64,000 nucleotides of DNA from Candidatus Eremiobacterota bacterium (GCA_019240525.1 JAFAYE010000001.1:2577300-2641299), one strand, 5' to 3'; numbered from the stretch's first letter, positions 1-64,000 are shown. Made by a program: numbers and translations. The notes: generated by a model not told the origin, from the sequence alone.

Positions 1-1245
1 GCATTGAACACGACTGGGGCAGGCAAGATCGAGCACGTCGTCTACATCGTGCAAGAGAACCGCAGCTTCGATAATCTTTTCCAGGGCTATCCCGGCGCGG
101 ATACCGTAGCGAGCGGCAAGAACTCGCGCGGAAGAACGATTCAGTTGAAACCAGTGAGTCTCACTGCGCACTACGTCATCGATCACTCGGCAACGGCGAT
201 GTTTGCGGCCTGCAATGGAACGGGCAAGCTGCCCGGAACCGGCTGCCGAATGGATGGCTTCAATCGCGAAGCGTCGTTCGACTATCCGTCGGGCCTGAAA
301 TACCCTCAATATGTCTACGTGCCGCACGCGGAATCGAAGCCGTATTTCGACATGGCGCACCAGTGGGTTCTTGGCGACCGAATGTTCCAGTCGCAGCTCG
401 ACGAGAGTTTCGTTGCGCACCAGTACATCATCGCGGCGCGGGCGGCGTCGAGCGTCGATCTGCCCTATGGAGCATGGGGCTGCAGCGGTGGATCGGATGA
501 CAAGGTTGGTACGATTACCGAAAACCGCGAGTACGGTTCGCTAGAGCGGGCGTGCTTCGATTACGAAACCCTCGGCGACGAGTTAGACCACGCCAGGCTT
601 TCATGGCGATTCTATGCCAGTTCGTACGGCAGCCATCCCAGCGACGATGGTGCGGAGTGGTCGGGCTATCAGGCCGTCAAACACATTTACCATGGCCCTG
701 ATTGGAAGAAAGATGTCATCTCGCCGAATTGGAAGTTCATCACCGACGTGCGCGCCGGAAAGCTGGCAAACTTTACGTGGATCACGCCCGTCTGTCAGGA
801 CTCCGATCATGTAAACTGTCCGGGAGGATACGGTCCGTCGTGGGTTTCCGCGTTGGTCAATACGGTCGGTAAAAGCAAGTTCTGGAACTCGACCGCGATC
901 TTCGTGCAGTGGGACGATTGGGGAGGAACCTACGATCACGTTCCACCGCCGTATGAAGGCTACGACAGCTTAGGCTTCCGCGTTCCCTTATTGGTGATCT
1001 CGCCCTACGCCAAACGCAACTACGTCTCGCACGTTCAATACGAGACGGCGAGCGTGCTGCGCTTTGCCGAAGATCTCTATGGCCTCGCGCGGCTCGCTGC
1101 AGCCGATAGCCGCGCGAATTCGCCGGCATCCGATTGTTTCGACTTTTCGCAAAAGGCGCGCGCTTTCGTTCCCATCAAAGCGCCGTTTCCGCCGAGGTTC
1201 TTCATGCACCTCAATGCGGACTACTTCGCACCCGACTACGAATAG
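1..1245 (+). CDS. Phosphoesterase family protein (phospholipase C / acid phosphatase-like), 5' truncated
   Basis: The protein belongs to the phosphoesterase family that includes bacterial phospholipase C and AcpA-type acid phosphatases. The N-terminal metal-site motif QENRSFDNLF is visible, as is the C-terminal block DDWGGTYDHVPPP, which usually carries further metal ligands. The frame is open at base 1 and the first possible start is a TTG at base 4. A paralogue at 54884-56323 has a lipoprotein signal and linker of about 55 residues before the same motif, so the true start of this copy is probably upstream of the window. Expected to be exported and to hydrolyse phosphate esters; the substrate cannot be told. 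The stop is followed within two bases by a hairpin repeat. Confidence 0.85.
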   Translation, partial: ALNTTGAGKIEHVVYIVQENRSFDNLFQGYPGADTVASGKNSRGRTIQLKPVSLTAHYVIDHSATAMFAACNGTGKLPGTGCRMDGFNREASFDYPSGLKYPQYVYVPHAESKPYFDMAHQWVLGDRMFQSQLDESFVAHQYIIAARAASSVDLPYGAWGCSGGSDDKVGTITENREYGSLERACFDYETLGDELDHARLSWRFYASSYGSHPSDDGAEWSGYQAVKHIYHGPDWKKDVISPNWKFITDVRAGKLANFTWITPVCQDSDHVNCPGGYGPSWVSALVNTVGKSKFWNSTAIFVQWDDWGGTYDHVPPPYEGYDSLGFRVPLLVISPYAKRNYVSHVQYETASVLRFAEDLYGLARLAAADSRANSPASDCFDFSQKARAFVPIKAPFPPRFFMHLNADYFAPDYE

Positions 1246-1287
1246 CGCCCTTCGACAAGCTCGCCCTTCGACAGGCTCAGGGTGACA
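1246..1287. repeat. Hairpin repeat cluster 1 (one partial, one full unit)
   Basis: Contains a partial unit CCCTTCGACAAGCTC and a full unit with arms GCCCT/AGGGT (one G-T wobble) around the loop TCGACAGGCTC. It lies between two convergent genes. The tsaD stop codon (complement of 1277-1279) is inside the unit. Confidence 0.9.
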
Positions 1288-2287
1288 GGGGGAAGGCGAG
1301 GTTTGGGTCGGCGCAGAGCGTGAGCGGATCGGCGCGGACGGCATCGCGCTGATAAAACGCGGCTGCAGCGATCATCGCGGCATTGTCGGTGCAATATTGC
1401 GGCGGCGGAATGAAGGCCGGAATATCGTTGGCTCGTGCCCACGACGCGAACGCGGCTTGCAACGCAGAGTTGGCCGCAACGCCGCCGGAGAGCGCGACCG
1501 CCTTGTATTCGGCGCGCGAGTAGGCCGCTTTCAGCCGCGCCATTAGCACGTCGACAACGGCGGCTTGAAACGACGCCGCCACGTCCTCGCGCGTAGCGTC
1601 GCCTCCCGCTTCGGACTCCAGAAAATAACGAACCGACGTTTTCAAGCCCGAAAACGAGAGGTCGAGCGAGTCTCCGGAAGGGCGATGGCGTGGAAACGCT
1701 ATCGCATCGGGATTGCCTCGTTGCGCGAGCAGATCGAGCGCCGGGCCTCCAGGATAGGGAAGCCCCAGCAACCGTGCGGTCTTATCGTAAGCTTCGCCGG
1801 CGGCATCGTCGTAGGTGCGGCCGAGGACGCTCAACTCTGTTGCCGACTCGACGCTAACCAGTTGCGAATGACCGCCGGAAACGAGCAACGTGAGAAATGG
1901 ATACGGCGGTTCTTCGACGCGATCGAGGAAGGGCGCGAAAACGTGCCCGTGCAGATGATTGACGGCGTAGAGCGGCCGCTGTGACGCAAACGCGTAGGCC
2001 TTCGCCGCGGCAACGCCGACAACGAGGCTGCCGATCAACCCCGGCCCGCGGGTTACCGCGATACCGTCGATACTTTCAAGAGTCGCACCGGCGCGTTGGA
2101 GCGCGTCCTCTACCGCCGCTGAGATGAGCGCCACGTGTCGACGGCTGGCAATCTCCGGCACGATGCCGCCGTATTTTGCGTGAAACGCGTCCTGATTGGT
2201 TGCAACCGACGACAGCACGTCACTGCCGTTGCGCACGACGGCAGCGGCGGTATCGTCGCACGACGTTTCAATCGCCAAGAGCAACAC
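1277..2287 (-). CDS. tsaD: tRNA N6-adenosine threonylcarbamoyltransferase TsaD
   Basis: TsaD transfers the threonylcarbamoyl group from TC-AMP to A37 of ANN-decoding tRNAs, working with TsaB and TsaE. The 336-residue length is normal for the family. The N-terminal ASKHA motif LAIETSCDDTAAA, the HLHGH metal-binding motif and the SGGHSQL and SGGVAANSAL blocks are all present. The GTG at 2287 is chosen because it sits just before the conserved LLLAIETSCD; the frame stays open for another 190 residues upstream, but that part reads as the complement of the divergent glycosidase gene. The last three residues (Leu-Ser-Pro) and the TGA come from the hairpin repeat. Confidence 0.95.
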   Translation of the reverse strand: MLLLAIETSCDDTAAAVVRNGSDVLSSVATNQDAFHAKYGGIVPEIASRRHVALISAAVEDALQRAGATLESIDGIAVTRGPGLIGSLVVGVAAAKAYAFASQRPLYAVNHLHGHVFAPFLDRVEEPPYPFLTLLVSGGHSQLVSVESATELSVLGRTYDDAAGEAYDKTARLLGLPYPGGPALDLLAQRGNPDAIAFPRHRPSGDSLDLSFSGLKTSVRYFLESEAGGDATREDVAASFQAAVVDVLMARLKAAYSRAEYKAVALSGGVAANSALQAAFASWARANDIPAFIPPPQYCTDNAAMIAAAAFYQRDAVRADPLTLCADPNLAFPLSP

Positions 2288-2344
2288 AGGCTGCAAATTA
2301 GCGCTTGGGAGGAGCGCGCCTCTTAAGCAAGCAATCGGTTCGAT

Positions 2345-4876
2345 GTGAGCGCTCGGATCTTTGGCTCGGGCGAGCGTATCGCTGCCTACGAGGTCGACGA
2401 TACACAACTCGCCGTTGGCAGCACGCTCGGCGGCCCGAAGGGCGCGATCGTTATCAAGGCATCCGGAGCGATTGAAAAGCTCTACTCGGGCGACCTCGGA
2501 GTCACGCTTCTGGCCGGTATCTCGGTTCAGTTCTGGGACGGACCGACCGGGGCCGCGCGTACGAAAGTCCAGGGTAAGTTTGAAATCCATACGTACTTTC
2601 AAGAGTACGCATACCGCATTGACTCGGGTGTGACGGTTCGGGAGCGGGTCTTCGTGCTCAGCGGGGTGCCGCGCGGCGACGAGGTCGAGCCACTGACGGC
2701 GTACGTCGAAGTTGAGATTCGCAACGACTCCGACCAAACGCGCGAGTTTGACAGCATCGTCGGCGCGCTGCTGCGCGGCAATACCGAGCGCGACGTACGC
2801 GCGCGCTACGACCGCTCGCTGCACGCCGTCGGCGCGTGGAATGCGTCGGCGCCGCAACAGGGCCGCGCGATTCGTCCGTCGCTAGCGCCGCGCAGCTTTG
2901 AAGTTACCGACGATCACGGGAAGATGAATCGCGCGCATTTTGCCGGCGAGCTCAGCAATGCGATTGCGCGAAATGTAGCCGAACCGATTGCACTCTTCCA
3001 TCATCATCACCGCCTGACGCCGGGCGCGCGACGCGGTTTTTGGGTGACGATGGTGGGCTCTCCGGGTGGGATTGCCGGCGCCCGCCGCTGCCTTCGAACT
3101 GCGCCCAGCGCGAAAGCGGCGTTTGCGAAAACGGGGCGCCATTACAAAGAGGCACTGGATCGTTCGATCGTGGTGAGCCCCGACGCGAACGTCAACCGGG
3201 GCGTACTCTGGGCGAAAGCAAACATGCTGCGCACGCAGCTCAACGCGCCGACCGGATGGTGCTTCGTCAATGACCCGACCCGCTCGAACAACAGCGTCGG
3301 CCGCGATACCGCCGAATTCGCACTCGGCGCCGATTACCTCACACCGAAGTTCTCGCGCGACTCGCTACGCTGGTATCTGCGCAACGCCGAGCGAAACGGG
3401 AAAATCGTCGAATACTACGACGTCCGCGACGGGACGCCAAACGACTACGGACTCAACGTCAACGACGATACGCCGCTGGTGATCTTAGCGGCGGCCCACC
3501 ACTCGCTGGTTACGGGCGACCTCGAATTTTTGCGCGAGTCGTATCCTGCGGCCAAACACGCCGCCGAATATCTTCTCTCGCAGCGTGACGAGCGCGGTCT
3601 GGTGTGGTGCACCGCGACAGAGACCGCCACGTGGGGAATCGTCGGCTGGCGCAACATCATCGACGATTATCGAATTTCCGGCGCATCGACCGAAATCAAC
3701 TCGCTATGCTTTGGCGCGCTTCGGGCGATGGCGGTGATGTCGACGACGCTTGGGAAGAAGAAGGACGCCGTGCGTTTCGAGCGCGAGGCGTTGGCATTGC
3801 GAGCGGCGATCAATAAGCACTTACTCGATCCACAGACCGGGCTCTACTATCTCAACATCGACGTCGACGGGCGGCCGCGCTCGAACGTCACCGCCGATAT
3901 GCTATTTCCGGTGTTGATGGGCGTCGCCGATCATGACGTTGCCGCGCGGATCATCAGCCGGCTCAGCGTGCCGGCATTTTGGACCGAGGCGGGCATTCGT
4001 ACGGTGCCCCGCGACGATATCGAGTACAGCCCGACGCGCAGTTGGGGGTTGCTCGGCGGCGTTTGGGTTGGGATGTCGTTCATCTACGCTTTTGCCGCCG
4101 CACGCTTCAATCCAGGGCTCATGGCCTACGCGTTGAGCACGAGCTTCGCGCATTACTCCCGGGATCCGGGCCGAAATAACACGGTGCCCGGGCAGTTCTC
4201 GGAGTGGCTTCACGGCGAGACCCTTGCGAATCAGGGCATGATGCTCTCTCCGTGGTATCCGCCGCACTATCTTTGGGCAGCCATCGAAGGCGCGTGCGGT
4301 CTACAACCTCGCGCAGAGGGCATTGCCTGCAATCCTCGGTTGCCGCCACAGTGGAAATGGCTTGGCGCGCGCAACGTTCCGGTTCGCGGAAAGAACTTGG
4401 CGTGGTTCGTCGCTCGCGTGGCCGTGCCGACGCTTTACGCCGGCTTCCGCTGTACTACCGAGCTGCCGTTGCAAACGTACACCGGCGACGTAACGCCGAT
4501 GCTGTGCCTCAACGAAGAGGTTACCGAGATCGCGCTGCGCCGCGGGGATGGATATGCGATTCTCATGGGCAACACCGCGACGCGCACGGTAACCACCCCC
4601 TTGCGATTCGCACGACCGCTGCCGGGCCGATACCACGTGCGATATTTTACGAGCCTGCTCGGGGAGTGGATAGAACGCCAGAACGTCGAGGGGCGCGATC
4701 TGGAGCGCGGGCTTGCGATTGATTTGGATGCGCTCGGATTCTGCGTCATCGAGTTGCAGCGCGTGCGCTCTTCGCCTCCGCTTACGACGACGCGAAATCG
4801 CGCTCGCGGGCGGCCCACGTCGCCAATGTCGCCAGCAACGCAGTTAGGACGATCAAGCCGCCGGCGATCCACATGA
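2345..4876 (+). CDS. Six-hairpin (alpha/alpha barrel) glycoside hydrolase, amylo-alpha-1,6-glucosidase-like
   Basis: An 843-residue protein starting at GTG 2345. An N-terminal beta-sandwich-like region (about 1-260) precedes an (alpha/alpha)6-type barrel (about 280-680) with the blocks GRDTAEF and EWLHGETLANQGMMLSPWYPP, then a short beta-rich C-terminus. This layout matches debranching-enzyme-like or GH94/GH63-like glycosidases. The exact family and substrate cannot be fixed by eye, and no signal peptide is visible, so it is probably cytoplasmic. The last ~31 codons overlap the 3' end of the convergent ctaG gene; this basic tail may be read-through into antisense rather than domain. It is divergent from tsaD, with 57 nt between the starts. 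Confidence 0.75.
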   Translation: MSARIFGSGERIAAYEVDDTQLAVGSTLGGPKGAIVIKASGAIEKLYSGDLGVTLLAGISVQFWDGPTGAARTKVQGKFEIHTYFQEYAYRIDSGVTVRERVFVLSGVPRGDEVEPLTAYVEVEIRNDSDQTREFDSIVGALLRGNTERDVRARYDRSLHAVGAWNASAPQQGRAIRPSLAPRSFEVTDDHGKMNRAHFAGELSNAIARNVAEPIALFHHHHRLTPGARRGFWVTMVGSPGGIAGARRCLRTAPSAKAAFAKTGRHYKEALDRSIVVSPDANVNRGVLWAKANMLRTQLNAPTGWCFVNDPTRSNNSVGRDTAEFALGADYLTPKFSRDSLRWYLRNAERNGKIVEYYDVRDGTPNDYGLNVNDDTPLVILAAAHHSLVTGDLEFLRESYPAAKHAAEYLLSQRDERGLVWCTATETATWGIVGWRNIIDDYRISGASTEINSLCFGALRAMAVMSTTLGKKKDAVRFEREALALRAAINKHLLDPQTGLYYLNIDVDGRPRSNVTADMLFPVLMGVADHDVAARIISRLSVPAFWTEAGIRTVPRDDIEYSPTRSWGLLGGVWVGMSFIYAFAAARFNPGLMAYALSTSFAHYSRDPGRNNTVPGQFSEWLHGETLANQGMMLSPWYPPHYLWAAIEGACGLQPRAEGIACNPRLPPQWKWLGARNVPVRGKNLAWFVARVAVPTLYAGFRCTTELPLQTYTGDVTPMLCLNEEVTEIALRRGDGYAILMGNTATRTVTTPLRFARPLPGRYHVRYFTSLLGEWIERQNVEGRDLERGLAIDLDALGFCVIELQRVRSSPPLTTTRNRARGRPTSPMSPATQLGRSSRRRST

Positions 4877-5483
4877 CCGCCCCGGCGTTACGCTGATCGG
4901 CCAGCGCCGCCGAGAGCGAACCGGTCGGCGCGAGGTAGTGGGAATAGAGCGGCGTTCGTTGACTGACCAGCACCATGCCGAGCAACGCGCCTTGCGGCAG
5001 GGCAACGATCAGATAGAGCAGTCGCGCCGGGTAGGCGAGCGGTCGCACTGGGGGCGCAGCGACGACCGGAAGCCAAAAGACGATGCCGGCGGCGAGATAG
5101 AGCATATGTTCCGCGACATGAACCCATTGGTACTCGAGTGAAAGCTCGTACAGCGGTGAGAAATGCGTCGCCCACAGTGCTGCGACGAAAATAAAGAACG
5201 CGACCGGCGGGCGGGCGACGACGTGCAATGGCCGAATCGCCCGCACGAGCGCGGCGGTCGCGCCTTTCGGGGCGACGCGTGTGAACAGATCGAACGGCCG
5301 CGCGAGCAGCAGCAGAAGCGAAACGATATAAAACAGAATCAGATGCTGCACCATATGCCAGCCAAACGAAACGTCGGCGAGCCGCTCGAGCGGCGGCGCA
5401 ACGGCGGCGATTCCAGCAAAGACCGCCGCGCTGAGAAAGAGCGCTCGCCTCACGCGGCGACTTCGTGGTGCGGGACGTGTCAT
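4782..5483 (-). CDS. ctaG: Cytochrome c oxidase assembly protein, CtaG family (caa3 type)
   Basis: A 233-residue polytopic membrane protein with about six hydrophobic segments. Histidines in transmembrane contexts (FGWHMVQHLILF, ATHFSPL, VAEHMLYL) are typical of the caa3_CtaG family, which helps insert copper into heme-copper oxidases. The ATG overlaps the qcrB stop as ATGA, so it is the last gene of the (-) operon ctaE-qcrA-qcrB-ctaG. The family is distinct from the Cox11-type CtaG. Its 3' end overlaps the convergent glycoside hydrolase by 95 nt. Confidence 0.85.
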   Translation of the reverse strand: MTRPAPRSRRVRRALFLSAAVFAGIAAVAPPLERLADVSFGWHMVQHLILFYIVSLLLLLARPFDLFTRVAPKGATAALVRAIRPLHVVARPPVAFFIFVAALWATHFSPLYELSLEYQWVHVAEHMLYLAAGIVFWLPVVAAPPVRPLAYPARLLYLIVALPQGALLGMVLVSQRTPLYSHYLAPTGSLSAALADQRNAGAVMWIAGGLIVLTALLATLATWAARERDFASS

Positions 5484-6844
5484 GGCAGCGGTTCTTCTTC
5501 GAATCCTCCCTTAAGGTTTCGCCGCAAGCGAATTCGCATTGCCTTGTGCACGCCATGGCGCTCTCGAAGCTCCCTGGCCGCGGCATAGGCGACGAAGAAC
5601 CCGAGCAGTGGCCCGAGCAGGATGAATATTCGATAGAACGTGACGATCGTCGTGACATTAATATGTAAGTAGCGCGCTTGCACGTCATCGCCGCCGGCGG
5701 CAATGAACGATGCCACAAAGATGGCGACCGCGACCCCGGCACCGGTGCGCCACGGTACGTCGCGCGGATTATCCAGCAACTGATGGGACGCGCGATCTTT
5801 GCGAATCGCCGCGTCGATCCACGGCCAAACCAAAAAGACCGAAAAGAGAAGCATTGGGAGCAGCACGGCCGGCCAAAATGGCGACGGAATCACCCAATGC
5901 CACAGGTGTGCGGCGAAGGCCGGCCCGACTCGAAGTGCGCCCTCGAGCCAGCCGATGTACCAATCTGGTTGCGCAGGGCTGACGGCGTTCCAGGGATCGT
6001 ACGGCCCCCAAAGCCAGATCGGATTGATTTGCACGAGCGCGCCCAGCGCGGCCGTCACCGCGACAACGGCCATCAAGAGCGCAAGAGACTTCACGGCGTA
6101 CTTTGGAAAGAGCGGCGAACCGACGACGTTGTGCTCGGTGCGCCCCGGTCCGGGAAACTGCGCGTGCTTCTGACGCCATAGGACGACGAGATGCAGCGTG
6201 ATGAGACCCGCTAACGTGAAGGGCACGACGTAGATATGCATGACGAAGAGGCGTGATAACAGTTCTTTCGATGGAAAGACGCCGCCGACGAGCAGAAATG
6301 AAAGCCAGGTTCCGATCAGGGGGATCGATTGTACGACAGCGACCGCGATCCGCAAGCCGATACCGCTGAGCAGATCGTCGGGCAGCGAGTATCCGGTGAA
6401 GCCTTCGAAGATGGCGAGCCAAAAGAGTGAGAAGCCGATGACCCAATTGATCTCTCGCGGTTTGCGAAAAGCACCCGTAAAGAAAATGCGGGCCATGTGC
6501 GTGGCAATGCCGGCGACGAAGAGCAACGCCGTCCAGTGATGAATCTGGCGCACCAGCAGCCCGAGCCGTACCTCGAAGCTCAAGGCCATCGCGGAACGAT
6601 ACGCATGGGAGACGCGAACGCCGTCGAGCAGCGCGTATGGCCCGTTGTAAACCGTTTTTGCACTGTTCGGATCGAAGAACAGCGCCAAAAACGTCCCCGT
6701 CGCCAGAAGTATCATGAAGGCATATACATTGATCTCGCCGAGCATGAACGACCAATGGTCGGGAAACGCCTTGCGTAGCGCGTGGCGGACGAAATGCGCT
6801 GTTCCCAGACGATCGTCAATCCATAGCAAGAAGCCTTCGATCAT
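5480..6844 (-). CDS. qcrB: Cytochrome bc complex cytochrome b subunit (QcrB)
   Basis: A 454-residue full-length cytochrome b with N- and C-terminal halves fused. It carries quinol-oxidising and quinone-reducing sites and two b hemes. Heme-ligand histidines lie in transmembrane helices (RQIHHWTALLFVAGIATHM and MHIYVVPFTLAGLITLHL), and the family WGPYDPWNAV block follows. The C-terminus ends in a basic tail. The ATG at 6844 is preferred: the frame stays open upstream, but that part overlaps qcrA and has no membrane character. The start is 8 nt after the qcrA stop, and the gene overlaps ctaG by 4 nt. Confidence 0.93.
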   Translation of the reverse strand: MIEGFLLWIDDRLGTAHFVRHALRKAFPDHWSFMLGEINVYAFMILLATGTFLALFFDPNSAKTVYNGPYALLDGVRVSHAYRSAMALSFEVRLGLLVRQIHHWTALLFVAGIATHMARIFFTGAFRKPREINWVIGFSLFWLAIFEGFTGYSLPDDLLSGIGLRIAVAVVQSIPLIGTWLSFLLVGGVFPSKELLSRLFVMHIYVVPFTLAGLITLHLVVLWRQKHAQFPGPGRTEHNVVGSPLFPKYAVKSLALLMAVVAVTAALGALVQINPIWLWGPYDPWNAVSPAQPDWYIGWLEGALRVGPAFAAHLWHWVIPSPFWPAVLLPMLLFSVFLVWPWIDAAIRKDRASHQLLDNPRDVPWRTGAGVAVAIFVASFIAAGGDDVQARYLHINVTTIVTFYRIFILLGPLLGFFVAYAAARELRERHGVHKAMRIRLRRNLKGGFEEEPLP

Positions 6845-6852
6845 CGAAAGTG

Positions 6853-7659
6853 CTAGCCGCGTTCCCAGAAACCCGGACCGACCGGTTCGGGGAAATCGCC
6901 GGTTGCGCGCAAGATCCCGTCGCTGCCGATTTCGATCGGCAGTCGCGGCAGAGCGTGATCGGCGGGGCCCGAAACGACCGAGCCATTGTCGAGCACGGCG
7001 AAGGCTGACTGGTGGCAAGGGCAAATCAGCTCGTGCGCGTCCGATCGATAGAGGGCAACCGGGCAGCCCGCATGGGTGCAGAGCCGTGAATACACCATGT
7101 AGCCCTGGACGCTTCCCGACGTTCCGTCGGGAACCCGAACGAGCGTCGCAATCGACTGCGAGTCTTCGCGCGCGTTCTCGGGGAAGACAGTCAAGGTCGA
7201 GTCAACGTTTACGTCATCGACGTGAACCGCGCTGCCGTCTTCCCGGACGATTCGCGACCCCTTCCGCCAACTAGTATGAAAGAGCAACCGGTCGGGGTCG
7301 AGCCCGAGCGACCGAATCGGCAGAATCATTGCTGCCGCGAACGATGCGAGCGCCGCGCCGAGAAGCCCGAGTAAGAAGCGTGGCCGCGTAACTTGGCGCA
7401 GCCCTTCATCCGCCTCGGTGCTCTGGGCCGCGCGGTCGGCCGGCGAAGATGGCCACGTGTCGATGCGATCGACGACCTGCTCTTCCGGCAGAATCCAGAA
7501 CGCCCATCCGACGGCGGCAGCGCTCAAGGCGGCGGCCGAAACCGCGATGGCGAGGCCCTCTACCAAACGATCGGCGGTGATGAAATAGGCCGCGATGAAG
7601 ACCACGCTGCCCAAGATTGCCGTGACGAGCGCCGCTGCAATCGCAACTTCTTTCCTCAT
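6853..7659 (-). CDS. qcrA: Rieske iron-sulfur subunit of the bc complex (QcrA)
   Basis: A 268-residue protein. The [2Fe-2S] ligands are in CTHAGCP and CPCHQS. There are several hydrophobic N-terminal segments (about residues 8-28, 36-58 and 95-115), more than the single anchor of classical Rieske proteins and like the three-helix actinobacterial QcrA. The ATG overlaps the ctaE stop as ATGA. The protein passes electrons from quinol at QcrB to the QcrC hemes on the outer face of the inner membrane. Confidence 0.93.
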   Translation of the reverse strand: MRKEVAIAAALVTAILGSVVFIAAYFITADRLVEGLAIAVSAAALSAAAVGWAFWILPEEQVVDRIDTWPSSPADRAAQSTEADEGLRQVTRPRFLLGLLGAALASFAAAMILPIRSLGLDPDRLLFHTSWRKGSRIVREDGSAVHVDDVNVDSTLTVFPENAREDSQSIATLVRVPDGTSGSVQGYMVYSRLCTHAGCPVALYRSDAHELICPCHQSAFAVLDNGSVVSGPADHALPRLPIEIGSDGILRATGDFPEPVGPGFWERG

Positions 7660-8246
7660 CGGATTAAGTAGATGGTGGAGAAGAGTCCAAGCCAGACGAT
7701 CAGCACGAAATGCCAGTAATACGTCATCGCCTCGGCACCGGCCCGGTTGTTCACCTGCAACGCCGGGCTGCGCATGCCCACGAGCAGGGCGACGAGAATG
7801 CCCATTCCGGCGATGACGTGCAGCAAATGAAAGCCGGTCATCGCGTAGTAGATCGAGCCGTACGCATTGGTGGAGATCGTGAAGTCGTCGCCGGCATAAC
7901 CGTGAAGCGATTCGAGCACGAAGCCGCCGGCCGCAACGATCGCGGTCAAGGTCCACAAACGCGCCGCGCGCATGTTGCCACGATCCATGGCTTTGCCCGC
8001 AAAGACCATCACGACCGAGGCGGCAAACAAGAGAAAGGTTCCATAGCCGGCCTCCCAGGGACGCAAATGTACCATCGGTGGCGGCCATTGTGCGCGGTTA
8101 GCGCGCAACACGAAGTACGCGCCGAAGAGCGCGGCAAAAAACATCAGCTCGGAAGCAAGGAAGAGGACCACGCCAAGGACCAGCGGGTGCGCTCGTATCG
8201 GCAGCGGCGCAGGTGGCCGGGCGCTGTGCTCCGCCGAAGTGGCCAT
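7656..8246 (-). CDS. ctaE: Cytochrome c oxidase subunit III (CtaE)
   Basis: A 196-residue five-helix COX III. Visible signatures are the early SELMFFAALFGAYF block, the FHLLHVIAGMGI helix and the final YYWHFVLIVWLGLF helix. The ATG at 8246 has the purine-rich AGGACGAGG upstream. It is the first gene of the (-) operon and is divergent from ctaC across 63 nt. Confidence 0.94.
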   Translation of the reverse strand: MATSAEHSARPPAPLPIRAHPLVLGVVLFLASELMFFAALFGAYFVLRANRAQWPPPMVHLRPWEAGYGTFLLFAASVVMVFAGKAMDRGNMRAARLWTLTAIVAAGGFVLESLHGYAGDDFTISTNAYGSIYYAMTGFHLLHVIAGMGILVALLVGMRSPALQVNNRAGAEAMTYYWHFVLIVWLGLFSTIYLIR

Positions 8247-8309
8247 GCCTCGTCCTACCCGCCGGGCTGCTTCCCTACACGACGGACGAGTTTGGGGTAA
8301 AGTGCGCAC
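8247..8309. promoter_or_regulatory. Divergent promoter region between the two oxidase operons
   Basis: This 63-nt gap must hold the promoters for both ctaE-qcrA-qcrB-ctaG and ctaC-ctaD. On the + strand, TAAAGT at 8298-8303 ends 6 nt before the GTG of ctaC, matching the leaderless arrangement seen elsewhere in the window. No good -35 is visible. Shared control of both operons is an inference from the layout. Confidence 0.45.
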
Positions 8310-8960
8310 GTGGAATGGCTGACGAATCCCGCCTCGAGCCACGGCATTCTGATGCGCACGGATTGGTACATTTTTATCGGCGCGGGCATTTTCGTCGGTC
8401 TCTACGTCTACGCGTGCATCTTTTGGTGCCTCATACGCTACCGGCGTGCAGCGAACACGGCCGCCCAACAATTTAGCGGCAATACCCCTCTCGAGCTTCT
8501 GTACGTGGCGTTGCCGCTGCTAATGGTGATAGCGCTCTTCGGCGTCACCTATGCGATCGAAAAGCCGGTCGATCGCGTCGCGGTCGATCCGCAAAACACG
8601 ATCGAGGTCACTGCCTTCCGCTGGTCGTGGCGCTTCGATTATCCTGGGCGTTTCGCCGCGTTCGGGACGCCCGCGAATCCTCCGACGCTTTTCCTACCTG
8701 AGGGAGAGACTACCGAGATCCGCCTGCGGTCGGTGGACGTCACGCACTCGTTCTGGGTGCCGGCATTTCTCTTCAAGCGCGACGCGATTCCGGGGATGAC
8801 GAACGTCTTCGACCTCACTCCGACGCGTACCGGAGAGTTCATCGGCCGGTGCGCGAACTTTTGCGGACTCGACCATGCGTTAATGTCGTTTACGGTGCGG
8901 GTCGTGCCTCGATCGGCCTACGGCCGCTTCGTTGCCTCACGGGGAACTGCGATACCGTGA
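8310..8960 (+). CDS. ctaC: Cytochrome c oxidase subunit II (CtaC), CuA type
   Basis: A 216-residue subunit II with two N-terminal membrane helices and a cupredoxin domain. The dinuclear CuA site is intact: His in DVTHSFW and the motif CANFCGLDHALM (C-x3-C-x3-H-x2-M). The protein accepts electrons from cytochrome c and feeds subunit I. There is no fused cytochrome c domain, so it is aa3 rather than caa3 by this criterion. GTG start; the stop overlaps the ctaD start as GTGA. Confidence 0.94.
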   Translation: MEWLTNPASSHGILMRTDWYIFIGAGIFVGLYVYACIFWCLIRYRRAANTAAQQFSGNTPLELLYVALPLLMVIALFGVTYAIEKPVDRVAVDPQNTIEVTAFRWSWRFDYPGRFAAFGTPANPPTLFLPEGETTEIRLRSVDVTHSFWVPAFLFKRDAIPGMTNVFDLTPTRTGEFIGRCANFCGLDHALMSFTVRVVPRSAYGRFVASRGTAIP

Positions 8961-10516
8961 TCGAGTGGCTCACGACGACCAATCACAAGAAGATCGGCAT
9001 CATGTACATTGTCGCCGTGATGTTTTTCTTCACCGTGGCCGGCCTCTTGACGCTCGTCATGCGCGCGCAGCTCGCGGTGCCAAATAACACGCTTCTGGCG
9101 CCGCAGCAATACAACGAAATCTTCACCCTGCACGGCACGGCGATGATTTTCTTCGTCATCGCGCCGTTTGGAATCGGTCTCGCAAATTTCTTGATCCCCT
9201 TGCAGATCGGCGCCCCGGACGTGGCCTTTCCGCGCCTCAATGCCACCGGGCTCTGGCTCTTCGTGCTGGGGGGGCTTACGGTTTTCGCCGGTCTTGCAAC
9301 CTATGGCGGGGCGGCCTCGGCGGGGTGGACCGCATACGCGCCGCTGAGCGAATTGTTCGTGGGCACGGGCGCGGGTCAAGACCTGTGGTTTATCGGTCTG
9401 CTGATGGCCAGCATTTCGACCATCCTCACGTCGATCAATTTCATCGTCACGATCTTTCTCTTCCGCGCGCCGGGGATGACGATGTGGCGCATCCCGATCT
9501 TCACGTGGGAGATGGTTGCGACCGCGCTGCTCGTTTTGATGGCCTTTCCCTCGCTGGCGGCCGTCTTCGCGATGGTCTTGATCGACCGGCACCTGGGCGG
9601 ACATTTCTTCGATCCCGCGTACGGTGGAAATCCGATTCTTTACCAACATCTGTTTTGGTTTTTCGGACACCCAGAAGTGTACGTCATGATTTTGCCGTAT
9701 TTTGGCATCATTACTGAAATCGTGGCGACGTTTTCGCGCAAACCCGTGTATGGTTACGTCGGCATGGTAATTTCTGCGTTCGCCATTGCCGGGCTTTCGC
9801 TCGGAGTCTGGGCGCATCACATGTTTACTACGGGTGCGGTCAGCAACGCCTTCTTTGCAGGAATGTCATTCTTGATCGCGGTTCCGACCGGCGTGAAATT
9901 TGTGAACTGGATCGGCACGATGTGGAAAGGATCAATCGAACTCTCGGTTCCGATGCTGTTCGCGGTGGGATTTCTGCTCAACTTTCTCATCGGCGGTATC
10001 ACCGGCGTGATGATCGCCTCACCGCCGCTTGACTATCAAGCCCACGATAGTTATTTTATCGTTCAGCACTTTCATTACACGATCGGGGGCGGCAGCATGT
10101 TCGCGCTCTTTGCAGCCCTTTATTTTTGGTTCCCAAAGATGTTCGGCGTGAAGCTCGACGAGCGAATCGGCCGCTGGGTCTTCGCGCTAATGTTTGCGGG
10201 GTTCAACATGACGTTCATTCCGATGGGCTTCATGGGAATGGAAGGCATGGCGCGGCGTGTCTTCACCTATCCGGCGATCGGGCACTTGCCGCTGCTCAAC
10301 GCGATCGCAACGGCCGGCTCGGGCCTCATCGCCTGCGGCGCCATTTTGTTTTTCGTCGACGTGGCGCTCGCGGCGTATAAGCGTGTTCCGGTGCCGGCCA
10401 ACCCATGGGGCGGTTACAGCTTGGAGTGGTTAACGTCGTCGCCGCCGCCGGAGTTCAACTTTGACGAGTTGCCGCCGATCCGCAGCCGACGCCCACTCTG
10501 GGATATGGAATCGTGA
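8957..10516 (+). CDS. ctaD: Cytochrome c oxidase subunit I (CtaD), heme-copper oxidase
   Basis: A 519-residue twelve-helix subunit I. The heme a and CuB ligands are in TLHGTAM, FWFFGHPEVYV, WAHHMF and QHFHYTIGGG. The GHPEVYV glutamate and the His-Tyr pair mark an A-type proton-pumping oxidase. The GTG at 8957 overlaps the ctaC stop by 4 nt; the frame is open further upstream, but that part lies within ctaC. Terminal O2 reduction in the inner membrane. Confidence 0.97.
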   Translation: MIEWLTTTNHKKIGIMYIVAVMFFFTVAGLLTLVMRAQLAVPNNTLLAPQQYNEIFTLHGTAMIFFVIAPFGIGLANFLIPLQIGAPDVAFPRLNATGLWLFVLGGLTVFAGLATYGGAASAGWTAYAPLSELFVGTGAGQDLWFIGLLMASISTILTSINFIVTIFLFRAPGMTMWRIPIFTWEMVATALLVLMAFPSLAAVFAMVLIDRHLGGHFFDPAYGGNPILYQHLFWFFGHPEVYVMILPYFGIITEIVATFSRKPVYGYVGMVISAFAIAGLSLGVWAHHMFTTGAVSNAFFAGMSFLIAVPTGVKFVNWIGTMWKGSIELSVPMLFAVGFLLNFLIGGITGVMIASPPLDYQAHDSYFIVQHFHYTIGGGSMFALFAALYFWFPKMFGVKLDERIGRWVFALMFAGFNMTFIPMGFMGMEGMARRVFTYPAIGHLPLLNAIATAGSGLIACGAILFFVDVALAAYKRVPVPANPWGGYSLEWLTSSPPPEFNFDELPPIRSRRPLWDMES

Positions 10517-10899
10517 GGTCGTTCGTTGCGATGTTCGGCTGTTCGGCGGGGTTCGGTGCCGTCGTCGCGATCGCATATTTCTTCATCGCGCACGAAGAAG
10601 GCGCCGGCACGGCGCTGCTCGGTTTCATGGCCGCGGCGCTGAGCTTCGCTACGCTCTACGCTGTCGCGGCCGAGCGCGATGCGAATCTTGAAGGCGACAA
10701 TCCCGACCAGACCAATGCGCAGAGTGCCGGCGAAGATTTAGGCGTTTTTACAACTGAAACGTCGTACCCGATCTTGATCGCGTTCGCCACGCTCGCCATA
10801 CTGACCGGCGCCTTATGGTCGCCCCTGCTCGCAGTCGCCGGATTCATCGGCATGCTGTTGTGTCTTTGGCGGCTGGGGGCGGAGAGCGCTCGAGCGTAG
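10513..10899 (+). CDS. Small membrane protein, cytochrome c oxidase subunit IV-like
   Basis: A 128-residue protein with two hydrophobic segments near the N-terminus (about 5-25 and 34-52) and two near the C-terminus (about 83-120), joined by a polar linker. Its GTG overlaps the ctaD stop as GTGA, so it is translated with the oxidase operon. Position, size and topology resemble the actinobacterial CtaF subunit IV. Similarity by eye is weak, so the assignment rests mainly on context. Confidence 0.6.
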   Translation: MRSFVAMFGCSAGFGAVVAIAYFFIAHEEGAGTALLGFMAAALSFATLYAVAAERDANLEGDNPDQTNAQSAGEDLGVFTTETSYPILIAFATLAILTGALWSPLLAVAGFIGMLLCLWRLGAESARA

Positions 10900-11622
10900 T
10901 TAGTAGTTTTCGCCTGCGGTGCCGATACCTCGGATGAAGAGCACGAGCGCGCCGATGCCAAAGAGCCACGCGACCAAACCTTCGGCAAGCGGACCGATAT
11001 GCGCAAGGGGAAAGCCGCCGGCGTTGCTTCCGTCGCGTTGGCCGGCGTGCGTTTCGATATAGTTTACGTAGTAGGCGATGTCATCGACGTCTCGATCGCT
11101 TAAAACGTCGCGCCCGAATCGGGGCATGACGCCGGGTCCCGCACGAACGGCTTCGCCGATTTGAAAGACCGTCGCAGCGGCCAGGTCGGGAGCGACATCG
11201 AGCGACCCCACCGATGCCCCGTCGCCGGCCGCGCCGTGGCATTGCGCGCAGTTTTCGGCAAAGAGGGTGCGGCCGTGCACGATGTTGCCGCCCGTCACCA
11301 GCGGCAGCGATGTGTCGGCGGGATGCGGCGAGAGTCCGACGACGTAGCGCGTGAGAACATCCATTTGCGCGTACGTGAAAAGCGGTACGCTCGGAATCTC
11401 GCTAACGTTTGGCGCCGGTGCCGGCATTCGCCCCGTGTCGAGCATAAGGTGCACGTACGCGGCCGAGATCCCGTGAAGAGAAGGTGCGTCCCGCGTTCCT
11501 TGCCCGCGGGCGCCGTGGCACGACGAGCAATAGGTCTGGTAGAGCGTCGCTCCTTCGCCGGCGGCATGGACTCCGAGCGGCGCGACGGCAAGCAATGTCA
11601 GCGCTGCTGCCGCTAGGTTCAT
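10900..11622 (-). CDS. qcrC: Diheme cytochrome c subunit of the bcc complex (QcrC)
   Basis: A 240-residue exported protein with an N-terminal signal (about 1-20). It has two cytochrome c domains with heme sites CSSCH and CAQCH, and a C-terminal transmembrane anchor (about 215-234). This is the layout of QcrC in bcc-aa3 supercomplexes, which need no soluble cytochrome c. It sits apart from qcrAB, convergent with the subunit IV-like gene and with no gap. Confidence 0.9.
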   Translation of the reverse strand: MNLAAAALTLLAVAPLGVHAAGEGATLYQTYCSSCHGARGQGTRDAPSLHGISAAYVHLMLDTGRMPAPAPNVSEIPSVPLFTYAQMDVLTRYVVGLSPHPADTSLPLVTGGNIVHGRTLFAENCAQCHGAAGDGASVGSLDVAPDLAAATVFQIGEAVRAGPGVMPRFGRDVLSDRDVDDIAYYVNYIETHAGQRDGSNAGGFPLAHIGPLAEGLVAWLFGIGALVLFIRGIGTAGENY

Positions 11623-11654
11623 GGTAGAGCTTCTTTACCCGTCAGAGGAGCGGG

Positions 11655-11660
11655 TACACT
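11655..11660 (+). promoter_or_regulatory. -10-like TACACT before the small cytochrome c gene
   Basis: TACACT ends 11 nt before the ATG at 11672, within a 49-nt divergent gap shared with qcrC. If used, the 5' leader would be about five bases and could not hold a Shine-Dalgarno site. Confidence 0.4.
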
Positions 11661-11671
11661 AAGAACGCGCA

Positions 11672-12016
11672 ATGCGAATATTCAGAGCGGCTGCCATCGT
11701 GCTGATACTTGCGGCCGGCGCTTGCACGACGGCGTCGTATCAGCGCAATGCCGTAACCGTTGGGCCGGGTGCGACGAGCGGCGGCGATCGCAAGAGCGGC
11801 TCCGCCCTCTTTGATTCGAACTGCTCGACGTGCCACGGCCCGGAAGGCAGCGGTGGAGGAATCGGCCCATCGCTTCGTGGCGAATCCAGGCGCCTGAACT
11901 ACGATACTCTCGTTTCGTGGATCGAGGATCCCGAGCCGCCGATGCCGCAGCTTTTTCCCCACCCGCTCAGCGATGCGCAGGTGCGAGACGTTGCCGCCTA
12001 CGTCTCGACGCTCTGA
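11672..12016 (+). CDS. Small monoheme c-type cytochrome lipoprotein
   Basis: A 114-residue protein. An N-terminal signal ends in the lipobox LAAGAC, so it is probably lipid-anchored. The heme site CSTCH is at about residue 51, and a methionine in the C-terminal half (PPMPQL) could be the sixth ligand. It lies beside the bcc-aa3 genes, so an electron-transfer role to or from the oxidase is likely. Confidence 0.85.
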   Translation: MRIFRAAAIVLILAAGACTTASYQRNAVTVGPGATSGGDRKSGSALFDSNCSTCHGPEGSGGGIGPSLRGESRRLNYDTLVSWIEDPEPPMPQLFPHPLSDAQVRDVAAYVSTL

Positions 12017-12319
12017 TCAGTACGCTTTCGGCGAGTAGACATTAAACGTCACTACTCGATCCATCGAACGATTGACGAAGCGGTGCGGAGCGCCGTTGGG
12101 AACGATGACGCTGTCGCCCGTTCCCATGGTGAAATGGTTACCGCTCAGTTCGGCCTCCAGCGTGCCTTGGACCACAAATAATACCTGCTCGCTCTCAGGA
12201 TGCTCGTTCCCGAGCGGGCCACTCTCTTCGCCCGAGTCGAGCACCATCACCGCCGTCTGTAACTGCCGCCCATTTTCAAGCACGGCGAATCCGGAAGCGT
12301 CGTCTTCGATATTGCGCAT
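12017..12319 (-). CDS. Small cupin-domain protein
   Basis: A 100-residue single cupin. Motif 1 is approximated by EHPESEQVLFVVQG and motif 2 by PNGAPHRFVN. Metal binding is plausible, but the first motif has only one clear histidine. Function unknown. It is convergent with the cytochrome c gene, the two stops abutting, and a hairpin repeat cluster lies upstream. Confidence 0.75.
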   Translation of the reverse strand: MRNIEDDASGFAVLENGRQLQTAVMVLDSGEESGPLGNEHPESEQVLFVVQGTLEAELSGNHFTMGTGDSVIVPNGAPHRFVNRSMDRVVTFNVYSPKAY

Positions 12320-12335
12320 GTCAATGGTATACCCG

Positions 12336-12407
12336 CCCTTCGCCCTTCGACAGGCTCAGGGTGACACGGCTTCGACAGGCTCATGCTTCGACAGGCTCAG
12401 CATGACA
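12336..12407. repeat. Hairpin repeat cluster 2, with a variant stem
   Basis: One unit has arms GCCCT/AGGGT; a second has CATGCT/AGCATG around the same TCGACAGGCTC loop. The change T-C to G-C inside the stem is matched on the other arm. The udgX stop (complement of 12397-12399) is inside the second unit. Confidence 0.9.
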
Positions 12408-13014
12408 AGGCGTGGCGGGCGGTCGAGAGGTCCTCGACAAACTTGCTCATTTCGGCATGGCGCGTCTTCGCGTCGGGGGAGCGCAGAATGGCCGATGGAT
12501 GAATCGTGGCAAGCACCGGCGTCGGCAAAATCTCGGGAATTATCCGTCCGCGATTCGCCAAAAGGCGAAACCCGGGGCCCAAAAGCGACTGAGCTGCGGT
12601 AGCCCCAAGCGCAACGATCAGCTTGGGCCGCACGACGGAAATTTCTGCGTCGAGCCACGGCTTACAGGCGCGAATTTCCAGCGTCTTCGGTTTGGCATGA
12701 ATACGCCGTTTGCCGCGCTCGACGAACTTAAAATGCTTGACCGCATTGGTCACATAGATGTCGCGCGCTTCGATTCCAGCCTCGCCAAGCGCCCTATGTA
12801 ACAGCTTACCGGCGGGGCCGACGAACGGATGTCCTTCGCGATCTTCATAATCGCCCGGCTGTTCGCCGACGAGCAGCATGCCCGCGCGGCTGCGGCCCTC
12901 GCCGAAGACGGTTTGGGTCGCGTACTTGTAAAGGTCGCACCCGCGGCAACCCGCGGCGGCGTCGCGCAAGCTTCGCAGCGAGCGCCGCGCGGGCAGGTAA
13001 GCAGCGGCTGTCAA
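12397..13014 (-). CDS. udgX: Uracil-DNA glycosylase superfamily protein, UdgX type
   Basis: A 205-residue family-4-like UDG. Motif A reads GEQPGDYED, and the KRRIH loop (about residues 100-104) is the diagnostic of UdgX. In that family the loop histidine forms a covalent bond with the abasic site left after uracil removal. N-terminal cysteines (CRGCDLY) and a later pair of the pattern CKPW match the Fe-S cluster of family 4. The motif HPSAILR is present. The C-terminus (Leu-Ser-Cys) and stop are supplied by the hairpin repeat. The start overlaps nothing but abuts the next gene's stop (ATGA). Confidence 0.88.
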   Translation of the reverse strand: MTAAAYLPARRSLRSLRDAAAGCRGCDLYKYATQTVFGEGRSRAGMLLVGEQPGDYEDREGHPFVGPAGKLLHRALGEAGIEARDIYVTNAVKHFKFVERGKRRIHAKPKTLEIRACKPWLDAEISVVRPKLIVALGATAAQSLLGPGFRLLANRGRIIPEILPTPVLATIHPSAILRSPDAKTRHAEMSKFVEDLSTARHALSC

Positions 13015-13262
13015 AGATCGCCGCGAACGACGATACCGTAGTGGCGCTGGACGGTGCGCAAGAATCGTTCGTCGTCCGCATCGCTGCTTACCAAAATGGC
13101 GTTTGGCTCGAACTTGGTGGGACTTCCGCTCAGAAAGCTGCGAGTTCGCTCTTCGAAATCGTTCGCGCCACGCACGAAGACTTCCGAGTTGAAGCCGAGC
13201 TCTTTGAGCACGATGGCCGCCGCCGAGGCCTGGGGCTCGCTCTCAAAAGCTGCGGTGGGCAT
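13011..13262 (-). CDS. Hypothetical 83-aa protein
   Basis: A small soluble protein with an alternating alpha/beta pattern, no cysteines and no recognisable motif. Its stop overlaps the udgX start by 4 nt and its start overlaps the stop of the DJ-1 family gene by 1 nt, so all three are probably one transcript. The tight coupling supports a real gene. I do not recognise the family. Confidence 0.65.
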   Translation of the reverse strand: MPTAAFESEPQASAAAIVLKELGFNSEVFVRGANDFEERTRSFLSGSPTKFEPNAILVSSDADDERFLRTVQRHYGIVVRGDL

Positions 13263-13816
13263 TACGCGACCGGCTGCGGCGAACGCGTCAGCAGATCGAG
13301 AAGCGCCCGATTGAAGGCGGGAATGTCCTTTGGTCCCCGGCTCGTTACGAGATTGTCGTCAACCACGACCTCGCGGTCAACCCATTCTCCACCGGCGTTG
13401 CGAATGTCATCGGCGATCGTCGGCCAACTCGTCAACGTTCGCCCCTTGACCAGACCAGCCGAGACTAGCAACCACGGAGCGTGGCAGATGACCGCCATTG
13501 GCTTGCGTTCGTCATTCATGCGCTTGACGAACTGCTGGGCTTTGGGATCGGTGCGCAACGTGTCGGCATTCAGCGCGCCTCCAGGAAGCAGCACAGCGTC
13601 GTAGTCTGCGGGTGAAACTTCGTCGAAGGTCTTGTCGACGTCTACTTTGATCGACTTATCGTGATGTTTGAAGGCCTGAAGCGGCTCGCGCTTCTGCGAA
13701 ACGATTTCGACGGTCGCACCGGCGTCGCGCAGCGCTTTCGTGGGCTCGGTTAACTCCGCTTCTTCGAAGCCGTCGAGGGCGAGAACCGCAATAGTCTTTC
13801 CATTCAAATTGTTCAT
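13262..13816 (-). CDS. DJ-1/PfpI family protein (YhbO-like)
   Basis: A 184-residue type-1 glutamine-amidotransferase-like fold. The nucleophile-elbow cysteine is in AVICHAPWLL, and an acidic residue near the N-terminus (GFEEAELTEP) fits the DJ-1/PfpI site. Family members are described as proteases, glyoxalases or deglycases in stress. The ATG at 13816 (MNNLNGK) is chosen over the longer frame because the conserved domain begins there. First gene of the operon running into udgX. Confidence 0.88.
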   Translation of the reverse strand: MNNLNGKTIAVLALDGFEEAELTEPTKALRDAGATVEIVSQKREPLQAFKHHDKSIKVDVDKTFDEVSPADYDAVLLPGGALNADTLRTDPKAQQFVKRMNDERKPMAVICHAPWLLVSAGLVKGRTLTSWPTIADDIRNAGGEWVDREVVVDDNLVTSRGPKDIPAFNRALLDLLTRSPQPVA

Positions 13817-13865
13817 ACGTTGATATCCCCGCGCCGCGCGACGCGGAAACGCACGGGGCGGCCGG

Positions 13866-13892
13866 TTGACGCCGCAGGCGGCGTGGTAGATT
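13866..13892 (+). promoter_or_regulatory. Promoter with palindromic spacer before the 55-aa gene
   Basis: TTGACG (13866-13871) and TAGATT (13887-13892) are 15 nt apart, which is short. The spacer holds the inverted repeat ACGCCGC/GCGGCGT (13869-13884). TAGATT ends 5 nt before the ATG at 13898, giving an essentially leaderless start. Confidence 0.4.
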
Positions 13893-13897
13893 AGGGG

Positions 13898-14065
13898 ATG
13901 GCTGAAATCTTTGGCACCGGCGGTGATACAGTGGAAGTTAGCGGTGAGTACGAGTGCTCGGAGTGCGGGTTTCGGCGTCACTTTTCAGAGGGCGACACGT
14001 TCCCGCCCGACCACCATCCGCAAAAGCCGTGGACGCTCTACCTGAAGGAAGACGGGGCGGTTTGA
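13898..14065 (+). CDS. 55-aa CxxC zinc-ribbon-like protein
   Basis: A short gene: ATG at 13898 to TGA at 14063-14065. One CxxC (YECSECGF) is followed by DHHP, which could complete a metal site. Small proteins of this look are common in soil bacteria and have no known role. Support is the motif, an open frame filling the gap and the promoter-like hexamers upstream. Confidence 0.6.
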   Translation: MAEIFGTGGDTVEVSGEYECSECGFRRHFSEGDTFPPDHHPQKPWTLYLKEDGAV

Positions 14066-14114
14066 CTTAGGTCGCCTTGGGAAGTAGGATGACGAGGGTG
14101 ACTCTGAGATATTG

Positions 14115-14849
14115 ATGAGAAAGAACGAACACCTCGTCCATTTTTACGGTCAAGACGAGCAGCGTCTCGATCAAAACCTCACCGCCTTTCTACGCGATTC
14201 GTTGCGCGCAGGCGGTGCGGCTGTCGTGGTCGCCTCTCCGGCGCGTCGCGACGCTTTCCAGAGCGAACTGGCTCGGAACCCGATCAAGGGACTAACGCTG
14301 CCGAGCGAGCGCTTAGTATTGCTCGACGACGCGGAAACGCTGGGGACGTTCATGCGCGGCGGCCAACCGGACGCTGAATTATTTGATTCTTGCGTCGGGA
14401 ATTTGCTGCGGGATCGCAAGGCGCGGTACGGTCGCGTGCGCGCGTATGGAGAGATGGTTGGGCGGCTCTGGAGCGATCGCGCTTTCAGCGCTGCGGTCGC
14501 GCTCGAAAAATTGTGGAACGAGCTCCTGGCGAGCCTCGGTTTCGACCTCTATTGTGGCTACCCCATCGACGTGACGAGTGCCGAGTTTCAAACGCCGGCG
14601 ATGCGCGCACTCTTTGAAACGCATACTCGGCTGGTTCCGGCTCTGCCCGATGATTTCGATCGCGCCATGAGTCGCGCGATTGATGAGGTGCTCGGCGACC
14701 GCCCGCACGGCTTGCATGCACTCGCGACCGGTGCGCTTTCGTTCTCAGGCGCCGCGTTGCCGAGCATCGAGCGGACCATTCTTCGCTTGCGAAGTGCGTT
14801 GCCGCGCTACGCCGACGAGATCCTCGCTAGGGCGAAACAGTACGCCTGA
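14115..14849 (+). CDS. MEDS (DcmR-like sensory) domain protein
   Basis: A 244-residue soluble protein. HLVHFYGQDEQRL at the start, the ARRDAF block and the VRAYGEMVGRLW block match the MEDS domain, often found next to histidine kinases and SpoIIE phosphatases. ATG 14115 is preferred to the TTG one codon upstream. Its 3' end overlaps the convergent SpoIIE phosphatase gene by 23 nt, and the pairing suggests a shared signalling pathway. Confidence 0.8.
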   Translation: MRKNEHLVHFYGQDEQRLDQNLTAFLRDSLRAGGAAVVVASPARRDAFQSELARNPIKGLTLPSERLVLLDDAETLGTFMRGGQPDAELFDSCVGNLLRDRKARYGRVRAYGEMVGRLWSDRAFSAAVALEKLWNELLASLGFDLYCGYPIDVTSAEFQTPAMRALFETHTRLVPALPDDFDRAMSRAIDEVLGDRPHGLHALATGALSFSGAALPSIERTILRLRSALPRYADEILARAKQYA

Positions 14850-17274
14850 CGGGCAGCGTTGCTTGGGTGTGTGTCCCGTAGCCCGGCAACGATTCGACTT
14901 TTAGCTCCGCTCCAAGACGTTGAACCAGCCACAAACCGCGCGCATGCTCGCTGACGTGCTCGGCTGAGGCCTCCTCGACCGGTGCAGACGGATCGCCGTC
15001 GCGGTCGATCACGTGCAGAACGGCTCGTCCGCCGGCCCACTCGAGAGCGAATTCGACTTGCCCAGTGGCATGCTGGGCCACGTTGGCCATAAGCTCACCG
15101 AATATGAGCTCGGCGGCTTTGAGATCGCTACCCTGTTCGGCGGCGTGCGAAAGGGCATCCAGAAATTCACGGCGCGTGCGTCGGGCGGCGCGCCAGTCGC
15201 GGGAATCATACGCCCAGCGCTGAGACTCGACGAAGTTTAAAATCAGGATCGCAACGTCATCCGGCGGCTGGTCCGGCAGGCAGAGTCGTTCCAAATACTT
15301 TGCCGGCTCTTGCACGTAGAAGACGGCCTGGGTGCGCAATGCTTCGTGCAGAACGCGCTCTCCAGCGATGATGTCGCGAGTCGCTTCAACCAGACCATCC
15401 GTGTAGAGCGCCAGTAGTGCCGCATCGTCGAGGCGCCTGTTGAGCGACTTGCCGGGACGCGCGTCCGAACGCAGCCCGATGGGCACTCCCTCTGCCTGCA
15501 GTTCGTGTAGCGATCCGTCGTGACACCGCAGTATTGGATAGGGATGTCCGGCGTTGGCGTACGTCAGGGTGCGCAAGCGCGAATCAAAGACGGCGACGAA
15601 GGCGGTCGCGACGGCGACGGGAAAGCGGCGCAATAGAAATCGCTCGGCGGCGTCGAGAATTCGCGCGGGGTCCGGCTCGTACATTGCCACCACATTGATT
15701 GCGTGGCGCAGCTTTCCCATAACGATGGAGGCTTCGAGGCCGTGGCCGGTCACGTCCCCAACGGTCAACAAGACGCGGTGATCGTCCAGATCGAACGCGT
15801 CGTACCAATCTCCGCCGACTTGAACCTCCAAGGCGGCCGGACGATAGACGGCGCTGATCGTTGCACCCTTGACCGGGGCCAGCCGAGTGGGAAGCGTCGC
15901 CTGCTGCAGAGTTTCAATGAGCCGGCGCTCGCGGGCGAAACTTTCGGCGTGATCCAGCGCGATTGAAACGCGGCGTCCGATCTCTTCCAAGAGCTCGAGC
16001 TCGCCGAGGTCGTAGTGATGAGAGTTCGAACAGCAGATCAGCGCACCAAAAACCGTGTCGCCGACGAGGAGCGGGACCATCATCCACGATTGCGGCGGCG
16101 GGCTTTCGGAGAGCGGTCCCCCTTTGATCCGCTCGCCGCGCCGCACATCTGCTCCGTCGCGTCCAAAAATGGAACGGCGTTCGTGCAAGGCCGCGATAAT
16201 CTGGCGCTCTGCGGCATCGCGCAAACGCGCCTTGGTCCCGATAGCGGCCGCGATGCGCAACCTGCCTTCCTCGAGGGCCGCGGCGACGCCGTAATCGGCG
16301 AAGTCGCCCATGAGTTGCTCGAGCACGAACGCGAGCATTCCCGCTTGGTCGAGCGTGGTGAAGAGCTGTCCGGTGACTCGCGCCAGAAAGCGAAAGCGCT
16401 CGGTAATGCGCTGCTCGCGCTCAAACGTTTTGATGTTTTCTAACGCCATCGCCAGCTGTCGCGCCACAATCACAGCGAGGTCAACATCGCGCATGGCGTA
16501 GCTGGTGGCACGTTGAGACTCGGCCAAACTCAAGATGCCGATGCAGCTTTGCCCAACCAAAAGCGGCACGACGATTAGCGAGCGCGCGTCGGCCGCCGCA
16601 AGCATGGCCTGCGCGTTCTCCAAGCCCAAACTCGAATGGCTACCCGGTGCGAGAAGCAGCGGCTGCCGAGCGCGCGCGGTAGCGTCGATCGCTTCTTCAA
16701 ACGCGTGGGCTAATACATTGGAATCGTCGCGGCGGTCGGCAAAGCCCTCGATGCGGAGCGAGCCGTCATCGTTGAACGTATGCACCGCGCACAAATCGCA
16801 GAACCGGTCGATCGAGGCTTGCACCAGACGATTGACGATGGTGACGCGATTGAGTGACGATGAGAGCACGGCGGCGGCTTCGGAGATGAAGCCCGTGTCG
16901 GCCTCAACGAAACCGTCGGTTGCGGCGGTAATTCCGCGCCAAAAGAGGACCGCATCGCGCTCGTCGAGCACCGGCACGGCGCGGATCATGAATGTCGCAT
17001 TCGGAGCGCCGGGCCTGATAACGTGATAAATGGCGCTGAAGCGCTCGACGAGGCGAGCCGATTTGCGCCACAGCTGTTCGACCTGCGCTATTTCGGTCTC
17101 ATCGAGCTCCCCGGCCGGACCAGCACTCGGACGGCAAACGGTGATGTTCGTGACCATGCCGCCGGCGTCGGCTTGCCAGACGGCATCGCCTGCACGGGCC
17201 ATGACGGCACGAATCGAACAGAGGCTCCGCTCGCCGACGGGTGTGGCGAATTCCCGCTCGTTTAGGCGTTTCAT
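14827..17274 (-). CDS. GAF-GAF-SpoIIE phosphatase-HATPase multidomain regulator
   Basis: An 815-residue cytoplasmic protein with no membrane segment. In order: a PAS-like N-terminus (about 20-120), two GAF domains (about 130-285 and 300-450), a PP2C/SpoIIE serine phosphatase (about 465-680, with GGDWYDAF, GDVTGHG and the late acid block PPDDVAILIL) and a C-terminal RsbW-like HATPase (about 690-810, with ELMANVAQHA and EHARGLWLVQRLG). This combination is typical of partner-switching control of sigma factors: the phosphatase acts on an anti-sigma antagonist and the kinase domain phosphorylates or binds it. No sigma or antagonist gene lies nearby; an RsbW-like gene is at 51460. Confidence 0.9.
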   Translation of the reverse strand: MKRLNEREFATPVGERSLCSIRAVMARAGDAVWQADAGGMVTNITVCRPSAGPAGELDETEIAQVEQLWRKSARLVERFSAIYHVIRPGAPNATFMIRAVPVLDERDAVLFWRGITAATDGFVEADTGFISEAAAVLSSSLNRVTIVNRLVQASIDRFCDLCAVHTFNDDGSLRIEGFADRRDDSNVLAHAFEEAIDATARARQPLLLAPGSHSSLGLENAQAMLAAADARSLIVVPLLVGQSCIGILSLAESQRATSYAMRDVDLAVIVARQLAMALENIKTFEREQRITERFRFLARVTGQLFTTLDQAGMLAFVLEQLMGDFADYGVAAALEEGRLRIAAAIGTKARLRDAAERQIIAALHERRSIFGRDGADVRRGERIKGGPLSESPPPQSWMMVPLLVGDTVFGALICCSNSHHYDLGELELLEEIGRRVSIALDHAESFARERRLIETLQQATLPTRLAPVKGATISAVYRPAALEVQVGGDWYDAFDLDDHRVLLTVGDVTGHGLEASIVMGKLRHAINVVAMYEPDPARILDAAERFLLRRFPVAVATAFVAVFDSRLRTLTYANAGHPYPILRCHDGSLHELQAEGVPIGLRSDARPGKSLNRRLDDAALLALYTDGLVEATRDIIAGERVLHEALRTQAVFYVQEPAKYLERLCLPDQPPDDVAILILNFVESQRWAYDSRDWRAARRTRREFLDALSHAAEQGSDLKAAELIFGELMANVAQHATGQVEFALEWAGGRAVLHVIDRDGDPSAPVEEASAEHVSEHARGLWLVQRLGAELKVESLPGYGTHTQATLPVRRTVSP

Positions 17275-17508
17275 CCCGACGAACGGCTCCTTTCAAGTAG
17301 GGGAACGATCATGCCTCGCAGAGTCCTCGACGGGTGCTTGATTCGATTGGCCGCAAAATTGGGAAGAACGCTTGAAGCTAAGGTAAGGAGGTAAGCGTTT
17401 GGCGAGCGTTCGGCTGACACGGGATCATCAAAACGTCCGTCCGTGGGTTCGTTCGCAGCTCATGACGCGAGCACTCTTTCCATCACTCGGCTCGCTATAG
17501 GAGAAGAC
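17275..17508. other. Intergenic stretch with a possible 33-aa ORF
   Basis: Holds a strong AAGGAGG (17384-17390) placed 8 nt before TTG 17399, opening a 33-codon frame that ends at TAG 17498-17500 just before the next gene. It might be a leader peptide, or the site may be chance. The rest shows no clear structure. Confidence 0.35.
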
Positions 17509-17667
17509 ATGGCTGGTTTACTTTGGGCAATCATCGTGATTCTGTTCATTTTCTGGTTGCTTGGTTTCATGGCATTCCACCTGGGAAGCTTGATCCACAT
17601 CGTCCTGCTCATCGTGGTGATTCTCATCATCGTCAACCTGGTGACGGGGCGCGGGCTGCGCGTTTGA
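17509..17667 (+). CDS. lmo0937-family small membrane protein
   Basis: A 52-residue protein with two hydrophobic stretches and the WLLGFMAFHLGSLIH turn typical of the lmo0937/YtjA-like family of tiny membrane proteins. ATG 17509 is preceded by AGGAGAAG at good spacing. The upstream part of the longer frame lacks a fitting start signal. Role unknown, often stress related. Confidence 0.8.
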   Translation: MAGLLWAIIVILFIFWLLGFMAFHLGSLIHIVLLIVVILIIVNLVTGRGLRV

Positions 17668-17696
17668 CGCAGTCCGAGGAGAAGGAGTAAGAGCGC

Positions 17697-18068
17697 ATGG
17701 CACCTCGTAAGAAAAGCACGCGAAAGAAGAGCTCGTCGCGGAAAGGCACGACCCGCAAGAAATCCTCGACTTCACGCAAGGCAACCAGTTCTCGCAAAAA
17801 GACCGGTTCTCGCAAGAAGGGCACTTCCCGCAAGAAGGGCACTGCCCGCAAGAAGGGCGCTTCCCGCAAGAAAAGCGGCAGAAAATACGGTCCCAAGTCG
17901 CGGAAGAAGGTTGGCCGCGCGATGCATGAGATGAAACGCGGGGAGCTCAAATCCGGGCGTTCCGGCAAGAAAGTAAAGAGCCGAAAGCAAGCGATTGCGA
18001 TCGGATTGAGCGAAGCGCGCCGCTCCGGCGGAAAAGTGCCCTCGCGCAAGAAGCGCTCTTCGCGCTAG
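17697..18068 (+). CDS. Lys/Arg-rich histone-like protein with DUF6496 C-terminus
   Basis: A 123-residue, extremely basic protein. Residues 1-65 are SRKK/TRKK-type repeats like histone H1 tails. The C-terminal 50 residues (KVGRAMHEMKRGELKSG, then SRKQAIAIGLSEARRSGG) match the DUF6496 pattern. DNA or RNA binding is likely from charge alone. The ATG has GGAGAAGGAG upstream. It probably shares a transcript with the lmo0937-like gene. Confidence 0.82.
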   Translation: MAPRKKSTRKKSSSRKGTTRKKSSTSRKATSSRKKTGSRKKGTSRKKGTARKKGASRKKSGRKYGPKSRKKVGRAMHEMKRGELKSGRSGKKVKSRKQAIAIGLSEARRSGGKVPSRKKRSSR

Positions 18069-18080
18069 ACCCTAGACGGC

Positions 18081-18124
18081 GACCGCGGGCAAATCGCGCT
18101 TGATGGCGCGAAGCGCCCGCGGTC
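18081..18124 (+). terminator. Strong hairpin after the basic protein gene
   Basis: A 10-bp outer stem GACCGCGGGC/GCCCGCGGTC (18081-18090 with 18115-18124) encloses a second stem CGCGC/GCGCG. There is no T-run, so it may terminate poorly or act as a transcript end stabiliser. Confidence 0.55.
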
Positions 18125-18156
18125 AGTCGTTAACCGACGCAAGCAGTCCCTCTCGC

Positions 18157-18164
18157 CCCTGGGC
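18157..18164. repeat. Candidate 8-bp target duplication, left copy
   Basis: CCCTGGGC directly flanks the left inverted repeat, and the same 8 bases lie at 21106-21113 beside the right one. IS1595-family elements typically duplicate 8 bp. G/C runs here make the exact ends uncertain by one or two bases. Confidence 0.6.
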
Positions 18165-18187
18165 GGGTCTGAATCACTTGACGTAAG
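18165..18187 (+). repeat. Left terminal inverted repeat of the transposon
   Basis: GGG followed by the 20-base shared sequence at 18168-18187. The outermost bases differ by one or two from the right end. Confidence 0.75.
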
Positions 18188-18213
18188 TATAGAGCATGGG
18201 CTAGCTTTTGTTG

Positions 18214-18245
18214 TTGACAGGGCGATATATGGGCCGTGCTACACT
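18214..18245 (+). promoter_or_regulatory. Promoter for the 58-aa cargo gene, leaderless
   Basis: TTGACA (18214-18219) and TACACT (18240-18245), spacing 20, or TGCTAC at spacing 17. TACACT ends 6 nt before the ATG, so the mRNA would begin at or near the A of the start codon. No Shine-Dalgarno sequence is present. Confidence 0.5.
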
Positions 18246-18251
18246 TGTCGC

Positions 18252-18428
18252 ATGGCCCGTGAACCACTCAAACTCATGCCGATCGACGATCTAAAGAAGG
18301 CCGCGGCCGCCCTGGCTCAAGTGACCAAGGAAGATATAAAAAAGGCCGCCGAGAGGGCAAAGGCCCCTGACTATCCGGCCGGCAAGCCGAGGAACGAACC
18401 TGCAAAGAAAAATCCCCGGAGGGCCTAG
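18252..18428 (+). CDS. 58-aa lysine-rich cargo protein
   Basis: ATG 18252 to TAG 18426-18428. Residues 10-40 look like one or two amphipathic helices rich in Lys and Ala (DDLKKAAAAL...DIKKAAERAK), followed by a proline/lysine tail. Support is a consensus-like promoter and position inside the transposon. Could be an antitoxin-like or nucleic-acid-binding protein, but nothing proves it. Confidence 0.5.
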   Translation: MAREPLKLMPIDDLKKAAAALAQVTKEDIKKAAERAKAPDYPAGKPRNEPAKKNPRRA

Positions 18429-18477
18429 GCTCAAGCTCCTGGATTCGACGTTCGTACCTTACCGCCGAATGACCGAA

Positions 18478-18629
18478 CTCACGACGTGCTCATCTCGTTG
18501 TAGCCGACCGCCATAGCGGGCGAAAACCACCCCCTCAAAAAACCCTTATTCTATCGAGCTTTTTCCGCTATTTTTGGCCTTCTCCATTCGCTATGGCGGT
18601 CGGCTACAACGAGATGAGCACGTCGTGAG
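18478..18629. repeat. 41-bp perfect inverted repeat with 70-bp spacer
   Basis: Left arm 18478-18518 and right arm 18589-18629 are exact reverse complements over 41 bases; the arms contain GTTGTAGCCGACCGCCATAG. The spacer is AT-rich compared with its surroundings. No duplicated flanks are seen. It could be a small non-autonomous element, a recombination product or a very stable RNA stem if transcribed. Confidence 0.9.
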
Positions 18630-18680
18630 GCAGGCTATTCAGTGGTAAAGTACGAATTTTTGGCCTGCGAGCGGACAGAG

Positions 18681-18713
18681 AAACGCCCTCGGACAGGTCG
18701 GTCCGGGGCGTTT
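18681..18713 (+). ncRNA. Stable hairpin, possible part of a small RNA
   Basis: AAACGCCC (18681-18688) pairs with GGGCGTTT (18706-18713), and CGGAC with GTCCG inside it; one T is bulged and the loop is AGGTCG. A second hairpin with a T-run follows 24 nt later, so a small RNA of roughly 100-140 nt ending at 18780 is plausible. Alternative short frames overlap here on both strands without convincing features. Confidence 0.4.
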
Positions 18714-18736
18714 GACACGATCTCCGACGCATACAG

Positions 18737-18780
18737 AGACGCCTGGTCGAATTTGGGAGAGCGGGCGTCTTTTGTTTTTT
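18737..18780 (+). terminator. Intrinsic terminator inside the transposon
   Basis: AGACGCC (18737-18743) pairs with GGCGTCT (18764-18770), followed directly by TTTGTTTTTT. The T-run is the best in the window. It would end a transcript read on the + strand through the hairpin region. Confidence 0.7.
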
Positions 18781-18857
18781 GTTACGCCTGCGACGACGCA
18801 TCGTCGTACGCGCCCGCTTCGCCTTAGGTGCGGTCCATCCTGCACCTACTCGAAAGT

Positions 18858-19124
18858 CTAAACGTGCGGAGTATATTTTCTTAAGATTGCCTCCGAGGGA
18901 AGCCTCCCAGCCTCTATTGCGGCTCTTGCACCCGGCTCGTCAACGAACACATCCTCCGGTGGAAACGGGACAGGCGGCGGGGCAAGACGGTGACGTAAGA
19001 GATGTCTAAAATAAGGGTCGGCCGTTAACTCGATCGCCCAGGGATAAACGGCCCATATTCTGGCGAAAGTGAAGCCTCCGCCAAAGGTCCGGGCGATAAC
19101 TCTTGTGCCTCGCTCCATGCTCAT
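18858..19124 (-). CDS. 88-aa hypothetical cargo protein
   Basis: A short protein with a beta-rich, glycine-containing start (RTFGGGFTFARIWAVYPWAIEL), then an acidic, proline-rich part (PPVPFPPEDVFVDEP) and a C-terminal helix. Family not recognised. It is divergent from the DUF5343-like gene across a region holding repeated TGCYTAAR motifs. On its strand TTGAAA-N16-TAGCTT ends 7 nt before the ATG, supporting expression as a leaderless message. An ATG two codons later is an alternative start. Confidence 0.55.
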   Translation of the reverse strand: MSMERGTRVIARTFGGGFTFARIWAVYPWAIELTADPYFRHLLRHRLAPPPVPFPPEDVFVDEPGARAAIEAGRLPSEAILRKYTPHV

Positions 19125-19141
19125 ACTCTGTAAGCTACTTA

Positions 19142-19211
19142 TGCCTAAGGACTTTTCAAGTGCTTAAGCGAAAAAAGTCACTGCCTAAACCTTGCGCAGC
19201 GAGCTTAGGTA
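19142..19211. promoter_or_regulatory. Iterated TGCYTAAR motifs in a divergent promoter
   Basis: TGCCTAAG at 19142, TGCTTAAG at 19161, TGCCTAAA at 19182 and a reversed copy CTTAGGTA at 19204. The spacings of 19, 21 and 22 nt are about two helical turns. They lie between the starts of the 88-aa gene and the DUF5343-like gene and overlap their likely promoters, as expected for a cooperative repressor site. Confidence 0.5.
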
Positions 19212-19258
19212 TGATACGCTCAGCGGACCTCGCGATAGGTAGAGTAAGGAAGTGAACT

Positions 19259-19993
19259 ATGGAAACCCAAGATAGAAGGCCAGCTCCCCCTTATTTGAGC
19301 TTCACTACGCTCAATAATTTCATAGATGGGCTGGCCGTCCACATGCCGACCCGTATAGATAAAAGCCTTATGAAGTCCATGTCTGGGGCCTCGCAAGCGG
19401 CCCTGGTATCGGCCTTGGACTACCTTGGGCTGAGAACCAGCGACGACAAGCCGAGCGCCGATTTAGTCAAGCTCGCAGGCGTCGCGGCTGCGGATCGCGG
19501 GCCTCTTTGGAAAGTGCTTATTACTGCCAAATACCCCTTTCTGTTTGAAGGGGACTTCGATCTAAAGCGAGCGACGCAAGGGGAGCTTGACGAACGTTTC
19601 CGCAGTCTAGACATCTCAGGCGAAACGATTAGAAAATGCGTGGCGTTCTTCGTGGCAGCAGCGCAGGCAAGTGGTATTGAGATATCACCTCGCTTTCGCT
19701 CGATCAAAAGCCGCGCGCCGCGCTCACCAGGAGCCCGGACTTCGAGCCCCCGTAGGCGTCGCCGGCAAGAGCCAGCAGCAGAGTCACCGCGCTCTACCCA
19801 ACCCGATAACAGCTCGTACCTCGCGGCTTCAGTGAGTTTCGATGGGGGCGTTACGGCCGAGCTTCGCATTATGGGAAATGCCTTCGCCCTATCCGCTACC
19901 GATCGGGAAGCCCTATTTGGCTGGATTGACAAAATGAAGTCCCATAAGTCAAGCGGGAGCACCGATTCTAAGTCGGCCACTCCCGCATCGTAA
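19259..19993 (+). CDS. DUF5343-like domain protein (transposon cargo)
   Basis: A 244-residue soluble protein. The N-terminal 140 residues (PPYLSFTTLNNFIDGL, MPTRIDKSLMKSMSGASQAALVSALDYLGL) have the pattern of DUF5343 proteins. A basic, disordered linker (about 150-185) precedes a small beta-rich C-terminal part. ATG 19259 has AAGGAAGTGA upstream. No catalytic motif is visible. Possible roles include DNA or RNA binding or a defence or maintenance function, but these are guesses; the domain has no established activity that I know of. An intrinsic terminator follows. Confidence 0.75.
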   Translation: METQDRRPAPPYLSFTTLNNFIDGLAVHMPTRIDKSLMKSMSGASQAALVSALDYLGLRTSDDKPSADLVKLAGVAAADRGPLWKVLITAKYPFLFEGDFDLKRATQGELDERFRSLDISGETIRKCVAFFVAAAQASGIEISPRFRSIKSRAPRSPGARTSSPRRRRRQEPAAESPRSTQPDNSSYLAASVSFDGGVTAELRIMGNAFALSATDREALFGWIDKMKSHKSSGSTDSKSATPAS

Positions 19994-20087
19994 AGCGCCT
20001 GTTTACCTCATTGGAAGGAGGTGAGGGTCCACAGTGCAGGTACCCGTTAAGTCGCGCTGGCGCGGCGAACCCAAAACAAGCTAGCCT

Positions 20088-20119
20088 GGGCCCCGTTTCG
20101 GCGGGGCCCCTTTATTTTA
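20088..20119 (+). terminator. Intrinsic terminator after the DUF5343-like gene
   Basis: GGGCCCC (20088-20094) pairs with GGGGCCC (20103-20109), followed by CTTTATTTTA. It lies between the convergent cargo gene and the transposase remnant. Confidence 0.75.
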
Positions 20120-21058
20120 CTTGGCCGTCAAGGCTTTGTACGTCAGACGCTTTCCGTCTGCGCCTTTCGTCGCTTTGGCAAAGCGCGGGCCATCGCGGTT
20201 CTCTCGTTCGTTGAAGCGGAAGGCTTGTTCTGCGAGATAGCGATCGAGATGGCGGGCATTTACGTGCGTGTACGTTCCGCCGATCGTGCGCTTCAATACA
20301 GCCCAGAAACACTCGATATTGTTCGTGTGAACATTGCCCTTGACGTATTCGTGCAGCATATGGTTCACCGACGCATGACGTAGTAGTTAATGTCGGTGTA
20401 GAGCTTGGACGTATCGGTGTAGAGCGTGGCGTCCTGGTCTATGCTGTCGAGAATCTTCGGCAGCAGCGACTTATGGGACACGTGAGGCACCCCCCCAGGC
20501 GCGAACGCGGCCCTTGCGCTCCACCATGCCAAAGACGGCGGCTTTCGAGGAGTAAGCCGTCTGACCAGCCGCTTCAATAGCACGACGGCGCTTCTTGCTC
20601 ATTTTCTCCGACTTGTCGCCAATGTAGGCTTCGTCCGCTTCAATCGTTCCCGTTAGCTTGTCGAAGGTTTCAGTTTCCATCGCAAGTCGAATCCGGTGCA
20701 GCATAAACCACGCCGTTCGCTGCGTAACCTTAAGCGCACGACCAAGCTCATGCGACGAAATGCCATTACGGTTGCTAGCGATCAGCCAGAAGGCAGGCAG
20801 CCACTTGGAAAAACCGATTGGCGAGTCCTCGAAGACGGTACCGACTTTCGCCGTGAATTGCTGCTTGCAATCGTTGCAATACCAGCGCCGTTGCTTCGCC
20901 ATGTACGCGACGGCAAGCGAACCGCAAGCGCGGGGACACGCCACGCCATGCGGCCAACGCATACCGACGAAGAAATCGTGCGCGACCTTCTCATCGGCAA
21001 ACATACGGACCGCTTCGATCATCGTTTCGGGGACCTCAGGAGCCTTGCGCTTGTCCAT
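20117..21058 (-). pseudogene. IS1595-family (ISXO2-like) transposase, two frameshifts
   Basis: Three frames together make one transposase of about 310 residues. Frame 1 (21058 to about 20490) has the N-terminal zinc ribbon (CNDCKQQF), the IS1595 block WLPAFWLIASNRNGISSHELGRAL (first 20: WLPAFWLIASNRNGISSHEL) and the first catalytic acid in EADEAYIGD. Frame 2 (about 20500-20375) has KSLLPKILDS and YTDTSKLYTD with the second acid. Frame 3 (20368-20117) has VKGNVHTNNIECFWAVLKR with the last acid. The first break is at a C7 run (20490-20496), the second near 20375-20395. Either both are real lesions or homopolymer-type assembly errors. Confidence 0.88.
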
Positions 21059-21081
21059 ACGCTTATCTTACCAGCCAGGCT

Positions 21082-21113
21082 CACTTACGTCAAGTGATTC
21101 AGAACCCCTGGGC
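21082..21113 (-). repeat. Right terminal inverted repeat and target duplication
   Basis: The complement of the left repeat lies at 21082-21101, then a few bases and CCCTGGGC at 21106-21113. A further CCCTGGG follows at 21114-21120. Confidence 0.7.
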
Positions 21114-21266
21114 CCCTGGGATGACAGAGAGGATTGCGTGTGATAAGATGACCCTCTGTGCCGAGCCCTGGGCCAGCGGCGACGGTGGGAGCCCTTACGT
21201 GATGACGTGAGCTGCGATCTCCCTGCGTAAGCGGCGGCAACGACGGGCCGGTCGGAGTCCCTTTCT

Positions 21267-24200
21267 TTGAATCTTATTGACGTCAACAACTTCGACGCCA
21301 TGCGCATCGGCCTGGCATCGCCCGAGCAAATTCGCGCCTGGTCGTTCGGCGAAGTCAAGAAACCCGAAACCATCAATTACCGCACGCTCAAGCCGGAGCG
21401 CGACGGACTTTTTTGCGAGAAGATTTTCGGCCCCACCAAAGATTGGGAGTGCCACTGCGGCAAGTACAAGCGCATCCGCTTCAAGGGGATGATCTGCGAC
21501 CGCTGCGGTGTCGAGATCACGCGCGCCAAAGTGCGCCGGGAACGGATGGGGCATATCGAACTGGCGACGCCGGTCAGCCACATCTGGTATCTCAAAGGCG
21601 TGCCGAGTCGCATCGGAATCCTCCTGGACATGTCTCCGCGCCAACTCGAGAAGGTGATCTACTTCGCCGCCTATGTCGTGATCGACCCGGGCGATACCAC
21701 TTTGACCAAGCGTGAAGTGCTCTCCGAACAAAAGTATCGCGAGGCGCGCGACAAGTTCGGCAATCGCTTCAAAGCCGGCATGGGCGCCGAGGCTATTCGC
21801 GAGTTATTGCGCGATCTCAATCTGCGCCGGCTCCAAGAGGACCTGCGCAAAGAATTCAAAGAAACGACTGGCCAAAAGCGCCTCAAGGCGATCAAGCGCC
21901 TCGAAGTCGTGGAAGCGTTTCTTTCCAGCGGCAACCGTCCCGAATGGATGGTATTGGCAGCCGTTCCCGTGATTGCACCGGAGTTGCGCCCAATGGTGCA
22001 GCTCGACGGCGGCCGATTCGCAACGTCCGATCTCAACGATCTCTATCGCCGCGTCATCAATCGCAACAACCGCCTGAAGCGTTTGCTCGAACTCAACGCG
22101 CCCGAGATCATCATTAAAAATGAGAAGCGGATGCTGCAAGAAGCGGTCGATGCGCTCATCGATAATGGCCGCCGCGGCCGTCCGGTCACAGGGCCAAATA
22201 ATCGACCGCTCAAATCGCTTTCCGACATTCTGAAAGGCAAGCAGGGCCGCTTCCGGCAGAATCTGCTCGGCAAACGGGTCGATTACTCCGGGCGCTCAGT
22301 CATCGTTGTCGGTCCGACGCTCAAGCTCCACCAGTGCGGCCTTCCCAAAGAGATGGCGCTCGAACTCTTCAAGCCTTTCGTGATGAAGAAGCTCGTCGAT
22401 CGCGGGCTCGCGCACAACATCAAGAGCGCGAAGCGCATGGTCGAACGCGTTCGTCCCGAGGTATGGGATGTGCTCGAAGAGGTCATCAAAGAGCATCCCG
22501 TTCTCTTGAACCGTGCTCCGACGTTGCATCGTTTGGGCATCCAGGCCTTCGAGCCGGTCCTCGTTGAGGGCAAGGCCGTCCATCTGCATCCGCTCGTGTG
22601 CACGCCGTACAATGCCGACTTCGACGGCGACCAGATGGCCGTCCATCTGCCGCTCTCCGCGGGCGCGCAGGCGGAGGCGCGCATTCTGATGCTCTCCTCG
22701 AACAACATCCTTCTCCCGGCCTACGGCAACCCGGTCTCTATTCCGACGCAAGACATGGTGCTAGGACTCTACTACCTCACGTTCCATCGCGACGAATATA
22801 GTGGCCCGGCGAAAGCGGCTATTTTCGACGATTACGAGCGCCTCGAGCACACGACGAAGCGGCAGGCGCCGACGACCGATGCGCCCGGAGCTCTGCCGAC
22901 GTTCTACGATGGCAAAGAAGCCGTCATGGCCTATGAAACCAAGCAGATCGGACTCCAGGAGTGGATCTACGTGCGTTGGCACGGCAACTTGATCAAGACC
23001 ACGGTCGGCCGCGTGATCTTCAATATGGCCTTCCCCGAACGATGGAATCACGAGTTTGCCAATCACATCATCGACAAAGGCAGTCTGAAGAAGACGATTA
23101 CCGACTGTTACCGTCGCTACGGTAATGCCGAAACGGCGCGTTTTCTCGACGCCATCAAAGAGCTCGGCTTCCACTATGCGACGCTTTCGGGAACGACCGT
23201 TTCGATCAGCGACGTGATCGTGCCCGAGAATAAATATCAGATCGTCGGCAAGGCGCAAGGGGCAGTTGACGAACTGCACCGGCTGTACGAGCAAGGCTTC
23301 ATCTCTGAAGACGAGCAGTATAACAAGACGATCGACATTTGGTCGAAGGCCTCGGATGAAGTGACGACCTCGATGCAGGCGTCGCAGAACCCGCTCAATC
23401 CGGTCTTCATGATGGCGACGTCGGGCGCGCGCGGTTCGATCGCGCAGGTAAAGCAGCTCGGCGGAATGCGTGGGCTGATGTCCGACCCATCGGGCCGGAT
23501 TCTCGAGATCCCGGTGAAGGCGTCCTTGAAAGAGGGCCTCACCGTGCTCGAGTACTTCATCTCAACGCACGGAGCGCGCAAAGGGCTCGCGGATACCGCG
23601 CTGCGCACGGCCGACTCCGGGTATCTCACGCGCCGTTTGGTTGACGTGGCGCAAGACGTCATCATTCGTGAGGAGGATTGCGGCACGAACGGCGGCATCG
23701 TCGTGAGCGATATTCGCTCGGGCAAAGAGATCATCGAGCCGCTGATCGATCGTATCATCGGGCGGCGCGCCGCGGAAGAGATCCGTCTCGATCCCAAGAG
23801 GCCGACGACCGCGATCGTCACCCGAAATCAAGAGATCGACGAAGAGAAGGGCAAAGCGCTTCTCGACGCCGGCGTCGAGCAAGTGAAGATTCGTTCGGTA
23901 TTGACGTGCCAGTCGAAGTACGGCGTCTGTTCGCTCTGCTACGGGCGGGATCTTGCGGCGGGGAAGGGTGCCGATATCGGTACGGCCGTGGGCATCATTG
24001 CTGCCCAGTCGATCGGTGAACCCGGTACGCAGCTAACGCTGAGAACGTTTCACACCGGCGGCGTTGCGACTGAAGACATCATCACGGGTCTCCCTCGCGT
24101 CGAAGAGATCTTCGAAGCGCGCAAACCCAAAGGGCAGGCAACGATTGCCGAACATAGCGGCACCGTTCGGCTCGGCGACGAGCGCAATAAGCGAATCGTC

Positions 24201-25064
24201 TATATCGTCGATTCAAGCGGCGACGAGCACGAGTACGAGATACCACCAGGTACGCATCTGCTCGTGCAAGACGGCAATCAACTCGAGCCGGGCGACCAGC
24301 TCAACGAAGGTTCGCTGAACCCGCACGACATTCTACGCGTGAAGGGCGAAACAGCGCTGCAAAACTATCTGGTGCAGGAAGTACAAAAGGTCTACCGCTC
24401 GCAAGGCGTCGACATCAATGATAAGCACATCGAAGTCATCGTGCGTTCGATGCTGCGTAAGGTGAAGATCGTCGAAGGCGGAGATACGCAATTACTGCCC
24501 GGACAGTTGATCGAAGCGGCGCAGTTCCACGAAGCCAACGAGCGAATGAAGGCCGCCGGCAAGGAGCTGGCGACCGCGAACCCGGTGCTGCTTGGCGTCA
24601 CGAAAGCCTCGCTTGCGACCGAGTCGTTCTTGTCGGCCGCGAGCTTCCAAGAGACGACCCGGGTGCTCACCGACGCGGCCATCAAGGGCAAATACGATCC
24701 GTTGCTCGGCCTCAAGGAAAACGTCATCATCGGCAAGCTCATCCCGGCCGGCACGGGGATGTCGCGCTATCGCAACGTCGATATCGTGCCTGATGGTCAA
24801 GACATCGATGACGACGGCCGCCCGCGCCACGATTACGACCTGCCCTACGCAGCGACGATGACCGCCGACGAGGCGGCACTGGCCGAGGTGATGGGTGGCG
24901 GCGACGGTGACGGCATGAGCCGCCTGGTGAGTGCATACGAACGCAACCGCGAGCCGTTGACGGTGCAATACGAAGGCGAAATCGAGGACCACGCAACGCC
25001 ACACGCGGGTCCAAAGAAGACGCAGTACGATCGGCTCAAGGGCATCAACCCCGAAGACCTCTAA
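21267..25064 (+). CDS. rpoC: DNA-directed RNA polymerase subunit beta' (RpoC)
   Basis: 1265 residues. The N-terminal zinc site CHCGKYKR...CDRCG, the [12 protein letters not shown] catalytic aspartate triad, the bridge and trigger helix region ([13 protein letters not shown]-like [10 protein letters not shown]) and the second zinc cluster (C...C-x6-C-x2-C as [11 protein letters not shown]) are all present. The TTG at 21267 is used because the conserved [19 protein letters not shown] starts right after it, with GGAG about 9 nt upstream. rpoB is not upstream: the adjoining 3 kb is a transposon preceded by a small basic-protein gene. Confidence 0.98.
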
Positions 25065-25068
25065 GCGA

Positions 25069-25094
25069 AAGGCCCCGCAGGAATGCGGGGCCTT
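25069..25094 (+). terminator. rpoC terminator hairpin
   Basis: AAGGCCCCGC (25069-25078) pairs fully with GCGGGGCCTT (25085-25094) around AGGAAT. The following CTCAATTCC is a poor T-run. The hairpin lies between convergent genes. Confidence 0.7.
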
Positions 25095-25104
25095 CTCAAT
25101 TCCG

Positions 25105-25320
25105 TTAGTGGTGAAAGAGAACGGTTAGGATCGTCGTAACCCAGGTGCCGACGACGATGCCCGTGAGCCATGTAAAGCGCCTGTCGATCGCGTCGAATCG
25201 CAGAGTGATGAGATGTACGAACGAGTCGAGCCGTCGCTCGATGTTGCCGAGGCGTTCGTTGACCTGACCGAAGGCGCCCTCAACGTGGGCGATGCGGGCC
25301 TCAAGCGGATGAGCGTGCAT
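25105..25320 (-). CDS. 71-aa coiled-coil membrane-anchored protein
   Basis: Residues 5-45 have a heptad-like pattern (RIAHVEGAFGQVNERLGNIERRL), and residues 50-68 form one transmembrane helix near the C-terminus. The layout recalls small XhlA/DUF1640-type coiled-coil proteins. CGGAGAT precedes the ATG. Role unknown. Confidence 0.6.
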   Translation of the reverse strand: MHAHPLEARIAHVEGAFGQVNERLGNIERRLDSFVHLITLRFDAIDRRFTWLTGIVVGTWVTTILTVLFHH

Positions 25321-25350
25321 GAAATCTCCGTACGAGCTATACTCCTCGTT

Positions 25351-26826
25351 TCATTCACGCACCTGGAGCGGCTCGCTAGGTTTGACCGCGTCAGCGGCGT
25401 TGATAGGAGCGATCGTCAGCAAAGAGACTACGACCAGCACAATCACGTTTGCGGCGAAGCCAACGAGTCCGGGATTGACGCCGAACGGCGAGATATTGAG
25501 CGCGGCGAGTGGAACCGCCACAAGCAGTGCCGTAACGATGCCGGCGCCGACGCCCCACGCGGTCGCGCGCGGCCACACGAACGTCGCGACGACGCCCGGA
25601 AAGAACTGCGAAATCCCGTTATAGTAGACGAGCAGCAGCTCGACGACCGTCTTTCCGGCAACGAGCCAGACGCCCACCGCCAGTAACGCGACGACGAGCA
25701 CGAGGATACGCGTGAGCAGAGTTTGCGCTCGTGGGGTGGTTGCGATGCCGAAGGCGTCGGCGGCGACGTTTTTGGTGATGACGCTCGCGCCGCCGAGCAG
25801 CAATGCGGAGGCCGGAACCAGCGCGGCGAGTGCGCCGGCCGCCGCAACGAACCCCAAAACCCACGGCGGATAGAATCGCTGCACGACGAGAAGAAACGAC
25901 TGATCCACAGCGGTGCCCTTCAGGCCCGGAACGATCATCGCGGCGGAGAGCCCCGCGAAAATCATGAGGCTCAAGAAACATTGATAGAACGGCAAGAGCA
26001 TCGCGTTGCGGCGAAGCGTATCGGCGCCGCGCGCACTGTAGACCGCGTTGAACGAGTGCGGCCCCATGAAGAAGCCGATTGCCGAGAGCACAACCGTTGA
26101 CGCGAACCAGATCGTCCCGTGATAGGCAGCCCCCGGCGCAAGGGCCAGCATGTGCGGATGCGCCTCGAGCAGGCGCTGTAACATTGCGCTCGGCGATCCG
26201 AAGAAGCGCATCGGAATCGCGACTCCCGCGAAGATCACCGCGGCCAAGACGAGTACGTCTTTGACCACGCTCGCCCACGCCGTTCCGCGCAAGCCCGCGC
26301 TGAAGACGAAAAGCGCCAGCACAGCAAAAGCAATGCAGACCGAAACCGTCGCGTTGTACATACCGTAGCCGGCAATGCGTAAGAGAATCTGCAGCCCGCT
26401 GAGTTGGATTGCCACGTAGGGAACGATCATGACGAACATCAGGACCGCAACGCCCACGCCCAGGGCTCGGCTGTTGTACCGAGTTTCAAAGAAGTCGGCG
26501 CCCGTCAATAGATTGCAACTCTTGCCGACTTGCCAAATCCGGGGCGTGATGAAGTAGGCGATGATGTACGCGCACGTGCCGTACGCCACCACATAGAAGC
26601 TCGGCGCGCCCTGCGAATACGAAAGCCCGGCGATGCCCAGAAACGTGAACGTGGTGTAGATTTCACCGGCCAGCAACACCCACAGAAAGATGGTGCCGAA
26701 CGAGCGGCCCGCTACGATATACTGCGCCGGATCCATGCGCAAGCGCCGCACGCCGAGCAGCGCAAAGACGATCGTCCCCAGCACGACGATCGCGACGATC
26801 GTGAGTGCAGCCGTCGCGCCGCTCAC
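25351..26826 (-). CDS. Sodium:solute symporter family protein
   Basis: A 491-residue SSF transporter with about 13 hydrophobic segments. The early YIVAGRSFGTIFLW and GEIYTTFTFLG blocks and the FFMGPHSFNAVYSA segment fit the MctP-like monocarboxylate/amino-acid branch. GTG 26826 overlaps the stop of the DUF3311 gene (GTGA), the standard pairing of these two families. Substrate not known; organic acids are likely for the branch. Confidence 0.88.
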   Translation of the reverse strand: MSGATAALTIVAIVVLGTIVFALLGVRRLRMDPAQYIVAGRSFGTIFLWVLLAGEIYTTFTFLGIAGLSYSQGAPSFYVVAYGTCAYIIAYFITPRIWQVGKSCNLLTGADFFETRYNSRALGVGVAVLMFVMIVPYVAIQLSGLQILLRIAGYGMYNATVSVCIAFAVLALFVFSAGLRGTAWASVVKDVLVLAAVIFAGVAIPMRFFGSPSAMLQRLLEAHPHMLALAPGAAYHGTIWFASTVVLSAIGFFMGPHSFNAVYSARGADTLRRNAMLLPFYQCFLSLMIFAGLSAAMIVPGLKGTAVDQSFLLVVQRFYPPWVLGFVAAAGALAALVPASALLLGGASVITKNVAADAFGIATTPRAQTLLTRILVLVVALLAVGVWLVAGKTVVELLLVYYNGISQFFPGVVATFVWPRATAWGVGAGIVTALLVAVPLAALNISPFGVNPGLVGFAANVIVLVVVSLLTIAPINAADAVKPSEPLQVRE

Positions 26827-27032
26827 CAGTGCCGGTCCAGACGGCCGATGGTCCAAAGAAAGGCCGGCGCCAGCAGCACCCACGCGAGGATCCAACAGAG
26901 CAAGAACGGCACGCCCAAAATCCGCGGCTCCACGCGATTGACGAGCGGAATCGCGACGCTGAGCGCGGCGAAGGGAACCGCCGCGAGGAGCACGCGAAGC
27001 CACACGACATCCGAGGGAGGGGCAGGCCGCAT
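26823..27032 (-). CDS. DUF3311 small membrane protein
   Basis: 69 residues with two transmembrane segments and the RVEPRILGVPFLLCWILAW pattern of DUF3311, a usual partner of SSF transporters. ATG 27032 is chosen because the longer frame (to 27071) would overlap the divergent LemA gene. The two starts are only 20 nt apart, so each promoter must lie within the other gene or the starts differ. Confidence 0.82.
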   Translation of the reverse strand: MRPAPPSDVVWLRVLLAAVPFAALSVAIPLVNRVEPRILGVPFLLCWILAWVLLAPAFLWTIGRLDRHW

Positions 27033-27052
27033 TGCGGCGCATCTACGTTGCC

Positions 27053-27670
27053 ATGCAACAACGTCCTTCATACGTCGGACCGGTGGTCCTTATTGCGATC
27101 GTGGTGGTCGTCGGCATCTGGATCGCCGCGAGCTACAACTCTCTGGTGACGCTCGGACAGGCCGTCGACGCGCAGTGGGGACAGGTGCAGAACGTCTATC
27201 AACGGCGCGCCGACCTGATTCCGAATCTAGTGGCGACCGTTAAAGGTGCGGCGAATTTCGAATCGAGCACCTACGAGGCCGTTGCCAAGGCGCGCGCGAG
27301 CGTCGGTCAGATCTCACCCGACGTGGCTCAAAACGCCATTAATAATCCGCAGGATTTCGCGAAATATGCGGCTGCGCAAGACCAGCTCGGCTCCGCGCTC
27401 TCGCGACTTTTAGCCGTTGTCGAGAATTACCCCCAACTGCGCGCAACGGAAAATTTTCAGACGCTTCAAGCCCAGCTCGAAGGCACGGAGAATCGAATCG
27501 CGTTTGAACGGCGCAAATATAACGATGCTGCGCGAGCGTTTAACACCAAGCGCGATACGATTCCGACCGTTTTCGTCGCCGGAATGTTCGGCAGTCGCTT
27601 CAGCGAGAAGCCCTACTTCCAATCTCAGCCTGGGGCCGAGAAACCCCCGGTCGTAAACTTCAGTCCGTGA
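27053..27670 (+). CDS. LemA family protein
   Basis: 205 residues. A single N-terminal transmembrane helix is followed by the LemA helical core: YNSLVTLGQAVDAQWGQVQ, QRRADLIPNLVATV, and later RKYNDAARAFN and FPTVFVAGMFG-like TIPTVFVAGMFG. ATG 27053 is preferred to the upstream TTG. First of three overlapping genes with TPM-domain partners, a conserved arrangement. Confidence 0.92.
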   Translation: MQQRPSYVGPVVLIAIVVVVGIWIAASYNSLVTLGQAVDAQWGQVQNVYQRRADLIPNLVATVKGAANFESSTYEAVAKARASVGQISPDVAQNAINNPQDFAKYAAAQDQLGSALSRLLAVVENYPQLRATENFQTLQAQLEGTENRIAFERRKYNDAARAFNTKRDTIPTVFVAGMFGSRFSEKPYFQSQPGAEKPPVVNFSP

Positions 27671-28059
27671 CCGCAACCGAGCGGCATTCCATCCGCGCGG
27701 CCATCGCGCAAGCGGAAGCCGGCACGACGGGCCGGATCGCGGTACGCGTGATTCCCGATGTCGCGGTCGATGCGTTCGAGCGCGCGAAGCGCGAGTTTGA
27801 GCGAGCCCGATTGCATCGCCATCGGCACGCCAATGCGGCTTTGATCTTGGTTGCGCCGAAGGCGCAGCGTTTCGCCATTATCGGCGACCGGGCGCTTCAC
27901 GAAGAAGTTGGGGACGCGTTTTGGAGCGACGTCGTGGCGCGCAGCCAACCGTATTTCGAACGCGGCGCAATTGCCGACGGCGTCCTTTATGCAATCGGCC
28001 GCATTGGTGAGGCGCTGCGTGCGAATTTTGTTATGGCGCCGACGGAAAGCGCGACGTGA
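27667..28059 (+). CDS. TPM-domain protein, cytoplasmic type
   Basis: 130 residues, all TPM-like (phosphatase/repair fold also known from Psb32 and MOLO1). It has the IRAAIAQAEAGTTGRIAVRV start and the FAIIGDRALHEEVGDAFW block. There is no signal peptide or membrane helix. The GTG overlaps the LemA stop by 4 nt. Function of the family in bacteria is unsettled. Confidence 0.85.
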   Translation: MTATERHSIRAAIAQAEAGTTGRIAVRVIPDVAVDAFERAKREFERARLHRHRHANAALILVAPKAQRFAIIGDRALHEEVGDAFWSDVVARSQPYFERGAIADGVLYAIGRIGEALRANFVMAPTESAT

Positions 28060-28862
28060 CGCTGCGCGTTTTGACGATCCTGGCGCTTTTTGTATCATGC
28101 GGAACGCTTGCAGCGGCAGCTGCGGATTTCAAGATTCCTCCGACGCCGGACCACTACGTTACCGATAACGCGGGCGCGCTCTCGGGGGGCGCGCGCGGCT
28201 CGCTGGAAAGCGAACTACAAAGCTACGAACGCTCGACCGGGGACCAAATCATCGTCTGGATCGACGAAACCACGGGCGACGTGCCGTTGGAGACGTGGAC
28301 CGGTGAGGCGGCCGACCAGTGGAAAATCGGCAGGCGCGGTCATGACGACGGGGCGGTTCTCTTTTTGTTCATGCACGATCGCAAAGCGCGGATTGAGGTC
28401 GGATACGGTCTCGAAAGCGCCCTGACCGATGCCGACGCGCACCGCATCGTCGAGAACGTCATCGTGCCGCGAATGCGCGGGGGCGATGTGGACGGTGCGG
28501 TCAAGAGCGGCGTCGCCGCAATGTTGACCACCATTACGCCGTCGTACGCAGGCGTCTCGCCGCCGCCGGCCACTGCGGAAAGCGCCGGCGATGTTGACGT
28601 TGCATTCATCGTCATTTTCGTCCTCATTGTGATTGTTATCCCGATCGTGATCCAAGTGATCGTGATGCGTCGGTTTGGTCATTTGATCACCTCCCGGGGC
28701 ATTGGCACGGGGGCCTTTCTTGGAGGGCTTTCCTCGTTTGGCGGTGGCGGAGGTGGCTTCGGCGGTGGCGGAGGTGGCTTCGGCGGTGGCGGCTTCGGCG
28801 GCGGCGGTTTTTCTGCCGGCGGAGGAGGCTTCGGAGGTGGCGGAGCCTCGGGCGGCTGGTAA
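28056..28862 (+). CDS. YgcG-type TPM-domain protein with glycine-rich tail
   Basis: 268 residues: signal peptide (about 1-23), TPM domain (about 30-165; VTDNAGALS, GDQIIVWIDE, VGYGLESALTD), one transmembrane helix (about 182-203) and a C-terminal tail of GGGGGF-type repeats ending ASGGW. The GTG overlaps the preceding stop. Completes the LemA-TPM-YgcG operon; likely membrane-bound with the TPM domain outside. Confidence 0.92.
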   Translation: MTLRVLTILALFVSCGTLAAAAADFKIPPTPDHYVTDNAGALSGGARGSLESELQSYERSTGDQIIVWIDETTGDVPLETWTGEAADQWKIGRRGHDDGAVLFLFMHDRKARIEVGYGLESALTDADAHRIVENVIVPRMRGGDVDGAVKSGVAAMLTTITPSYAGVSPPPATAESAGDVDVAFIVIFVLIVIVIPIVIQVIVMRRFGHLITSRGIGTGAFLGGLSSFGGGGGGFGGGGGGFGGGGFGGGGFSAGGGGFGGGGASGGW

Positions 28863-28877
28863 TAACATTCAGGCGTT

Positions 28878-29489
28878 ATGCTCGGACTATTGGTCGCGTC
28901 GCTCTTGAACTACAATGTGCTGATCTCGGCGGGTCACGAAGGCCGCCCGGCGAGCTGCGCGCATTTTCCGCAACATCACTGCAATCTCGGTGCGGCCGGG
29001 GAACGGGCCTGGACACCCGTCGTCGCCGACGCGGCAACGCAGATTCTTCGGCGGTATGGCGTTTCGGTGGCCCGACTTCCGGCTGACTTTTCCGGAGCGT
29101 ATCGCGTCGATGCGGCGATCTTTATCCATTTCGACGGCTCCGATCCACCTTGTCGAAGCAGTGCCTCGGTGGGGTATTCGCGCAAAGGCGACGCGGCCGC
29201 CGCGACGGCGTGGCGTGCACTTTACGATCGGTACTGGCCGTTCGGATTCCAGCCCGACAACTTCACCGAAGGCCTGCGCGGGTATTATGCGTACCGGCAA
29301 ATCGACGCGCGTGATGCGAGCATGGTGCTCGAGTTGGGGGAGATCACCTGCCCGGCTCAGCGATCGTGGCTCGCTCCAAGGTTACATTGGGAAGGGGCAC
29401 TCTTAGCGTATTATTTGAGCCGATTGATCGGCAAGGGCGGCGTTCCAAAGCCGCGATTTCCGGAACAGGCGACCTCGCAGCATCGTTAG
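28878..29489 (+). CDS. N-acetylmuramoyl-L-alanine amidase-like (Amidase_3) protein
   Basis: 203 residues. The zinc-site pattern of Amidase_3 is present: His in ISAGHEG, Glu in GAAGERAW, His in AIFIHFDGSD and the catalytic Glu in MVLELGEITCP. The N-terminus has a short hydrophobic stretch that may be a signal. Predicted to cut the amide between muramic acid and L-alanine in peptidoglycan. It follows the YgcG gene by 15 nt. Confidence 0.75.
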   Translation: MLGLLVASLLNYNVLISAGHEGRPASCAHFPQHHCNLGAAGERAWTPVVADAATQILRRYGVSVARLPADFSGAYRVDAAIFIHFDGSDPPCRSSASVGYSRKGDAAAATAWRALYDRYWPFGFQPDNFTEGLRGYYAYRQIDARDASMVLELGEITCPAQRSWLAPRLHWEGALLAYYLSRLIGKGGVPKPRFPEQATSQHR

Positions 29490-29492
29490 AAT
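29487..29492 (+). promoter_or_regulatory. -10-like TAGAAT before the LuxR regulator
   Basis: TAGAAT ends 8 nt before ATG 29501 and overlaps the stop of the amidase gene. It is consistent with a leaderless start. Confidence 0.35.
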
Positions 29493-29500
29493 CAGGCGCG

Positions 29501-32128
29501 ATGAGTCGAACGCTGCTGCCTAGCCGCAGCGAGATCGGCGCATTTGCGCCAATCGAACGCCCGCGACTGGTGGAGCGCCTGGCATCATCCGCCGCGTGTC
29601 CTATCGTTCTGATGATCGCGCCGGCGGGGTATGGCAAATCGGTCGTGCTGCGTCAGTATCTCGAAACGCTGCGCGAGCCCCACGTCTGCTTTGCGCTTCG
29701 ACCCGATCATTCCACGCTGCTCGGATTTCTGCGAGGCCTCACGCAAACGCTGGGCAAGCATGCGCCACACTCAAACGCGGCGCTTGCAGGCGCCTACGAA
29801 CGTAACACGGCATCGCCAAAGCGCGCGGTGGATTTGGCGCGCTGGATGCACGCGCACTTAGAATCATTCTGCGGTGTCGTTGCGATCGACGATCTTCATC
29901 TCGCCGACACCGACCCGGAAGTCGCGCGCTTCTTGGCCGCATTGATCGATCGAACCAAGGATAAAATTCGCTGGGTTATAGCGTCGCGCTCCACGACGGG
30001 CCTTCCGGTCGGCACCTGGCTAGCGTATCGGGACGCAGAGATGCCCGTCGACGAGCACGATCTGCGATTCACGCTTGAAGAAGCTCGCGAAGCCGCACTT
30101 TGCTTAGGCCTTACGATTGCCGACGCAGAGTTGGAAGAGCTGCTGACCCTCACTGAAGGTTGGCCGGCGGCTATGAGCTTTGCCCTGCGGACGTCGCGAC
30201 GCTCAGCCGATCTGCGTGGCGTATCGGCGCTAACCCGCGAAATGATTTATCGGCTGCTGGCCGAGCAGGTGCACGAGACCCTCGACGTCGAGGAGCGCGC
30301 TTTACTCGAAATCGCAGCAGCGTTGCCGGCGATCGACATCGGCGTGCTTGAAAAGGCCGGTTTCGATCGAGCGCTCACGATCGTCGAGCGTTTGCGTGAG
30401 CGTACGGCCTTCCTATATGAGGAGTCACCCGGCGTTTATCAATGCCACGATCTTTTCCGAGAGTTTCTGCGGCACCAAATGGCGCTTTCGGGCCGACGCT
30501 ACCAGCAGATGGTTTGCGAACGCGCTGCTCGAGCGCTAGAAGCTAGCGGTGACGTGGAGCATGCAATCGCAGCATTCGTCGCCGCGGCGCTCCAAATAGA
30601 TGTCACGCGTTTGCTGGAAGCCCACGGCTTCGACCTACTCGAACGCGCACGCAGCGATGTCGTGTCTCGCGCGATTGAGTCACTCGACGAAAAATCGCAC
30701 CGCGAAAACGCAACGATCCTCGCCCTTCAAGGTGCCCTTCAGGCGATAGCCGGCAAGTTCGCGCGCGCTGAGTCGCTTTTTCGCCGAGCTCTGGCTCGCG
30801 CCGGCGATGATCGAGACCTCGTAGCAAACGCGAGCCTGCGCCTAGCATCACTGATGGCAAATCAAGGACGTGACGTTTCTCAGATACTCGCCGGGGTCGG
30901 CGACAACCCAAGGCAAAGCGCGGCACACCGGGCGGAGGCACTTGCTCTTTTGGCCGCCCAGCGCGCTGTCGCCGGCGATGAGGCCGCCGCTCTTTCCGCC
31001 ATCGTTCAAGTGGAAGCTTCAATAACCGCAATTCAATCGGACTCGGTGCGGGCTAGGGTATTGCAACGAATAGGCATAGCCTTTCACCACCTCGGATTGG
31101 CGGATCGAGCATTCGAGGCTTTGTCACACTCAAACGAACTAGCATCAGATCTCCATCAATATGGTCTCGCAAGCAAGGCTAATGCCGTATTGTCCAACCT
31201 GGCCTTTCATGAGAACGACGACATTGACGCCCAACTTCATTACGCGGAGGCCGCCGCCGAAGCTGCGCGTCGGGCGGGGGATGCGTTCGCTTCGCAGACG
31301 GCGTTGCTGCAAATCTTGAGCGTTAGGATGCGCCAGGCGGACGTCCGCAAATGCTTGGAGATCGAAAAAGACCTCGGCGTTTTCAGAAAGAGCGACCTGG
31401 TTATGCGGTATCTAGCATTATTTCGGGCGTTGCGCGTAGCGTGGGAGGGCCGCTTCGGAGAAGCGCATCATCTCTTGTCGTCTTGCTGGACGCACTTAAC
31501 ATTTGACTTTGACAAGATCGTCGCCGGTAGTGAGTATGCCTTGTTTCTGGCGCTTGATGAGCAAACGCAATTGTCCACCAGCATCGCGAAGGAAACGAGA
31601 GGGATGCTTGACACTGCCACCGTGACCGGCATTTTCCGTACCCGGGCCCTCGCGGTTGCGAAGTTACTATGCGCACTGACTGAGGCAATTAATGGCCGCA
31701 CGAGCTATGCGGATCGCTTGTTGCGATTGGCACGATCGAATTGCGATGCTGTGATCGAAGCCGCGGCTAATGCCGTCGATTTGATTATCATTCGTCTTCG
31801 ACACCAAAGCGCGGGCGGATTCGGCGTGCGTGAGGCTCTAGAGCGGCTTGAAGAAAGTGGATATACGGACCTATCGCGGCTTCTGGGGGCCGTCGATCGC
31901 ACTTTGATGCTTCGCCAGATGAAGCTTCTTGGGCAAAATCGGCTGACGCGCTCCGAGATAGAAATTCTCCGCCTATTGTGCCAGGGGTACATTCCGAAGG
32001 ACATCGCTACTAGGACCGGGCGAAGCGTATTCACGGTGCGGGTCCACATAGCGAACGTTATTGGCAAGCTGGGCTGCCACGGCCGAGCGGAAGCAATTCG
32101 TGCAGCGCAGGGCATGGGTTTGCTCTGA
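29501..32128 (+). CDS. MalT-like large LuxR-family (LAL) transcription regulator
   Basis: 875 residues. An N-terminal STAND-type ATPase has the Walker A APAGYGKSVVL and the Walker B VVAIDDLHLAD. A winged-helix and TPR-like helical middle (about 270-790) follows, and the C-terminus is a LuxR helix-turn-helix (LTRSEIEILRLLCQGYIPKD, then VHIANVIGKLG). Such proteins sense a ligand through the helical region and activate transcription. ATG 29501 begins the conserved part; the longer open frame overlaps the amidase gene. Confidence 0.92.
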   Translation: MSRTLLPSRSEIGAFAPIERPRLVERLASSAACPIVLMIAPAGYGKSVVLRQYLETLREPHVCFALRPDHSTLLGFLRGLTQTLGKHAPHSNAALAGAYERNTASPKRAVDLARWMHAHLESFCGVVAIDDLHLADTDPEVARFLAALIDRTKDKIRWVIASRSTTGLPVGTWLAYRDAEMPVDEHDLRFTLEEAREAALCLGLTIADAELEELLTLTEGWPAAMSFALRTSRRSADLRGVSALTREMIYRLLAEQVHETLDVEERALLEIAAALPAIDIGVLEKAGFDRALTIVERLRERTAFLYEESPGVYQCHDLFREFLRHQMALSGRRYQQMVCERAARALEASGDVEHAIAAFVAAALQIDVTRLLEAHGFDLLERARSDVVSRAIESLDEKSHRENATILALQGALQAIAGKFARAESLFRRALARAGDDRDLVANASLRLASLMANQGRDVSQILAGVGDNPRQSAAHRAEALALLAAQRAVAGDEAAALSAIVQVEASITAIQSDSVRARVLQRIGIAFHHLGLADRAFEALSHSNELASDLHQYGLASKANAVLSNLAFHENDDIDAQLHYAEAAAEAARRAGDAFASQTALLQILSVRMRQADVRKCLEIEKDLGVFRKSDLVMRYLALFRALRVAWEGRFGEAHHLLSSCWTHLTFDFDKIVAGSEYALFLALDEQTQLSTSIAKETRGMLDTATVTGIFRTRALAVAKLLCALTEAINGRTSYADRLLRLARSNCDAVIEAAANAVDLIIIRLRHQSAGGFGVREALERLEESGYTDLSRLLGAVDRTLMLRQMKLLGQNRLTRSEIEILRLLCQGYIPKDIATRTGRSVFTVRVHIANVIGKLGCHGRAEAIRAAQGMGLL

Positions 32129-32229
32129 CCCTGCGCTCGGGTTCCCTAATCAATATTGGCTAGGGACATCGCGCCTTTAACTCGCTACGCTAAGTCTAGC
32201 AATCGACGCTATTGTTAGGAGGTATTGAT
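32129..32229. other. Leader before the micropeptide, with an inverted repeat
   Basis: TCCCTA (32143-32148) and TAGGGA (32161-32166) form an inverted repeat around AT-rich DNA just after the regulator gene. It could be an operator or a weak hairpin. Confidence 0.4.
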
Positions 32230-32295
32230 ATGCTAAGTTTCCTTACAGCTCTACTCGTGATGCTTGCGATCACTCCCCCAGACCCGGTGGCCTGA
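32230..32295 (+). CDS. Possible 21-aa hydrophobic micropeptide
   Basis: ATG 32230 to TGA 32293-32295. The residues (MLSFLTALLVMLAITPPDPVA) form one hydrophobic helix ending in prolines, like a signal peptide or tiny membrane protein. TAGGAGGT sits 5-7 nt before the start, one of the best Shine-Dalgarno sites in the window. Coding status is unproven. Confidence 0.45.
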   Translation: MLSFLTALLVMLAITPPDPVA

Positions 32296-32464
32296 CTCCC
32301 GCGTCAGTGTGACCTCGGTTATGCCTTATCGCTTAGGGGTGGCGCGGTGACGCGCCGCCCCTAGATTCGTTTCGGACCGCGGGCGTGCAGGGGGCTGAGC
32401 ACTCTCGAACGGCGTCGTTTGACAATGCCAGCCAGTTGGCACTCGTCGACCGCAAGATGGTCCC
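32296..32464. other. Gap with no gene seen
   Basis: Contains TTGACA at 32419-32424 but no matching -10 at normal spacing, and a short GC-rich stretch AGGGGTGGCGCGGTGACG near 32334. Nothing else supportable. Confidence 0.5.
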
Positions 32465-32920
32465 ATGGAAGAGTATTTCATCGGGGCGGGAGCGCTCCTG
32501 ACAGCCGGTCCGGCGGCCTCGATCGCCGCGGCGACTCTCCATGCTCAGACGGAACCCGTGCTGGCGAGCCAAATCGCGGCAGCGGTAGTTGATTTCGAAG
32601 CAACCGACGTTGGGGAAATTTCGCGGCTTCTCGTGGTTGCTGCCGGCTGGAGCGCGGGGCGATTTCAGGCCGAGGTAACTACGCGGCTGCTCGACCAGCG
32701 GGAGTGTGGGCTAGGCGACGTGATTGCCGTCTTGGCAGAAGCGACAGGATCCCGCGAGGTCCACATTTTCGCACATTGGTGTCCCGATTTGGCCACCACC
32801 GCTTCCCTGGCCCGCGCCGGTGTGCGCCTCATCGCCCATCCTCTCGAGGCCATCGGCCGGGCGGCATTGGTTTCTGGGAACCGCCTGGCGCATTGGCGCC
32901 CGCCGGTCCAGGCTGCCTAG
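32465..32920 (+). CDS. Hypothetical protein, 151 aa
   Basis: A soluble alpha/beta protein with alanine-rich helices, an HIFAHWCPDLATTASLARAGVRL block and no known motif. It precedes the two-component genes by 55 nt. Family not recognised. Confidence 0.6.
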   Translation: MEEYFIGAGALLTAGPAASIAAATLHAQTEPVLASQIAAAVVDFEATDVGEISRLLVVAAGWSAGRFQAEVTTRLLDQRECGLGDVIAVLAEATGSREVHIFAHWCPDLATTASLARAGVRLIAHPLEAIGRAALVSGNRLAHWRPPVQAA

Positions 32921-32975
32921 CACCTCAGGTGCCTCCAAGGGTGAGACCGCACGATGCAGCGTAGAAATGTATATC

Positions 32976-33653
32976 ATGCCCAATGCCCGTGTCGCGGTCA
33001 TCGACGACGACCGCATGGTGCGGGAGATGTTAGAACTGGGACTCTCCCGCGAAGGCTATGAAGTGCGAACAGCCATGGACGGCATGGCGGCGCTCGAGCT
33101 CGTGAAAGTCTTCGACCCCGAACTGATCGTGCTTGACATTATGATGCCGAAGATCGACGGTGTCACGCTGTTACCGAGACTTCGCGAAATCACACAAGCG
33201 CCGATTGTCATGCTCACGGCAAAAGGCGGCACTGAAGACAAGGTGCGCTCCTTGAGCTCGGGCGCCGACGATTATCTCGTCAAGCCCTTCGTCTTTGAGG
33301 AACTTATCGCGCGTCTTCAAGCGAAGCTACGCCGCCCACAACTCATCGAAGAAAACGTGCTGCGTTGGCGCGACATCTCGATCAATCCCGCAACTCGCGA
33401 GGCGTGGCGGGGAAAAGAGCCGTTGGAGTTTACGCAGCGTGAGTTCGATTTGCTCGAAGTCTTCATGCGCGAGCCTCGGCGTGTTTTCAGCAAGGACCAC
33501 TTGCTCGAGATCGTGTGGGGGCACGATTTCGAAGGAGGGCCGAACATCGTGGAGACCTACATCTCGTATCTTCGGGCGAAGGTGGATCGCCCAGGCGAAC
33601 ATGGATCGTTCATTCGCACGGTCCGCGGCGTCGGTTACGGGCTTTCGCAATAG
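32976..33653 (+). CDS. OmpR/PhoB-type response regulator
   Basis: 225 residues. The receiver domain has acidic residues in VIDDDR, the phosphoacceptor in LIVLDIMMPK and Lys in YLVKPF. The C-terminal winged helix (about 130-225) ends VRGVGYGL. Pairs with the kinase that follows 15 nt later. An ATG three codons upstream is an alternative start. Confidence 0.93.
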   Translation: MPNARVAVIDDDRMVREMLELGLSREGYEVRTAMDGMAALELVKVFDPELIVLDIMMPKIDGVTLLPRLREITQAPIVMLTAKGGTEDKVRSLSSGADDYLVKPFVFEELIARLQAKLRRPQLIEENVLRWRDISINPATREAWRGKEPLEFTQREFDLLEVFMREPRRVFSKDHLLEIVWGHDFEGGPNIVETYISYLRAKVDRPGEHGSFIRTVRGVGYGLSQ

Positions 33654-33668
33654 CCTTAACGCGCTAGC

Positions 33669-35063
33669 ATGAAGCTCGCCGCCCGACTCTCCGCGCTCTA
33701 CGCTGTGCTGTTAGGAGTGACGGTTTTAATCGTCATCCTCGCTTCGTCTATTGCCCTCGTCTTTGAGTTGCGCCAATTTTCCGGCGACTTGATGATAGCC
33801 AAGCATGAAGAGGCTCGCATTCTCGTCGATCAGTATCGTCGCGAGGGCATGACCCTGTCGCAGGCCGCACCTGAGATTGTCGAGGCGTTGAGCGGGATTG
33901 GTTTGCGGGTGACGGTCTTTGATGTGAAAGGCCGCTACCTCGCCGGTGACAAGACGTTGCGGCCCAGGCCGTTGGCGGCGGTGCTGGCCGCCGGTGGAAT
34001 GCAACACTTCATTCCACCCTCGCCCAAGGGGCGTCGGGGAAGCTTCCCGCCGCTACCGCCCGATCCGACGCGTCTCGAGCCCTTGTCGCTTACCTATGTC
34101 GAGGGCGGGTACGTTGGGTTCGAACCCTCGTTTCCGCTGCTGCTCATTGCGTTGAGTCCGTACTGGCGTATCGTTTTGACGATCGCACTGGCCGCGATTT
34201 TACTCTCGTGGTTCGTCGGCCGTCTCTTCGCGCAGCAATCCTTACGGCCGATTAACGAGGTCGCGGATTCATTGCGCGCACTCGCCGACGGCGATTATAC
34301 CCAGCGCCGGTTCGTAATGGCCGGGGGCGACGAAATCGCCTCGTTGACGGCTGCGTTCAACGACGCCGTCGCTAGCGTTGCGACCGCGATCGATCACCGC
34401 CGCCATGCAGAAGAGCGGATGCGCCAGTTTGCTGCCGATGCGTCGCACGAGCTCCGAACGCCGCTGACGGTTATCGCCGGCTATATCGACGTGCTGCGAC
34501 GTGGCGCGATCGAAGAGCCGCGCATCGCGCGGCAAATTCTTGCAACGATGTCGATCGAAAAGGAACACATGCGCGGCCTGATCGATCGGCTGATGCGGCT
34601 CGCGCGGCTGGATTCGGAGGCAGCACCAAACGTCGAACCGGTCGATGTGGCCGAGCTTCTGCGCGATCAAGTTGAGGCAGCTCGGCGTCTCGATGATCGG
34701 CGCACGATTGATTACAGCGTTGACGGATTGAAAACCATCCAGGTTGACCGCGGCGAACTAGGCGAGGCGGTTTGGAACGTGATCGAAAACGCGTTGAAGT
34801 ACGCGCCCGAAGCGCCGATCCACTTGCGCGCCTCGCGAAGCAACGGTCACGCCGTGATCGTCGTTCGCGACGAAGGGCCGGGCATGTCGGAGTCCGAGCG
34901 GTTGCACGCTTTTGAACGGTTCTACCGAGGCGATCAGCGCGGCGAAATTACCGGCAGCGGATTGGGATTGGCCATCGCCAAGCGCGCGGTGGAACGGGCG
35001 GGCGGAGATATCGCCATTGATAGCGCGCCCGGTCACGGCACCGCCGTTACCATTACGATTTAG
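33669..35063 (+). CDS. Sensor histidine kinase (HisKA-HATPase)
   Basis: 464 residues: transmembrane helix (about 8-32), extracytoplasmic region, second helix (about 158-185), HAMP (about 187-240), HisKA with the phospho-His in DASHELRTPLT (about residue 260) and HATPase with NALKYAPEA, DEGPGMS and GSGLGLAIAKRAV. Signal unknown. The next gene is a TonB-dependent receptor 53 nt downstream, a possible target. Confidence 0.93.
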   Translation: MKLAARLSALYAVLLGVTVLIVILASSIALVFELRQFSGDLMIAKHEEARILVDQYRREGMTLSQAAPEIVEALSGIGLRVTVFDVKGRYLAGDKTLRPRPLAAVLAAGGMQHFIPPSPKGRRGSFPPLPPDPTRLEPLSLTYVEGGYVGFEPSFPLLLIALSPYWRIVLTIALAAILLSWFVGRLFAQQSLRPINEVADSLRALADGDYTQRRFVMAGGDEIASLTAAFNDAVASVATAIDHRRHAEERMRQFAADASHELRTPLTVIAGYIDVLRRGAIEEPRIARQILATMSIEKEHMRGLIDRLMRLARLDSEAAPNVEPVDVAELLRDQVEAARRLDDRRTIDYSVDGLKTIQVDRGELGEAVWNVIENALKYAPEAPIHLRASRSNGHAVIVVRDEGPGMSESERLHAFERFYRGDQRGEITGSGLGLAIAKRAVERAGGDIAIDSAPGHGTAVTITI

Positions 35064-35103
35064 TTCACAGCCTGGCTTCAGGCGCGACCGGCGACTTCTC
35101 TCT

Positions 35104-35109
35104 TATAAT
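35104..35109 (+). promoter_or_regulatory. Consensus -10 (TATAAT) immediately before the TonB receptor
   Basis: A perfect TATAAT ends 7 nt before ATG 35117, with no Shine-Dalgarno site and no good -35. Transcription would start at or next to the start codon. Confidence 0.55.
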
Positions 35110-35116
35110 CCGAGAC

Positions 35117-38100
35117 ATGTTGCGTCGGCGCAGCGCGGTGGTGCTATGTTCCGTCGTATTGCTGGTAAGCGCGCTCCTGACGATTGCGCGCGCGCAATCG
35201 GAATCGGGCGAAATCGACATTATCGTTGTCGATACCACGACCAAGCAGCCGCTCGAACTCGCTCGAGTGCTGTTGGACGGGCCGGTTATCACCTCGGAGC
35301 TGACGGCAAAGAACGGCAAGGTCGTGTTTACGGACGTGCCCGACGGAATTTATCGCGCGCGAATCGTCAAACGCGGCTACGCGAGCCTGACCTCCGCTTC
35401 GTTCGAAGTTCTCGACGGCCGGATCGTGACGGTTAACTTTGCGCTGGCAATGGATACCGGCGGCTTGAAAGTCATCGGCCAAGTTACCGCTAAGGCGTCG
35501 GCAACGATCTCCTCGACAAGCATCGATCAAAATTCGCCGCAGCGGCGTCTTTCAAACGACCTTTCCGACGCGCTCAATAAGCTTTCCGGCGTTACCATTT
35601 CGACGTCGAGCGACGACAGCGATGCGACCCAGACTATTTCGCTGGAAGGGCACGATCCATCGCAAACGCAGCTAACGCTCGACGGAATACCGCTCAACGC
35701 GCCGGGTTCGACCGGCAACCTCGGCGGATTCGCGACCGATCTGTTCCAAGGGGCATCGGTGCACATGGGGCCGAGCCTTGGTGGCCTCGGCGGCTCGGTC
35801 AACTTCAGCACTCTGCAACCGACGTTGAGTTGGATATCGCAAGCTCAGATCTCGACGGGCAGCTACGGGCGGTACAATTATTCTTTGGCCGAGACCGGCT
35901 CGGTCGGCAAGCTTGGAATCGCGGTGCAGACGGTGGATCGCCTCTATCCCAGCCTGATCGACGGGGACTCGTATCTCGACGCGAGTGGTTTGGATTACTC
36001 GCACGACGGCGATAGCACGATTTCGGGTAACGTGCTCAACGCGCGCTACGAGTTTGGCGACAATAACTCATTGAGCGGCCTCTTCCTCAACTCTACCCGG
36101 AACACCAATGTCGTCTGCTTGCGCTACAACGGTTATCCGCAGACCACCCTTCCGTGTGGGTATGGGCCGAACAACACCGATGACACCAACGTTCAGCTCT
36201 ATTCCTTGACGGACAATGCCCTGCTCGGCGCGACGCAACTGCAGACGTCGGTCTTTTCCCTCGACTGGAGCGGCCTGCTCAATCAGCTGGCGCGTTACGT
36301 GAACGGACTCCCTTCGCCGACCGGTTATTCGAGCGACACGAAGTCGACGGGCTATTCCGTGAACGCAACCCTGCCGGCGCAGCAACGGCATACGATTTCT
36401 TTCCAGGCGTACGGAACATCGTCGCAGTACACCACCACACCCTTAATACCCCAGGCCGCAGAGTTTTATAGCGGCGCGCAAACTACGCAGTACAACGTGC
36501 TCCAAGGCACGGATACGATTCATTCGAGCGACAAACTTACACTCTTCGGATCCGCTGGGATCAGCACCGCCACGGGAAACACTGGAATCTCCGAGCTGGC
36601 GAGCATCGGAGGAACGTGGCGACCGACGACGCGCGATACCTATAGCGCGTCGTTTGCTCTTGGTGGTGCAGCAGCGACACAGGGCCGATTGCAAATCCTG
36701 AGCGATCCCGCCTCGCTACGCTTCGATTGCGTGGGGAAGGTTGCGTACGGGAGCGCACCGGGTCAATCGCCGTCGAATAGCTCGTCGAATTCTGCGCGCG
36801 TAAGCTACACGCATCAACTCCATGGCGGCAACGTTTCCCTGACCCTCTACCGGCAAGTGCAGAACGGCGTTTTACTCCCGGTCTATGTTGACGGCTATGT
36901 CCTCAATCAGCTCGGCCAGTTACCTGCTGGATATCTTGCGCAGGTTGCAGCGCTTTACAATTCCCCGGCCGGTTGCAACACACCGCCCAGCACACCCTTT
37001 GCCGCGCAGCAGTTGTACTTTATGACGCCGGTCTCCGGCGTGCAACGGCTCTATCAGGGAGCCGAGCTGACCGGATACGTGACCTTTGGCAATCTGGTCG
37101 TGCAGCCATACTATAACTTGACGGGCGCGCAAGCCGCCTCGAACAGCTATCTCTTCGCCAATCCCTGGTCGATTACGATTGCGGGACAGCAACTGCCCAA
37201 CGTACCCTTGCAGAAGGCCGGCATCGTCTTCGATTACAAAGCACCGAACTCGCCGCTCGAGTGGCTCGCCGACGCGCAACACGTCGGTGCTAACAATCCG
37301 AATAACCTGCCCGCCTACACCACCTACGATGCCGGCGTTACGGCTCAGTTAACGCGCGGCACGCTGACGTTCGCCGCGACGAATATCAGCAATAGCTACG
37401 CCGGAATCTTCGCTAGTCCGGCAAATGCCGTGCCGTTCACCACGGCGGGAGGATATGTCATCGCCAACATCGCGCGGCCGTTGATGCCGCGGACGTATTC
37501 GCTGACATATTCGGCCCGGTTCGGTCAAGGTGCGTCATCGCAGACCGAGACGGCCTTTCGACCGCGGGGACCGGGCGGATCGGGCGGATCGGGCGGATAC
37601 TTTGGTGGCCCTCCGGGCGGACCGCCGGGAGCGGGCGCCGGTGCGGGTGGGGGGCGCGGTTTTCAATCGCTGTTCTCCGCATTGCCGCAGACGCCGCCGC
37701 TCGATCCGTTTGTCGTTGGAGCGAACGTAACGACGTGCAGCGCCGAGAACGCGCCCAAGGCGCGACAGCTTTCCAGTGAACTCAAGGCGTTTGTCGCGCG
37801 AATCGAGGCCGCCCGGACCGCGGCCGGATATCCGTCGACGATGCCAACCCCGGCGCTCAACGACGCCACGGTTACCTATCACGGCCTGGGAACCACGTAT
37901 GCTTTATCCATCACGCCCAAAGGCAGCGGCATGTTGCGGGCGCTGGCCGGGTGCATGTCGTTGCATATCGCGCGGAGCGACGACGTCGCGCAGCGCAAGC
38001 TCTACACTCCATCGACTCAGCTCTTTTTCGTGCCGCAGCTGACCTTCATGCCGGCCGTCGGGCTCTACTTCGTAGCGCGCCAGCAGCAGCCCGGGCAAGA

Positions 38101-38482
38101 AGCGTTTCGCTTCTATGCGCTTCCCGCGACGCCGCCCAAGGATGCATTCGAGATTCGCACGGCCGCGTCGTGCGTGGGACAGGTTCGCAATCTCGCGACG
38201 CAATCGTTGAGCGAGTTGAAGAACCATTTCGCCAATGGCGCACCGACCCCGAGTTGGACGATTACGCCGCATTCGGCGAAATCGGGGACCTGGTACGAGC
38301 TCGATCCCGGCGATGCAACGGTCATTCCCGCCGTCATCACGTGCGGGCGGATAGCAGCTACGACGTCCGACGACATCGTGAAGCGCGGTTTCGACGGGGC
38401 GCGAATTCCCGAGCTTAACTACACGCCTAGTTTAGGAATCTATCTCGTCCGGCCGGCACCGCGGGCATCGCCCTCACCGTGA
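35117..38482 (+). CDS. TonB-dependent receptor with carboxypeptidase-regulatory-like domain
   Basis: 1121 residues: signal peptide (about 1-26), a beta-sandwich CarboxypepD_reg-like domain (about 30-115), a plug domain (about 140-235; LSDALNKLSGVTIS, LTLDGIPLN), then a long beta-barrel. A glycine/proline-rich insert (about 820-845, GGSGGSGG) separates the barrel from an unusual C-terminal region of about 270 residues with two similar halves (blocks beginning VTTCSAEN and TAASCVGQV). It shows that the cell has an outer membrane. Substrate unknown. Confidence 0.85.
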   Translation: MLRRRSAVVLCSVVLLVSALLTIARAQSESGEIDIIVVDTTTKQPLELARVLLDGPVITSELTAKNGKVVFTDVPDGIYRARIVKRGYASLTSASFEVLDGRIVTVNFALAMDTGGLKVIGQVTAKASATISSTSIDQNSPQRRLSNDLSDALNKLSGVTISTSSDDSDATQTISLEGHDPSQTQLTLDGIPLNAPGSTGNLGGFATDLFQGASVHMGPSLGGLGGSVNFSTLQPTLSWISQAQISTGSYGRYNYSLAETGSVGKLGIAVQTVDRLYPSLIDGDSYLDASGLDYSHDGDSTISGNVLNARYEFGDNNSLSGLFLNSTRNTNVVCLRYNGYPQTTLPCGYGPNNTDDTNVQLYSLTDNALLGATQLQTSVFSLDWSGLLNQLARYVNGLPSPTGYSSDTKSTGYSVNATLPAQQRHTISFQAYGTSSQYTTTPLIPQAAEFYSGAQTTQYNVLQGTDTIHSSDKLTLFGSAGISTATGNTGISELASIGGTWRPTTRDTYSASFALGGAAATQGRLQILSDPASLRFDCVGKVAYGSAPGQSPSNSSSNSARVSYTHQLHGGNVSLTLYRQVQNGVLLPVYVDGYVLNQLGQLPAGYLAQVAALYNSPAGCNTPPSTPFAAQQLYFMTPVSGVQRLYQGAELTGYVTFGNLVVQPYYNLTGAQAASNSYLFANPWSITIAGQQLPNVPLQKAGIVFDYKAPNSPLEWLADAQHVGANNPNNLPAYTTYDAGVTAQLTRGTLTFAATNISNSYAGIFASPANAVPFTTAGGYVIANIARPLMPRTYSLTYSARFGQGASSQTETAFRPRGPGGSGGSGGYFGGPPGGPPGAGAGAGGGRGFQSLFSALPQTPPLDPFVVGANVTTCSAENAPKARQLSSELKAFVARIEAARTAAGYPSTMPTPALNDATVTYHGLGTTYALSITPKGSGMLRALAGCMSLHIARSDDVAQRKLYTPSTQLFFVPQLTFMPAVGLYFVARQQQPGQEAFRFYALPATPPKDAFEIRTAASCVGQVRNLATQSLSELKNHFANGAPTPSWTITPHSAKSGTWYELDPGDATVIPAVITCGRIAATTSDDIVKRGFDGARIPELNYTPSLGIYLVRPAPRASPSP

Positions 38483-38992
38483 TTCGGGCGAGCGCCCTTC
38501 GTTGCGCGCGCGTTCGACCATCTCGCGCATGCGTGGGTGCTCGCCGCGAATCGTTGTCACCCACGTTTCAAAGCGCGGCACCGTTTCGCCGGTGCGAAAC
38601 AAAAAGTACCACACATTCATATCGCCCATGAACGAAAATCGCCGCTTGAAATCTTTTGCCAGCAACGCGTAAGAATCGAAGCCGCCGAGATAATTTTTTA
38701 TGCCGTTGTGCTCGCGATCGACCTCCAGCAACGCTTTAGCATTGGCAATTGTGGCGCGGACCTTGCGGGGCATGCGAAGGATTCCGGGCGTCGCCAGCAC
38801 GCGCTCGATGTCGATCGCATCGTAAGCCGCCACGCATGTAGGATCGAAGTCCGCGAACGCGAGGCGGTAGGCGTCCCAATGCTCGGCGATCTGTTTCCAA
38901 CGCACGCCCGCTTGAAAGACGGCGCGCGTCATGACTTCGAAGTAATCGGCGGGCGAGGCGGGGTCGATCACGCCGGGAATCGTTTCGGCCAC
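38474..38992 (-). CDS. DNA-3-methyladenine glycosylase I (Tag)-like protein
   Basis: 172 residues. The TRAVFQAGVRWKQIAEHWDAY block and the GILRMPRKVRATIANA block match the Tag family helix bundle. The N-terminal zinc cysteine and the C-terminal His/Cys ligands of classical Tag are not seen, so the active site is altered, as in the shorter 'Tag-like' group. The stop overlaps the TonB gene end by 9 nt, convergent. Confidence 0.75.
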   Translation of the reverse strand: MAETIPGVIDPASPADYFEVMTRAVFQAGVRWKQIAEHWDAYRLAFADFDPTCVAAYDAIDIERVLATPGILRMPRKVRATIANAKALLEVDREHNGIKNYLGGFDSYALLAKDFKRRFSFMGDMNVWYFLFRTGETVPRFETWVTTIRGEHPRMREMVERARNEGRSPESR

Positions 38993-39186
38993 AATGGCAG
39001 GTTTTGCAAGCGTGCCATGACTCCGCTGCGGACCACAGGGGCCTCAGCCGGCAGGGACCGGGGTGGGCGAGGTCGCAGAATCGCAGCAACAATGCTGCTC
39101 TCGTCACGTGGTCGGATTTCCGCTTCGGCTTCCCCGTTCAAGAAAGTCCACACCGTCGGCAGAGTCTCTAAGGAGTTCCTTAATCC

Positions 39187-39501
39187 GTGTACGTAGATGA
39201 AATGCTCAACTGTGTGGACTGCGGACGTCAGTTTGTCTTCAGTTCCGGCGAACAACGCTTTTACGAGCAAAAGGGTTTTCAAAACAAACCCAACCGCTGC
39301 CCGGACTGTCGCCAAGCCCGCAAGCAAATGCGGTCCAGCGGCGGCGGCGGTGGCGGCGGCGAGCGCGCCGGACGTCCGCGCGAGATGTTCACGGCAACGT
39401 GCAGCAATTGCGGCGGCGTCGCTGAGGTCCCGTTCAATCCGCGCGGCGATAAACCGGTGTACTGCCGGGATTGCTTCGCCTCGCGCCCGTCGTATCGCTG
39501 A
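39187..39501 (+). CDS. Double zinc-ribbon protein
   Basis: 104 residues. Two zinc ribbons: CVDCGRQF...CPDCRQ (about 9-42) and CSNCGGVAEVPF...YCRDCF (about 71-97), joined by a glycine linker. The pattern matches the zf-trcl/CxxC ribbon proteins of unknown role, probably nucleic-acid binding. GTG start with AAGGAG 11 nt upstream. Confidence 0.8.
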   Translation: MYVDEMLNCVDCGRQFVFSSGEQRFYEQKGFQNKPNRCPDCRQARKQMRSSGGGGGGGERAGRPREMFTATCSNCGGVAEVPFNPRGDKPVYCRDCFASRPSYR

Positions 39502-41090
39502 GCCCCGCCCGGTCCTCATCCCCTAAGCATTCGTACGACGTCGTCGTCGTCGGTGCCGGCCATAACGGTTTAGCGTGTGCGGCGCTCGTCGCAAAAGCGG
39601 GCGCGTCCGTCGCCGTCTTTGAACGCGGCGCATCGCTTGGCGGCGCGGCTGTTAGCGAAACCGGTGTCTGGCCGGGCTACACGCTTTCGACGGCGTCGTA
39701 CGTTTGCAGTTTACTCGATCCGTGGCTCGTCGAAGAACTCGAACTGCACAGCCGCGGCTTGTCGTACTATCGCAAGGATCCGTACGCGTTCACGCCGCTG
39801 CTCGACGGCAGGTCGTTGTTACTCGGCACCGATCGGGAGAGCAATGCCCGCGAGATCGAGGCTTTCAACCCGCACGACGTGGGCGGTTTCGAGGCCTATG
39901 CCGAGCGCACCGATCGCTTGGGCCGCGCGCTCTTCGATTCGTTTTCCGATGAGAATCCGCACTTCGACCGCTTTGATGCCGAGACGCAGCGGTTGCTGCG
40001 GGGCTCGGCGGCGGAGTTGGTGGAGGGTTACGTCTCCACGCCGGTGCTCCAAGCCGAACTCGTCAACGATGGACTGATCGGTACGTATCTTGGGCCGCGC
40101 GATGCCGGCACGGGGTACGTACTCGCGCATCACTTGGCCGGCCGGCTTCTGGGCACGCAAGGTTCGTGGGCGTTCGTGCGGGGCGGCATGGGTTCGGTCT
40201 CCGGCGCATTGGCCTCGGCGGCGCTCGCCCACGGCGCCGAGATTTTCTCGGATTCGCCGGTCTCAAGGATCATCATTAACGGTGAAGGCCAAGCCGCCGG
40301 TGTGGACGTCGCTGATTTCGGCACCATTCGGGCGCGCGCCGTCGTGTCGAACGCACACCCGCAGACGACGTTCGTTGAATTGCTCGATTCAACGGTTCTC
40401 GATTCGGAGTTCCGCGCGAAGGTCGACGGGTGGAAAACGACTGGGCCGTCGCTCAAGATGAACCTCGCGCTTGGTGAACTTCCGAACTTCAGCTGCCGCC
40501 CGGGAACGAACGCGCAGCCCCATCATCGAGCGACCATTCACGTGGCACCGTCGATCGACTATTTGCAAAGGGCGTACACCGACGCAGTAAGCGGCGGTGA
40601 GAGCGAGGAGCCATTGATCGAATGTTTCTTGCAGACGCCGACGGACGCATCGCTCGCGCCGCCCGGCAAGCACATTCTTTCGGTTTTCGCGCAGTATTTC
40701 CCGAGCGATCGCAGCGATGGTTGGGAAGACGGGAAGCGCGAAGCTGCGGCAAACAAGATCGTCGCGATGCTCGCGCGCTACGCGCCGAATCTGCCCGACG
40801 TCATCGAGCATCGGCAGATTCTAGCCCCTTCCGATTTGGAATCGCGCTTCGGCTTGCGCGGGGGCCACATTTTCCACGGCGAGCTGCTACCGGGTCAGAT
40901 CTATCAGGACCGTTTCGCTACCCGTACTCCGATAGGCGCACTTTATTTGTGCGGGTCGGGCGCGCACCCCGGGGGATGCGTGAGCGGCTTTCCGGGCAAA
41001 CGGGCCGCCATGGCCGTGCTGCGAGACTTGGCCGCAAATGAAAAGGCCCGCCGAAGCGAGCCTTTTCGCAATCGCGCTACGGCGAGCTGA
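39471..41090 (+). CDS. FAD-dependent oxidoreductase, phytoene-desaturase/PYROXD2-like
   Basis: 539 residues. The Rossmann FAD motif VVVVGAGHNGLACAALVAKAG starts near residue 24 (first 20 residues shown in the family), and the C-terminal CGSGAHPGGCVSGFPGKRAA block is typical of the COG1233 carotenoid-desaturase-like group. No neighbouring carotenoid genes, so the substrate is open. The only usable start is TTG 39471, overlapping the zinc-ribbon gene by 31 nt. An 8-bp inverted repeat GAAAAGGC/GCCTTTTC near 41039-41067 lies inside the last codons. Confidence 0.88.
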   Translation: MLRLAPVVSLSPARSSSPKHSYDVVVVGAGHNGLACAALVAKAGASVAVFERGASLGGAAVSETGVWPGYTLSTASYVCSLLDPWLVEELELHSRGLSYYRKDPYAFTPLLDGRSLLLGTDRESNAREIEAFNPHDVGGFEAYAERTDRLGRALFDSFSDENPHFDRFDAETQRLLRGSAAELVEGYVSTPVLQAELVNDGLIGTYLGPRDAGTGYVLAHHLAGRLLGTQGSWAFVRGGMGSVSGALASAALAHGAEIFSDSPVSRIIINGEGQAAGVDVADFGTIRARAVVSNAHPQTTFVELLDSTVLDSEFRAKVDGWKTTGPSLKMNLALGELPNFSCRPGTNAQPHHRATIHVAPSIDYLQRAYTDAVSGGESEEPLIECFLQTPTDASLAPPGKHILSVFAQYFPSDRSDGWEDGKREAAANKIVAMLARYAPNLPDVIEHRQILAPSDLESRFGLRGGHIFHGELLPGQIYQDRFATRTPIGALYLCGSGAHPGGCVSGFPGKRAAMAVLRDLAANEKARRSEPFRNRATAS

Positions 41091-42155
41091 CTATTTGATA
41101 ACGCTCCACGTCGCCGCGAACGGCGCGGTGAAGTCGCCCTCGGTATAGTTCGAAAATTGTTCCGAACCACCGGCAGGGAATGCCCAGCGTCCCACTCCGC
41201 TAAAGCCCGAACCGTTGCACGGGACCTCGTTGTCGGGGCCGGCAAAAGTCTTCGGCGGTAGATAAGCGCCTTGCTCCATCTGGCAGACTGAGGCGCCGGA
41301 CTGGTTCTTCAGCGGCACCTGACCGATTATTTCAGCGAACGGATATCCGGAAATGATCAGTCCCACGCGATCCAAACAGGTTGTCGGGGTCTGCGCGTCG
41401 TTGCACTTCATATCGGTGATGAGCAGCTCGTTAACGCCTTTGGGGTTCGACTGCACCATACCCGGTTGGTAGATCGCCCCGTTGACCAGCTGAATCGATT
41501 GGGCCGTGGTGCTTCCAGTCGGCACTTTGTCGAGGGTGAAGTTTCCGTTGCCATCGGTGCCGTCGAAATAAAGATTGCCGGCGGCATCGTAGGCGGCAAA
41601 GGAATAGGTGAAAACGATCGGATCGGTGATTGCCGTCGGTGAGCCTGTGGCCTTTGGGTAGAGCATAAGCTCGCCCGGCCCGGGGCTCGCCGATCCAGGA
41701 TTGGTGGTAACGGCAAGGTTACCGGTTGTCGGGTCGACGGCGCAGCCGGTGGGGAAGCCGGTCACTCCGCTGATTTTGCCCAACGATTGTCCCGTATGGG
41801 AGAATTCGTAGATCACGGCCCGCTCCCAATCGACAATCCAGACGTTGCCCGATTTATCGGCACATGCCCCCTTGGGCGTGTTAAAGCCGGTGATCGCGCC
41901 TTTCAACTGGAGGTCGGCCGAGAAGATGAAAACTTGCTCGCTTCCCGGGTCGGTGACGAAGAGAAGGTTGCGTTGCTTGGCCGCGTCGGGGGAAATCCAT
42001 CGCAGGTGTGGCTGCGACGATCCCTGGTGACGGTCGGCGGTCGTTGCCGGCAATGCCGGAGCGCCGCCCGGTGATGCTGAACCGCTGCATCCTGACAGAA
42101 GAGCCGGCAGGGCCAATGCAGCAAGACCGCCGGCAATAAAGACGGGAGATTTCAT
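41091..42155 (-). CDS. Lipoprotein with NHL/SMP-like propeller
   Basis: 354 residues. Signal with lipobox LLSGC (about residue 23). Repeated segments such as GACADKSGNVWIVDWE, GCAVDPTTGNLAV and AAYDAAGNLYFDGTD are typical beta-propeller blades. ATG 42155 has AGGAGG at good spacing. Function unknown; probably a cell-surface protein. Confidence 0.8.
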   Translation of the reverse strand: MKSPVFIAGGLAALALPALLSGCSGSASPGGAPALPATTADRHQGSSQPHLRWISPDAAKQRNLLFVTDPGSEQVFIFSADLQLKGAITGFNTPKGACADKSGNVWIVDWERAVIYEFSHTGQSLGKISGVTGFPTGCAVDPTTGNLAVTTNPGSASPGPGELMLYPKATGSPTAITDPIVFTYSFAAYDAAGNLYFDGTDGNGNFTLDKVPTGSTTAQSIQLVNGAIYQPGMVQSNPKGVNELLITDMKCNDAQTPTTCLDRVGLIISGYPFAEIIGQVPLKNQSGASVCQMEQGAYLPPKTFAGPDNEVPCNGSGFSGVGRWAFPAGGSEQFSNYTEGDFTAPFAATWSVIK

Positions 42156-42325
42156 GGTGGTATTTCCTCCTTGGAATACGACTCCGTAAGGTGGCCTCAA
42201 AGGCCAACCTGTCGCCCTCCTTTGCGGGCGGAGCCCTCCCTTCCTTGCTCGCGGGCCTAGGCCGCCGAAACAGGCATTCACGGCGGCGCCATCAGACCGC
42301 CACAATTCTTGAGTATGCTTCTCGC
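42156..42325. promoter_or_regulatory. Divergent intergenic region with a hairpin leader
   Basis: On the - strand the lipoprotein leader contains AGGCCACCT and its partner AGGTTGGCCT, forming a hairpin at about 42190-42212 upstream of the Shine-Dalgarno site. On the + strand TATGCT (42314-42319) ends 6 nt before ATG 42326. Confidence 0.45.
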
Positions 42326-42583
42326 ATGCAAGTTACGTGGAAGCCGCTGAACGATGGAGCCGCCCCCCGTGCCAAGTTGCCCGACAGCGCCTTCGCCTTT
42401 CCGGATGAGCGCAAAGAGCCGCTCACGGACGCGTCGCACGTGCGTAGCGCGATCGCGCGCTTCGGGGAGGTTCGCAGCGTGAGCCAGGGCGAGCGCGCCC
42501 AGGCATTTGCGAACATCAAGGCGGCCGCTGCCTACTACGGCGTCGACGTGAAGGCATCGAGCTGGCACGACCTGATCGGCTAG
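42326..42583 (+). CDS. DUF6582-like small protein
   Basis: 85 residues. The core FAFPDERKEPLTDASHVRSAIARF and the KAAAAYYGV end match the DUF6582 pattern, also found as a domain in phage-related proteins. ATG 42326 follows a TATGCT hexamer by 6 nt. Role unknown. Confidence 0.75.
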   Translation: MQVTWKPLNDGAAPRAKLPDSAFAFPDERKEPLTDASHVRSAIARFGEVRSVSQGERAQAFANIKAAAAYYGVDVKASSWHDLIG

Positions 42584-42626
42584 GGGGCGCGATGAAACGC
42601 CCAGCAACATTTATTGCTGCGGTTGG

Positions 42627-42632
42627 TACTAT
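42627..42632 (+). promoter_or_regulatory. -10-like TACTAT, leaderless arrangement
   Basis: TACTAT ends 6 nt before ATG 42639; no Shine-Dalgarno site is visible. Confidence 0.4.
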
Positions 42633-42638
42633 CGAAGC

Positions 42639-43205
42639 ATGAAAAGAATCCTGATGGCGCTGACGCTTTCGCTCAGCGTATTACCGATTGCGGCGCTCGC
42701 GCAGCAGGAGAACGCTCCGCCCGCTTCCACCGACCAGCAGCAGGGGCCGATGCGTCAAACTCTTGAGCGCTTTGCTGCGCAAGAGGAGCAGTTGCATCAA
42801 CAGATGCGCTTGCAAATTCTCGAAGCGCTGACGCCGGTCCACCGCCGGGCGATTGCGGCGACGATCGGCGAACTTGCCGTTGCCGAGAATCCCGACGCGC
42901 AGTCGGCCGCTAAGCGGCTCGACGAAATGCTCAACTCCCGCGAGCGGCAGCAGATCTTCGCTGCCCATGAGTCATTCCGAGCGCAGAGCCGTCAACTGCA
43001 CGACCAAATGCGCACCGAACTTCAGAGCGTCATGCCAAACGACCATCCGCCGATGGGACCAGGCAACGGCGAGATGACGCACGTGCGGCCGGACGCGGGC
43101 ACGATCCTGCTGATGGTGCTGGCGCCACATCCGTTCATGGAAATGATGGGAATGCACGGGATGCCGACGCGAATGCAGGGCGCGCCGCCTCCGCAGATTC
43201 ACTAA
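42639..43205 (+). CDS. Exported Spy/CpxP-like helical protein
   Basis: 188 residues: signal peptide (about 1-21), then a helical Gln/Arg-rich region (RQTLERFAAQEEQLHQQMRLQILEALTPVHRRAIAA) like the LTxxQ proteins. The C-terminus is rich in Met, His and Pro (PHPFMEMMGMHGMPTRMQG), which could bind copper. Metal binding is an inference from composition. Confidence 0.65.
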   Translation: MKRILMALTLSLSVLPIAALAQQENAPPASTDQQQGPMRQTLERFAAQEEQLHQQMRLQILEALTPVHRRAIAATIGELAVAENPDAQSAAKRLDEMLNSRERQQIFAAHESFRAQSRQLHDQMRTELQSVMPNDHPPMGPGNGEMTHVRPDAGTILLMVLAPHPFMEMMGMHGMPTRMQGAPPPQIH

Positions 43206-43649
43206 AAGCGCGCACCAGACGTTCGATGCCCGTGCGATCGTCCTGCGTAAAACGCGCGGCTTTCGGGCTGTCGCATCGAAAACGGCGACGATTTGGTCGC
43301 CGATAAAGACCGGTACGACGATCTCCGAACGCGACGCTATGTCGCAGGCGATGTGATCGGCAAAGGCGTTGACGTCGTCGACGACGATGGTCGCGCGCTG
43401 CGTTGCGGCTGCACCGCAGACGCCGCGGCCGGGCGGCAGACGCGAGCATGCTGGGCGTCCGCAAAACGGTCCGAGCACGAGTTCATTCGACGGCTGGAGC
43501 AGGTAGAAACCGGCCCAGTTGACGTCGGGGAGCTCGTGATAGAGTAACGCTGCGAAGTTTGCAGCATTTGCAATAAAATCGCTCTCGCCGGCAAGGAGCG
43601 CTCGGACTTGTTGCTCGAGAAGATCGTATGACGGCGCACTCGACGTCAT
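43135..43649 (-). pseudogene. msrC: Free methionine-(R)-sulfoxide reductase (fRMsr), frameshifted
   Basis: A GAF-domain fRMsr. The WAGFYLL block and the three functional cysteines are present (PACSR, GVCGA, IACDI). Just after QIVAVFD, near base 43274, the frame breaks; the expected continuation DSPKAARFTQDDRTGIERLV is found in the other frame. One missing base explains this. The frame then runs to 43135, into the convergent Spy-like gene. Real lesion or assembly error cannot be told apart. The start overlaps the upstream gene's stop by 4 nt. Confidence 0.82.
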
Positions 43650-44638
43650 GGCGAGTAGGGGTCACGACTATAGATCGACGTGTGGGAGCCGTCGACGGTA
43701 ACGGTATACCATGGCTCGGCAGTGCGTTTGTGGAGCAAGTCGAAGCGCTCGCCCTCGCGCGCGATGTGCGCTACCTCGACCGCATAAACAAATGGCCGGC
43801 CCGAAGCTATCGAGGGCGGCGCGTCGGCGCGAACGAGATAGGCGCCCCGCGCGCCTGTCTGGTTGAGGAGCGTCGCCGTGCCGTCGGGGTCGACGACGAC
43901 TGCGCTGCCTTGGTCGACGCCGAGCGCGTAGACGCGCCGCGCGCGCGGGAGCACGCCATCGCGAAGAATTCGCGCGAGAAAAACCACGCTACGGCCAAAG
44001 CGGTTACGAGCGACAAAATGCGTGTCGGTGAGAGTGTCGCGCAGCGCCGGCCAAACGAAGAGCCCAGTCGTGAAGCTAATGCGTGGCTCGAGCGGATCGT
44101 TTACCGCGTCGCGGGTCGTGGTTTCTAGGTTCAATCGGTCGGCGACCACCGAATCGTAAATCACGGCACCTTGAATCGCTAGTCCGGCGCTCCCGCCGCC
44201 GACGACTCCGCCGCGCGCGTAGAGGCGCTCGATTGCCGCGATCATTGCGCTTCCTTTCCAAGCAACGTAATGCGCCTGGTCGCCTCCGGCAAAGTAGACG
44301 GCATCGGCCCGGTCGATGATGCGCGCGACGGTATCAACCTGGGTACGCGTTGCGCAGGGTGGAATGAGCACGGTCTGCACCGAGGCGAAACGACCGTATT
44401 GCCAAAACGGGCGATCGTAGCGATCGGAGTACGATGCGCGCAAAATGACCACGTTACCGCCGCGCTGCGCATCGTTACCGATGAGCCGTCGATGGAGCCA
44501 CGCGAGCGATGACGGCGGCGAGCCGCTAATCCCTGCCCCGTCGAGCAGGAGCCCCGGTCCGTGTAAACGCGGCGTCGGCGCGTAGGTGCCGTGCGCGGGA
44601 AAAACCGTAATCGCGCAGGCAAGGGCGAGATAAAGCAC
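43646..44638 (-). CDS. Cyanophycinase-like peptidase S51 family protein
   Basis: 330 residues, with a signal peptide (about 1-18). The nucleophile motif GGGSAGLAIQG and the ADAVYFAGGDQ block match exported cyanophycinases. Such enzymes cut cyanophycin-type Asp-Arg polymers, though no cyanophycin synthetase is in the window. GTG start. Overlaps the fRMsr gene by 4 nt. Confidence 0.82.
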   Translation of the reverse strand: MLYLALACAITVFPAHGTYAPTPRLHGPGLLLDGAGISGSPPSSLAWLHRRLIGNDAQRGGNVVILRASYSDRYDRPFWQYGRFASVQTVLIPPCATRTQVDTVARIIDRADAVYFAGGDQAHYVAWKGSAMIAAIERLYARGGVVGGGSAGLAIQGAVIYDSVVADRLNLETTTRDAVNDPLEPRISFTTGLFVWPALRDTLTDTHFVARNRFGRSVVFLARILRDGVLPRARRVYALGVDQGSAVVVDPDGTATLLNQTGARGAYLVRADAPPSIASGRPFVYAVEVAHIAREGERFDLLHKRTAEPWYTVTVDGSHTSIYSRDPYSP

Positions 44639-44732
44639 GGAGCAGCCTTCGCTCGTCCTCCTCGCGTCCCTCGACAGAGGAGTTGCAGCGAGCGATCGGA
44701 ACCCTCACCGTAGCAAGCAAGGAGGGCCTGCT

Positions 44733-45713
44733 ATGCACCGCATTCTTACTCTTACTATCAGCCTCGCGGTACTATCGTCGTGCGGTCCGGGAAATCTGCC
44801 GTTTGTTTCGGGGGCTTCCGCAACGAACGCCGCGCAGCCCGCATCATCGTCGGGGCATGTACCGATCGTCGGTGGTTGCCAAATTTTTCCCGCCAACAAC
44901 CCTTGGAACACCGACATTTCGAACTACCCGCTCGATCCGCGCTCGTCGCAGTATATCGCGGCGCTGCCGGGCAATTTGCACCCCGACTTTGGGCAGGATC
45001 CGCATTACGGCATTCCATTTAATATCGTGCCGCGTTCGCAACCAAAAGTTCCGATCGTCTTTCACTACGCATCCCAGAGCGATCCGGGCCCATATCCAAT
45101 TCCGCCCCACGCGCAAATCGAGGGCGGACGGCACGCTACGGGTGACCGGCACGTGCTCGTGCTGCAAAAAGGCGTATGCAAACTCTACGAGATGTGGGAC
45201 GCATATCCGATGAATCACGGCCAAAGCTGGCACGCCGGCTCCGGCGCGATTTTTCACTTGGATTCGAACAAACTGCGACCCAATGGCTGGACGTCGGCGG
45301 ATGCAGCGGGCTTGCCGATTATTCCGGCGCTTGTGAAGTGCGCGGAGGTTCAAGCCGGAGAGATCGATCACGCGTTGCGCGTGACGTTCACACAAACGCA
45401 GGCCGGCTACATTCACCCGGCAACGCATTACGCCAGCAATAGCCGCGCTAAGGATCTCCCCCCGATGGGATTGCGTATCCGCATGAAGGCGTCGTACGAC
45501 ATATCGGGCATCGGCGGACAGGCGCACGTCATTGCCGTCGCCATGAAGAAGTACGGCATGTTCGTCGCCGATAATGGAACGAATTGGTATTTTCAAGGGC
45601 AAGGCGGAAAGCAATCCTCGTGTTGGAACGACAACGACCTCGATCAGCTCAAGAGCGTTCCCAACACGGCGTTTGAGGTCGTGAAGACGGGAAAAATTCT
45701 GCGTAAGTCATAG
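44733..45713 (+). CDS. Secreted lipoprotein of unknown function
   Basis: 326 residues. Lipobox LSSC at about residue 17. The protein has repeated tryptophans and an FPANNPWNTDIS start, plus histidines (HYASQSD, GGRHATGDRHVLVL, SWHAGSGAIFHL) that could form a sugar or metal site. AAGGAGG precedes the ATG. I do not recognise the family. Hairpin repeats follow within 15 nt. Confidence 0.7.
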   Translation: MHRILTLTISLAVLSSCGPGNLPFVSGASATNAAQPASSSGHVPIVGGCQIFPANNPWNTDISNYPLDPRSSQYIAALPGNLHPDFGQDPHYGIPFNIVPRSQPKVPIVFHYASQSDPGPYPIPPHAQIEGGRHATGDRHVLVLQKGVCKLYEMWDAYPMNHGQSWHAGSGAIFHLDSNKLRPNGWTSADAAGLPIIPALVKCAEVQAGEIDHALRVTFTQTQAGYIHPATHYASNSRAKDLPPMGLRIRMKASYDISGIGGQAHVIAVAMKKYGMFVADNGTNWYFQGQGGKQSSCWNDNDLDQLKSVPNTAFEVVKTGKILRKS

Positions 45714-45725
45714 CCGCGTCGAGCC

Positions 45726-45884
45726 ATCCTTCGACAGCCTCATCCTTCGACAGGCTCAGGATGACAATGATCCTTCGACAGGCTCATCCTTCGACAGGCT
45801 CAGGATGACAACGATCCTTCGACAGGCTCAGGATGACAAAGATCCTTCGACAGGCTCAGGATGACAAAAGATCCTTCGACACAG
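45726..45884. repeat. Hairpin repeat cluster 3 (about six units)
   Basis: Four full units with arms ATCCT/AGGAT and loop TCGACAGGCTC, plus partial copies at both ends, spaced by 3-20 nt. Lies between two co-directional genes. Confidence 0.92.
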
Positions 45885-45935
45885 CAAAGTTCGCCGGTTT
45901 GCGTTTCTGGGATATCCGGGGTGAGCGCCCCTTCG

Positions 45936-45941
45936 TATAAT
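45936..45941 (+). promoter_or_regulatory. -10 (TATAAT) for the sulfatase
   Basis: A perfect TATAAT that covers the upstream in-frame ATG at 45940, so that ATG cannot be translated from this promoter. The ATG at 45970 then has a leader of about 20 nt with GAAGGGAG. Confidence 0.5.
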
Positions 45942-45969
45942 GAGCAAAGAAGGGAGTACTCACAAGATC

Positions 45970-47484
45970 ATGGCCGCTAAGAAGCCAAATATTCTTATTC
46001 TCTGGGGCGACGATATCGGCATCTGGAACCTTAGCCGATTCAGCAACGGTATGATGGGATACCGGACGCCCAACATCGATCGGGTCGCTAATGAAGGCGG
46101 CCTGTTTACCGACTACTACTCGCAGCAAAGCTGTACCGCAGGTCGGGCATGTTTTATCACCGGCCAGAACCCGATTCGCACGGGTCTGACAAAGGTCGGG
46201 ATGCCGGGCGCCACCGTCGGCCTGCAGTCCGAAGATCCGACGATTGCGGAAATGCTCAAGCCACTCGGTTATGCCTGTGGCCAGTTCGGCAAGAACCATC
46301 TCGGCGATCGCAACGAGTTCTTGCCGACGGTTCACGGTTTCGATGAGTTCTTCGGCAATCTGTATCACCTCAATGCCGAGGAAGAGCCCGAGCTGCCGGA
46401 CTATCCGAAGATGCCCTGGTTCAAGGAGCAGTTTGGTCCCCGAGGCGTGCTGCACTGCACCGCTACCGACACGAACGACAAGACCGTCGACCCGCGCTGG
46501 GGTAAAGTCGGCAGACAGAAAGTCGTGGATACCGGTCCGCTGACAAAAAAACGGATGGAAACGATCGACGAGGAGATCACGACCGCGGCCCTCGACTGGA
46601 TGGAAAAACAAGCGAAGGCCGATCAGCCGTTTTTCCTTTGGTACAATTCCACGGCGATGCACTTCAGGACGCACGTCGCTGAAAAGAATCTCGGGAAGAG
46701 CGGTCAGGATCCTTACAGCGACCGCATGGTCGTGCATGACGAGCAGATCGGCATGATACTCGATAAACTCGACGAGTTGGGAATCGCCGACAACACGATT
46801 GTGATGTATTCGACCGACAACGGACCGGAAAACGATACCTGGCCGGATGGCGCAAGCACGCCGTTCCGCGGGCAGAAGGATTCGAACTGGGAAGGCGGTT
46901 GGCGCGTGCCCTGCTTCATCCGCTGGCCCGGCACGATTAAGCCGGGCGCGATCTTCAATGGGATCGTTTCTCACATCGACATGTTCCCAACGCTGCTGGC
47001 GGCGGCCGGCAACCCCGACGTTACGAAGCAACTGCTCGATGGCTGCACGGTCGATGGCACGAAATACAACGTGCATCTCGATGGTTACAATATGATTCCG
47101 TACTTTAGCGGAGCATCAAAGGAGAGCCCTCGCAACGCCATCATGTACTTCAGCGACGACGGCGACGTTATCGCGGTCCGCGTCGGCGATTGGAAATTCA
47201 ACCTGGCGCTGCAACGCGCGAATAGGATGGAACAATGGGCCGAACCATTCGTAAAGCTGCGCCTGCCGCACATCGTAAGCATGCGGCGCGATCCCTTTGA
47301 ACGGGCGGATTTCAACTCCAACACCTACTGGGATTGGGTGGTTGACCACGCACCGCAGCTGTATCTCATGCAGGCGGTCGTAGCTCAACAAATCGATGCC
47401 TTCGCGAAGTTTCCCCCGCGGCAGAAACCCGCTTCCTTTAATCTGGATTCGGTCATGGCGCAGGTGGCGACGCCGCACGGCTAA
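45970..47484 (+). CDS. Arylsulfatase
   Basis: 504 residues. The metal-binding start PNILILWGDDIG and the active-site SCTAGRA (C-x-A-x-R, a variant of C-x-P-x-R, with Cys becoming formylglycine) are visible, as is the GKNHLGDRNE block. No signal peptide, so it is probably cytoplasmic or exported in an unusual way. ATG 45970 is chosen because of the Shine-Dalgarno site and the TATAAT placement. A 406-codon open frame on the other strand has no support. Confidence 0.9.
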   Translation: MAAKKPNILILWGDDIGIWNLSRFSNGMMGYRTPNIDRVANEGGLFTDYYSQQSCTAGRACFITGQNPIRTGLTKVGMPGATVGLQSEDPTIAEMLKPLGYACGQFGKNHLGDRNEFLPTVHGFDEFFGNLYHLNAEEEPELPDYPKMPWFKEQFGPRGVLHCTATDTNDKTVDPRWGKVGRQKVVDTGPLTKKRMETIDEEITTAALDWMEKQAKADQPFFLWYNSTAMHFRTHVAEKNLGKSGQDPYSDRMVVHDEQIGMILDKLDELGIADNTIVMYSTDNGPENDTWPDGASTPFRGQKDSNWEGGWRVPCFIRWPGTIKPGAIFNGIVSHIDMFPTLLAAAGNPDVTKQLLDGCTVDGTKYNVHLDGYNMIPYFSGASKESPRNAIMYFSDDGDVIAVRVGDWKFNLALQRANRMEQWAEPFVKLRLPHIVSMRRDPFERADFNSNTYWDWVVDHAPQLYLMQAVVAQQIDAFAKFPPRQKPASFNLDSVMAQVATPHG

Positions 47485-47496
47485 AGTTCCGAAGGG

Positions 47497-48771
47497 ATGA
47501 CGAAAGACGCGATGGCGGCGGAAGCCGCCATCTCCGCGCGGGTAGGAGAGTTTTACGAACGTCATCCCTACCCTCCGCCCAAAGACGACCTCGCCGAGTA
47601 CCGGCGAATGTGGGACGAGCGCCGGCGACGAGCCGAGTCCTTTTTGTTTTGGCCCGGTGAATCGTACCGCGAGGACCGCAGCATCTTGGTTGCAGGATGC
47701 GGCACAGTGCAAGCCGCGCATTACGCGGTACGCTGGCCGCGGGCGCGCGTGGTAGGTATTGATGCCAGTGAAGCCGGCATCGAGTTTACACAACAGCTCA
47801 AGCATAAGCATGGGCTGAAGAATTTGGAGTTACGCCGGCTCGTTGTGGAACGGGCCGTTGAACTGCAGGAACGCTTCGATCACGTGGTGTGCACTGGGGT
47901 GTTGCATCACTTACCCGACCCGGACGCTGGGCTTTGCGCCTTGCGCGAGGTGCTCGAAGTCGGCGGCGCGATGCACGTCATGGTTTACGCGCCCTACGGA
48001 CGGACGGGGGTCTACATAATCCAGGATTATTGCCGGCGGCTTGGCATCGGTGCGACACCCAGTGAAATTCGCGAGCTTGCGACTACGTTGCAATCGTTGC
48101 CGGCCGACCACCCGATCGCCCCTCTTCTTCGCAGCTCTCGCGATTTTTCAAACGAGGCGGGCCTTGCCGACGCGCTGCTTCATCCAAACGACCGGGCTTA
48201 CTCCGTGCCGCAGCTAATGGATTTTTTGGCGCGCGGCGGCTTACGCTTCGGACGCTGGATTCGTCAGGCGCCGTACCTGGCGTCGTGCGGGGCAATTGCG
48301 ACCACTCCGCACGCGCGCATTCTCGCAAGAATGAGCCAAGCGGAACAATATGCCGCGCTCGAACTCTTTCGAGGCACCATGGTACGCCATAGCGCGGTTG
48401 TCTATCGAACGGACGATCGCGCGCACCCTGAGCGCATCGATTTTTCAGGTGAGGAATGGCGCGGCCACATTCCGATTCGTCTTCCCGATACGATCGCGGT
48501 GCGCGACCGTGTACCGGAGGGCGCTGCGGCGGTATTGATAAACCGCAATCACACCTATACGGACTTGTATCTTCCGATCACGCCGCGACAGGACCAACTA
48601 TTGGCGGCGATTGACGGCAAGCGGACCGTCGGCGAGATCTGTGCTAACAAGGATTTCGAACCCGCGCGAACGTTTTTCGAGCAGCTCTGGTTTTGGGACC
48701 AGATCGTTTTCGATACATCCTTCGACAGGCTCATCCTTCGACAGGCTCATCCTTCGACAGGCTCAGGATGA
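47497..48771 (+). CDS. SAM-dependent methyltransferase with C-terminal repeat-derived tail
   Basis: 424 residues. The Rossmann SAM motif ILVAGCGTVQAAHYAV and the HHLPDPDAGL block mark a class I methyltransferase (about 1-170); the C-terminal half (about 330-400) is a small extra domain. The last ~19 residues (SFDRLILRQAHPSTGSG) are translated from the hairpin repeats, which also give the stop. It starts 12 nt after the sulfatase stop, so it is probably co-transcribed. Confidence 0.85.
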   Translation: MTKDAMAAEAAISARVGEFYERHPYPPPKDDLAEYRRMWDERRRRAESFLFWPGESYREDRSILVAGCGTVQAAHYAVRWPRARVVGIDASEAGIEFTQQLKHKHGLKNLELRRLVVERAVELQERFDHVVCTGVLHHLPDPDAGLCALREVLEVGGAMHVMVYAPYGRTGVYIIQDYCRRLGIGATPSEIRELATTLQSLPADHPIAPLLRSSRDFSNEAGLADALLHPNDRAYSVPQLMDFLARGGLRFGRWIRQAPYLASCGAIATTPHARILARMSQAEQYAALELFRGTMVRHSAVVYRTDDRAHPERIDFSGEEWRGHIPIRLPDTIAVRDRVPEGAAAVLINRNHTYTDLYLPITPRQDQLLAAIDGKRTVGEICANKDFEPARTFFEQLWFWDQIVFDTSFDRLILRQAHPSTGSG

Positions 48772-48994
48772 CAGAGCGGCTACACCCTTCGACAAGCTCA
48801 GGGTGACACAGAACATCCTTCGACAGGCTCAGGATGACAGAGCGGCTACATCCTTCGACAGGCTCAGGATGACAGAGCGGCTACATCCTTCGACGGGCTC
48901 ATCCTTCGACAGGCTCAGGATGACACAGGAGGCCATCCTTCGACGGACTCAGGATGACACAGCGGCTACGCCCTTCGACAGGCTCAGGGTGACA
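48716..48994. repeat. Hairpin repeat cluster 4 (about nine units)
   Basis: The largest cluster. Arms are ATCCT/AGGAT and ACCCT/AGGGT. A spacer AGAGCGGCTAC recurs between units, so some copies arose by tandem duplication of repeat plus spacer. It carries the stop codons of both converging genes. Confidence 0.93.
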
Positions 48995-49976
48995 TGGGGG
49001 GCGTGATGATGACTTTGCCGCTCGCGCCGCCGGCGACGCGGCGGTAGGCTTCGGGCGCTCGCGCGAGCGGGAAGCGTTCGGCGATGGTGGGCGGCGCGAG
49101 GGCGCGCGATTCGAGCAAAGGATCGAGCTTGGTCAGAATCGTCGCGACTTCGCGCAAACTGAACTTCGCCGAATCGAATCCGATTAGTCGCTGCTCGGCG
49201 CGATACAGAGCGAACAGATCCAGCGTTACCTCGCGCCCGGCCGCCGCGGAAATCACGACCATGCGGCCGCCAATCCCAAGTGCGCCGAGAAGCTGCTCGA
49301 AGATCGGGGCACCGACGACGTTGAGCGCCACGTTAGCGAGTTTGCCGTTTGTCGCCGTTCGAACGACATCGGCAAGATCGTTGCGGTCGGTGCGTGCAAC
49401 GACGTCGAGGCCCAGCTGCGCAACCGATGCGGCCTCGCGTTCATCGCGGACGAGGCCGATAACGTTTGCACCCAGGGCCCGGGCGATTTGCGCCGCGGCG
49501 CTACCGACGGCACCGTTTGCGCCGGATATTATGGCCCACTCTCCCGGCTGCAGTTGCGCCACGTCGACCAACGTACTCCAGGCCGTAACGAACGGGACGC
49601 CCATTGCCGCCGCCTGCTCGGCGGAAAGGTCGGCAGGGCGAATTGCAACGGCGTCGCGCGGCAGTCGAATGTATTGCGCGTGGGCCCCGTCGCGCGTGAG
49701 TCCGAGCTCGCCGCCTCCCGAACCCCATACGTTTTTTCCGATCAAATCGGTCGGTCCGTCGACGACGCGACCGGCGAAGTCGCGCCCCAGGATACGAGGC
49801 AGCGTCGCGCTCGGGAATCGTCCAAGCGCGATTCCCACGTCGCTCGGATTGACCCCGGCCGCCTCGATAGCGACGAGTACGTCGTCGTCCTTACCGGGCG
49901 CGGGATCGTCGACGTCGCGGACTTGCAGATCGTCGAGCGTCGCGTATCGATCGATTTGAAGTGCCTTCATGGTCAC
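48984..49976 (-). CDS. NADPH:quinone reductase-like MDR oxidoreductase
   Basis: 330 residues. GroES-like N-terminal domain (about 25-110) and a Rossmann domain with ISGANGAVGSAAAQIARALG. No zinc ligands are seen, as in the quinone oxidoreductase branch of the MDR family. The last residues (Met-Ser-Pro) and the stop lie in the hairpin repeat. The start overlaps the stop of the propeller gene (ATGA). Confidence 0.88.
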   Translation of the reverse strand: MTMKALQIDRYATLDDLQVRDVDDPAPGKDDDVLVAIEAAGVNPSDVGIALGRFPSATLPRILGRDFAGRVVDGPTDLIGKNVWGSGGGELGLTRDGAHAQYIRLPRDAVAIRPADLSAEQAAAMGVPFVTAWSTLVDVAQLQPGEWAIISGANGAVGSAAAQIARALGANVIGLVRDEREAASVAQLGLDVVARTDRNDLADVVRTATNGKLANVALNVVGAPIFEQLLGALGIGGRMVVISAAAGREVTLDLFALYRAEQRLIGFDSAKFSLREVATILTKLDPLLESRALAPPTIAERFPLARAPEAYRRVAGGASGKVIITPPMSP

Positions 49977-51280
49977 TTCGCCAGGTAGCGCGCCACCGCG
50001 AGGCCAGGCGAAGGACTGCCCGAGGCCAGAAGGTTGCCTGCCGCAACGATCTTGCCATCGGTTTGAACGGTCAATGCGGTTGCCACCGAGCCGCCGCCGA
50101 ACGTGACGACGCGTCCACTATCGCCGAACGACGGATCGAGCGCGCCGGTCGCAAGAAGCCGAGCAACGCCGAAGACGCTTTGATGGCTTGCAGTCGAGCC
50201 GATGCCGGCAACGAGCAACGCGCCGTTCGCGGCTACTTCGACATCTTTGGGCGTATTGGCAGCCGGTGAATCAAACGCAAACGGCGTGACCGTATAGTTC
50301 GGGTCGGGCGCTTGATTTCGCAAAAGGCGGAGGACCTGCACCTCGTTACCACTTCCTTTGCTCACGGTCGACCATTGCAACAGCTTTCCATCCGGCTGGA
50401 ACTCGTTCGATCCTTGGAAGGTGAGGCTGCCGGTATGGGCGACACTGACGAGGGTTCCGCCGCGATCGTTTTGCTCGAGGCGTCCGTTGGATGAAAACCG
50501 CGCCATGAGCCCGTTCGACGAATCGAACTGTCCGCCGCAGACCAAGATGTCTCCGTTGGATTGCAGACCCATCGCCGTCACACCACCAACGGCGTCAACA
50601 GCCACAACTCCGTTCGCACCGAAACTGGCATCGGGATTTCCGCTTGAATCGAAGCGGGCGAGTGATGTTCGATGGGAGTCGCTCGTTGGATTCAGGGCAA
50701 AACCGCCCGCGATAACGTCGCCGTTGGATTGAACGAGGATTACGAGCGTGCCGTTGGAGGTTCCGGCGAGGTAGTCGAACCGCACCACACCACCTTTACC
50801 GAAGGTCGCATCGAGGTTGCCGTTCGTTTGTAGGCGCACGAGCTCGGCGTCTCGATCGCCATTGGACGATGCAATTCCGCCGACCAAGAGTTTGCCGTCG
50901 GGCTGAAGCGCCATCGCATATGCCGCATAGAGGTCGAGCGAGACGGAACCGTTATGACCGAAGCTTTTGTCAAGAGATCCGTTTGGCATCAGGCGAACGA
51001 CAGCATTCTGGGCTTGCCCGGTTCCATTGCTGCCGATCACGATCCGGCCGTCGGGCTGCTCTAGCGCCATCATTGGTTCCATCGAGGAGGCGAGGACGAC
51101 TTTGCCTCCTTTACCGAAGGTCGGGTCGAGCGAGCCCGCTTGGTGATTCGCTCGCTCGGTGGAGGTCGTCACGATCGGAAGTCCGGTGGAACCGAGTGAC
51201 GACTGCGCCCCTCCGGCGCAGCCGGCGAGTATTGCCACGAGCGGCACCGCCGTCGATCGTAAGTTCAAAGAAGCCTCCAT
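49973..51280 (-). CDS. Delta-60 repeat beta-propeller lipoprotein
   Basis: 435 residues. Lipobox ILAGC (about residue 21). At least six delta-60-type repeats: LDPTFGKGGKV, LDKSFGHNGSV, LDATFGKGGVV, PDASFGANGVV and LDPSFGDSGRV, each with an LQPDGK-like line. Extracellular and probably adhesive or structural. Upstream of and overlapping the MDR oxidoreductase gene. Confidence 0.82.
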   Translation of the reverse strand: MEASLNLRSTAVPLVAILAGCAGGAQSSLGSTGLPIVTTSTERANHQAGSLDPTFGKGGKVVLASSMEPMMALEQPDGRIVIGSNGTGQAQNAVVRLMPNGSLDKSFGHNGSVSLDLYAAYAMALQPDGKLLVGGIASSNGDRDAELVRLQTNGNLDATFGKGGVVRFDYLAGTSNGTLVILVQSNGDVIAGGFALNPTSDSHRTSLARFDSSGNPDASFGANGVVAVDAVGGVTAMGLQSNGDILVCGGQFDSSNGLMARFSSNGRLEQNDRGGTLVSVAHTGSLTFQGSNEFQPDGKLLQWSTVSKGSGNEVQVLRLLRNQAPDPNYTVTPFAFDSPAANTPKDVEVAANGALLVAGIGSTASHQSVFGVARLLATGALDPSFGDSGRVVTFGGGSVATALTVQTDGKIVAAGNLLASGSPSPGLAVARYLAK

Positions 51281-51459
51281 TCGAAATCTCGTCCTCGGAG
51301 CATGGTCTTCACGGAATCTACGCAGGATTCATGAAGAAATTCTGAGTTCCGTTCGGGTGCAGCGACCGGGTGGCTCCTTGTTCAGCCAAAGAGCGTTCGC
51401 GCCTGGAGCGCAGGGGTTCGACGGTTTGTCGTGAGGCCAACCTTGGGAAGGCTAGAAAT

Positions 51460-51891
51460 ATGTGCACGCGTGGGGTGCTGTGGCGGTACGAAAGCTCAGA
51501 TGCCATAGATTGCCTCACCGAGCGCCGAAATTTCCTCGAGGCCGTTCGAGAGCACCGAGACTGGGAAGTCGACGACGAGGCGGCCAAAGTCGTTTTCACG
51601 GAACTGGTTGCTAATGTCGTGAGGCATGCGCCCGGGCCGATTGAGGTCACGCTGGAATGCGATGGATGCAGCCTCCTGCTGAACGTTTCGGATCGCGGCT
51701 CGGGATTCGCATACGAGCCGAAACTCCCCGAGAACCTGCTCGCCGAAGGGGGACGCGGCCTCTATATCGTTTCGCGGCTTGCGACCGAGGTTCGCATTGA
51801 GGTGAATAAGAGGCTCGGCTTGAACGTCGCTGCAAAATTACCCGCGCGCAAGATGAACAACCGGGCCGCTCGTTCGAGCGGTCACCATTGA
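51460..51891 (+). CDS. RsbW-like anti-sigma factor / serine kinase ATPase
   Basis: 143 residues, a lone HATPase_c_2 domain. The N-box FTELVANVVRHA and the G2-box GGRGLYIVSRL are intact, with DRGSGF between them. ATG 51460 is chosen with GGGAAGG upstream. The family works by phosphorylating an anti-sigma antagonist. It could work with the SpoIIE phosphatase at 14827-17274, but this is inference. Confidence 0.85.
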   Translation: MCTRGVLWRYESSDAIDCLTERRNFLEAVREHRDWEVDDEAAKVVFTELVANVVRHAPGPIEVTLECDGCSLLLNVSDRGSGFAYEPKLPENLLAEGGRGLYIVSRLATEVRIEVNKRLGLNVAAKLPARKMNNRAARSSGHH

Positions 51892-52652
51892 TACAGGCTG
51901 CCTCGTTTTCCGTCCAGCGTGCAGCCGATCGCGCGTGTTTCGATCATGGCTGGTTGAAGACGTGCCACTCGTTTAGTTTCGCGAGCTACTACGATCCGCA
52001 GAACGTCAACTGGGGAGCGCTACGAGTGCTCAATGACGATGTCGTCGCTCCGGGCCAGGGTTTCCCGACGCATCCGCATCGAGACATGGAAATCATCACG
52101 TACGTGCTCGCGGGGCATCTGGAGCATACCGATTCGACCGGCAGCCATGGCGTCGTCGGTCCCGGGGGCGCGCAGTTCATGAGTGCCGGTACCGGCGTGC
52201 AGCATTCCGAATTCAATTATTCGAAAGACCGTCCGCTGCACTTCTTGCAGATGTGGGTCTTACCGCGTGAGTTGGGGTCCCGTCCCGCCTACGGACAAAT
52301 CGAGTTTACCGACGGCGAGCGGCTCAATCGGTGGCTCCCCGTTGCGAGCGGTTATCCGAAAGTCGAGGCGCCGGTTAAAATTACCGCCGATGCGGCATTC
52401 TTAGTGACGCATGTCGCGGACGGTGCCTTCGTACGCCACCCGTTTGCGCCCCACCGTTTGGGCTTTCTCTTTCTTGCCGCGGGCACAGCAAACGTTGAGG
52501 CGTTGAGCGAGACCGACGAAGTCGTCGCCAGCGAATCATTGAGCGCCGGCGACGCGGTTCGCATGTCGAACATTGGGCGCGTGATTCTTCGCGCGGACCG
52601 GGAGGCCATCGCGGTTCTGTGGGATCTTGCGAAAGAGGATCTGCACACTTAA
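51888..52652 (+). CDS. Pirin family protein
   Basis: 254 residues, double cupin. Iron ligands fit HPHRDMEI and VQHSEFN. Related proteins are quercetinase-like or transcription co-regulators. The TTG start overlaps the RsbW-like stop by 4 nt, so the two are translationally coupled. Confidence 0.9.
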   Translation: MIQAASFSVQRAADRACFDHGWLKTCHSFSFASYYDPQNVNWGALRVLNDDVVAPGQGFPTHPHRDMEIITYVLAGHLEHTDSTGSHGVVGPGGAQFMSAGTGVQHSEFNYSKDRPLHFLQMWVLPRELGSRPAYGQIEFTDGERLNRWLPVASGYPKVEAPVKITADAAFLVTHVADGAFVRHPFAPHRLGFLFLAAGTANVEALSETDEVVASESLSAGDAVRMSNIGRVILRADREAIAVLWDLAKEDLHT

Positions 52653-52658
52653 GTTCGC

Positions 52659-52704
52659 TTAACAAATCGCCATCGCAATGCCGTAAAATCGGTACAAATG
52701 TACC
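52659..52704 (+). promoter_or_regulatory. Promoter with palindromic site
   Basis: TTAACA (52659-52664) and TAAAAT (52684-52689), spacing 19. The palindrome GGTACAAATGTACC (52691-52704) covers the expected transcription start. It could be a repressor site for the small membrane protein gene. Confidence 0.45.
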
Positions 52705-52858
52705 AAGGAAGCCGCAATTCTCGAGCGCAAGTCGACAGTGCTCTGGTGTTGCTCCGGCCGTTTGAGGAGATCTTCACCCGAGCAAAGGGTCACCCCGGGC
52801 ATGGGGCGGCCCTTCTTGATGCGAGAGCACTACCAGAGGAGCGAGCAGCGAGCCCACG
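52705..52858. other. Unexplained 150-nt leader
   Basis: An open frame from ATG 52698 (75 codons) crosses this region in leaderless position but shows no protein character. It might instead be an untranslated leader or small RNA with GC-rich pairing (GGGTCACCCCGGGC). Confidence 0.35.
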
Positions 52859-53149
52859 ATGCGACCGCGCGGAAAAGGTCGGACGCCGCTTCGAAAACCC
52901 GCAGCTTATGCGATCGCAATGCTGATTGCCGCGGCGTTGGCTTTTCAGCTAATCTTTCGCTATCAATACCTACAGATCGATGGTGCGCTGTGGCGGCTCG
53001 ATCGCGTGACCCAGCAGATGTGCGAAATGAACGTCGGCGGCGTACGCTGTCAGGTTTCTTCGCCGAGTACGAGCGTCAGTACGAGCACGACGACGAGCAC
53101 GAGTACGAGCACAAGCACAAGCCTGAAGGCCCGCGTCAACCATAAATGA
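52859..53149 (+). CDS. Small membrane protein with Ser/Thr repeat tail
   Basis: 96 residues. Basic N-terminus, one transmembrane helix (about 16-34), a short extracytoplasmic part with two cysteines (MCEMNVGGVRC) and a low-complexity STSTST stretch (about 68-88). Plausible but not recognised. Confidence 0.5.
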   Translation: MRPRGKGRTPLRKPAAYAIAMLIAAALAFQLIFRYQYLQIDGALWRLDRVTQQMCEMNVGGVRCQVSSPSTSVSTSTTTSTSTSTSTSLKARVNHK

Positions 53150-53170
53150 CCGAAGCGGTTTTAAGGCTAT

Positions 53171-53653
53171 ATGCTCAAAGTTAACACGAAAGAAATCGCC
53201 GAAGAGACGTGGGCGTCGCCGAAGGGAAAGTTTGTTTGCGCGGGTGTCCAGGTGTCGGAGGCCTTAGGCCGTAAGCCGAACAGCACCGACCTTCGCGAAC
53301 GCCACCCCTTTGACGTTGAGATTCAGCGCATCCCTCCGGGGAAGCGCAACTATCCATATCATTCCCACAGCGCCCAGTGGGAATTCTATCATGTGATCTC
53401 CGGCACAGGGACCGTTCGGCACGATGAAGGGACGACCGCGATAGAACCGGGCGACGCATTCATCTTCGAACCCGGCAAACCGCATCAGCTCATTAACGAC
53501 GGCACTGAAGACTTAGTATTGTACGTCATTGCGGACAATCCGATTGGTAGCACGAGCGATTACCCCGACAGCAACAAATGGTCGGTGGGGCCGCCGGATC
53601 GCCGAATCCTCGTGCGTTCGGAGCCGCTCGACTACTTTGACGGCGAGGAATAA
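53171..53653 (+). CDS. Cupin protein
   Basis: 160 residues, single cupin with both motifs: YPYHSHSAQWEFYHVISG and PGDAFIFEPGKPHQLIN. Metal binding is likely. The C-terminal part resembles cupins that act on sugars. No operon partner; downstream is convergent. Confidence 0.85.
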   Translation: MLKVNTKEIAEETWASPKGKFVCAGVQVSEALGRKPNSTDLRERHPFDVEIQRIPPGKRNYPYHSHSAQWEFYHVISGTGTVRHDEGTTAIEPGDAFIFEPGKPHQLINDGTEDLVLYVIADNPIGSTSDYPDSNKWSVGPPDRRILVRSEPLDYFDGEE

Positions 53654-53703
53654 ACTATAGCGTCGCCGCCGTGCTGTTCGCTATCGGCGGCGACGCTTGA
53701 GCG

Positions 53704-54723
53704 CTATTTCTTCAGCGATTCCTTGAATGTGACTTGAGGCGTGGCTCCGCCCGCCGCCGTGCACGTCCCCAGATTCAGGTTGTTGGTCTCGCCCGTCGTG
53801 CCGTCATGTGGCTGGCACGTCGGAGCATTGCTCGTTCCGTCGGTTAGAGCAATCTTTACGGTGAGTGCGGTTCCGGCATTGAAATCCGCTTGCGATCCGC
53901 CGCCGTCGCCGATGATATTGAACTCAGAACCCGTCCAGCCTTCAGACAGATACATGACCGTGTCGGGTCCGTTCGTGCTGTAGGCGTTCGAGCCATCGGT
54001 AAACTCGAGCGTGTCGAGGCCACCGTTCACGGCGTTTCCTGAGAGGTTGATCCGTGGGAGGTCTGTGACGGCCTCCTGCGGGACGGAGACAGCCGAGCTG
54101 TTTTTGTAGCAATCGGGGCTGAAGCTATTCCAGCCGGGCGGGCAATGGACGGATCCGCCCGTATAGCGGATGAGCCAATACTGCATGAATGCTGCGTGCG
54201 AGCTGCTCGAATAAACGTACTGCAGCCAGCCGAGGCACTGCGCCGGATTGTAAGCGTTTGCGCAAGCCTGGTCGCCCGAGATGAAGTTCGAATTCAGCTG
54301 GAGCGAATAGACATTTGCTCTGCCGCCATCGGTCTCGGACTTGAGGCGCCTCACTACCGGAAACGAGCCGACCGCGTTTGAGGTGAGGGTCGAGGTCACT
54401 GCGGCATAGTCATTGCCGTTGCCAACGGTCTGCGCGTGGCCCGCGCCGCTTCGCGGAATGTAGGGGCGGTTAGGTGCTGCTACGCACGGGACGCTTGTCC
54501 ACGTCGTCTGCGGATAAACCGCGGTGTAGCATCCTTTGCCGGGCGTCGGTGCGTGCGCGATTGCCGCGTGCCACGATTGAAGAGACCCGACGTTTGAACT
54601 CGAGCCTCGGATCTGCGCCCCACTACCGGCGACTTGGGGCACGTTGGGCGCCCCGGAGTTCGAGCATCCCGCCGCGAGCACGGCAGCAACGCCGGCAAGC
54701 ACGAGTTTGTAAGATACGTTCAT
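53704..54723 (-). CDS. Secreted lipoprotein, neprosin/carbohydrate-binding-like
   Basis: 339 residues. Lipobox LAAGC (about 20). Tryptophan- and cysteine-containing exported domain (CLGWLQYVYSSSSHAAFMQYW, HCPPGWNSF, then DTVMYLSEGW). The pattern of a beta-rich secreted domain is clear; 'neprosin-like' is only a resemblance. Divergent from the phosphoesterase gene. Confidence 0.65.
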   Translation of the reverse strand: MNVSYKLVLAGVAAVLAAGCSNSGAPNVPQVAGSGAQIRGSSSNVGSLQSWHAAIAHAPTPGKGCYTAVYPQTTWTSVPCVAAPNRPYIPRSGAGHAQTVGNGNDYAAVTSTLTSNAVGSFPVVRRLKSETDGGRANVYSLQLNSNFISGDQACANAYNPAQCLGWLQYVYSSSSHAAFMQYWLIRYTGGSVHCPPGWNSFSPDCYKNSSAVSVPQEAVTDLPRINLSGNAVNGGLDTLEFTDGSNAYSTNGPDTVMYLSEGWTGSEFNIIGDGGGSQADFNAGTALTVKIALTDGTSNAPTCQPHDGTTGETNNLNLGTCTAAGGATPQVTFKESLKK

Positions 54724-54883
54724 CAATATTCCTTCTACGGCGGGAAAGCTCCGCACGTCCGCTCACAAAGTAGCAGCAATGGGCGCTCGATTCCTCTCAG
54801 GCCCCCGGGTGGAGGATCGCCTGATGTCCGTTCTGGCGAGTGCGGCGATAAGGTCTGCATCCTGCGAGCGCGAATATCACCGC

Positions 54884-56323
54884 ATGGTGCGATCGCTCGA
54901 GGTCGCTTTCCGAGAGGGCACTTTGTGGCTCTGCGCCGGCGCGCTGTTGCTCTCGTCTTGTAGCGGGGTCACTCCAGGCGGCACGTCAGCGGTGTCGCTT
55001 TCCCAGCAACGGGAATCGCTGAATTCAGGGTCCGGCAGCTCGCCGATCGGACACATCGTCATCATCGTGCAAGAGAACCGCACATTCAACAATCTCTTTG
55101 CCACCTTCCCGGGCGCGACCGGCGCTACGGTGGGGAAGAAGCTGGTCGGCAAAGGCAGACACAAACGGGTGGAGCCGATCACCTTGAGCGAAGCCAATCT
55201 TACGACGCGGGCAACGCTCAACCACCATTACGCCAGCTTCCTCACGGCATACGACGGCGGCGCGATGGATGGATTCAACCGCATCATCTCCGCCAATACA
55301 CATGTTCCCGAACGCACAGCACCCTACCAGTACGTTAATCCGGCGCAAGTCGCTCCCTATTGGACGATGGCGAAAGAATACGGACTGGCCAACGCAATGT
55401 TCGCTACGCAAGGCAGCGACAGCTTTCCGGCCCATCAAGACCTCATCCGCGGCGGTACCGAGATTGATTCGACCGATAGCCTTATCGACACGCCGACGAG
55501 CAACAATCACTCCTGGGGATGCGACTCGCCGCCCGGAACCGTGACGTCGCTCATCACGACGAATCTTTACTACGAACTCGATGCAGGACCGTTTCCCTGC
55601 ACCTCGGATTTCCCGTCGTCGGGAACCGGCTACCCAACCTTGCGCGACCTCCTCGATGCGAAGAGCGTTTCCTGGAAATACTACACTCCCGAAATCGGAA
55701 GTTCGGGTGCGATTTGGAATGCCTTTGACGTGATCGCGCCGGTCCGCTACGGCCCAGAATGGGGCACCAACGTTTCGTGGCCCGAGACCAACATATTCAA
55801 TGACATCGACAATGGCGCGCTGCCTTCGGTCTCCTGGGTGATACCGGATGGCAGGAACTCCGACCATCCCCATGACGGCTCCGACACCGGACCCTCATGG
55901 GTGGCCAGCGTGGTTAACGCGGTCGGTCAAAGCTCGTATTGGAACAGTTGCGCAATCATCATCGTCTGGGACGATTGGGGCGGCTTCTACGATCCCGTAC
56001 CGCCGCCGTTGCCGCGCGATAATCAGGGCGGTCCCGGGCTTCGCGTCCCAATGATCGTCGTTTCGCCCTACGCACGCGAAACGTCGTCGAGTCAACCCGG
56101 TTATATTTCGAATACCGTCTACGAGCTTGGCACCATCGTACGTTTCGTGGAAGATACGTTCAACCTCGGGCGGCTCGGCACAACCGACGAAACGACCAAC
56201 AGCATGTCGGATATGTTCAATCTCAACCAAATGCCGCGTCCGTTTCAAACGATTCCCGCGAAGTATCCACGGTCGTACTTTACACACCGAAAGCCTTCCG
56301 GATTGCCGGTCGATACCGATTGA
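54884..56323 (+). CDS. Phosphoesterase family lipoprotein (phospholipase C / acid phosphatase-like)
   Basis: 479 residues. ATG 54884 gives a lipoprotein signal ending LLSSC at about residue 23. The same motifs as the first gene of the window are present: VQENRTFNNLF and WDDWGGFYDPVPPP, with SFPAHQD and RVPMIVVSPYA between. A paralogue of gene 1. Expected on the outside of the cell, acting on phosphate esters. The longer frame from 54779 lacks a signal. Confidence 0.88.
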   Translation: MVRSLEVAFREGTLWLCAGALLLSSCSGVTPGGTSAVSLSQQRESLNSGSGSSPIGHIVIIVQENRTFNNLFATFPGATGATVGKKLVGKGRHKRVEPITLSEANLTTRATLNHHYASFLTAYDGGAMDGFNRIISANTHVPERTAPYQYVNPAQVAPYWTMAKEYGLANAMFATQGSDSFPAHQDLIRGGTEIDSTDSLIDTPTSNNHSWGCDSPPGTVTSLITTNLYYELDAGPFPCTSDFPSSGTGYPTLRDLLDAKSVSWKYYTPEIGSSGAIWNAFDVIAPVRYGPEWGTNVSWPETNIFNDIDNGALPSVSWVIPDGRNSDHPHDGSDTGPSWVASVVNAVGQSSYWNSCAIIIVWDDWGGFYDPVPPPLPRDNQGGPGLRVPMIVVSPYARETSSSQPGYISNTVYELGTIVRFVEDTFNLGRLGTTDETTNSMSDMFNLNQMPRPFQTIPAKYPRSYFTHRKPSGLPVDTD

Positions 56324-56439
56324 AATCGCTGCCTTAAGGCCGCCGGCTGCGCCTGTTTCTCGCCCCGGCTGATCGCCTCAACGACCGGCCGCGAGGCGAG
56401 GAGTGCATTGGGCGGCCTTTTCAGAGAGTTACTTGAAAC

Positions 56440-56481
56440 GTCAACATTATTGTTGACTTTCGCGGAAAGGCATTGTATGCT
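56440..56481 (+). promoter_or_regulatory. ArsR promoter with self-operator
   Basis: TTGACT (56453-56458) and TATGCT (56476-56481), spacing 17. The palindrome GTCAACATTATTGTTGAC (56440-56457; 7-bp arms, 4-bp spacer) overlaps the -35. The start ATG 56489 is 7 nt after the -10, so the mRNA is probably leaderless. The arrangement fits autorepression by the ArsR protein. Confidence 0.65.
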
Positions 56482-56488
56482 GTGGTCC

Positions 56489-56830
56489 ATGCCTGGAACC
56501 GCGCGACTAGATGCTTCGCTCGGCGCCGTCTTCGGGGCGCTCGCGAACGAACAGCGCCGTGCAATAGTTGTGCGGTTAGCGCAGAGCTCGGTAAGCACAC
56601 CGGAAGTCGCTTCGCAGTTTGAGTTTACAAAACAAGCTCTTAGCCGCCACGTGGCAATCTTGGAAGATGCCGGTTTGGTGAGGCGAACGATGCGCGGCCG
56701 AACGTACGACCTGGTGCTGGTTCCGGAGCCACTGGATCACATCTCACGATGGCTAGTCGAAATTCGTCGGGGCTGGTGCGCCAGTCTCGACCGGCTCGAC
56801 CAGGTATTAAGGAGCAAGGATCATGACTGA
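56489..56830 (+). CDS. ArsR-family transcription regulator
   Basis: 113 residues. Winged helix with FGALANEQRRAIVVRL and the recognition helix FTKQALSRHVAILEDAGLV. No metal-binding CxC is seen, so it belongs to the SdpR/YgaV-like branch that controls a neighbouring SRPBCC gene. ATG 56489 is preferred over 56477, which lies within the -10. Confidence 0.9.
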   Translation: MPGTARLDASLGAVFGALANEQRRAIVVRLAQSSVSTPEVASQFEFTKQALSRHVAILEDAGLVRRTMRGRTYDLVLVPEPLDHISRWLVEIRRGWCASLDRLDQVLRSKDHD

Positions 56831-57242
56831 GCGATTCATTGCCCAGCGCGAATTCGCAGTTCAGCCGGAAGCGCTTTTTGCGGCGTGGACTGAGGTTTCC
56901 ATACTGAGCCGGTGGTTCGGATGCGGCGACGATACGTTATGGACTGTGCACGAATGGGACGTTCGCGAAGGAGGCGCCATTCTGGTCAGCCTCGATTTCG
57001 ACGGAAAGCCGTTTGAGGTTCACGGAGAGTTTCTCATTGTAGACCCGCCGCGGCGGCTTTCCTACCGCTGGGACGCCGACCAGACGGTGAACGTAACAAT
57101 CGAGCGTAGCGGCAATGGCTCATTGTTGACGCTCGAGCACCAATGGCCGCCGACAAACGAAGACCGCTCGATGCTCGACGCCGGCTGGAAGAACGCGCTC
57201 GAGCAACTGCGGCACTTAGTGGAAGACGCAGTCGCCCCGTGA
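56823..57242 (+). CDS. SRPBCC (AHSA1-like) protein
   Basis: 139 residues, one START-like hydrophobic-pocket domain: FAVQPEALFAAWTEVSILSRWFG, then GEFLIVDPPRRLSYRW and the C-terminal helix. Overlaps ArsR by 8 nt. ArsR-AHSA1 pairs are common; ligand unknown. Confidence 0.9.
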   Translation: MTERFIAQREFAVQPEALFAAWTEVSILSRWFGCGDDTLWTVHEWDVREGGAILVSLDFDGKPFEVHGEFLIVDPPRRLSYRWDADQTVNVTIERSGNGSLLTLEHQWPPTNEDRSMLDAGWKNALEQLRHLVEDAVAP

Positions 57243-57586
57243 GTGATATTCCTGCATCAAAAATTCAGCTATACGAGAAACTTTTGGCGAGCAATCCAAA
57301 GATCGTTCGCAGGGGCAAGACTAACCCGTACACGTCTCACAACGGCCATATGTTTACGCACTTGTCACCGCCGGGAACGCTTGCGCTTCGCCTACCTCCA
57401 AGCGAGGTTGCAGCATTCCTTAAGAAATACAAAACCACATTATTTGAGGCTTACGGCGTCGTAAAAAAGGACTGGGTCGTCGTGCCCGATCGTTTACTAT
57501 CGAAAACCGCAGAACTCGTGCCATATCTCGCGCTGAGCTATCAGTTCGTCCAAACCCTTAAGCCGAAGAGTACGCAAAAAAAGTAA
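57239..57586 (+). CDS. TfoX/Sxy-like N-terminal domain protein
   Basis: 115 residues. The start YEKLLASNPKIVRRGKTNPY, GHMFTHLSPPG and ALRLPPSEVAAFLKKY resemble small proteins annotated as TfoX-like. GTG overlaps the SRPBCC stop. Third gene of the ArsR operon. Confidence 0.65.
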   Translation: MSDIPASKIQLYEKLLASNPKIVRRGKTNPYTSHNGHMFTHLSPPGTLALRLPPSEVAAFLKKYKTTLFEAYGVVKKDWVVVPDRLLSKTAELVPYLALSYQFVQTLKPKSTQKK

Positions 57587-57597
57587 TACGCTTCCTA

Positions 57598-58092
57598 ATG
57601 CTATGCGCAAAACGTGTGCTTTTCGTGGGGCTGCTAAGCGTAGCGCTTCTTGGCGCGGCGCCTCGGTCGCTGCGCGATCCGTATCTTTCGTTGCTCGTAG
57701 GCACGTGGAGCGTCGACGGCAGGGTCGCCGGCGCCCGAACGCATCAGATCGCTGTGGGCAGGTGGGTGCTCGATCACAATTTTCTGCTGCTTCATTTTGC
57801 GGGATCGTATGAAGCCGACGTCTACATCGGGTACGACGTCGAACGTCATCGCTACGTTGAGCACTGGCTGGACATCTTCGGAGGGAGTGGAGCGACGGCA
57901 GTGGGCTTCGGAACGAAACGTGACGATTCACTTACTATTCGCTTCGACTATGCCGACGGGCCGTTTCGCAATACGATGCGCTACGACGCTTTGCACAGGG
58001 GTTGGGAAATCCACTACGCGTCGCTGCGCGGCAACGGCGAATGGCAGAGCTTTGGCGACCAGCGACTGACGCCCGCAAACCCGGCTCGATAA
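57598..58092 (+). CDS. Exported DUF1579-like protein
   Basis: 164 residues, signal peptide (about 1-21), then a beta-barrel-like pattern (LVGTWSVDGRV, HNFLLLHFAGSYEADVYIGYD, YVEHWLDIFGG). It resembles DUF1579/lipocalin-like secreted proteins. The preceding gene ends 11 nt upstream. Confidence 0.65.
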   Translation: MLCAKRVLFVGLLSVALLGAAPRSLRDPYLSLLVGTWSVDGRVAGARTHQIAVGRWVLDHNFLLLHFAGSYEADVYIGYDVERHRYVEHWLDIFGGSGATAVGFGTKRDDSLTIRFDYADGPFRNTMRYDALHRGWEIHYASLRGNGEWQSFGDQRLTPANPAR

Positions 58093-58134
58093 TCGATAGC
58101 GTTCAGAATTTTTTTACAAGCGAGATGCATTGTT

Positions 58135-59391
58135 ATGAGTATGAGTCGACCACGTATTATCGTCCTCGGTATTTTCTTGATCTCGATGCTTGCGGCGTGC
58201 TCGGGTTCGCCACAGCAGCTTGTGCCTGGTCATCAGTCCAGTTCGATCGACGACGCCGCCGCCGCAGCGGCAGCCGCGAAATCGATTTGGTCGGTGGTTT
58301 CCAGCCCGGACGAGCCGCCGATCGACAGCGATCTCTACGACGATCTGCTTTATAACGCCAGCGGAACATCTGCGTCGGACGTCTGGAGTGCCGGCTGGTA
58401 TTGCTGCGCTTCATACGGTTCGCAGGAGTACGATCGCACCGTTATCGAGCACTGGAACGGCAGTGTTTGGAGCATTATCCCCTCGGCGCCGAACGAGCCC
58501 GCGAACAGTCAGCTACGTGGAGTGGCCGCGGTCGCCTCGAACGACGCATGGGTGTTTGGGATGTCGTTCAACAGCGGGCAGCCGTTAATCGAACACTGGA
58601 ATGGCACAGCGTGGAGCCTTACCGCGAATCCCTACGTGTCAAAGGGATGGCTGCTCGCCGCGCAGGCATTTGCTTCCGACGATGTTTGGGCGGTCGGAAC
58701 GGCCAGCAACTCGGCATTAACCGAGCACTGGAATGGTAAGAGTTGGAGCGTCGTCGCCAATCCGAGCGGATCGGGCCCTGGGGGAACCGTTATTTTAAAC
58801 GCAGTTTCCGGCAGCAGCCCCAACGACGTCTGGGCGGTCGGCGAATTCGACCATCCCGATCCCAACGTGTTCGCCGAGCACTGGAACGGCAGGCAATGGT
58901 CTTCGGTCAAACCCGTGAATAAGTTTTACTATAGCGATTTCTACGCCGTCGCCGCGGTTTCGCCGAACGATGTGTGGGCGGTTGGCGATGAATATCCGAA
59001 CCCCACGGATTCACATTTACGACAACTCATCGAACATTGGGACGGCGCGAGCTGGAGCATCGTTCCGAGTCCCAACAAAGAGCCAAAGGGACCCTATAAG
59101 CTGAGCAACGTGCTTTCCGCCGTCACCGCGGTATCGGCCGACGACGTATGGGCTGGAGGCTACTGGACCTCCGCGGACAGCAATATCCGAGCGTTATTCG
59201 TGCATTGGGATGGAAAACGATGGAAGGCCGAGCCAGGGCCCAGCACGCTTGAGAAAAACGGCAACGGATCGTTCAGCCAGATCCTGGGATTTGCCAACCT
59301 CGGGGGCGGGATGATCTGGGCAACTGGGTATCAATCCGAACCCGCTCAGTGCTGCGACGAAACGCTGACAATGAAAACAACGCACGGCTAG
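58135..59391 (+). CDS. Beta-propeller lipoprotein with HWNG..W repeats
   Basis: 418 residues, lipobox LAAC (about 21). About seven repeats pairing DVWAVG-like and EHWNGxxWSxV-like lines. Surface-exposed propeller of unknown role. Third propeller lipoprotein in this window after those at 41091 and 49973. Confidence 0.82.
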   Translation: MSMSRPRIIVLGIFLISMLAACSGSPQQLVPGHQSSSIDDAAAAAAAAKSIWSVVSSPDEPPIDSDLYDDLLYNASGTSASDVWSAGWYCCASYGSQEYDRTVIEHWNGSVWSIIPSAPNEPANSQLRGVAAVASNDAWVFGMSFNSGQPLIEHWNGTAWSLTANPYVSKGWLLAAQAFASDDVWAVGTASNSALTEHWNGKSWSVVANPSGSGPGGTVILNAVSGSSPNDVWAVGEFDHPDPNVFAEHWNGRQWSSVKPVNKFYYSDFYAVAAVSPNDVWAVGDEYPNPTDSHLRQLIEHWDGASWSIVPSPNKEPKGPYKLSNVLSAVTAVSADDVWAGGYWTSADSNIRALFVHWDGKRWKAEPGPSTLEKNGNGSFSQILGFANLGGGMIWATGYQSEPAQCCDETLTMKTTHG

Positions 59392-59477
59392 GGGACATGC
59401 TAGGGCGAAGGTCGATCGAAAGCAATCAAGGGAACACAAGTGCAGCGCAAAGCTTTATAGAAAATACAAAACCCTGC

Positions 59478-59552
59478 GCGCCCGTAGCTCAAACTGGATA
59501 GAGCAGGGGACTCCTAAGCCCAAGGTTGCCAGTTCGATTCTGGCCGGGCGCA
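59478..59552 (+). tRNA. tRNA-Arg (anticodon CCT)
   Basis: Acceptor GCGCCCG/CGGGCGC, D-arm GCTC/GAGC, T-arm GCCAG/CTGGC with TTCGATT, loop CTCCTAA giving anticodon CCU. The anticodon stem GGGGA/GCCCA has mismatches at 27-43 (G-A) and 31-39 (A-G). No encoded CCA. Confidence 0.85.
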
Positions 59553-59566
59553 ATTTTGAAGTCGTA

Positions 59567-59677
59567 CACCCTTCGACAGGCTCAGGGTGACACGATCACC
59601 CTTCGACAGGCTCAGGGTGACAAGTCACGACAAGCGCCCTACGACAGGTTCGCCCTTCGACAAGCTCAGGGTGACAA
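59567..59677. repeat. Hairpin repeat cluster 5
   Basis: Three units with arms ACCCT/AGGGT or GCCCT/AGGGT, plus a degenerate copy, directly after tRNA-Arg. Confidence 0.9.
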
Positions 59678-59704
59678 AGAGGTGATTGCTTGCTTGGTCA
59701 ACTG

Positions 59705-59734
59705 TTGCAAGGGGTTTACCGGGTGTGCTAGCAT
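59705..59734 (+). promoter_or_regulatory. Promoter of the rpmG-tRNA-secE-nusG region
   Basis: TTGCAA (59705-59710) and TAGCAT (59729-59734), spacing 18. It lies just before a leader hairpin. Confidence 0.5.
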
Positions 59735-59744
59735 GAGTCTTCCG

Positions 59745-59767
59745 AACGGACCGGCGGTCCGTTTTCT
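59745..59767 (+). terminator. Leader hairpin, possible attenuator
   Basis: AACGGACCG/CGGTCCGTT with a minimal loop, followed by TTCTTC. It begins about 4 nt after the likely transcription start of rpmG, so it would act as an attenuator or as a 5' stabiliser. Confidence 0.5.
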
Positions 59768-59785
59768 TCATGTTGTGGTAGACTG

Positions 59786-59950
59786 ATGGCAAAGAAAGAG
59801 ACACGCGTGATGGTGGTCCTTGCCTGCACGCAGTGCAAGCGCCGCAACTATAACACGCAAAAAAATAAATCGAAGACCACGGACCGGCTGGAGCTCAGCA
59901 AATATTGCCGCTTCTGCCGCTGCCACAAGCCGCACCGCGAAACTCGATGA
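59786..59950 (+). CDS. rpmG: 50S ribosomal protein L33
   Basis: 54 residues, absent from longer-gene lists because of its size. The zinc-binding CxxC pairs ACTQCK and CRFC are present, so it is the C+ form. The gene lies directly before tRNA-Trp and secE, a common order. Confidence 0.95.
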
Positions 59951-59963
59951 GCGGCCTAAGCGG

Positions 59964-60039
59964 AGGGCGGTAGCTCAATTGGTAGAGTCCTGGTCTCCAA
60001 AACCAGTTGTTGCAGGTTCGAGTCCTGTCCGCCCTGCCA
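59964..60039 (+). tRNA. tRNA-Trp (anticodon CCA)
   Basis: Acceptor AGGGCGG/CCGCCCT, D-arm GCTC/GAGT, anticodon stem CTGGT/ACCAG with loop CTCCAAA, T-arm GCAGG/CCTGT. The terminal CCA is encoded (60037-60039), unlike tRNA-Arg. Confidence 0.96.
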
Positions 60040-60060
60040 GCCTTCGGAAGTGAACCTTTG

Positions 60061-60297
60061 GTGAACGAACAGCGAAAGAAAACAGCTCAAGCGCTTGCGG
60101 GCGGAGATTTCGTCCGGGGCGTTATCATGGAGCTTCGGCGCGTCACCTGGCCAACGCGGGACGAATGGATCTCGGCGACGATCCTCACGGTCGCGCTCGT
60201 CATTGGCATCGGGCTCTTCACGTTCGTGGTCGACCAACTCTTCGGCTGGCTCTTCAACGTGATCCATCCCGCCACCGCGGGTGTGATTCCGCAATAG
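60061..60297 (+). CDS. secE: Preprotein translocase subunit SecE
   Basis: 78 residues. ELRRVTWPTRDEW motif and one C-terminal transmembrane helix (about 38-65). GTG start with GGAAGTG upstream. Part of the SecYEG channel. Confidence 0.95.
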   Translation: MNEQRKKTAQALAGGDFVRGVIMELRRVTWPTRDEWISATILTVALVIGIGLFTFVVDQLFGWLFNVIHPATAGVIPQ

Positions 60298-60308
60298 TTC
60301 AAGATCCT

Positions 60309-61082
60309 ATGTACGACATCGAAAATCAAGAGCGCGACGCGAAAGCGGACGAGCCTATAACCGACGAAACGATGATCGACGACGCGCTCATGACCGATCC
60401 CGAGGGGACCGTGGAAGAGCGGCCGGCACCGGTCGAAGAGGCGCCATCCGAAGAGGCGCCGGCCGACGAGACGCCGTCCGAAGAGCCGGTCGCGGCCGAA
60501 GCTCAGGACGAAGAGCCCGGCGCCGAAGCGACCCCGGCGAAGGCGAAAGACAACCGCAACTGGTTTGTCGTGCACACGTATTCGGGTTACGAAAATAAAG
60601 TCAAGGCGAATCTCGAGCGCCGAATTCACTCGATGGGCATGCAGGACAAAATCTTTCGCGTCCTCGTGCCGATGGAAGATGAAGTCGAGTTCAAAGACGG
60701 CAAGCGCAAGATTACGCCAAAGAAAGTTTTCCCCGGCTACGTTCTCGTTGAGATGATCATGGACGACCAGTCGTGGTACGTCGTGCGGAACACGCAGGGC
60801 GTGACCGGGTTCGTTGGCAGTCCCGGACCGGGCGAGAAGCCGGTGCCGCTGCAAGACAAAGAAGTCAAGACGATTCTCAAACAGATGGGCATCGAGGCAC
60901 CGAAGCTAAAGATCGACTTCAAGAAAGGCGATCGCGTGAAGGTCACGTCGGGGCCGTTCTTCGATTTCACGGGCGTCGTCGACGAGATCGCGCCGGAGAA
61001 GGAACGCCTGCGCGCCTTGATTTCGATCTTTGGACGCGAGACGCCAGTCGAACTTGAGTTCTTCCAGGTCGAAAAGGTTTAG
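60309..61082 (+). CDS. nusG: Transcription factor NusG with acidic N-terminal extension
   Basis: 257 residues, against the usual ~180. The NGN domain starts at about residue 84 (WFVVHTYSGYENKV) and has FPGYVLVEM; the KOW domain (GDRVKVTSGPF) is at the end. Residues 1-80 are Glu/Ala/Pro-rich (PVEEAPSEEAPADETPSEEP), without clear structure. ATG 60309 is 11 nt after secE. Confidence 0.95.
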   Translation: MYDIENQERDAKADEPITDETMIDDALMTDPEGTVEERPAPVEEAPSEEAPADETPSEEPVAAEAQDEEPGAEATPAKAKDNRNWFVVHTYSGYENKVKANLERRIHSMGMQDKIFRVLVPMEDEVEFKDGKRKITPKKVFPGYVLVEMIMDDQSWYVVRNTQGVTGFVGSPGPGEKPVPLQDKEVKTILKQMGIEAPKLKIDFKKGDRVKVTSGPFFDFTGVVDEIAPEKERLRALISIFGRETPVELEFFQVEKV

Positions 61083-61102
61083 AGACTGTGGGGAAGGCTG
61101 AA

Positions 61103-61489
61103 ATGCATATTGGGATTGCGCGCATTTATGTAAACGATGTCGAACGTGCAAAGGCGTTTTACACGGAAAAACTCGGTTGGGACGTACGCCACGATCAGCC
61201 GATGGGTCCGGAGATGCGCTGGCTGAGCGTTGCGCCGCCCGGCGCAGAGACCGCTATCGTTCTAACCAAGGGATTCGACGACTGGTCGCCCGAGAAGGTC
61301 GGCGGTAGTTGCGGCCTGGCATTGGAAGTCGACGATGTCTTCAGGGTCGCCGAGGAATTCAAGAGCAAGGGCGTGGAGATCATCGGTGGCCCCGCGGCAG
61401 AATTCTTCGGCGGTTGGGCGCGCTTCAAAGATTCCGAAGGGAACGAGATCGGCATGCATAGCCCCGTTCCGGAAGGCGCGAAGCAATAA
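61103..61489 (+). CDS. VOC (glyoxalase/bleomycin-resistance) superfamily protein
   Basis: 128 residues. Pattern HIGIARIYVNDVERAKAFYTEKLGW and a closing KDSEGNEIGMHSPV fit a VOC protein. ATG 61103 has GGGGAAGG at good spacing and is preferred to GTG 61088. Its position inside the nusG-rplK cluster is unusual. Confidence 0.88.
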   Translation: MHIGIARIYVNDVERAKAFYTEKLGWDVRHDQPMGPEMRWLSVAPPGAETAIVLTKGFDDWSPEKVGGSCGLALEVDDVFRVAEEFKSKGVEIIGGPAAEFFGGWARFKDSEGNEIGMHSPVPEGAKQ

Positions 61490-61499
61490 TCTACTCTTG

Positions 61500-61526
61500 A
61501 CGCGCGAAGCGACCCCGATCGCGCGT
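61500..61526 (+). promoter_or_regulatory. Hairpin in the rplK leader
   Basis: ACGCGCG (61500-61506) pairs with CGCGCGT (61520-61526), followed by TCTTAT. It may be a terminator for the VOC gene or part of an L11/L1 leader. Confidence 0.5.
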
Positions 61527-61571
61527 TCTTATCGAGGGGCAGTTTTCCCAACGGGATGACGAAAGGACAAC

Positions 61572-61997
61572 ATGGCTAAAAAAGTCGTAGGCAAAATCGG
61601 CCTACAAATTCCGGCGGGCAAGGCCACACCGGCCCCGCCGATCGGTCCCGCACTCGGACCGTATTCGCTCAACATCATGGATTTCTGCAAGCAGTACAAC
61701 GAGCGTACTGCGTCGCAAGCGGGCATGATCATTCCGGTCGAGATCACGGTTTTCGAAGATCGGACGTTTACGTTTATTACGAAAACGCCGCCGGCGTCGT
61801 TCCTCATCAAACAGGCGCTCAATCTCGAATCGGGCAGCAAAGAGCCGAATCGCAATAAGGTCGGCCGTTTGACGCAAAAGCAGCTCGAGGACATCGCCAA
61901 AGTGAAGATGCCCGACATCAACGCCAACGATATGGATGCGGCGAAGAAGATCGTAGCCGGTACGGCGCGCTCGATGGGCGTCGAGGTGGAGGCGTAA
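61572..61997 (+). CDS. rplK: 50S ribosomal protein L11
   Basis: 141 residues, normal length. [28 protein letters not shown] is typical of L11 (first 20 shown: [20 protein letters not shown]). GAAAGGA is the ribosome site. Confidence 0.97.
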
Positions 61998-61998
61998 G

Positions 61999-62700
61999 AT
62001 GCCGCAACACCATGGCAAGCGATTCAAAGCCCTGACGGCCGGTTACGACCAGCGCAAGCTCTTTTCAACGCCTGAGGCGGTTGCCGTCATTAAGAGCATG
62101 GCGAACGCGAAGTTCAATGAGACCGTTGAGGCGCACGTGCGACTTGGCGTCGATCCAAAGAAAAGCGATCAGAGCGTTCGGGGAACGGTGTTACTTCCCC
62201 ATGGGACCGGCAGAACGGTGCGAGTGATCGCATTCGCAAAGGGTGATAACGCCAAAGCCGCGCAAGAGGCCGGCGCCGACATCGTCGGCGACCAGGATTT
62301 GATCGATCGCGTGAAAGGTGGGTTCACCGAATTCGACGTTGCCGTTGCGACGCCCGATATGATGGCGCAGGTCGGCAAAGAGCTGGGTCGGATCTTGGCA
62401 ACGAAAATGCCCAATCTCAAAGCTGGTACCGTCACGCCGAACCTCGGTAATGCAATTCGCGATATCAAGGCGGGCAAGGTCGAGTTCAGGCTCGACAAGA
62501 CTGGAATCATCCACACGATCGTCGGCAAAGCGAGCTTCGAAGAAGCGCATCTGATCGAAAACATCACGACCTTGCTCGATGCGATTCTGCGCGCCAAACC
62601 GTCCGCTGCCAAAGGCACCTATCTGCGCAGCGTTACGTTGGCGAGCACGATGGGCCCCGGCGTGAAGGTCGATCCGAATCGGGTGAAAGCGACGGCGTAA
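61999..62700 (+). CDS. rplA: 50S ribosomal protein L1
   Basis: 233 residues, normal length, with GRTVRVIAFAKGDNAKAAQEAGAD and the GTVTPNLGNAI block. One base after rplK's stop. L1 represses its own rplK-rplA mRNA in many bacteria. The expected next gene, rplJ, does not follow. Confidence 0.97.
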   Translation: MPQHHGKRFKALTAGYDQRKLFSTPEAVAVIKSMANAKFNETVEAHVRLGVDPKKSDQSVRGTVLLPHGTGRTVRVIAFAKGDNAKAAQEAGADIVGDQDLIDRVKGGFTEFDVAVATPDMMAQVGKELGRILATKMPNLKAGTVTPNLGNAIRDIKAGKVEFRLDKTGIIHTIVGKASFEEAHLIENITTLLDAILRAKPSAAKGTYLRSVTLASTMGPGVKVDPNRVKATA

Positions 62701-62701
62701 A

Positions 62702-62717
62702 CGCCCCGGAGGGGGCG
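62702..62717 (+). terminator. Short GC hairpin after rplA
   Basis: CGCCCC/GGGGCG around GGAG, directly after the rplA stop, without a T-run. Confidence 0.45.
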
Positions 62718-62760
62718 ACTCCTTGCTTAGCCGAGAATCACCGCAACAGGAGGAAACCAA

Positions 62761-62853
62761 ATGCCTTGGTTCGTGTGGTTTTTAGCGGGGCTCGTGATCG
62801 GTTATCTTGTGCGAGGTCTCCAAACGACGTACGGCAATAAATCCACGCCGTAG
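62761..62853 (+). CDS. 30-aa single-helix membrane protein
   Basis: ATG 62761 to TAG 62851-62853. One helix (WFVWFLAGLVIGYLV) and a polar tail. AGGAGG lies 7 nt before the start, very strong. Small size kept it off standard gene calls. Confidence 0.7.
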   Translation: MPWFVWFLAGLVIGYLVRGLQTTYGNKSTP

Positions 62854-62863
62854 TGTTCGGACG

Positions 62864-63009
62864 ACCCTTCGACAGGCTCATCCTTCGACAAGCTCAGGAT
62901 GACAACAATCGACAAGCTCATCCTTCGACAAGCTCAGGATGACAACAATCGACAAGCTCGTCCTTCGACAAGCTCAGGATGACAACAATCGACAAGCTCA
63001 GGGTGACAC
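62864..63009. repeat. Hairpin repeat cluster 6
   Basis: A 40-nt tandem (spacer ACAACAATCGACAAGCTC plus an ATCCT/AGGAT hairpin) repeated three times, between converging genes. Confidence 0.92.
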
Positions 63010-63020
63010 GGTAGAAGCGC

Positions 63021-63497
63021 TCAGTGCGGGAAAGCCGGTAATGCCGGCTTGAGGATCATCAGCACAAAGGTGATGAGCGGAAGAATAAGTGCGATCGAAC
63101 CCCAGAGCGTCCAGCCTTTGGAGTGCTCTTCGTAGGCTTGAAAGTTCCCCGCGTGAGCGGCGATAGCGACTCTTCGCTGTGCGCGCGACAGCGGCCCGAA
63201 CGCTAAGCCCGCCAGAACGAAAGCAGCAATCCCCCACAAAAGCCATCCGGTCGAGAGAATCGGGATATTGCCGAAGACCGCCATGCCGACACCTCCGACA
63301 AGAAGAAGAACGATGCCTGGGATCGTAAAGATCTTGTCGCCAGCGATGATGCCATCCATCGTGCTGGCCATAATTGCGAGATTACGGGTGCGATCAGCAT
63401 GGCTCTTCCAAAAAACCCCGATCGTAATGTTTCCGAGGAAAAGTACGACCCCGGCAACGTGGATGAGCTTCAAGATTAGGTAGAGCATAACGCGCAC
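63021..63497 (-). CDS. DUF2269-like membrane protein
   Basis: 158 residues, four to five hydrophobic segments, with the family start LILKLIHVAGVVLFLGNI. CTTAGGAGGT precedes the start. Function unknown. Confidence 0.8.
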   Translation of the reverse strand: MRVMLYLILKLIHVAGVVLFLGNITIGVFWKSHADRTRNLAIMASTMDGIIAGDKIFTIPGIVLLLVGGVGMAVFGNIPILSTGWLLWGIAAFVLAGLAFGPLSRAQRRVAIAAHAGNFQAYEEHSKGWTLWGSIALILPLITFVLMILKPALPAFPH

Positions 63498-63529
63498 CTC
63501 CTAAGTAAAATTTCGAGAAACGGTGATCA

Positions 63530-64000
63530 CTAGCTTGGCAGTTTGATAAAAAGAATCGCAACATACGCGATCGTCATCACCATTGCGACCCCAGTGATCC
63601 ATTCCTGCGATCGTCGCGACTTCACCACAAACGCTACGACGACGAGAGCATCGAACGCAATCAAGAACGCGAAGTTGAGCGCGGAGGCCATATGCCCCGT
63701 TCGGGCGATTTCTTCGGCAATGCTCAAGGCCGGCACGAAGAACATGAAGGCGACGAACCATCGCCGGTTGCGAAAGTACCAGGCGCCCAGATCAAGCTTC
63801 CCGTTCTCCTCGCGGTCGGGCAATACGAGCGTCGAGAGCAAGAAAAGATCTACTGGCACGAGCATCTGCAACCAAAAAATTCCAAAGTTCCAATCCGTGG
63901 TATGACGCAAGCCCCATTCTGCCCACCAATGCTGGACAGAGATAAAGAAGAGGAATACGCCCCAAGCTACGGGAGGCCAATAGAAGTCGAGGCGCTCGCG
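63530..64000 (-). CDS. Membrane protein, partial (runs off the window)
   Basis: The frame is open to the window end, at least 157 codons. About four transmembrane segments and the block GIFWLQMLVPVDLFLLSTLV. Not recognised. It precedes the DUF2269-like gene on the same strand by 32 nt. Confidence 0.65.
   Translation of the reverse strand, partial: RERLDFYWPPVAWGVFLFFISVQHWWAEWGLRHTTDWNFGIFWLQMLVPVDLFLLSTLVLPDREENGKLDLGAWYFRNRRWFVAFMFFVPALSIAEEIARTGHMASALNFAFLIAFDALVVVAFVVKSRRSQEWITGVAMVMTIAYVAILFIKLPS

Follow-up and report, generated by a model that had tools for sequence, protein, structure and literature searches.

The genome of an Eremiobacterota bacterium holds a 2.94-kb IS1595-family element (18165-21106), which raises the question of what its cargo genes are and what they do for the element or its host. 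All coordinates refer to the window, the whole 64-kb stretch of DNA that was analysed (G000 contig 1, 2577300-2641299), for which the closest relatives are MAGs of the same phylum. IS1595 elements with passenger genes, e.g., tISCpe8 and MTnSag1/tISSag10, are already described as tIS in a passage of PMC5704250 (citing Siguier et al. 2009), and the carrier type is therefore not new; what is new here is an undescribed divergent gene pair as IS1595 cargo. The window element resembles the known tIS in its IS1595 DDE transposase with a zinc ribbon, its short inverted repeats and 8-bp-type duplication, and in the unrelated genes that sit between the repeats. It is unlike them in carrying this pair instead of resistance or mobilisation genes, in its broken transposase, and in the presence of a companion gene, s49. 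Our tentative reading is that the element is a tIS with a decayed transposase, which may carry a swappable, self-regulated two-gene module of the defence type.

Results

Boundaries and insertion site of the element

The element lies between a DUF6496 gene and rpoC, upstream of rpoC, and a genome search found a single copy. Its terminal inverted repeats (left, 18165-18188, plus strand, GGGTCTGAATCACTTGACGTAAGT; right, 21083-21106, minus strand) are 24 nt long and 96% complementary. The sequence CCCCTGGGC (8-9 bp) occurs identically at 18156-18164 and at 21105-21113, where it overlaps the outermost 1-2 bases of the repeat as aligned, and its presence at both ends fits the 8-bp target duplication of IS1595. 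In same-genus relatives, the flanking genes are present without the element; DUF6496 and rpoC are about 270 bp apart in G038 vs. about 3.1 kb in the window genome, indicating that the insertion site is empty in relatives. The G+C content of the element is 55.7%, as compared with 60.0%. Together with the transposase families and the p88 and DUF5343-related genes found inside, the inverted repeats and target duplication bear out the initial annotation, which had described an IS1595 element with non-transposition cargo.

The transposase and its relatives in the phylum

The transposase gene (20117-21058, minus strand) is frameshifted, and its product is probably inactive. The pieces match PF12762 and PF12760 above cut-off, as well as the NF033547 equivalog domain above cut-off, which places the protein in the DDE_Tnp_IS1595 family with an N-terminal zinc ribbon. 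It is read in two frames, because 1 nt has been inserted into a G/C run near 20490 and a short stretch has been deleted near 20375; comparison with the transposase of a relative, L059, located the deletion about 115 bases past the extra base, the two together restoring the frame, and revealed no intact transposase reading frame in the window copy. Because the shifted stretch falls in the DDE domain, this copy is probably immobile; membership in the IS1595 family stands. The proposal that the module is moved by the transposase hence fails for the window copy, whose transposase is frameshifted twice. A mere homopolymer sequencing error was rejected as the explanation, since the short deletion is present too. 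Taken alone, the 1-nt insertion could be such an error. The double frameshift is absent from the earlier description of this locus.

Related IS1595 transposases occur in 38 of the 149 genomes of the phylum. Sister elements have a common inverted-repeat core (ATATACTTGAC), and the inverted-repeat motif ACTTGAC is common to the window element and about 25 IS1595 elements of the phylum. Most of these elements measure 1.9-5.6 kb, and other genes are present in nearly all of them; the cargos of sister elements include an N6/N4 methyltransferase with an Mrr-like domain, a dCTP deaminase, SocA/Panacea (twice), a PIN protein and an SDH-type protease.

The window element also encodes a small basic protein of 58 aa (18252-18428, plus strand), assigned to the s49 (VPK-motif) companion family by its ORF, tblastn, a profile and its codon-position pattern; it gave no family match. 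By tblastn, 24 of 28 delimited IS1595 elements encode an s49-type protein that is short and basic and has a VPK or VTK motif. Of 35 good matches that the s49 profile gave in the phylum, 30 are no more than 5 kb from an IS1595 transposase; among the remaining five, two or more fall at the end of a contig and one is in a decayed IS1595 element of G032. Judged from this distribution, the 58-aa gene is the standard companion of these elements and stands outside the cargo pair. It is present, as the initial annotation had it, and selected, but it does not belong to the module, since s49 accompanies 24/28 elements. The IS1595 elements of this little-studied phylum thus work as small interchangeable carriers, with a constant companion gene and transposase, and with the cargo swapped.

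Occurrence of the pair and its swapping between transposases

The cargo pair consists of p88, an 88-aa Tudor/SH3-like protein (18858-19124, minus strand), and a 244-aa DUF5343-related protein (19259-19993, plus strand). The genes are divergently transcribed from a shared 134-bp promoter and form the compact divergent pair that had been expected. We searched for their association in the 149 Eremiobacterota genomes and in viral contigs, the survey being one of MAG contigs, in which further copies may be hidden. Profile searches revealed p88 in 3 of 149 genomes and the DUF subtype in exactly these three, each time side by side and within IS1595 inverted repeats; the two genes were never found apart, and the proposed link between pair and transposon is upheld.

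Three other IS1595 elements (L008, L009 and L012) have the pair as well, as does one IS1-like element inside a phage. L012 is an IS1595 element on a viral contig, with p88 and DUF proteins 52% and 58% identical to those of the window, the same gene order, a transposase that is intact, and inverted repeats of its own; inverted repeats were likewise identified for the L008 and L009 elements. L013-L016 represent a single phage population, whose 3.7-kb element encloses a related pair, encodes an IS1-like transposase, and has inverted repeats of its own as well as a 9-bp duplication (CCTTCCCCT). Furthermore, every DUF5343-type gene found in the phylum lies in an IS1595 element (window, G095, G028, G099) or in a decayed one (G032), still recognisable from its companion gene, a transposase tail and an inverted repeat; the gene in G099 is a second kind of DUF5343 gene as IS1595 cargo. 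A tblastn search of the DUF-type proteins against plasmids and phages gave no match, a single-protein scan of bacterial genome contigs with the 244-aa protein gave nothing, and an alignment scan of such contigs returned just the two Eremiobacterota loci already known. Matches in G061 and G062 (E about 8e-4) were rejected as out-of-frame and in unrelated genes.

We then placed 34 transposases, four of them carrying the pair, in a tree. The four pair-bearing IS1595 transposases are scattered, and an AU test rejected their forced monophyly (p = 4.3e-23); that of the window clusters with L057, L058 and L059 (99/99), all without the pair, and is 78% identical to that of L059. Since the pair-bearing transposases are not a clade, the pair is swapped cargo, not a fixed part of transposition. 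By these comparisons, it has been joined to IS1595 backbones independently several times, at least three (to four), which argues against a fixed role in transposition. That the pair controls or assists transposition, as accessory factors or as repressors of the element, is accordingly an unlikely reading, even though the pair is always inside transposons and, in L008, the DUF gene runs on the same strand as the transposase gene and overlaps its start, hinting at coupled expression in that element. Of some 30 IS1595 elements that were examined from the phylum, only a few have the pair, on transposases scattered in the tree; relative to the pair, the transposase is oriented differently in the window and in L008, the constant companion is the other small gene, s49, and the pair travels with an IS1-like transposase too.

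The two proteins and their shared promoter

The assignment of p88 rests on its ORF, its relatives and a structural model (pLDDT 91), which is a small barrel; the best solved matches in a fold search were Tudor domains (E 0.017, probability 1.00, TM about 0.51). The protein is thus alike to the FMRP and SND1 Tudor domains in predicted small-barrel fold, an E of 0.017 being not significant alone, and it differs from Tudor/SH3-like barrels in that p88 is a small bacterial protein. CsrA-like profile matches of p88 (E 0.05) are not believed, as the fold search prefers Tudor.

The 244-aa protein, supported by its ORF, its relatives, Pfam through L008 and a model, had itself no Pfam match at E<=1. 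Its relative in L008 (G095), which is 40% identical, matches DUF5343 (PF17278) at 28.6 bits, where the cut-off is 27, and the relatives in L016 and L009 score 24.9 and 17.2. The label "DUF5343-like" in the initial annotation consequently holds through intermediates and not directly: the window protein belongs to a divergent branch, set apart from DUF5343 by its basic linker and by an additional beta-beta-alpha part at the C-terminus. Its model is good for residues 10-140 only, which are all helical; the basic linker that follows is disordered, and the beta-beta-alpha tail is weak. The fold search with this model gave nothing significant, the third match being BrxA of BREX (E 0.61, TM 0.33-0.38); from the model, the N-terminal helical domain is probably winged-helix-like. 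These window proteins had no match in Pfam, PHROG, NCBIfam or PADLOC, and no catalytic domain is recognisable in the pair. Among the papers that were searched, none treats DUF5343 and none names the candidate defence system PDC-M34, and the pair gives a first handle on this unstudied domain.

The promoter holds an operator-like array found by motif count (19142-19209), with TGCCTAAG at 19142, TGCTTAAG at 19161, TGCCTAAA at 19182 and an inverted CCTAAG at 19204. The degenerate motif TGCYTAAR occurs four times in the 64 kb, three of these being in the 134-bp divergent promoter; the enrichment is of this degenerate motif only, the 6-mer statistic of the window not being significant. Iterated hexamers are also present in the divergent promoters of L012 (CCTAAG x4, p 0.006), L008 (TGTGCC x4, p 0.003) and L009 (GTTACC x4, p 0.010), with p-values from dinucleotide shuffles of each region, in which taking the best hexamer of every shuffle was the sole correction for the number of hexamers; no array was seen in L016. 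These results support the iterated operator proposed at the divergent 88-aa gene. The style of the operator is kept and its letters differ, as expected if one of the two proteins co-evolves with its own operator.

An autoregulatory-looking operator in a mobile context, between a small gene and a DNA-binding-like one, would also suit a toxin-antitoxin or addiction module, in which one protein is toxic, the other neutralises it and the element is kept in the genome; Panacea antitoxin genes are in fact the cargo of two sister elements. The genes are, however, divergent and form no operon, neither protein has a toxin fold, p88 resembles a Tudor/SH3 barrel, and no toxin or antitoxin family was matched in Pfam or NCBIfam, so that we regard such a module as rather improbable.

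Selection and codon use

The three cargo ORFs (58, 88 and 244 aa) are intact. Compared with L012, the nearest relative, identity at the third codon position was 0.36 for the 244-aa gene (first and second positions, 0.65 and 0.77), 0.39 for p88 (0.59 and 0.68) and 0.33 for the 58-aa gene (0.70 and 0.65). Third-position identity far below that at the first and second positions indicates that the three genes are real and selected, and this pattern argues for purifying selection on all three since the split from L012. Codon-use scores were -0.09, -0.28 and -0.09 for the cargo, below those of host genes (0.14 to 0.25) and of the transposase (0.12 to 0.21), confirming the unlike codon use noted for the cargo at the outset.

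A broken transposase, a single copy and atypical codon use would also suit an ordinary decaying insertion, with chance cargo of no benefit that is fossilising along with the transposase. We consider this quite improbable: the three ORFs are intact and have been under purifying selection since the L012 split, and this pair has become joined to transposons on at least three (to four) occasions.

Discussion

In our analysis, a defence-type module is the favoured, still tentative, reading of the pair, followed in decreasing plausibility by transposition control, a toxin-antitoxin system and no function. It is favoured because of the repeated capture of the pair as cargo, selection at the protein level and foreign codon use, and because of the defence- or conflict-like cargos of sister elements and the weak matches of relatives to PDC-M34A, a candidate defence family of PADLOC. 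Such weak matches were obtained for the DUF proteins of L016 (3.6e-6) and L009 (0.001), and a good one for that of the G099 element (3e-14); the window protein had none up to E 10, and the L012 protein likewise had no match.

Under this defence-type reading, the DUF5343-related protein, helical and probably winged-helix at its N-terminus, would bind the iterated sites and repress both genes, and the Tudor/SH3-like p88, with RNA, DNA or a protein as ligand, would serve as its partner or sensor. Invasion by phage or foreign DNA might then relieve the repression, turn the module on and protect the host. The module would spread by paying its carrier, as may the cargos of sister elements (restriction, dCTP-deaminase and Panacea types). 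The undescribed pair has been captured independently on at least three (to four) occasions, and an IS1-like element in a phage has taken it up as well. Accessory functions under selection, defence among them, are expected to show repeated capture of this kind, which makes the pair a small target for a phage or plasmid-stability assay.

Inverted repeat, hairpins and tRNA genes

Between the 58-aa gene and p88 lies a 68-nt imperfect inverted repeat identified from sequence and fold (left arm, 18451-18518, plus strand; right arm, 18589-18656, minus strand). The 41-bp perfect inverted repeat in the initial annotation was recovered within it (18478-18518 / 18589-18629), with a fold energy of z = -13. 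No second copy was found in the 149 genomes or viral contigs, and the 41-bp repeat is private to the window copy. An Rfam "mir-2001" match to the window hairpin was discarded, as it is below the gathering score and any perfect hairpin explains it.

The perfect repeat occupies the place of a tRNA gene in L012, and the window has no tRNA; candidates given by ARAGORN at relaxed settings were dismissed as chance structures. A tRNA gene lies inside the element in 2 of 5 relatives (L012 and L016), and the L008 and L009 elements have neither a tRNA nor a long inverted repeat. The L012 tRNA has a body of 55.7 bits and two mismatches in the anticodon stem, with an inverted copy of the damaged anticodon arm 60-80 nt away; that of L016 is Leu-like, with the anticodon TTA (ochre suppressor) and 56.6 bits. 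An RNA-linked mobile system, in which the DUF5343/Tudor pair would act with a structured element RNA (the odd tRNA or the window hairpin), e.g., as a decoy or suppressor when an attack targets tRNAs or blocks translation, is very improbable, and the tRNA genes of the relatives may be separate cargo.

Two further hairpins, seen by fold and sequence on the plus strand, follow the inverted repeat: AAACGCCC...GGGGCGTTT at 18681-18713, and AGACGCC...GGCGTCT with a T-rich run at 18737-18782, which is intrinsic-terminator-like and has a loop too long for the terminator scan. The scan itself returned a strong terminator, GGGCCCCGTTTCGGCGGGGCCC with a T-rich tail, at 20088-20109 (plus strand).

Companion gene and variable cargo of the IS1595 elements

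Nearly every IS1595 element of the phylum comes with a gene for a small, basic, as yet unnamed protein that bears a VPK/VTK motif: the gene is present in the window (18252-18428) and in 24 of 28 elements. In a profile search of the phylum, 30 of the 35 good matches to this protein had an IS1595 transposase less than 5 kb away; examples of the gene are found in the loci L050 (394-522), L051 (4304-4423), L054 (6877-7014) and L068 (3598-3762). Other cargo of these elements comprised a dCTP deaminase (L008, 420-1028), an N6/N4 methyltransferase with an Mrr-like domain (L009, 11498-13207), a PIN protein (L068, 3780-4295), an SDH-type protease (L050, 3652-4593), two SocA/Panacea proteins (L062, 6093-6701; L070, 6539-7117) and two DUF3892 proteins (L064, 6455-6724; L079, 3883-4239).

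Structural features of individual elements

The window element carries a perfect 41-bp inverted repeat (18478-18518 and 18589-18629) around a 70-nt loop, of which no second copy was found in 149 genomes of the phylum; it perhaps originated as a recent template-switch duplication or as a nested element. In genome G106, an IS21-like transposase/ATPase pair is nested within an IS1595 element (L063, 2864-8473), and in G032 a decayed IS1595 element (L081, 8324-10650) adjoining SOS mutasome genes retains a repeat with AATACTTGAC, the companion gene, a DUF5343 gene, an NYN-like gene and a transposase tail.

We also observed tRNA genes inside transposons. The IS1595 element of viral contig L012 contains one, whose anticodon arm is repeated in inverted orientation as a 22-nt copy (gene and copy at 4420-4442 and 4497-4573); this tRNA has an Arg-like body with anticodon CGC and a mismatched anticodon stem. 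On phage contig L016, a Leu-like tRNA gene (5848-5933; also present in L013-L015, of the same phage population) lies within an IS1-like transposon, adjoining the DUF5343/p76 pair; with the anticodon TTA, this tRNA decodes TAA, a stop codon.
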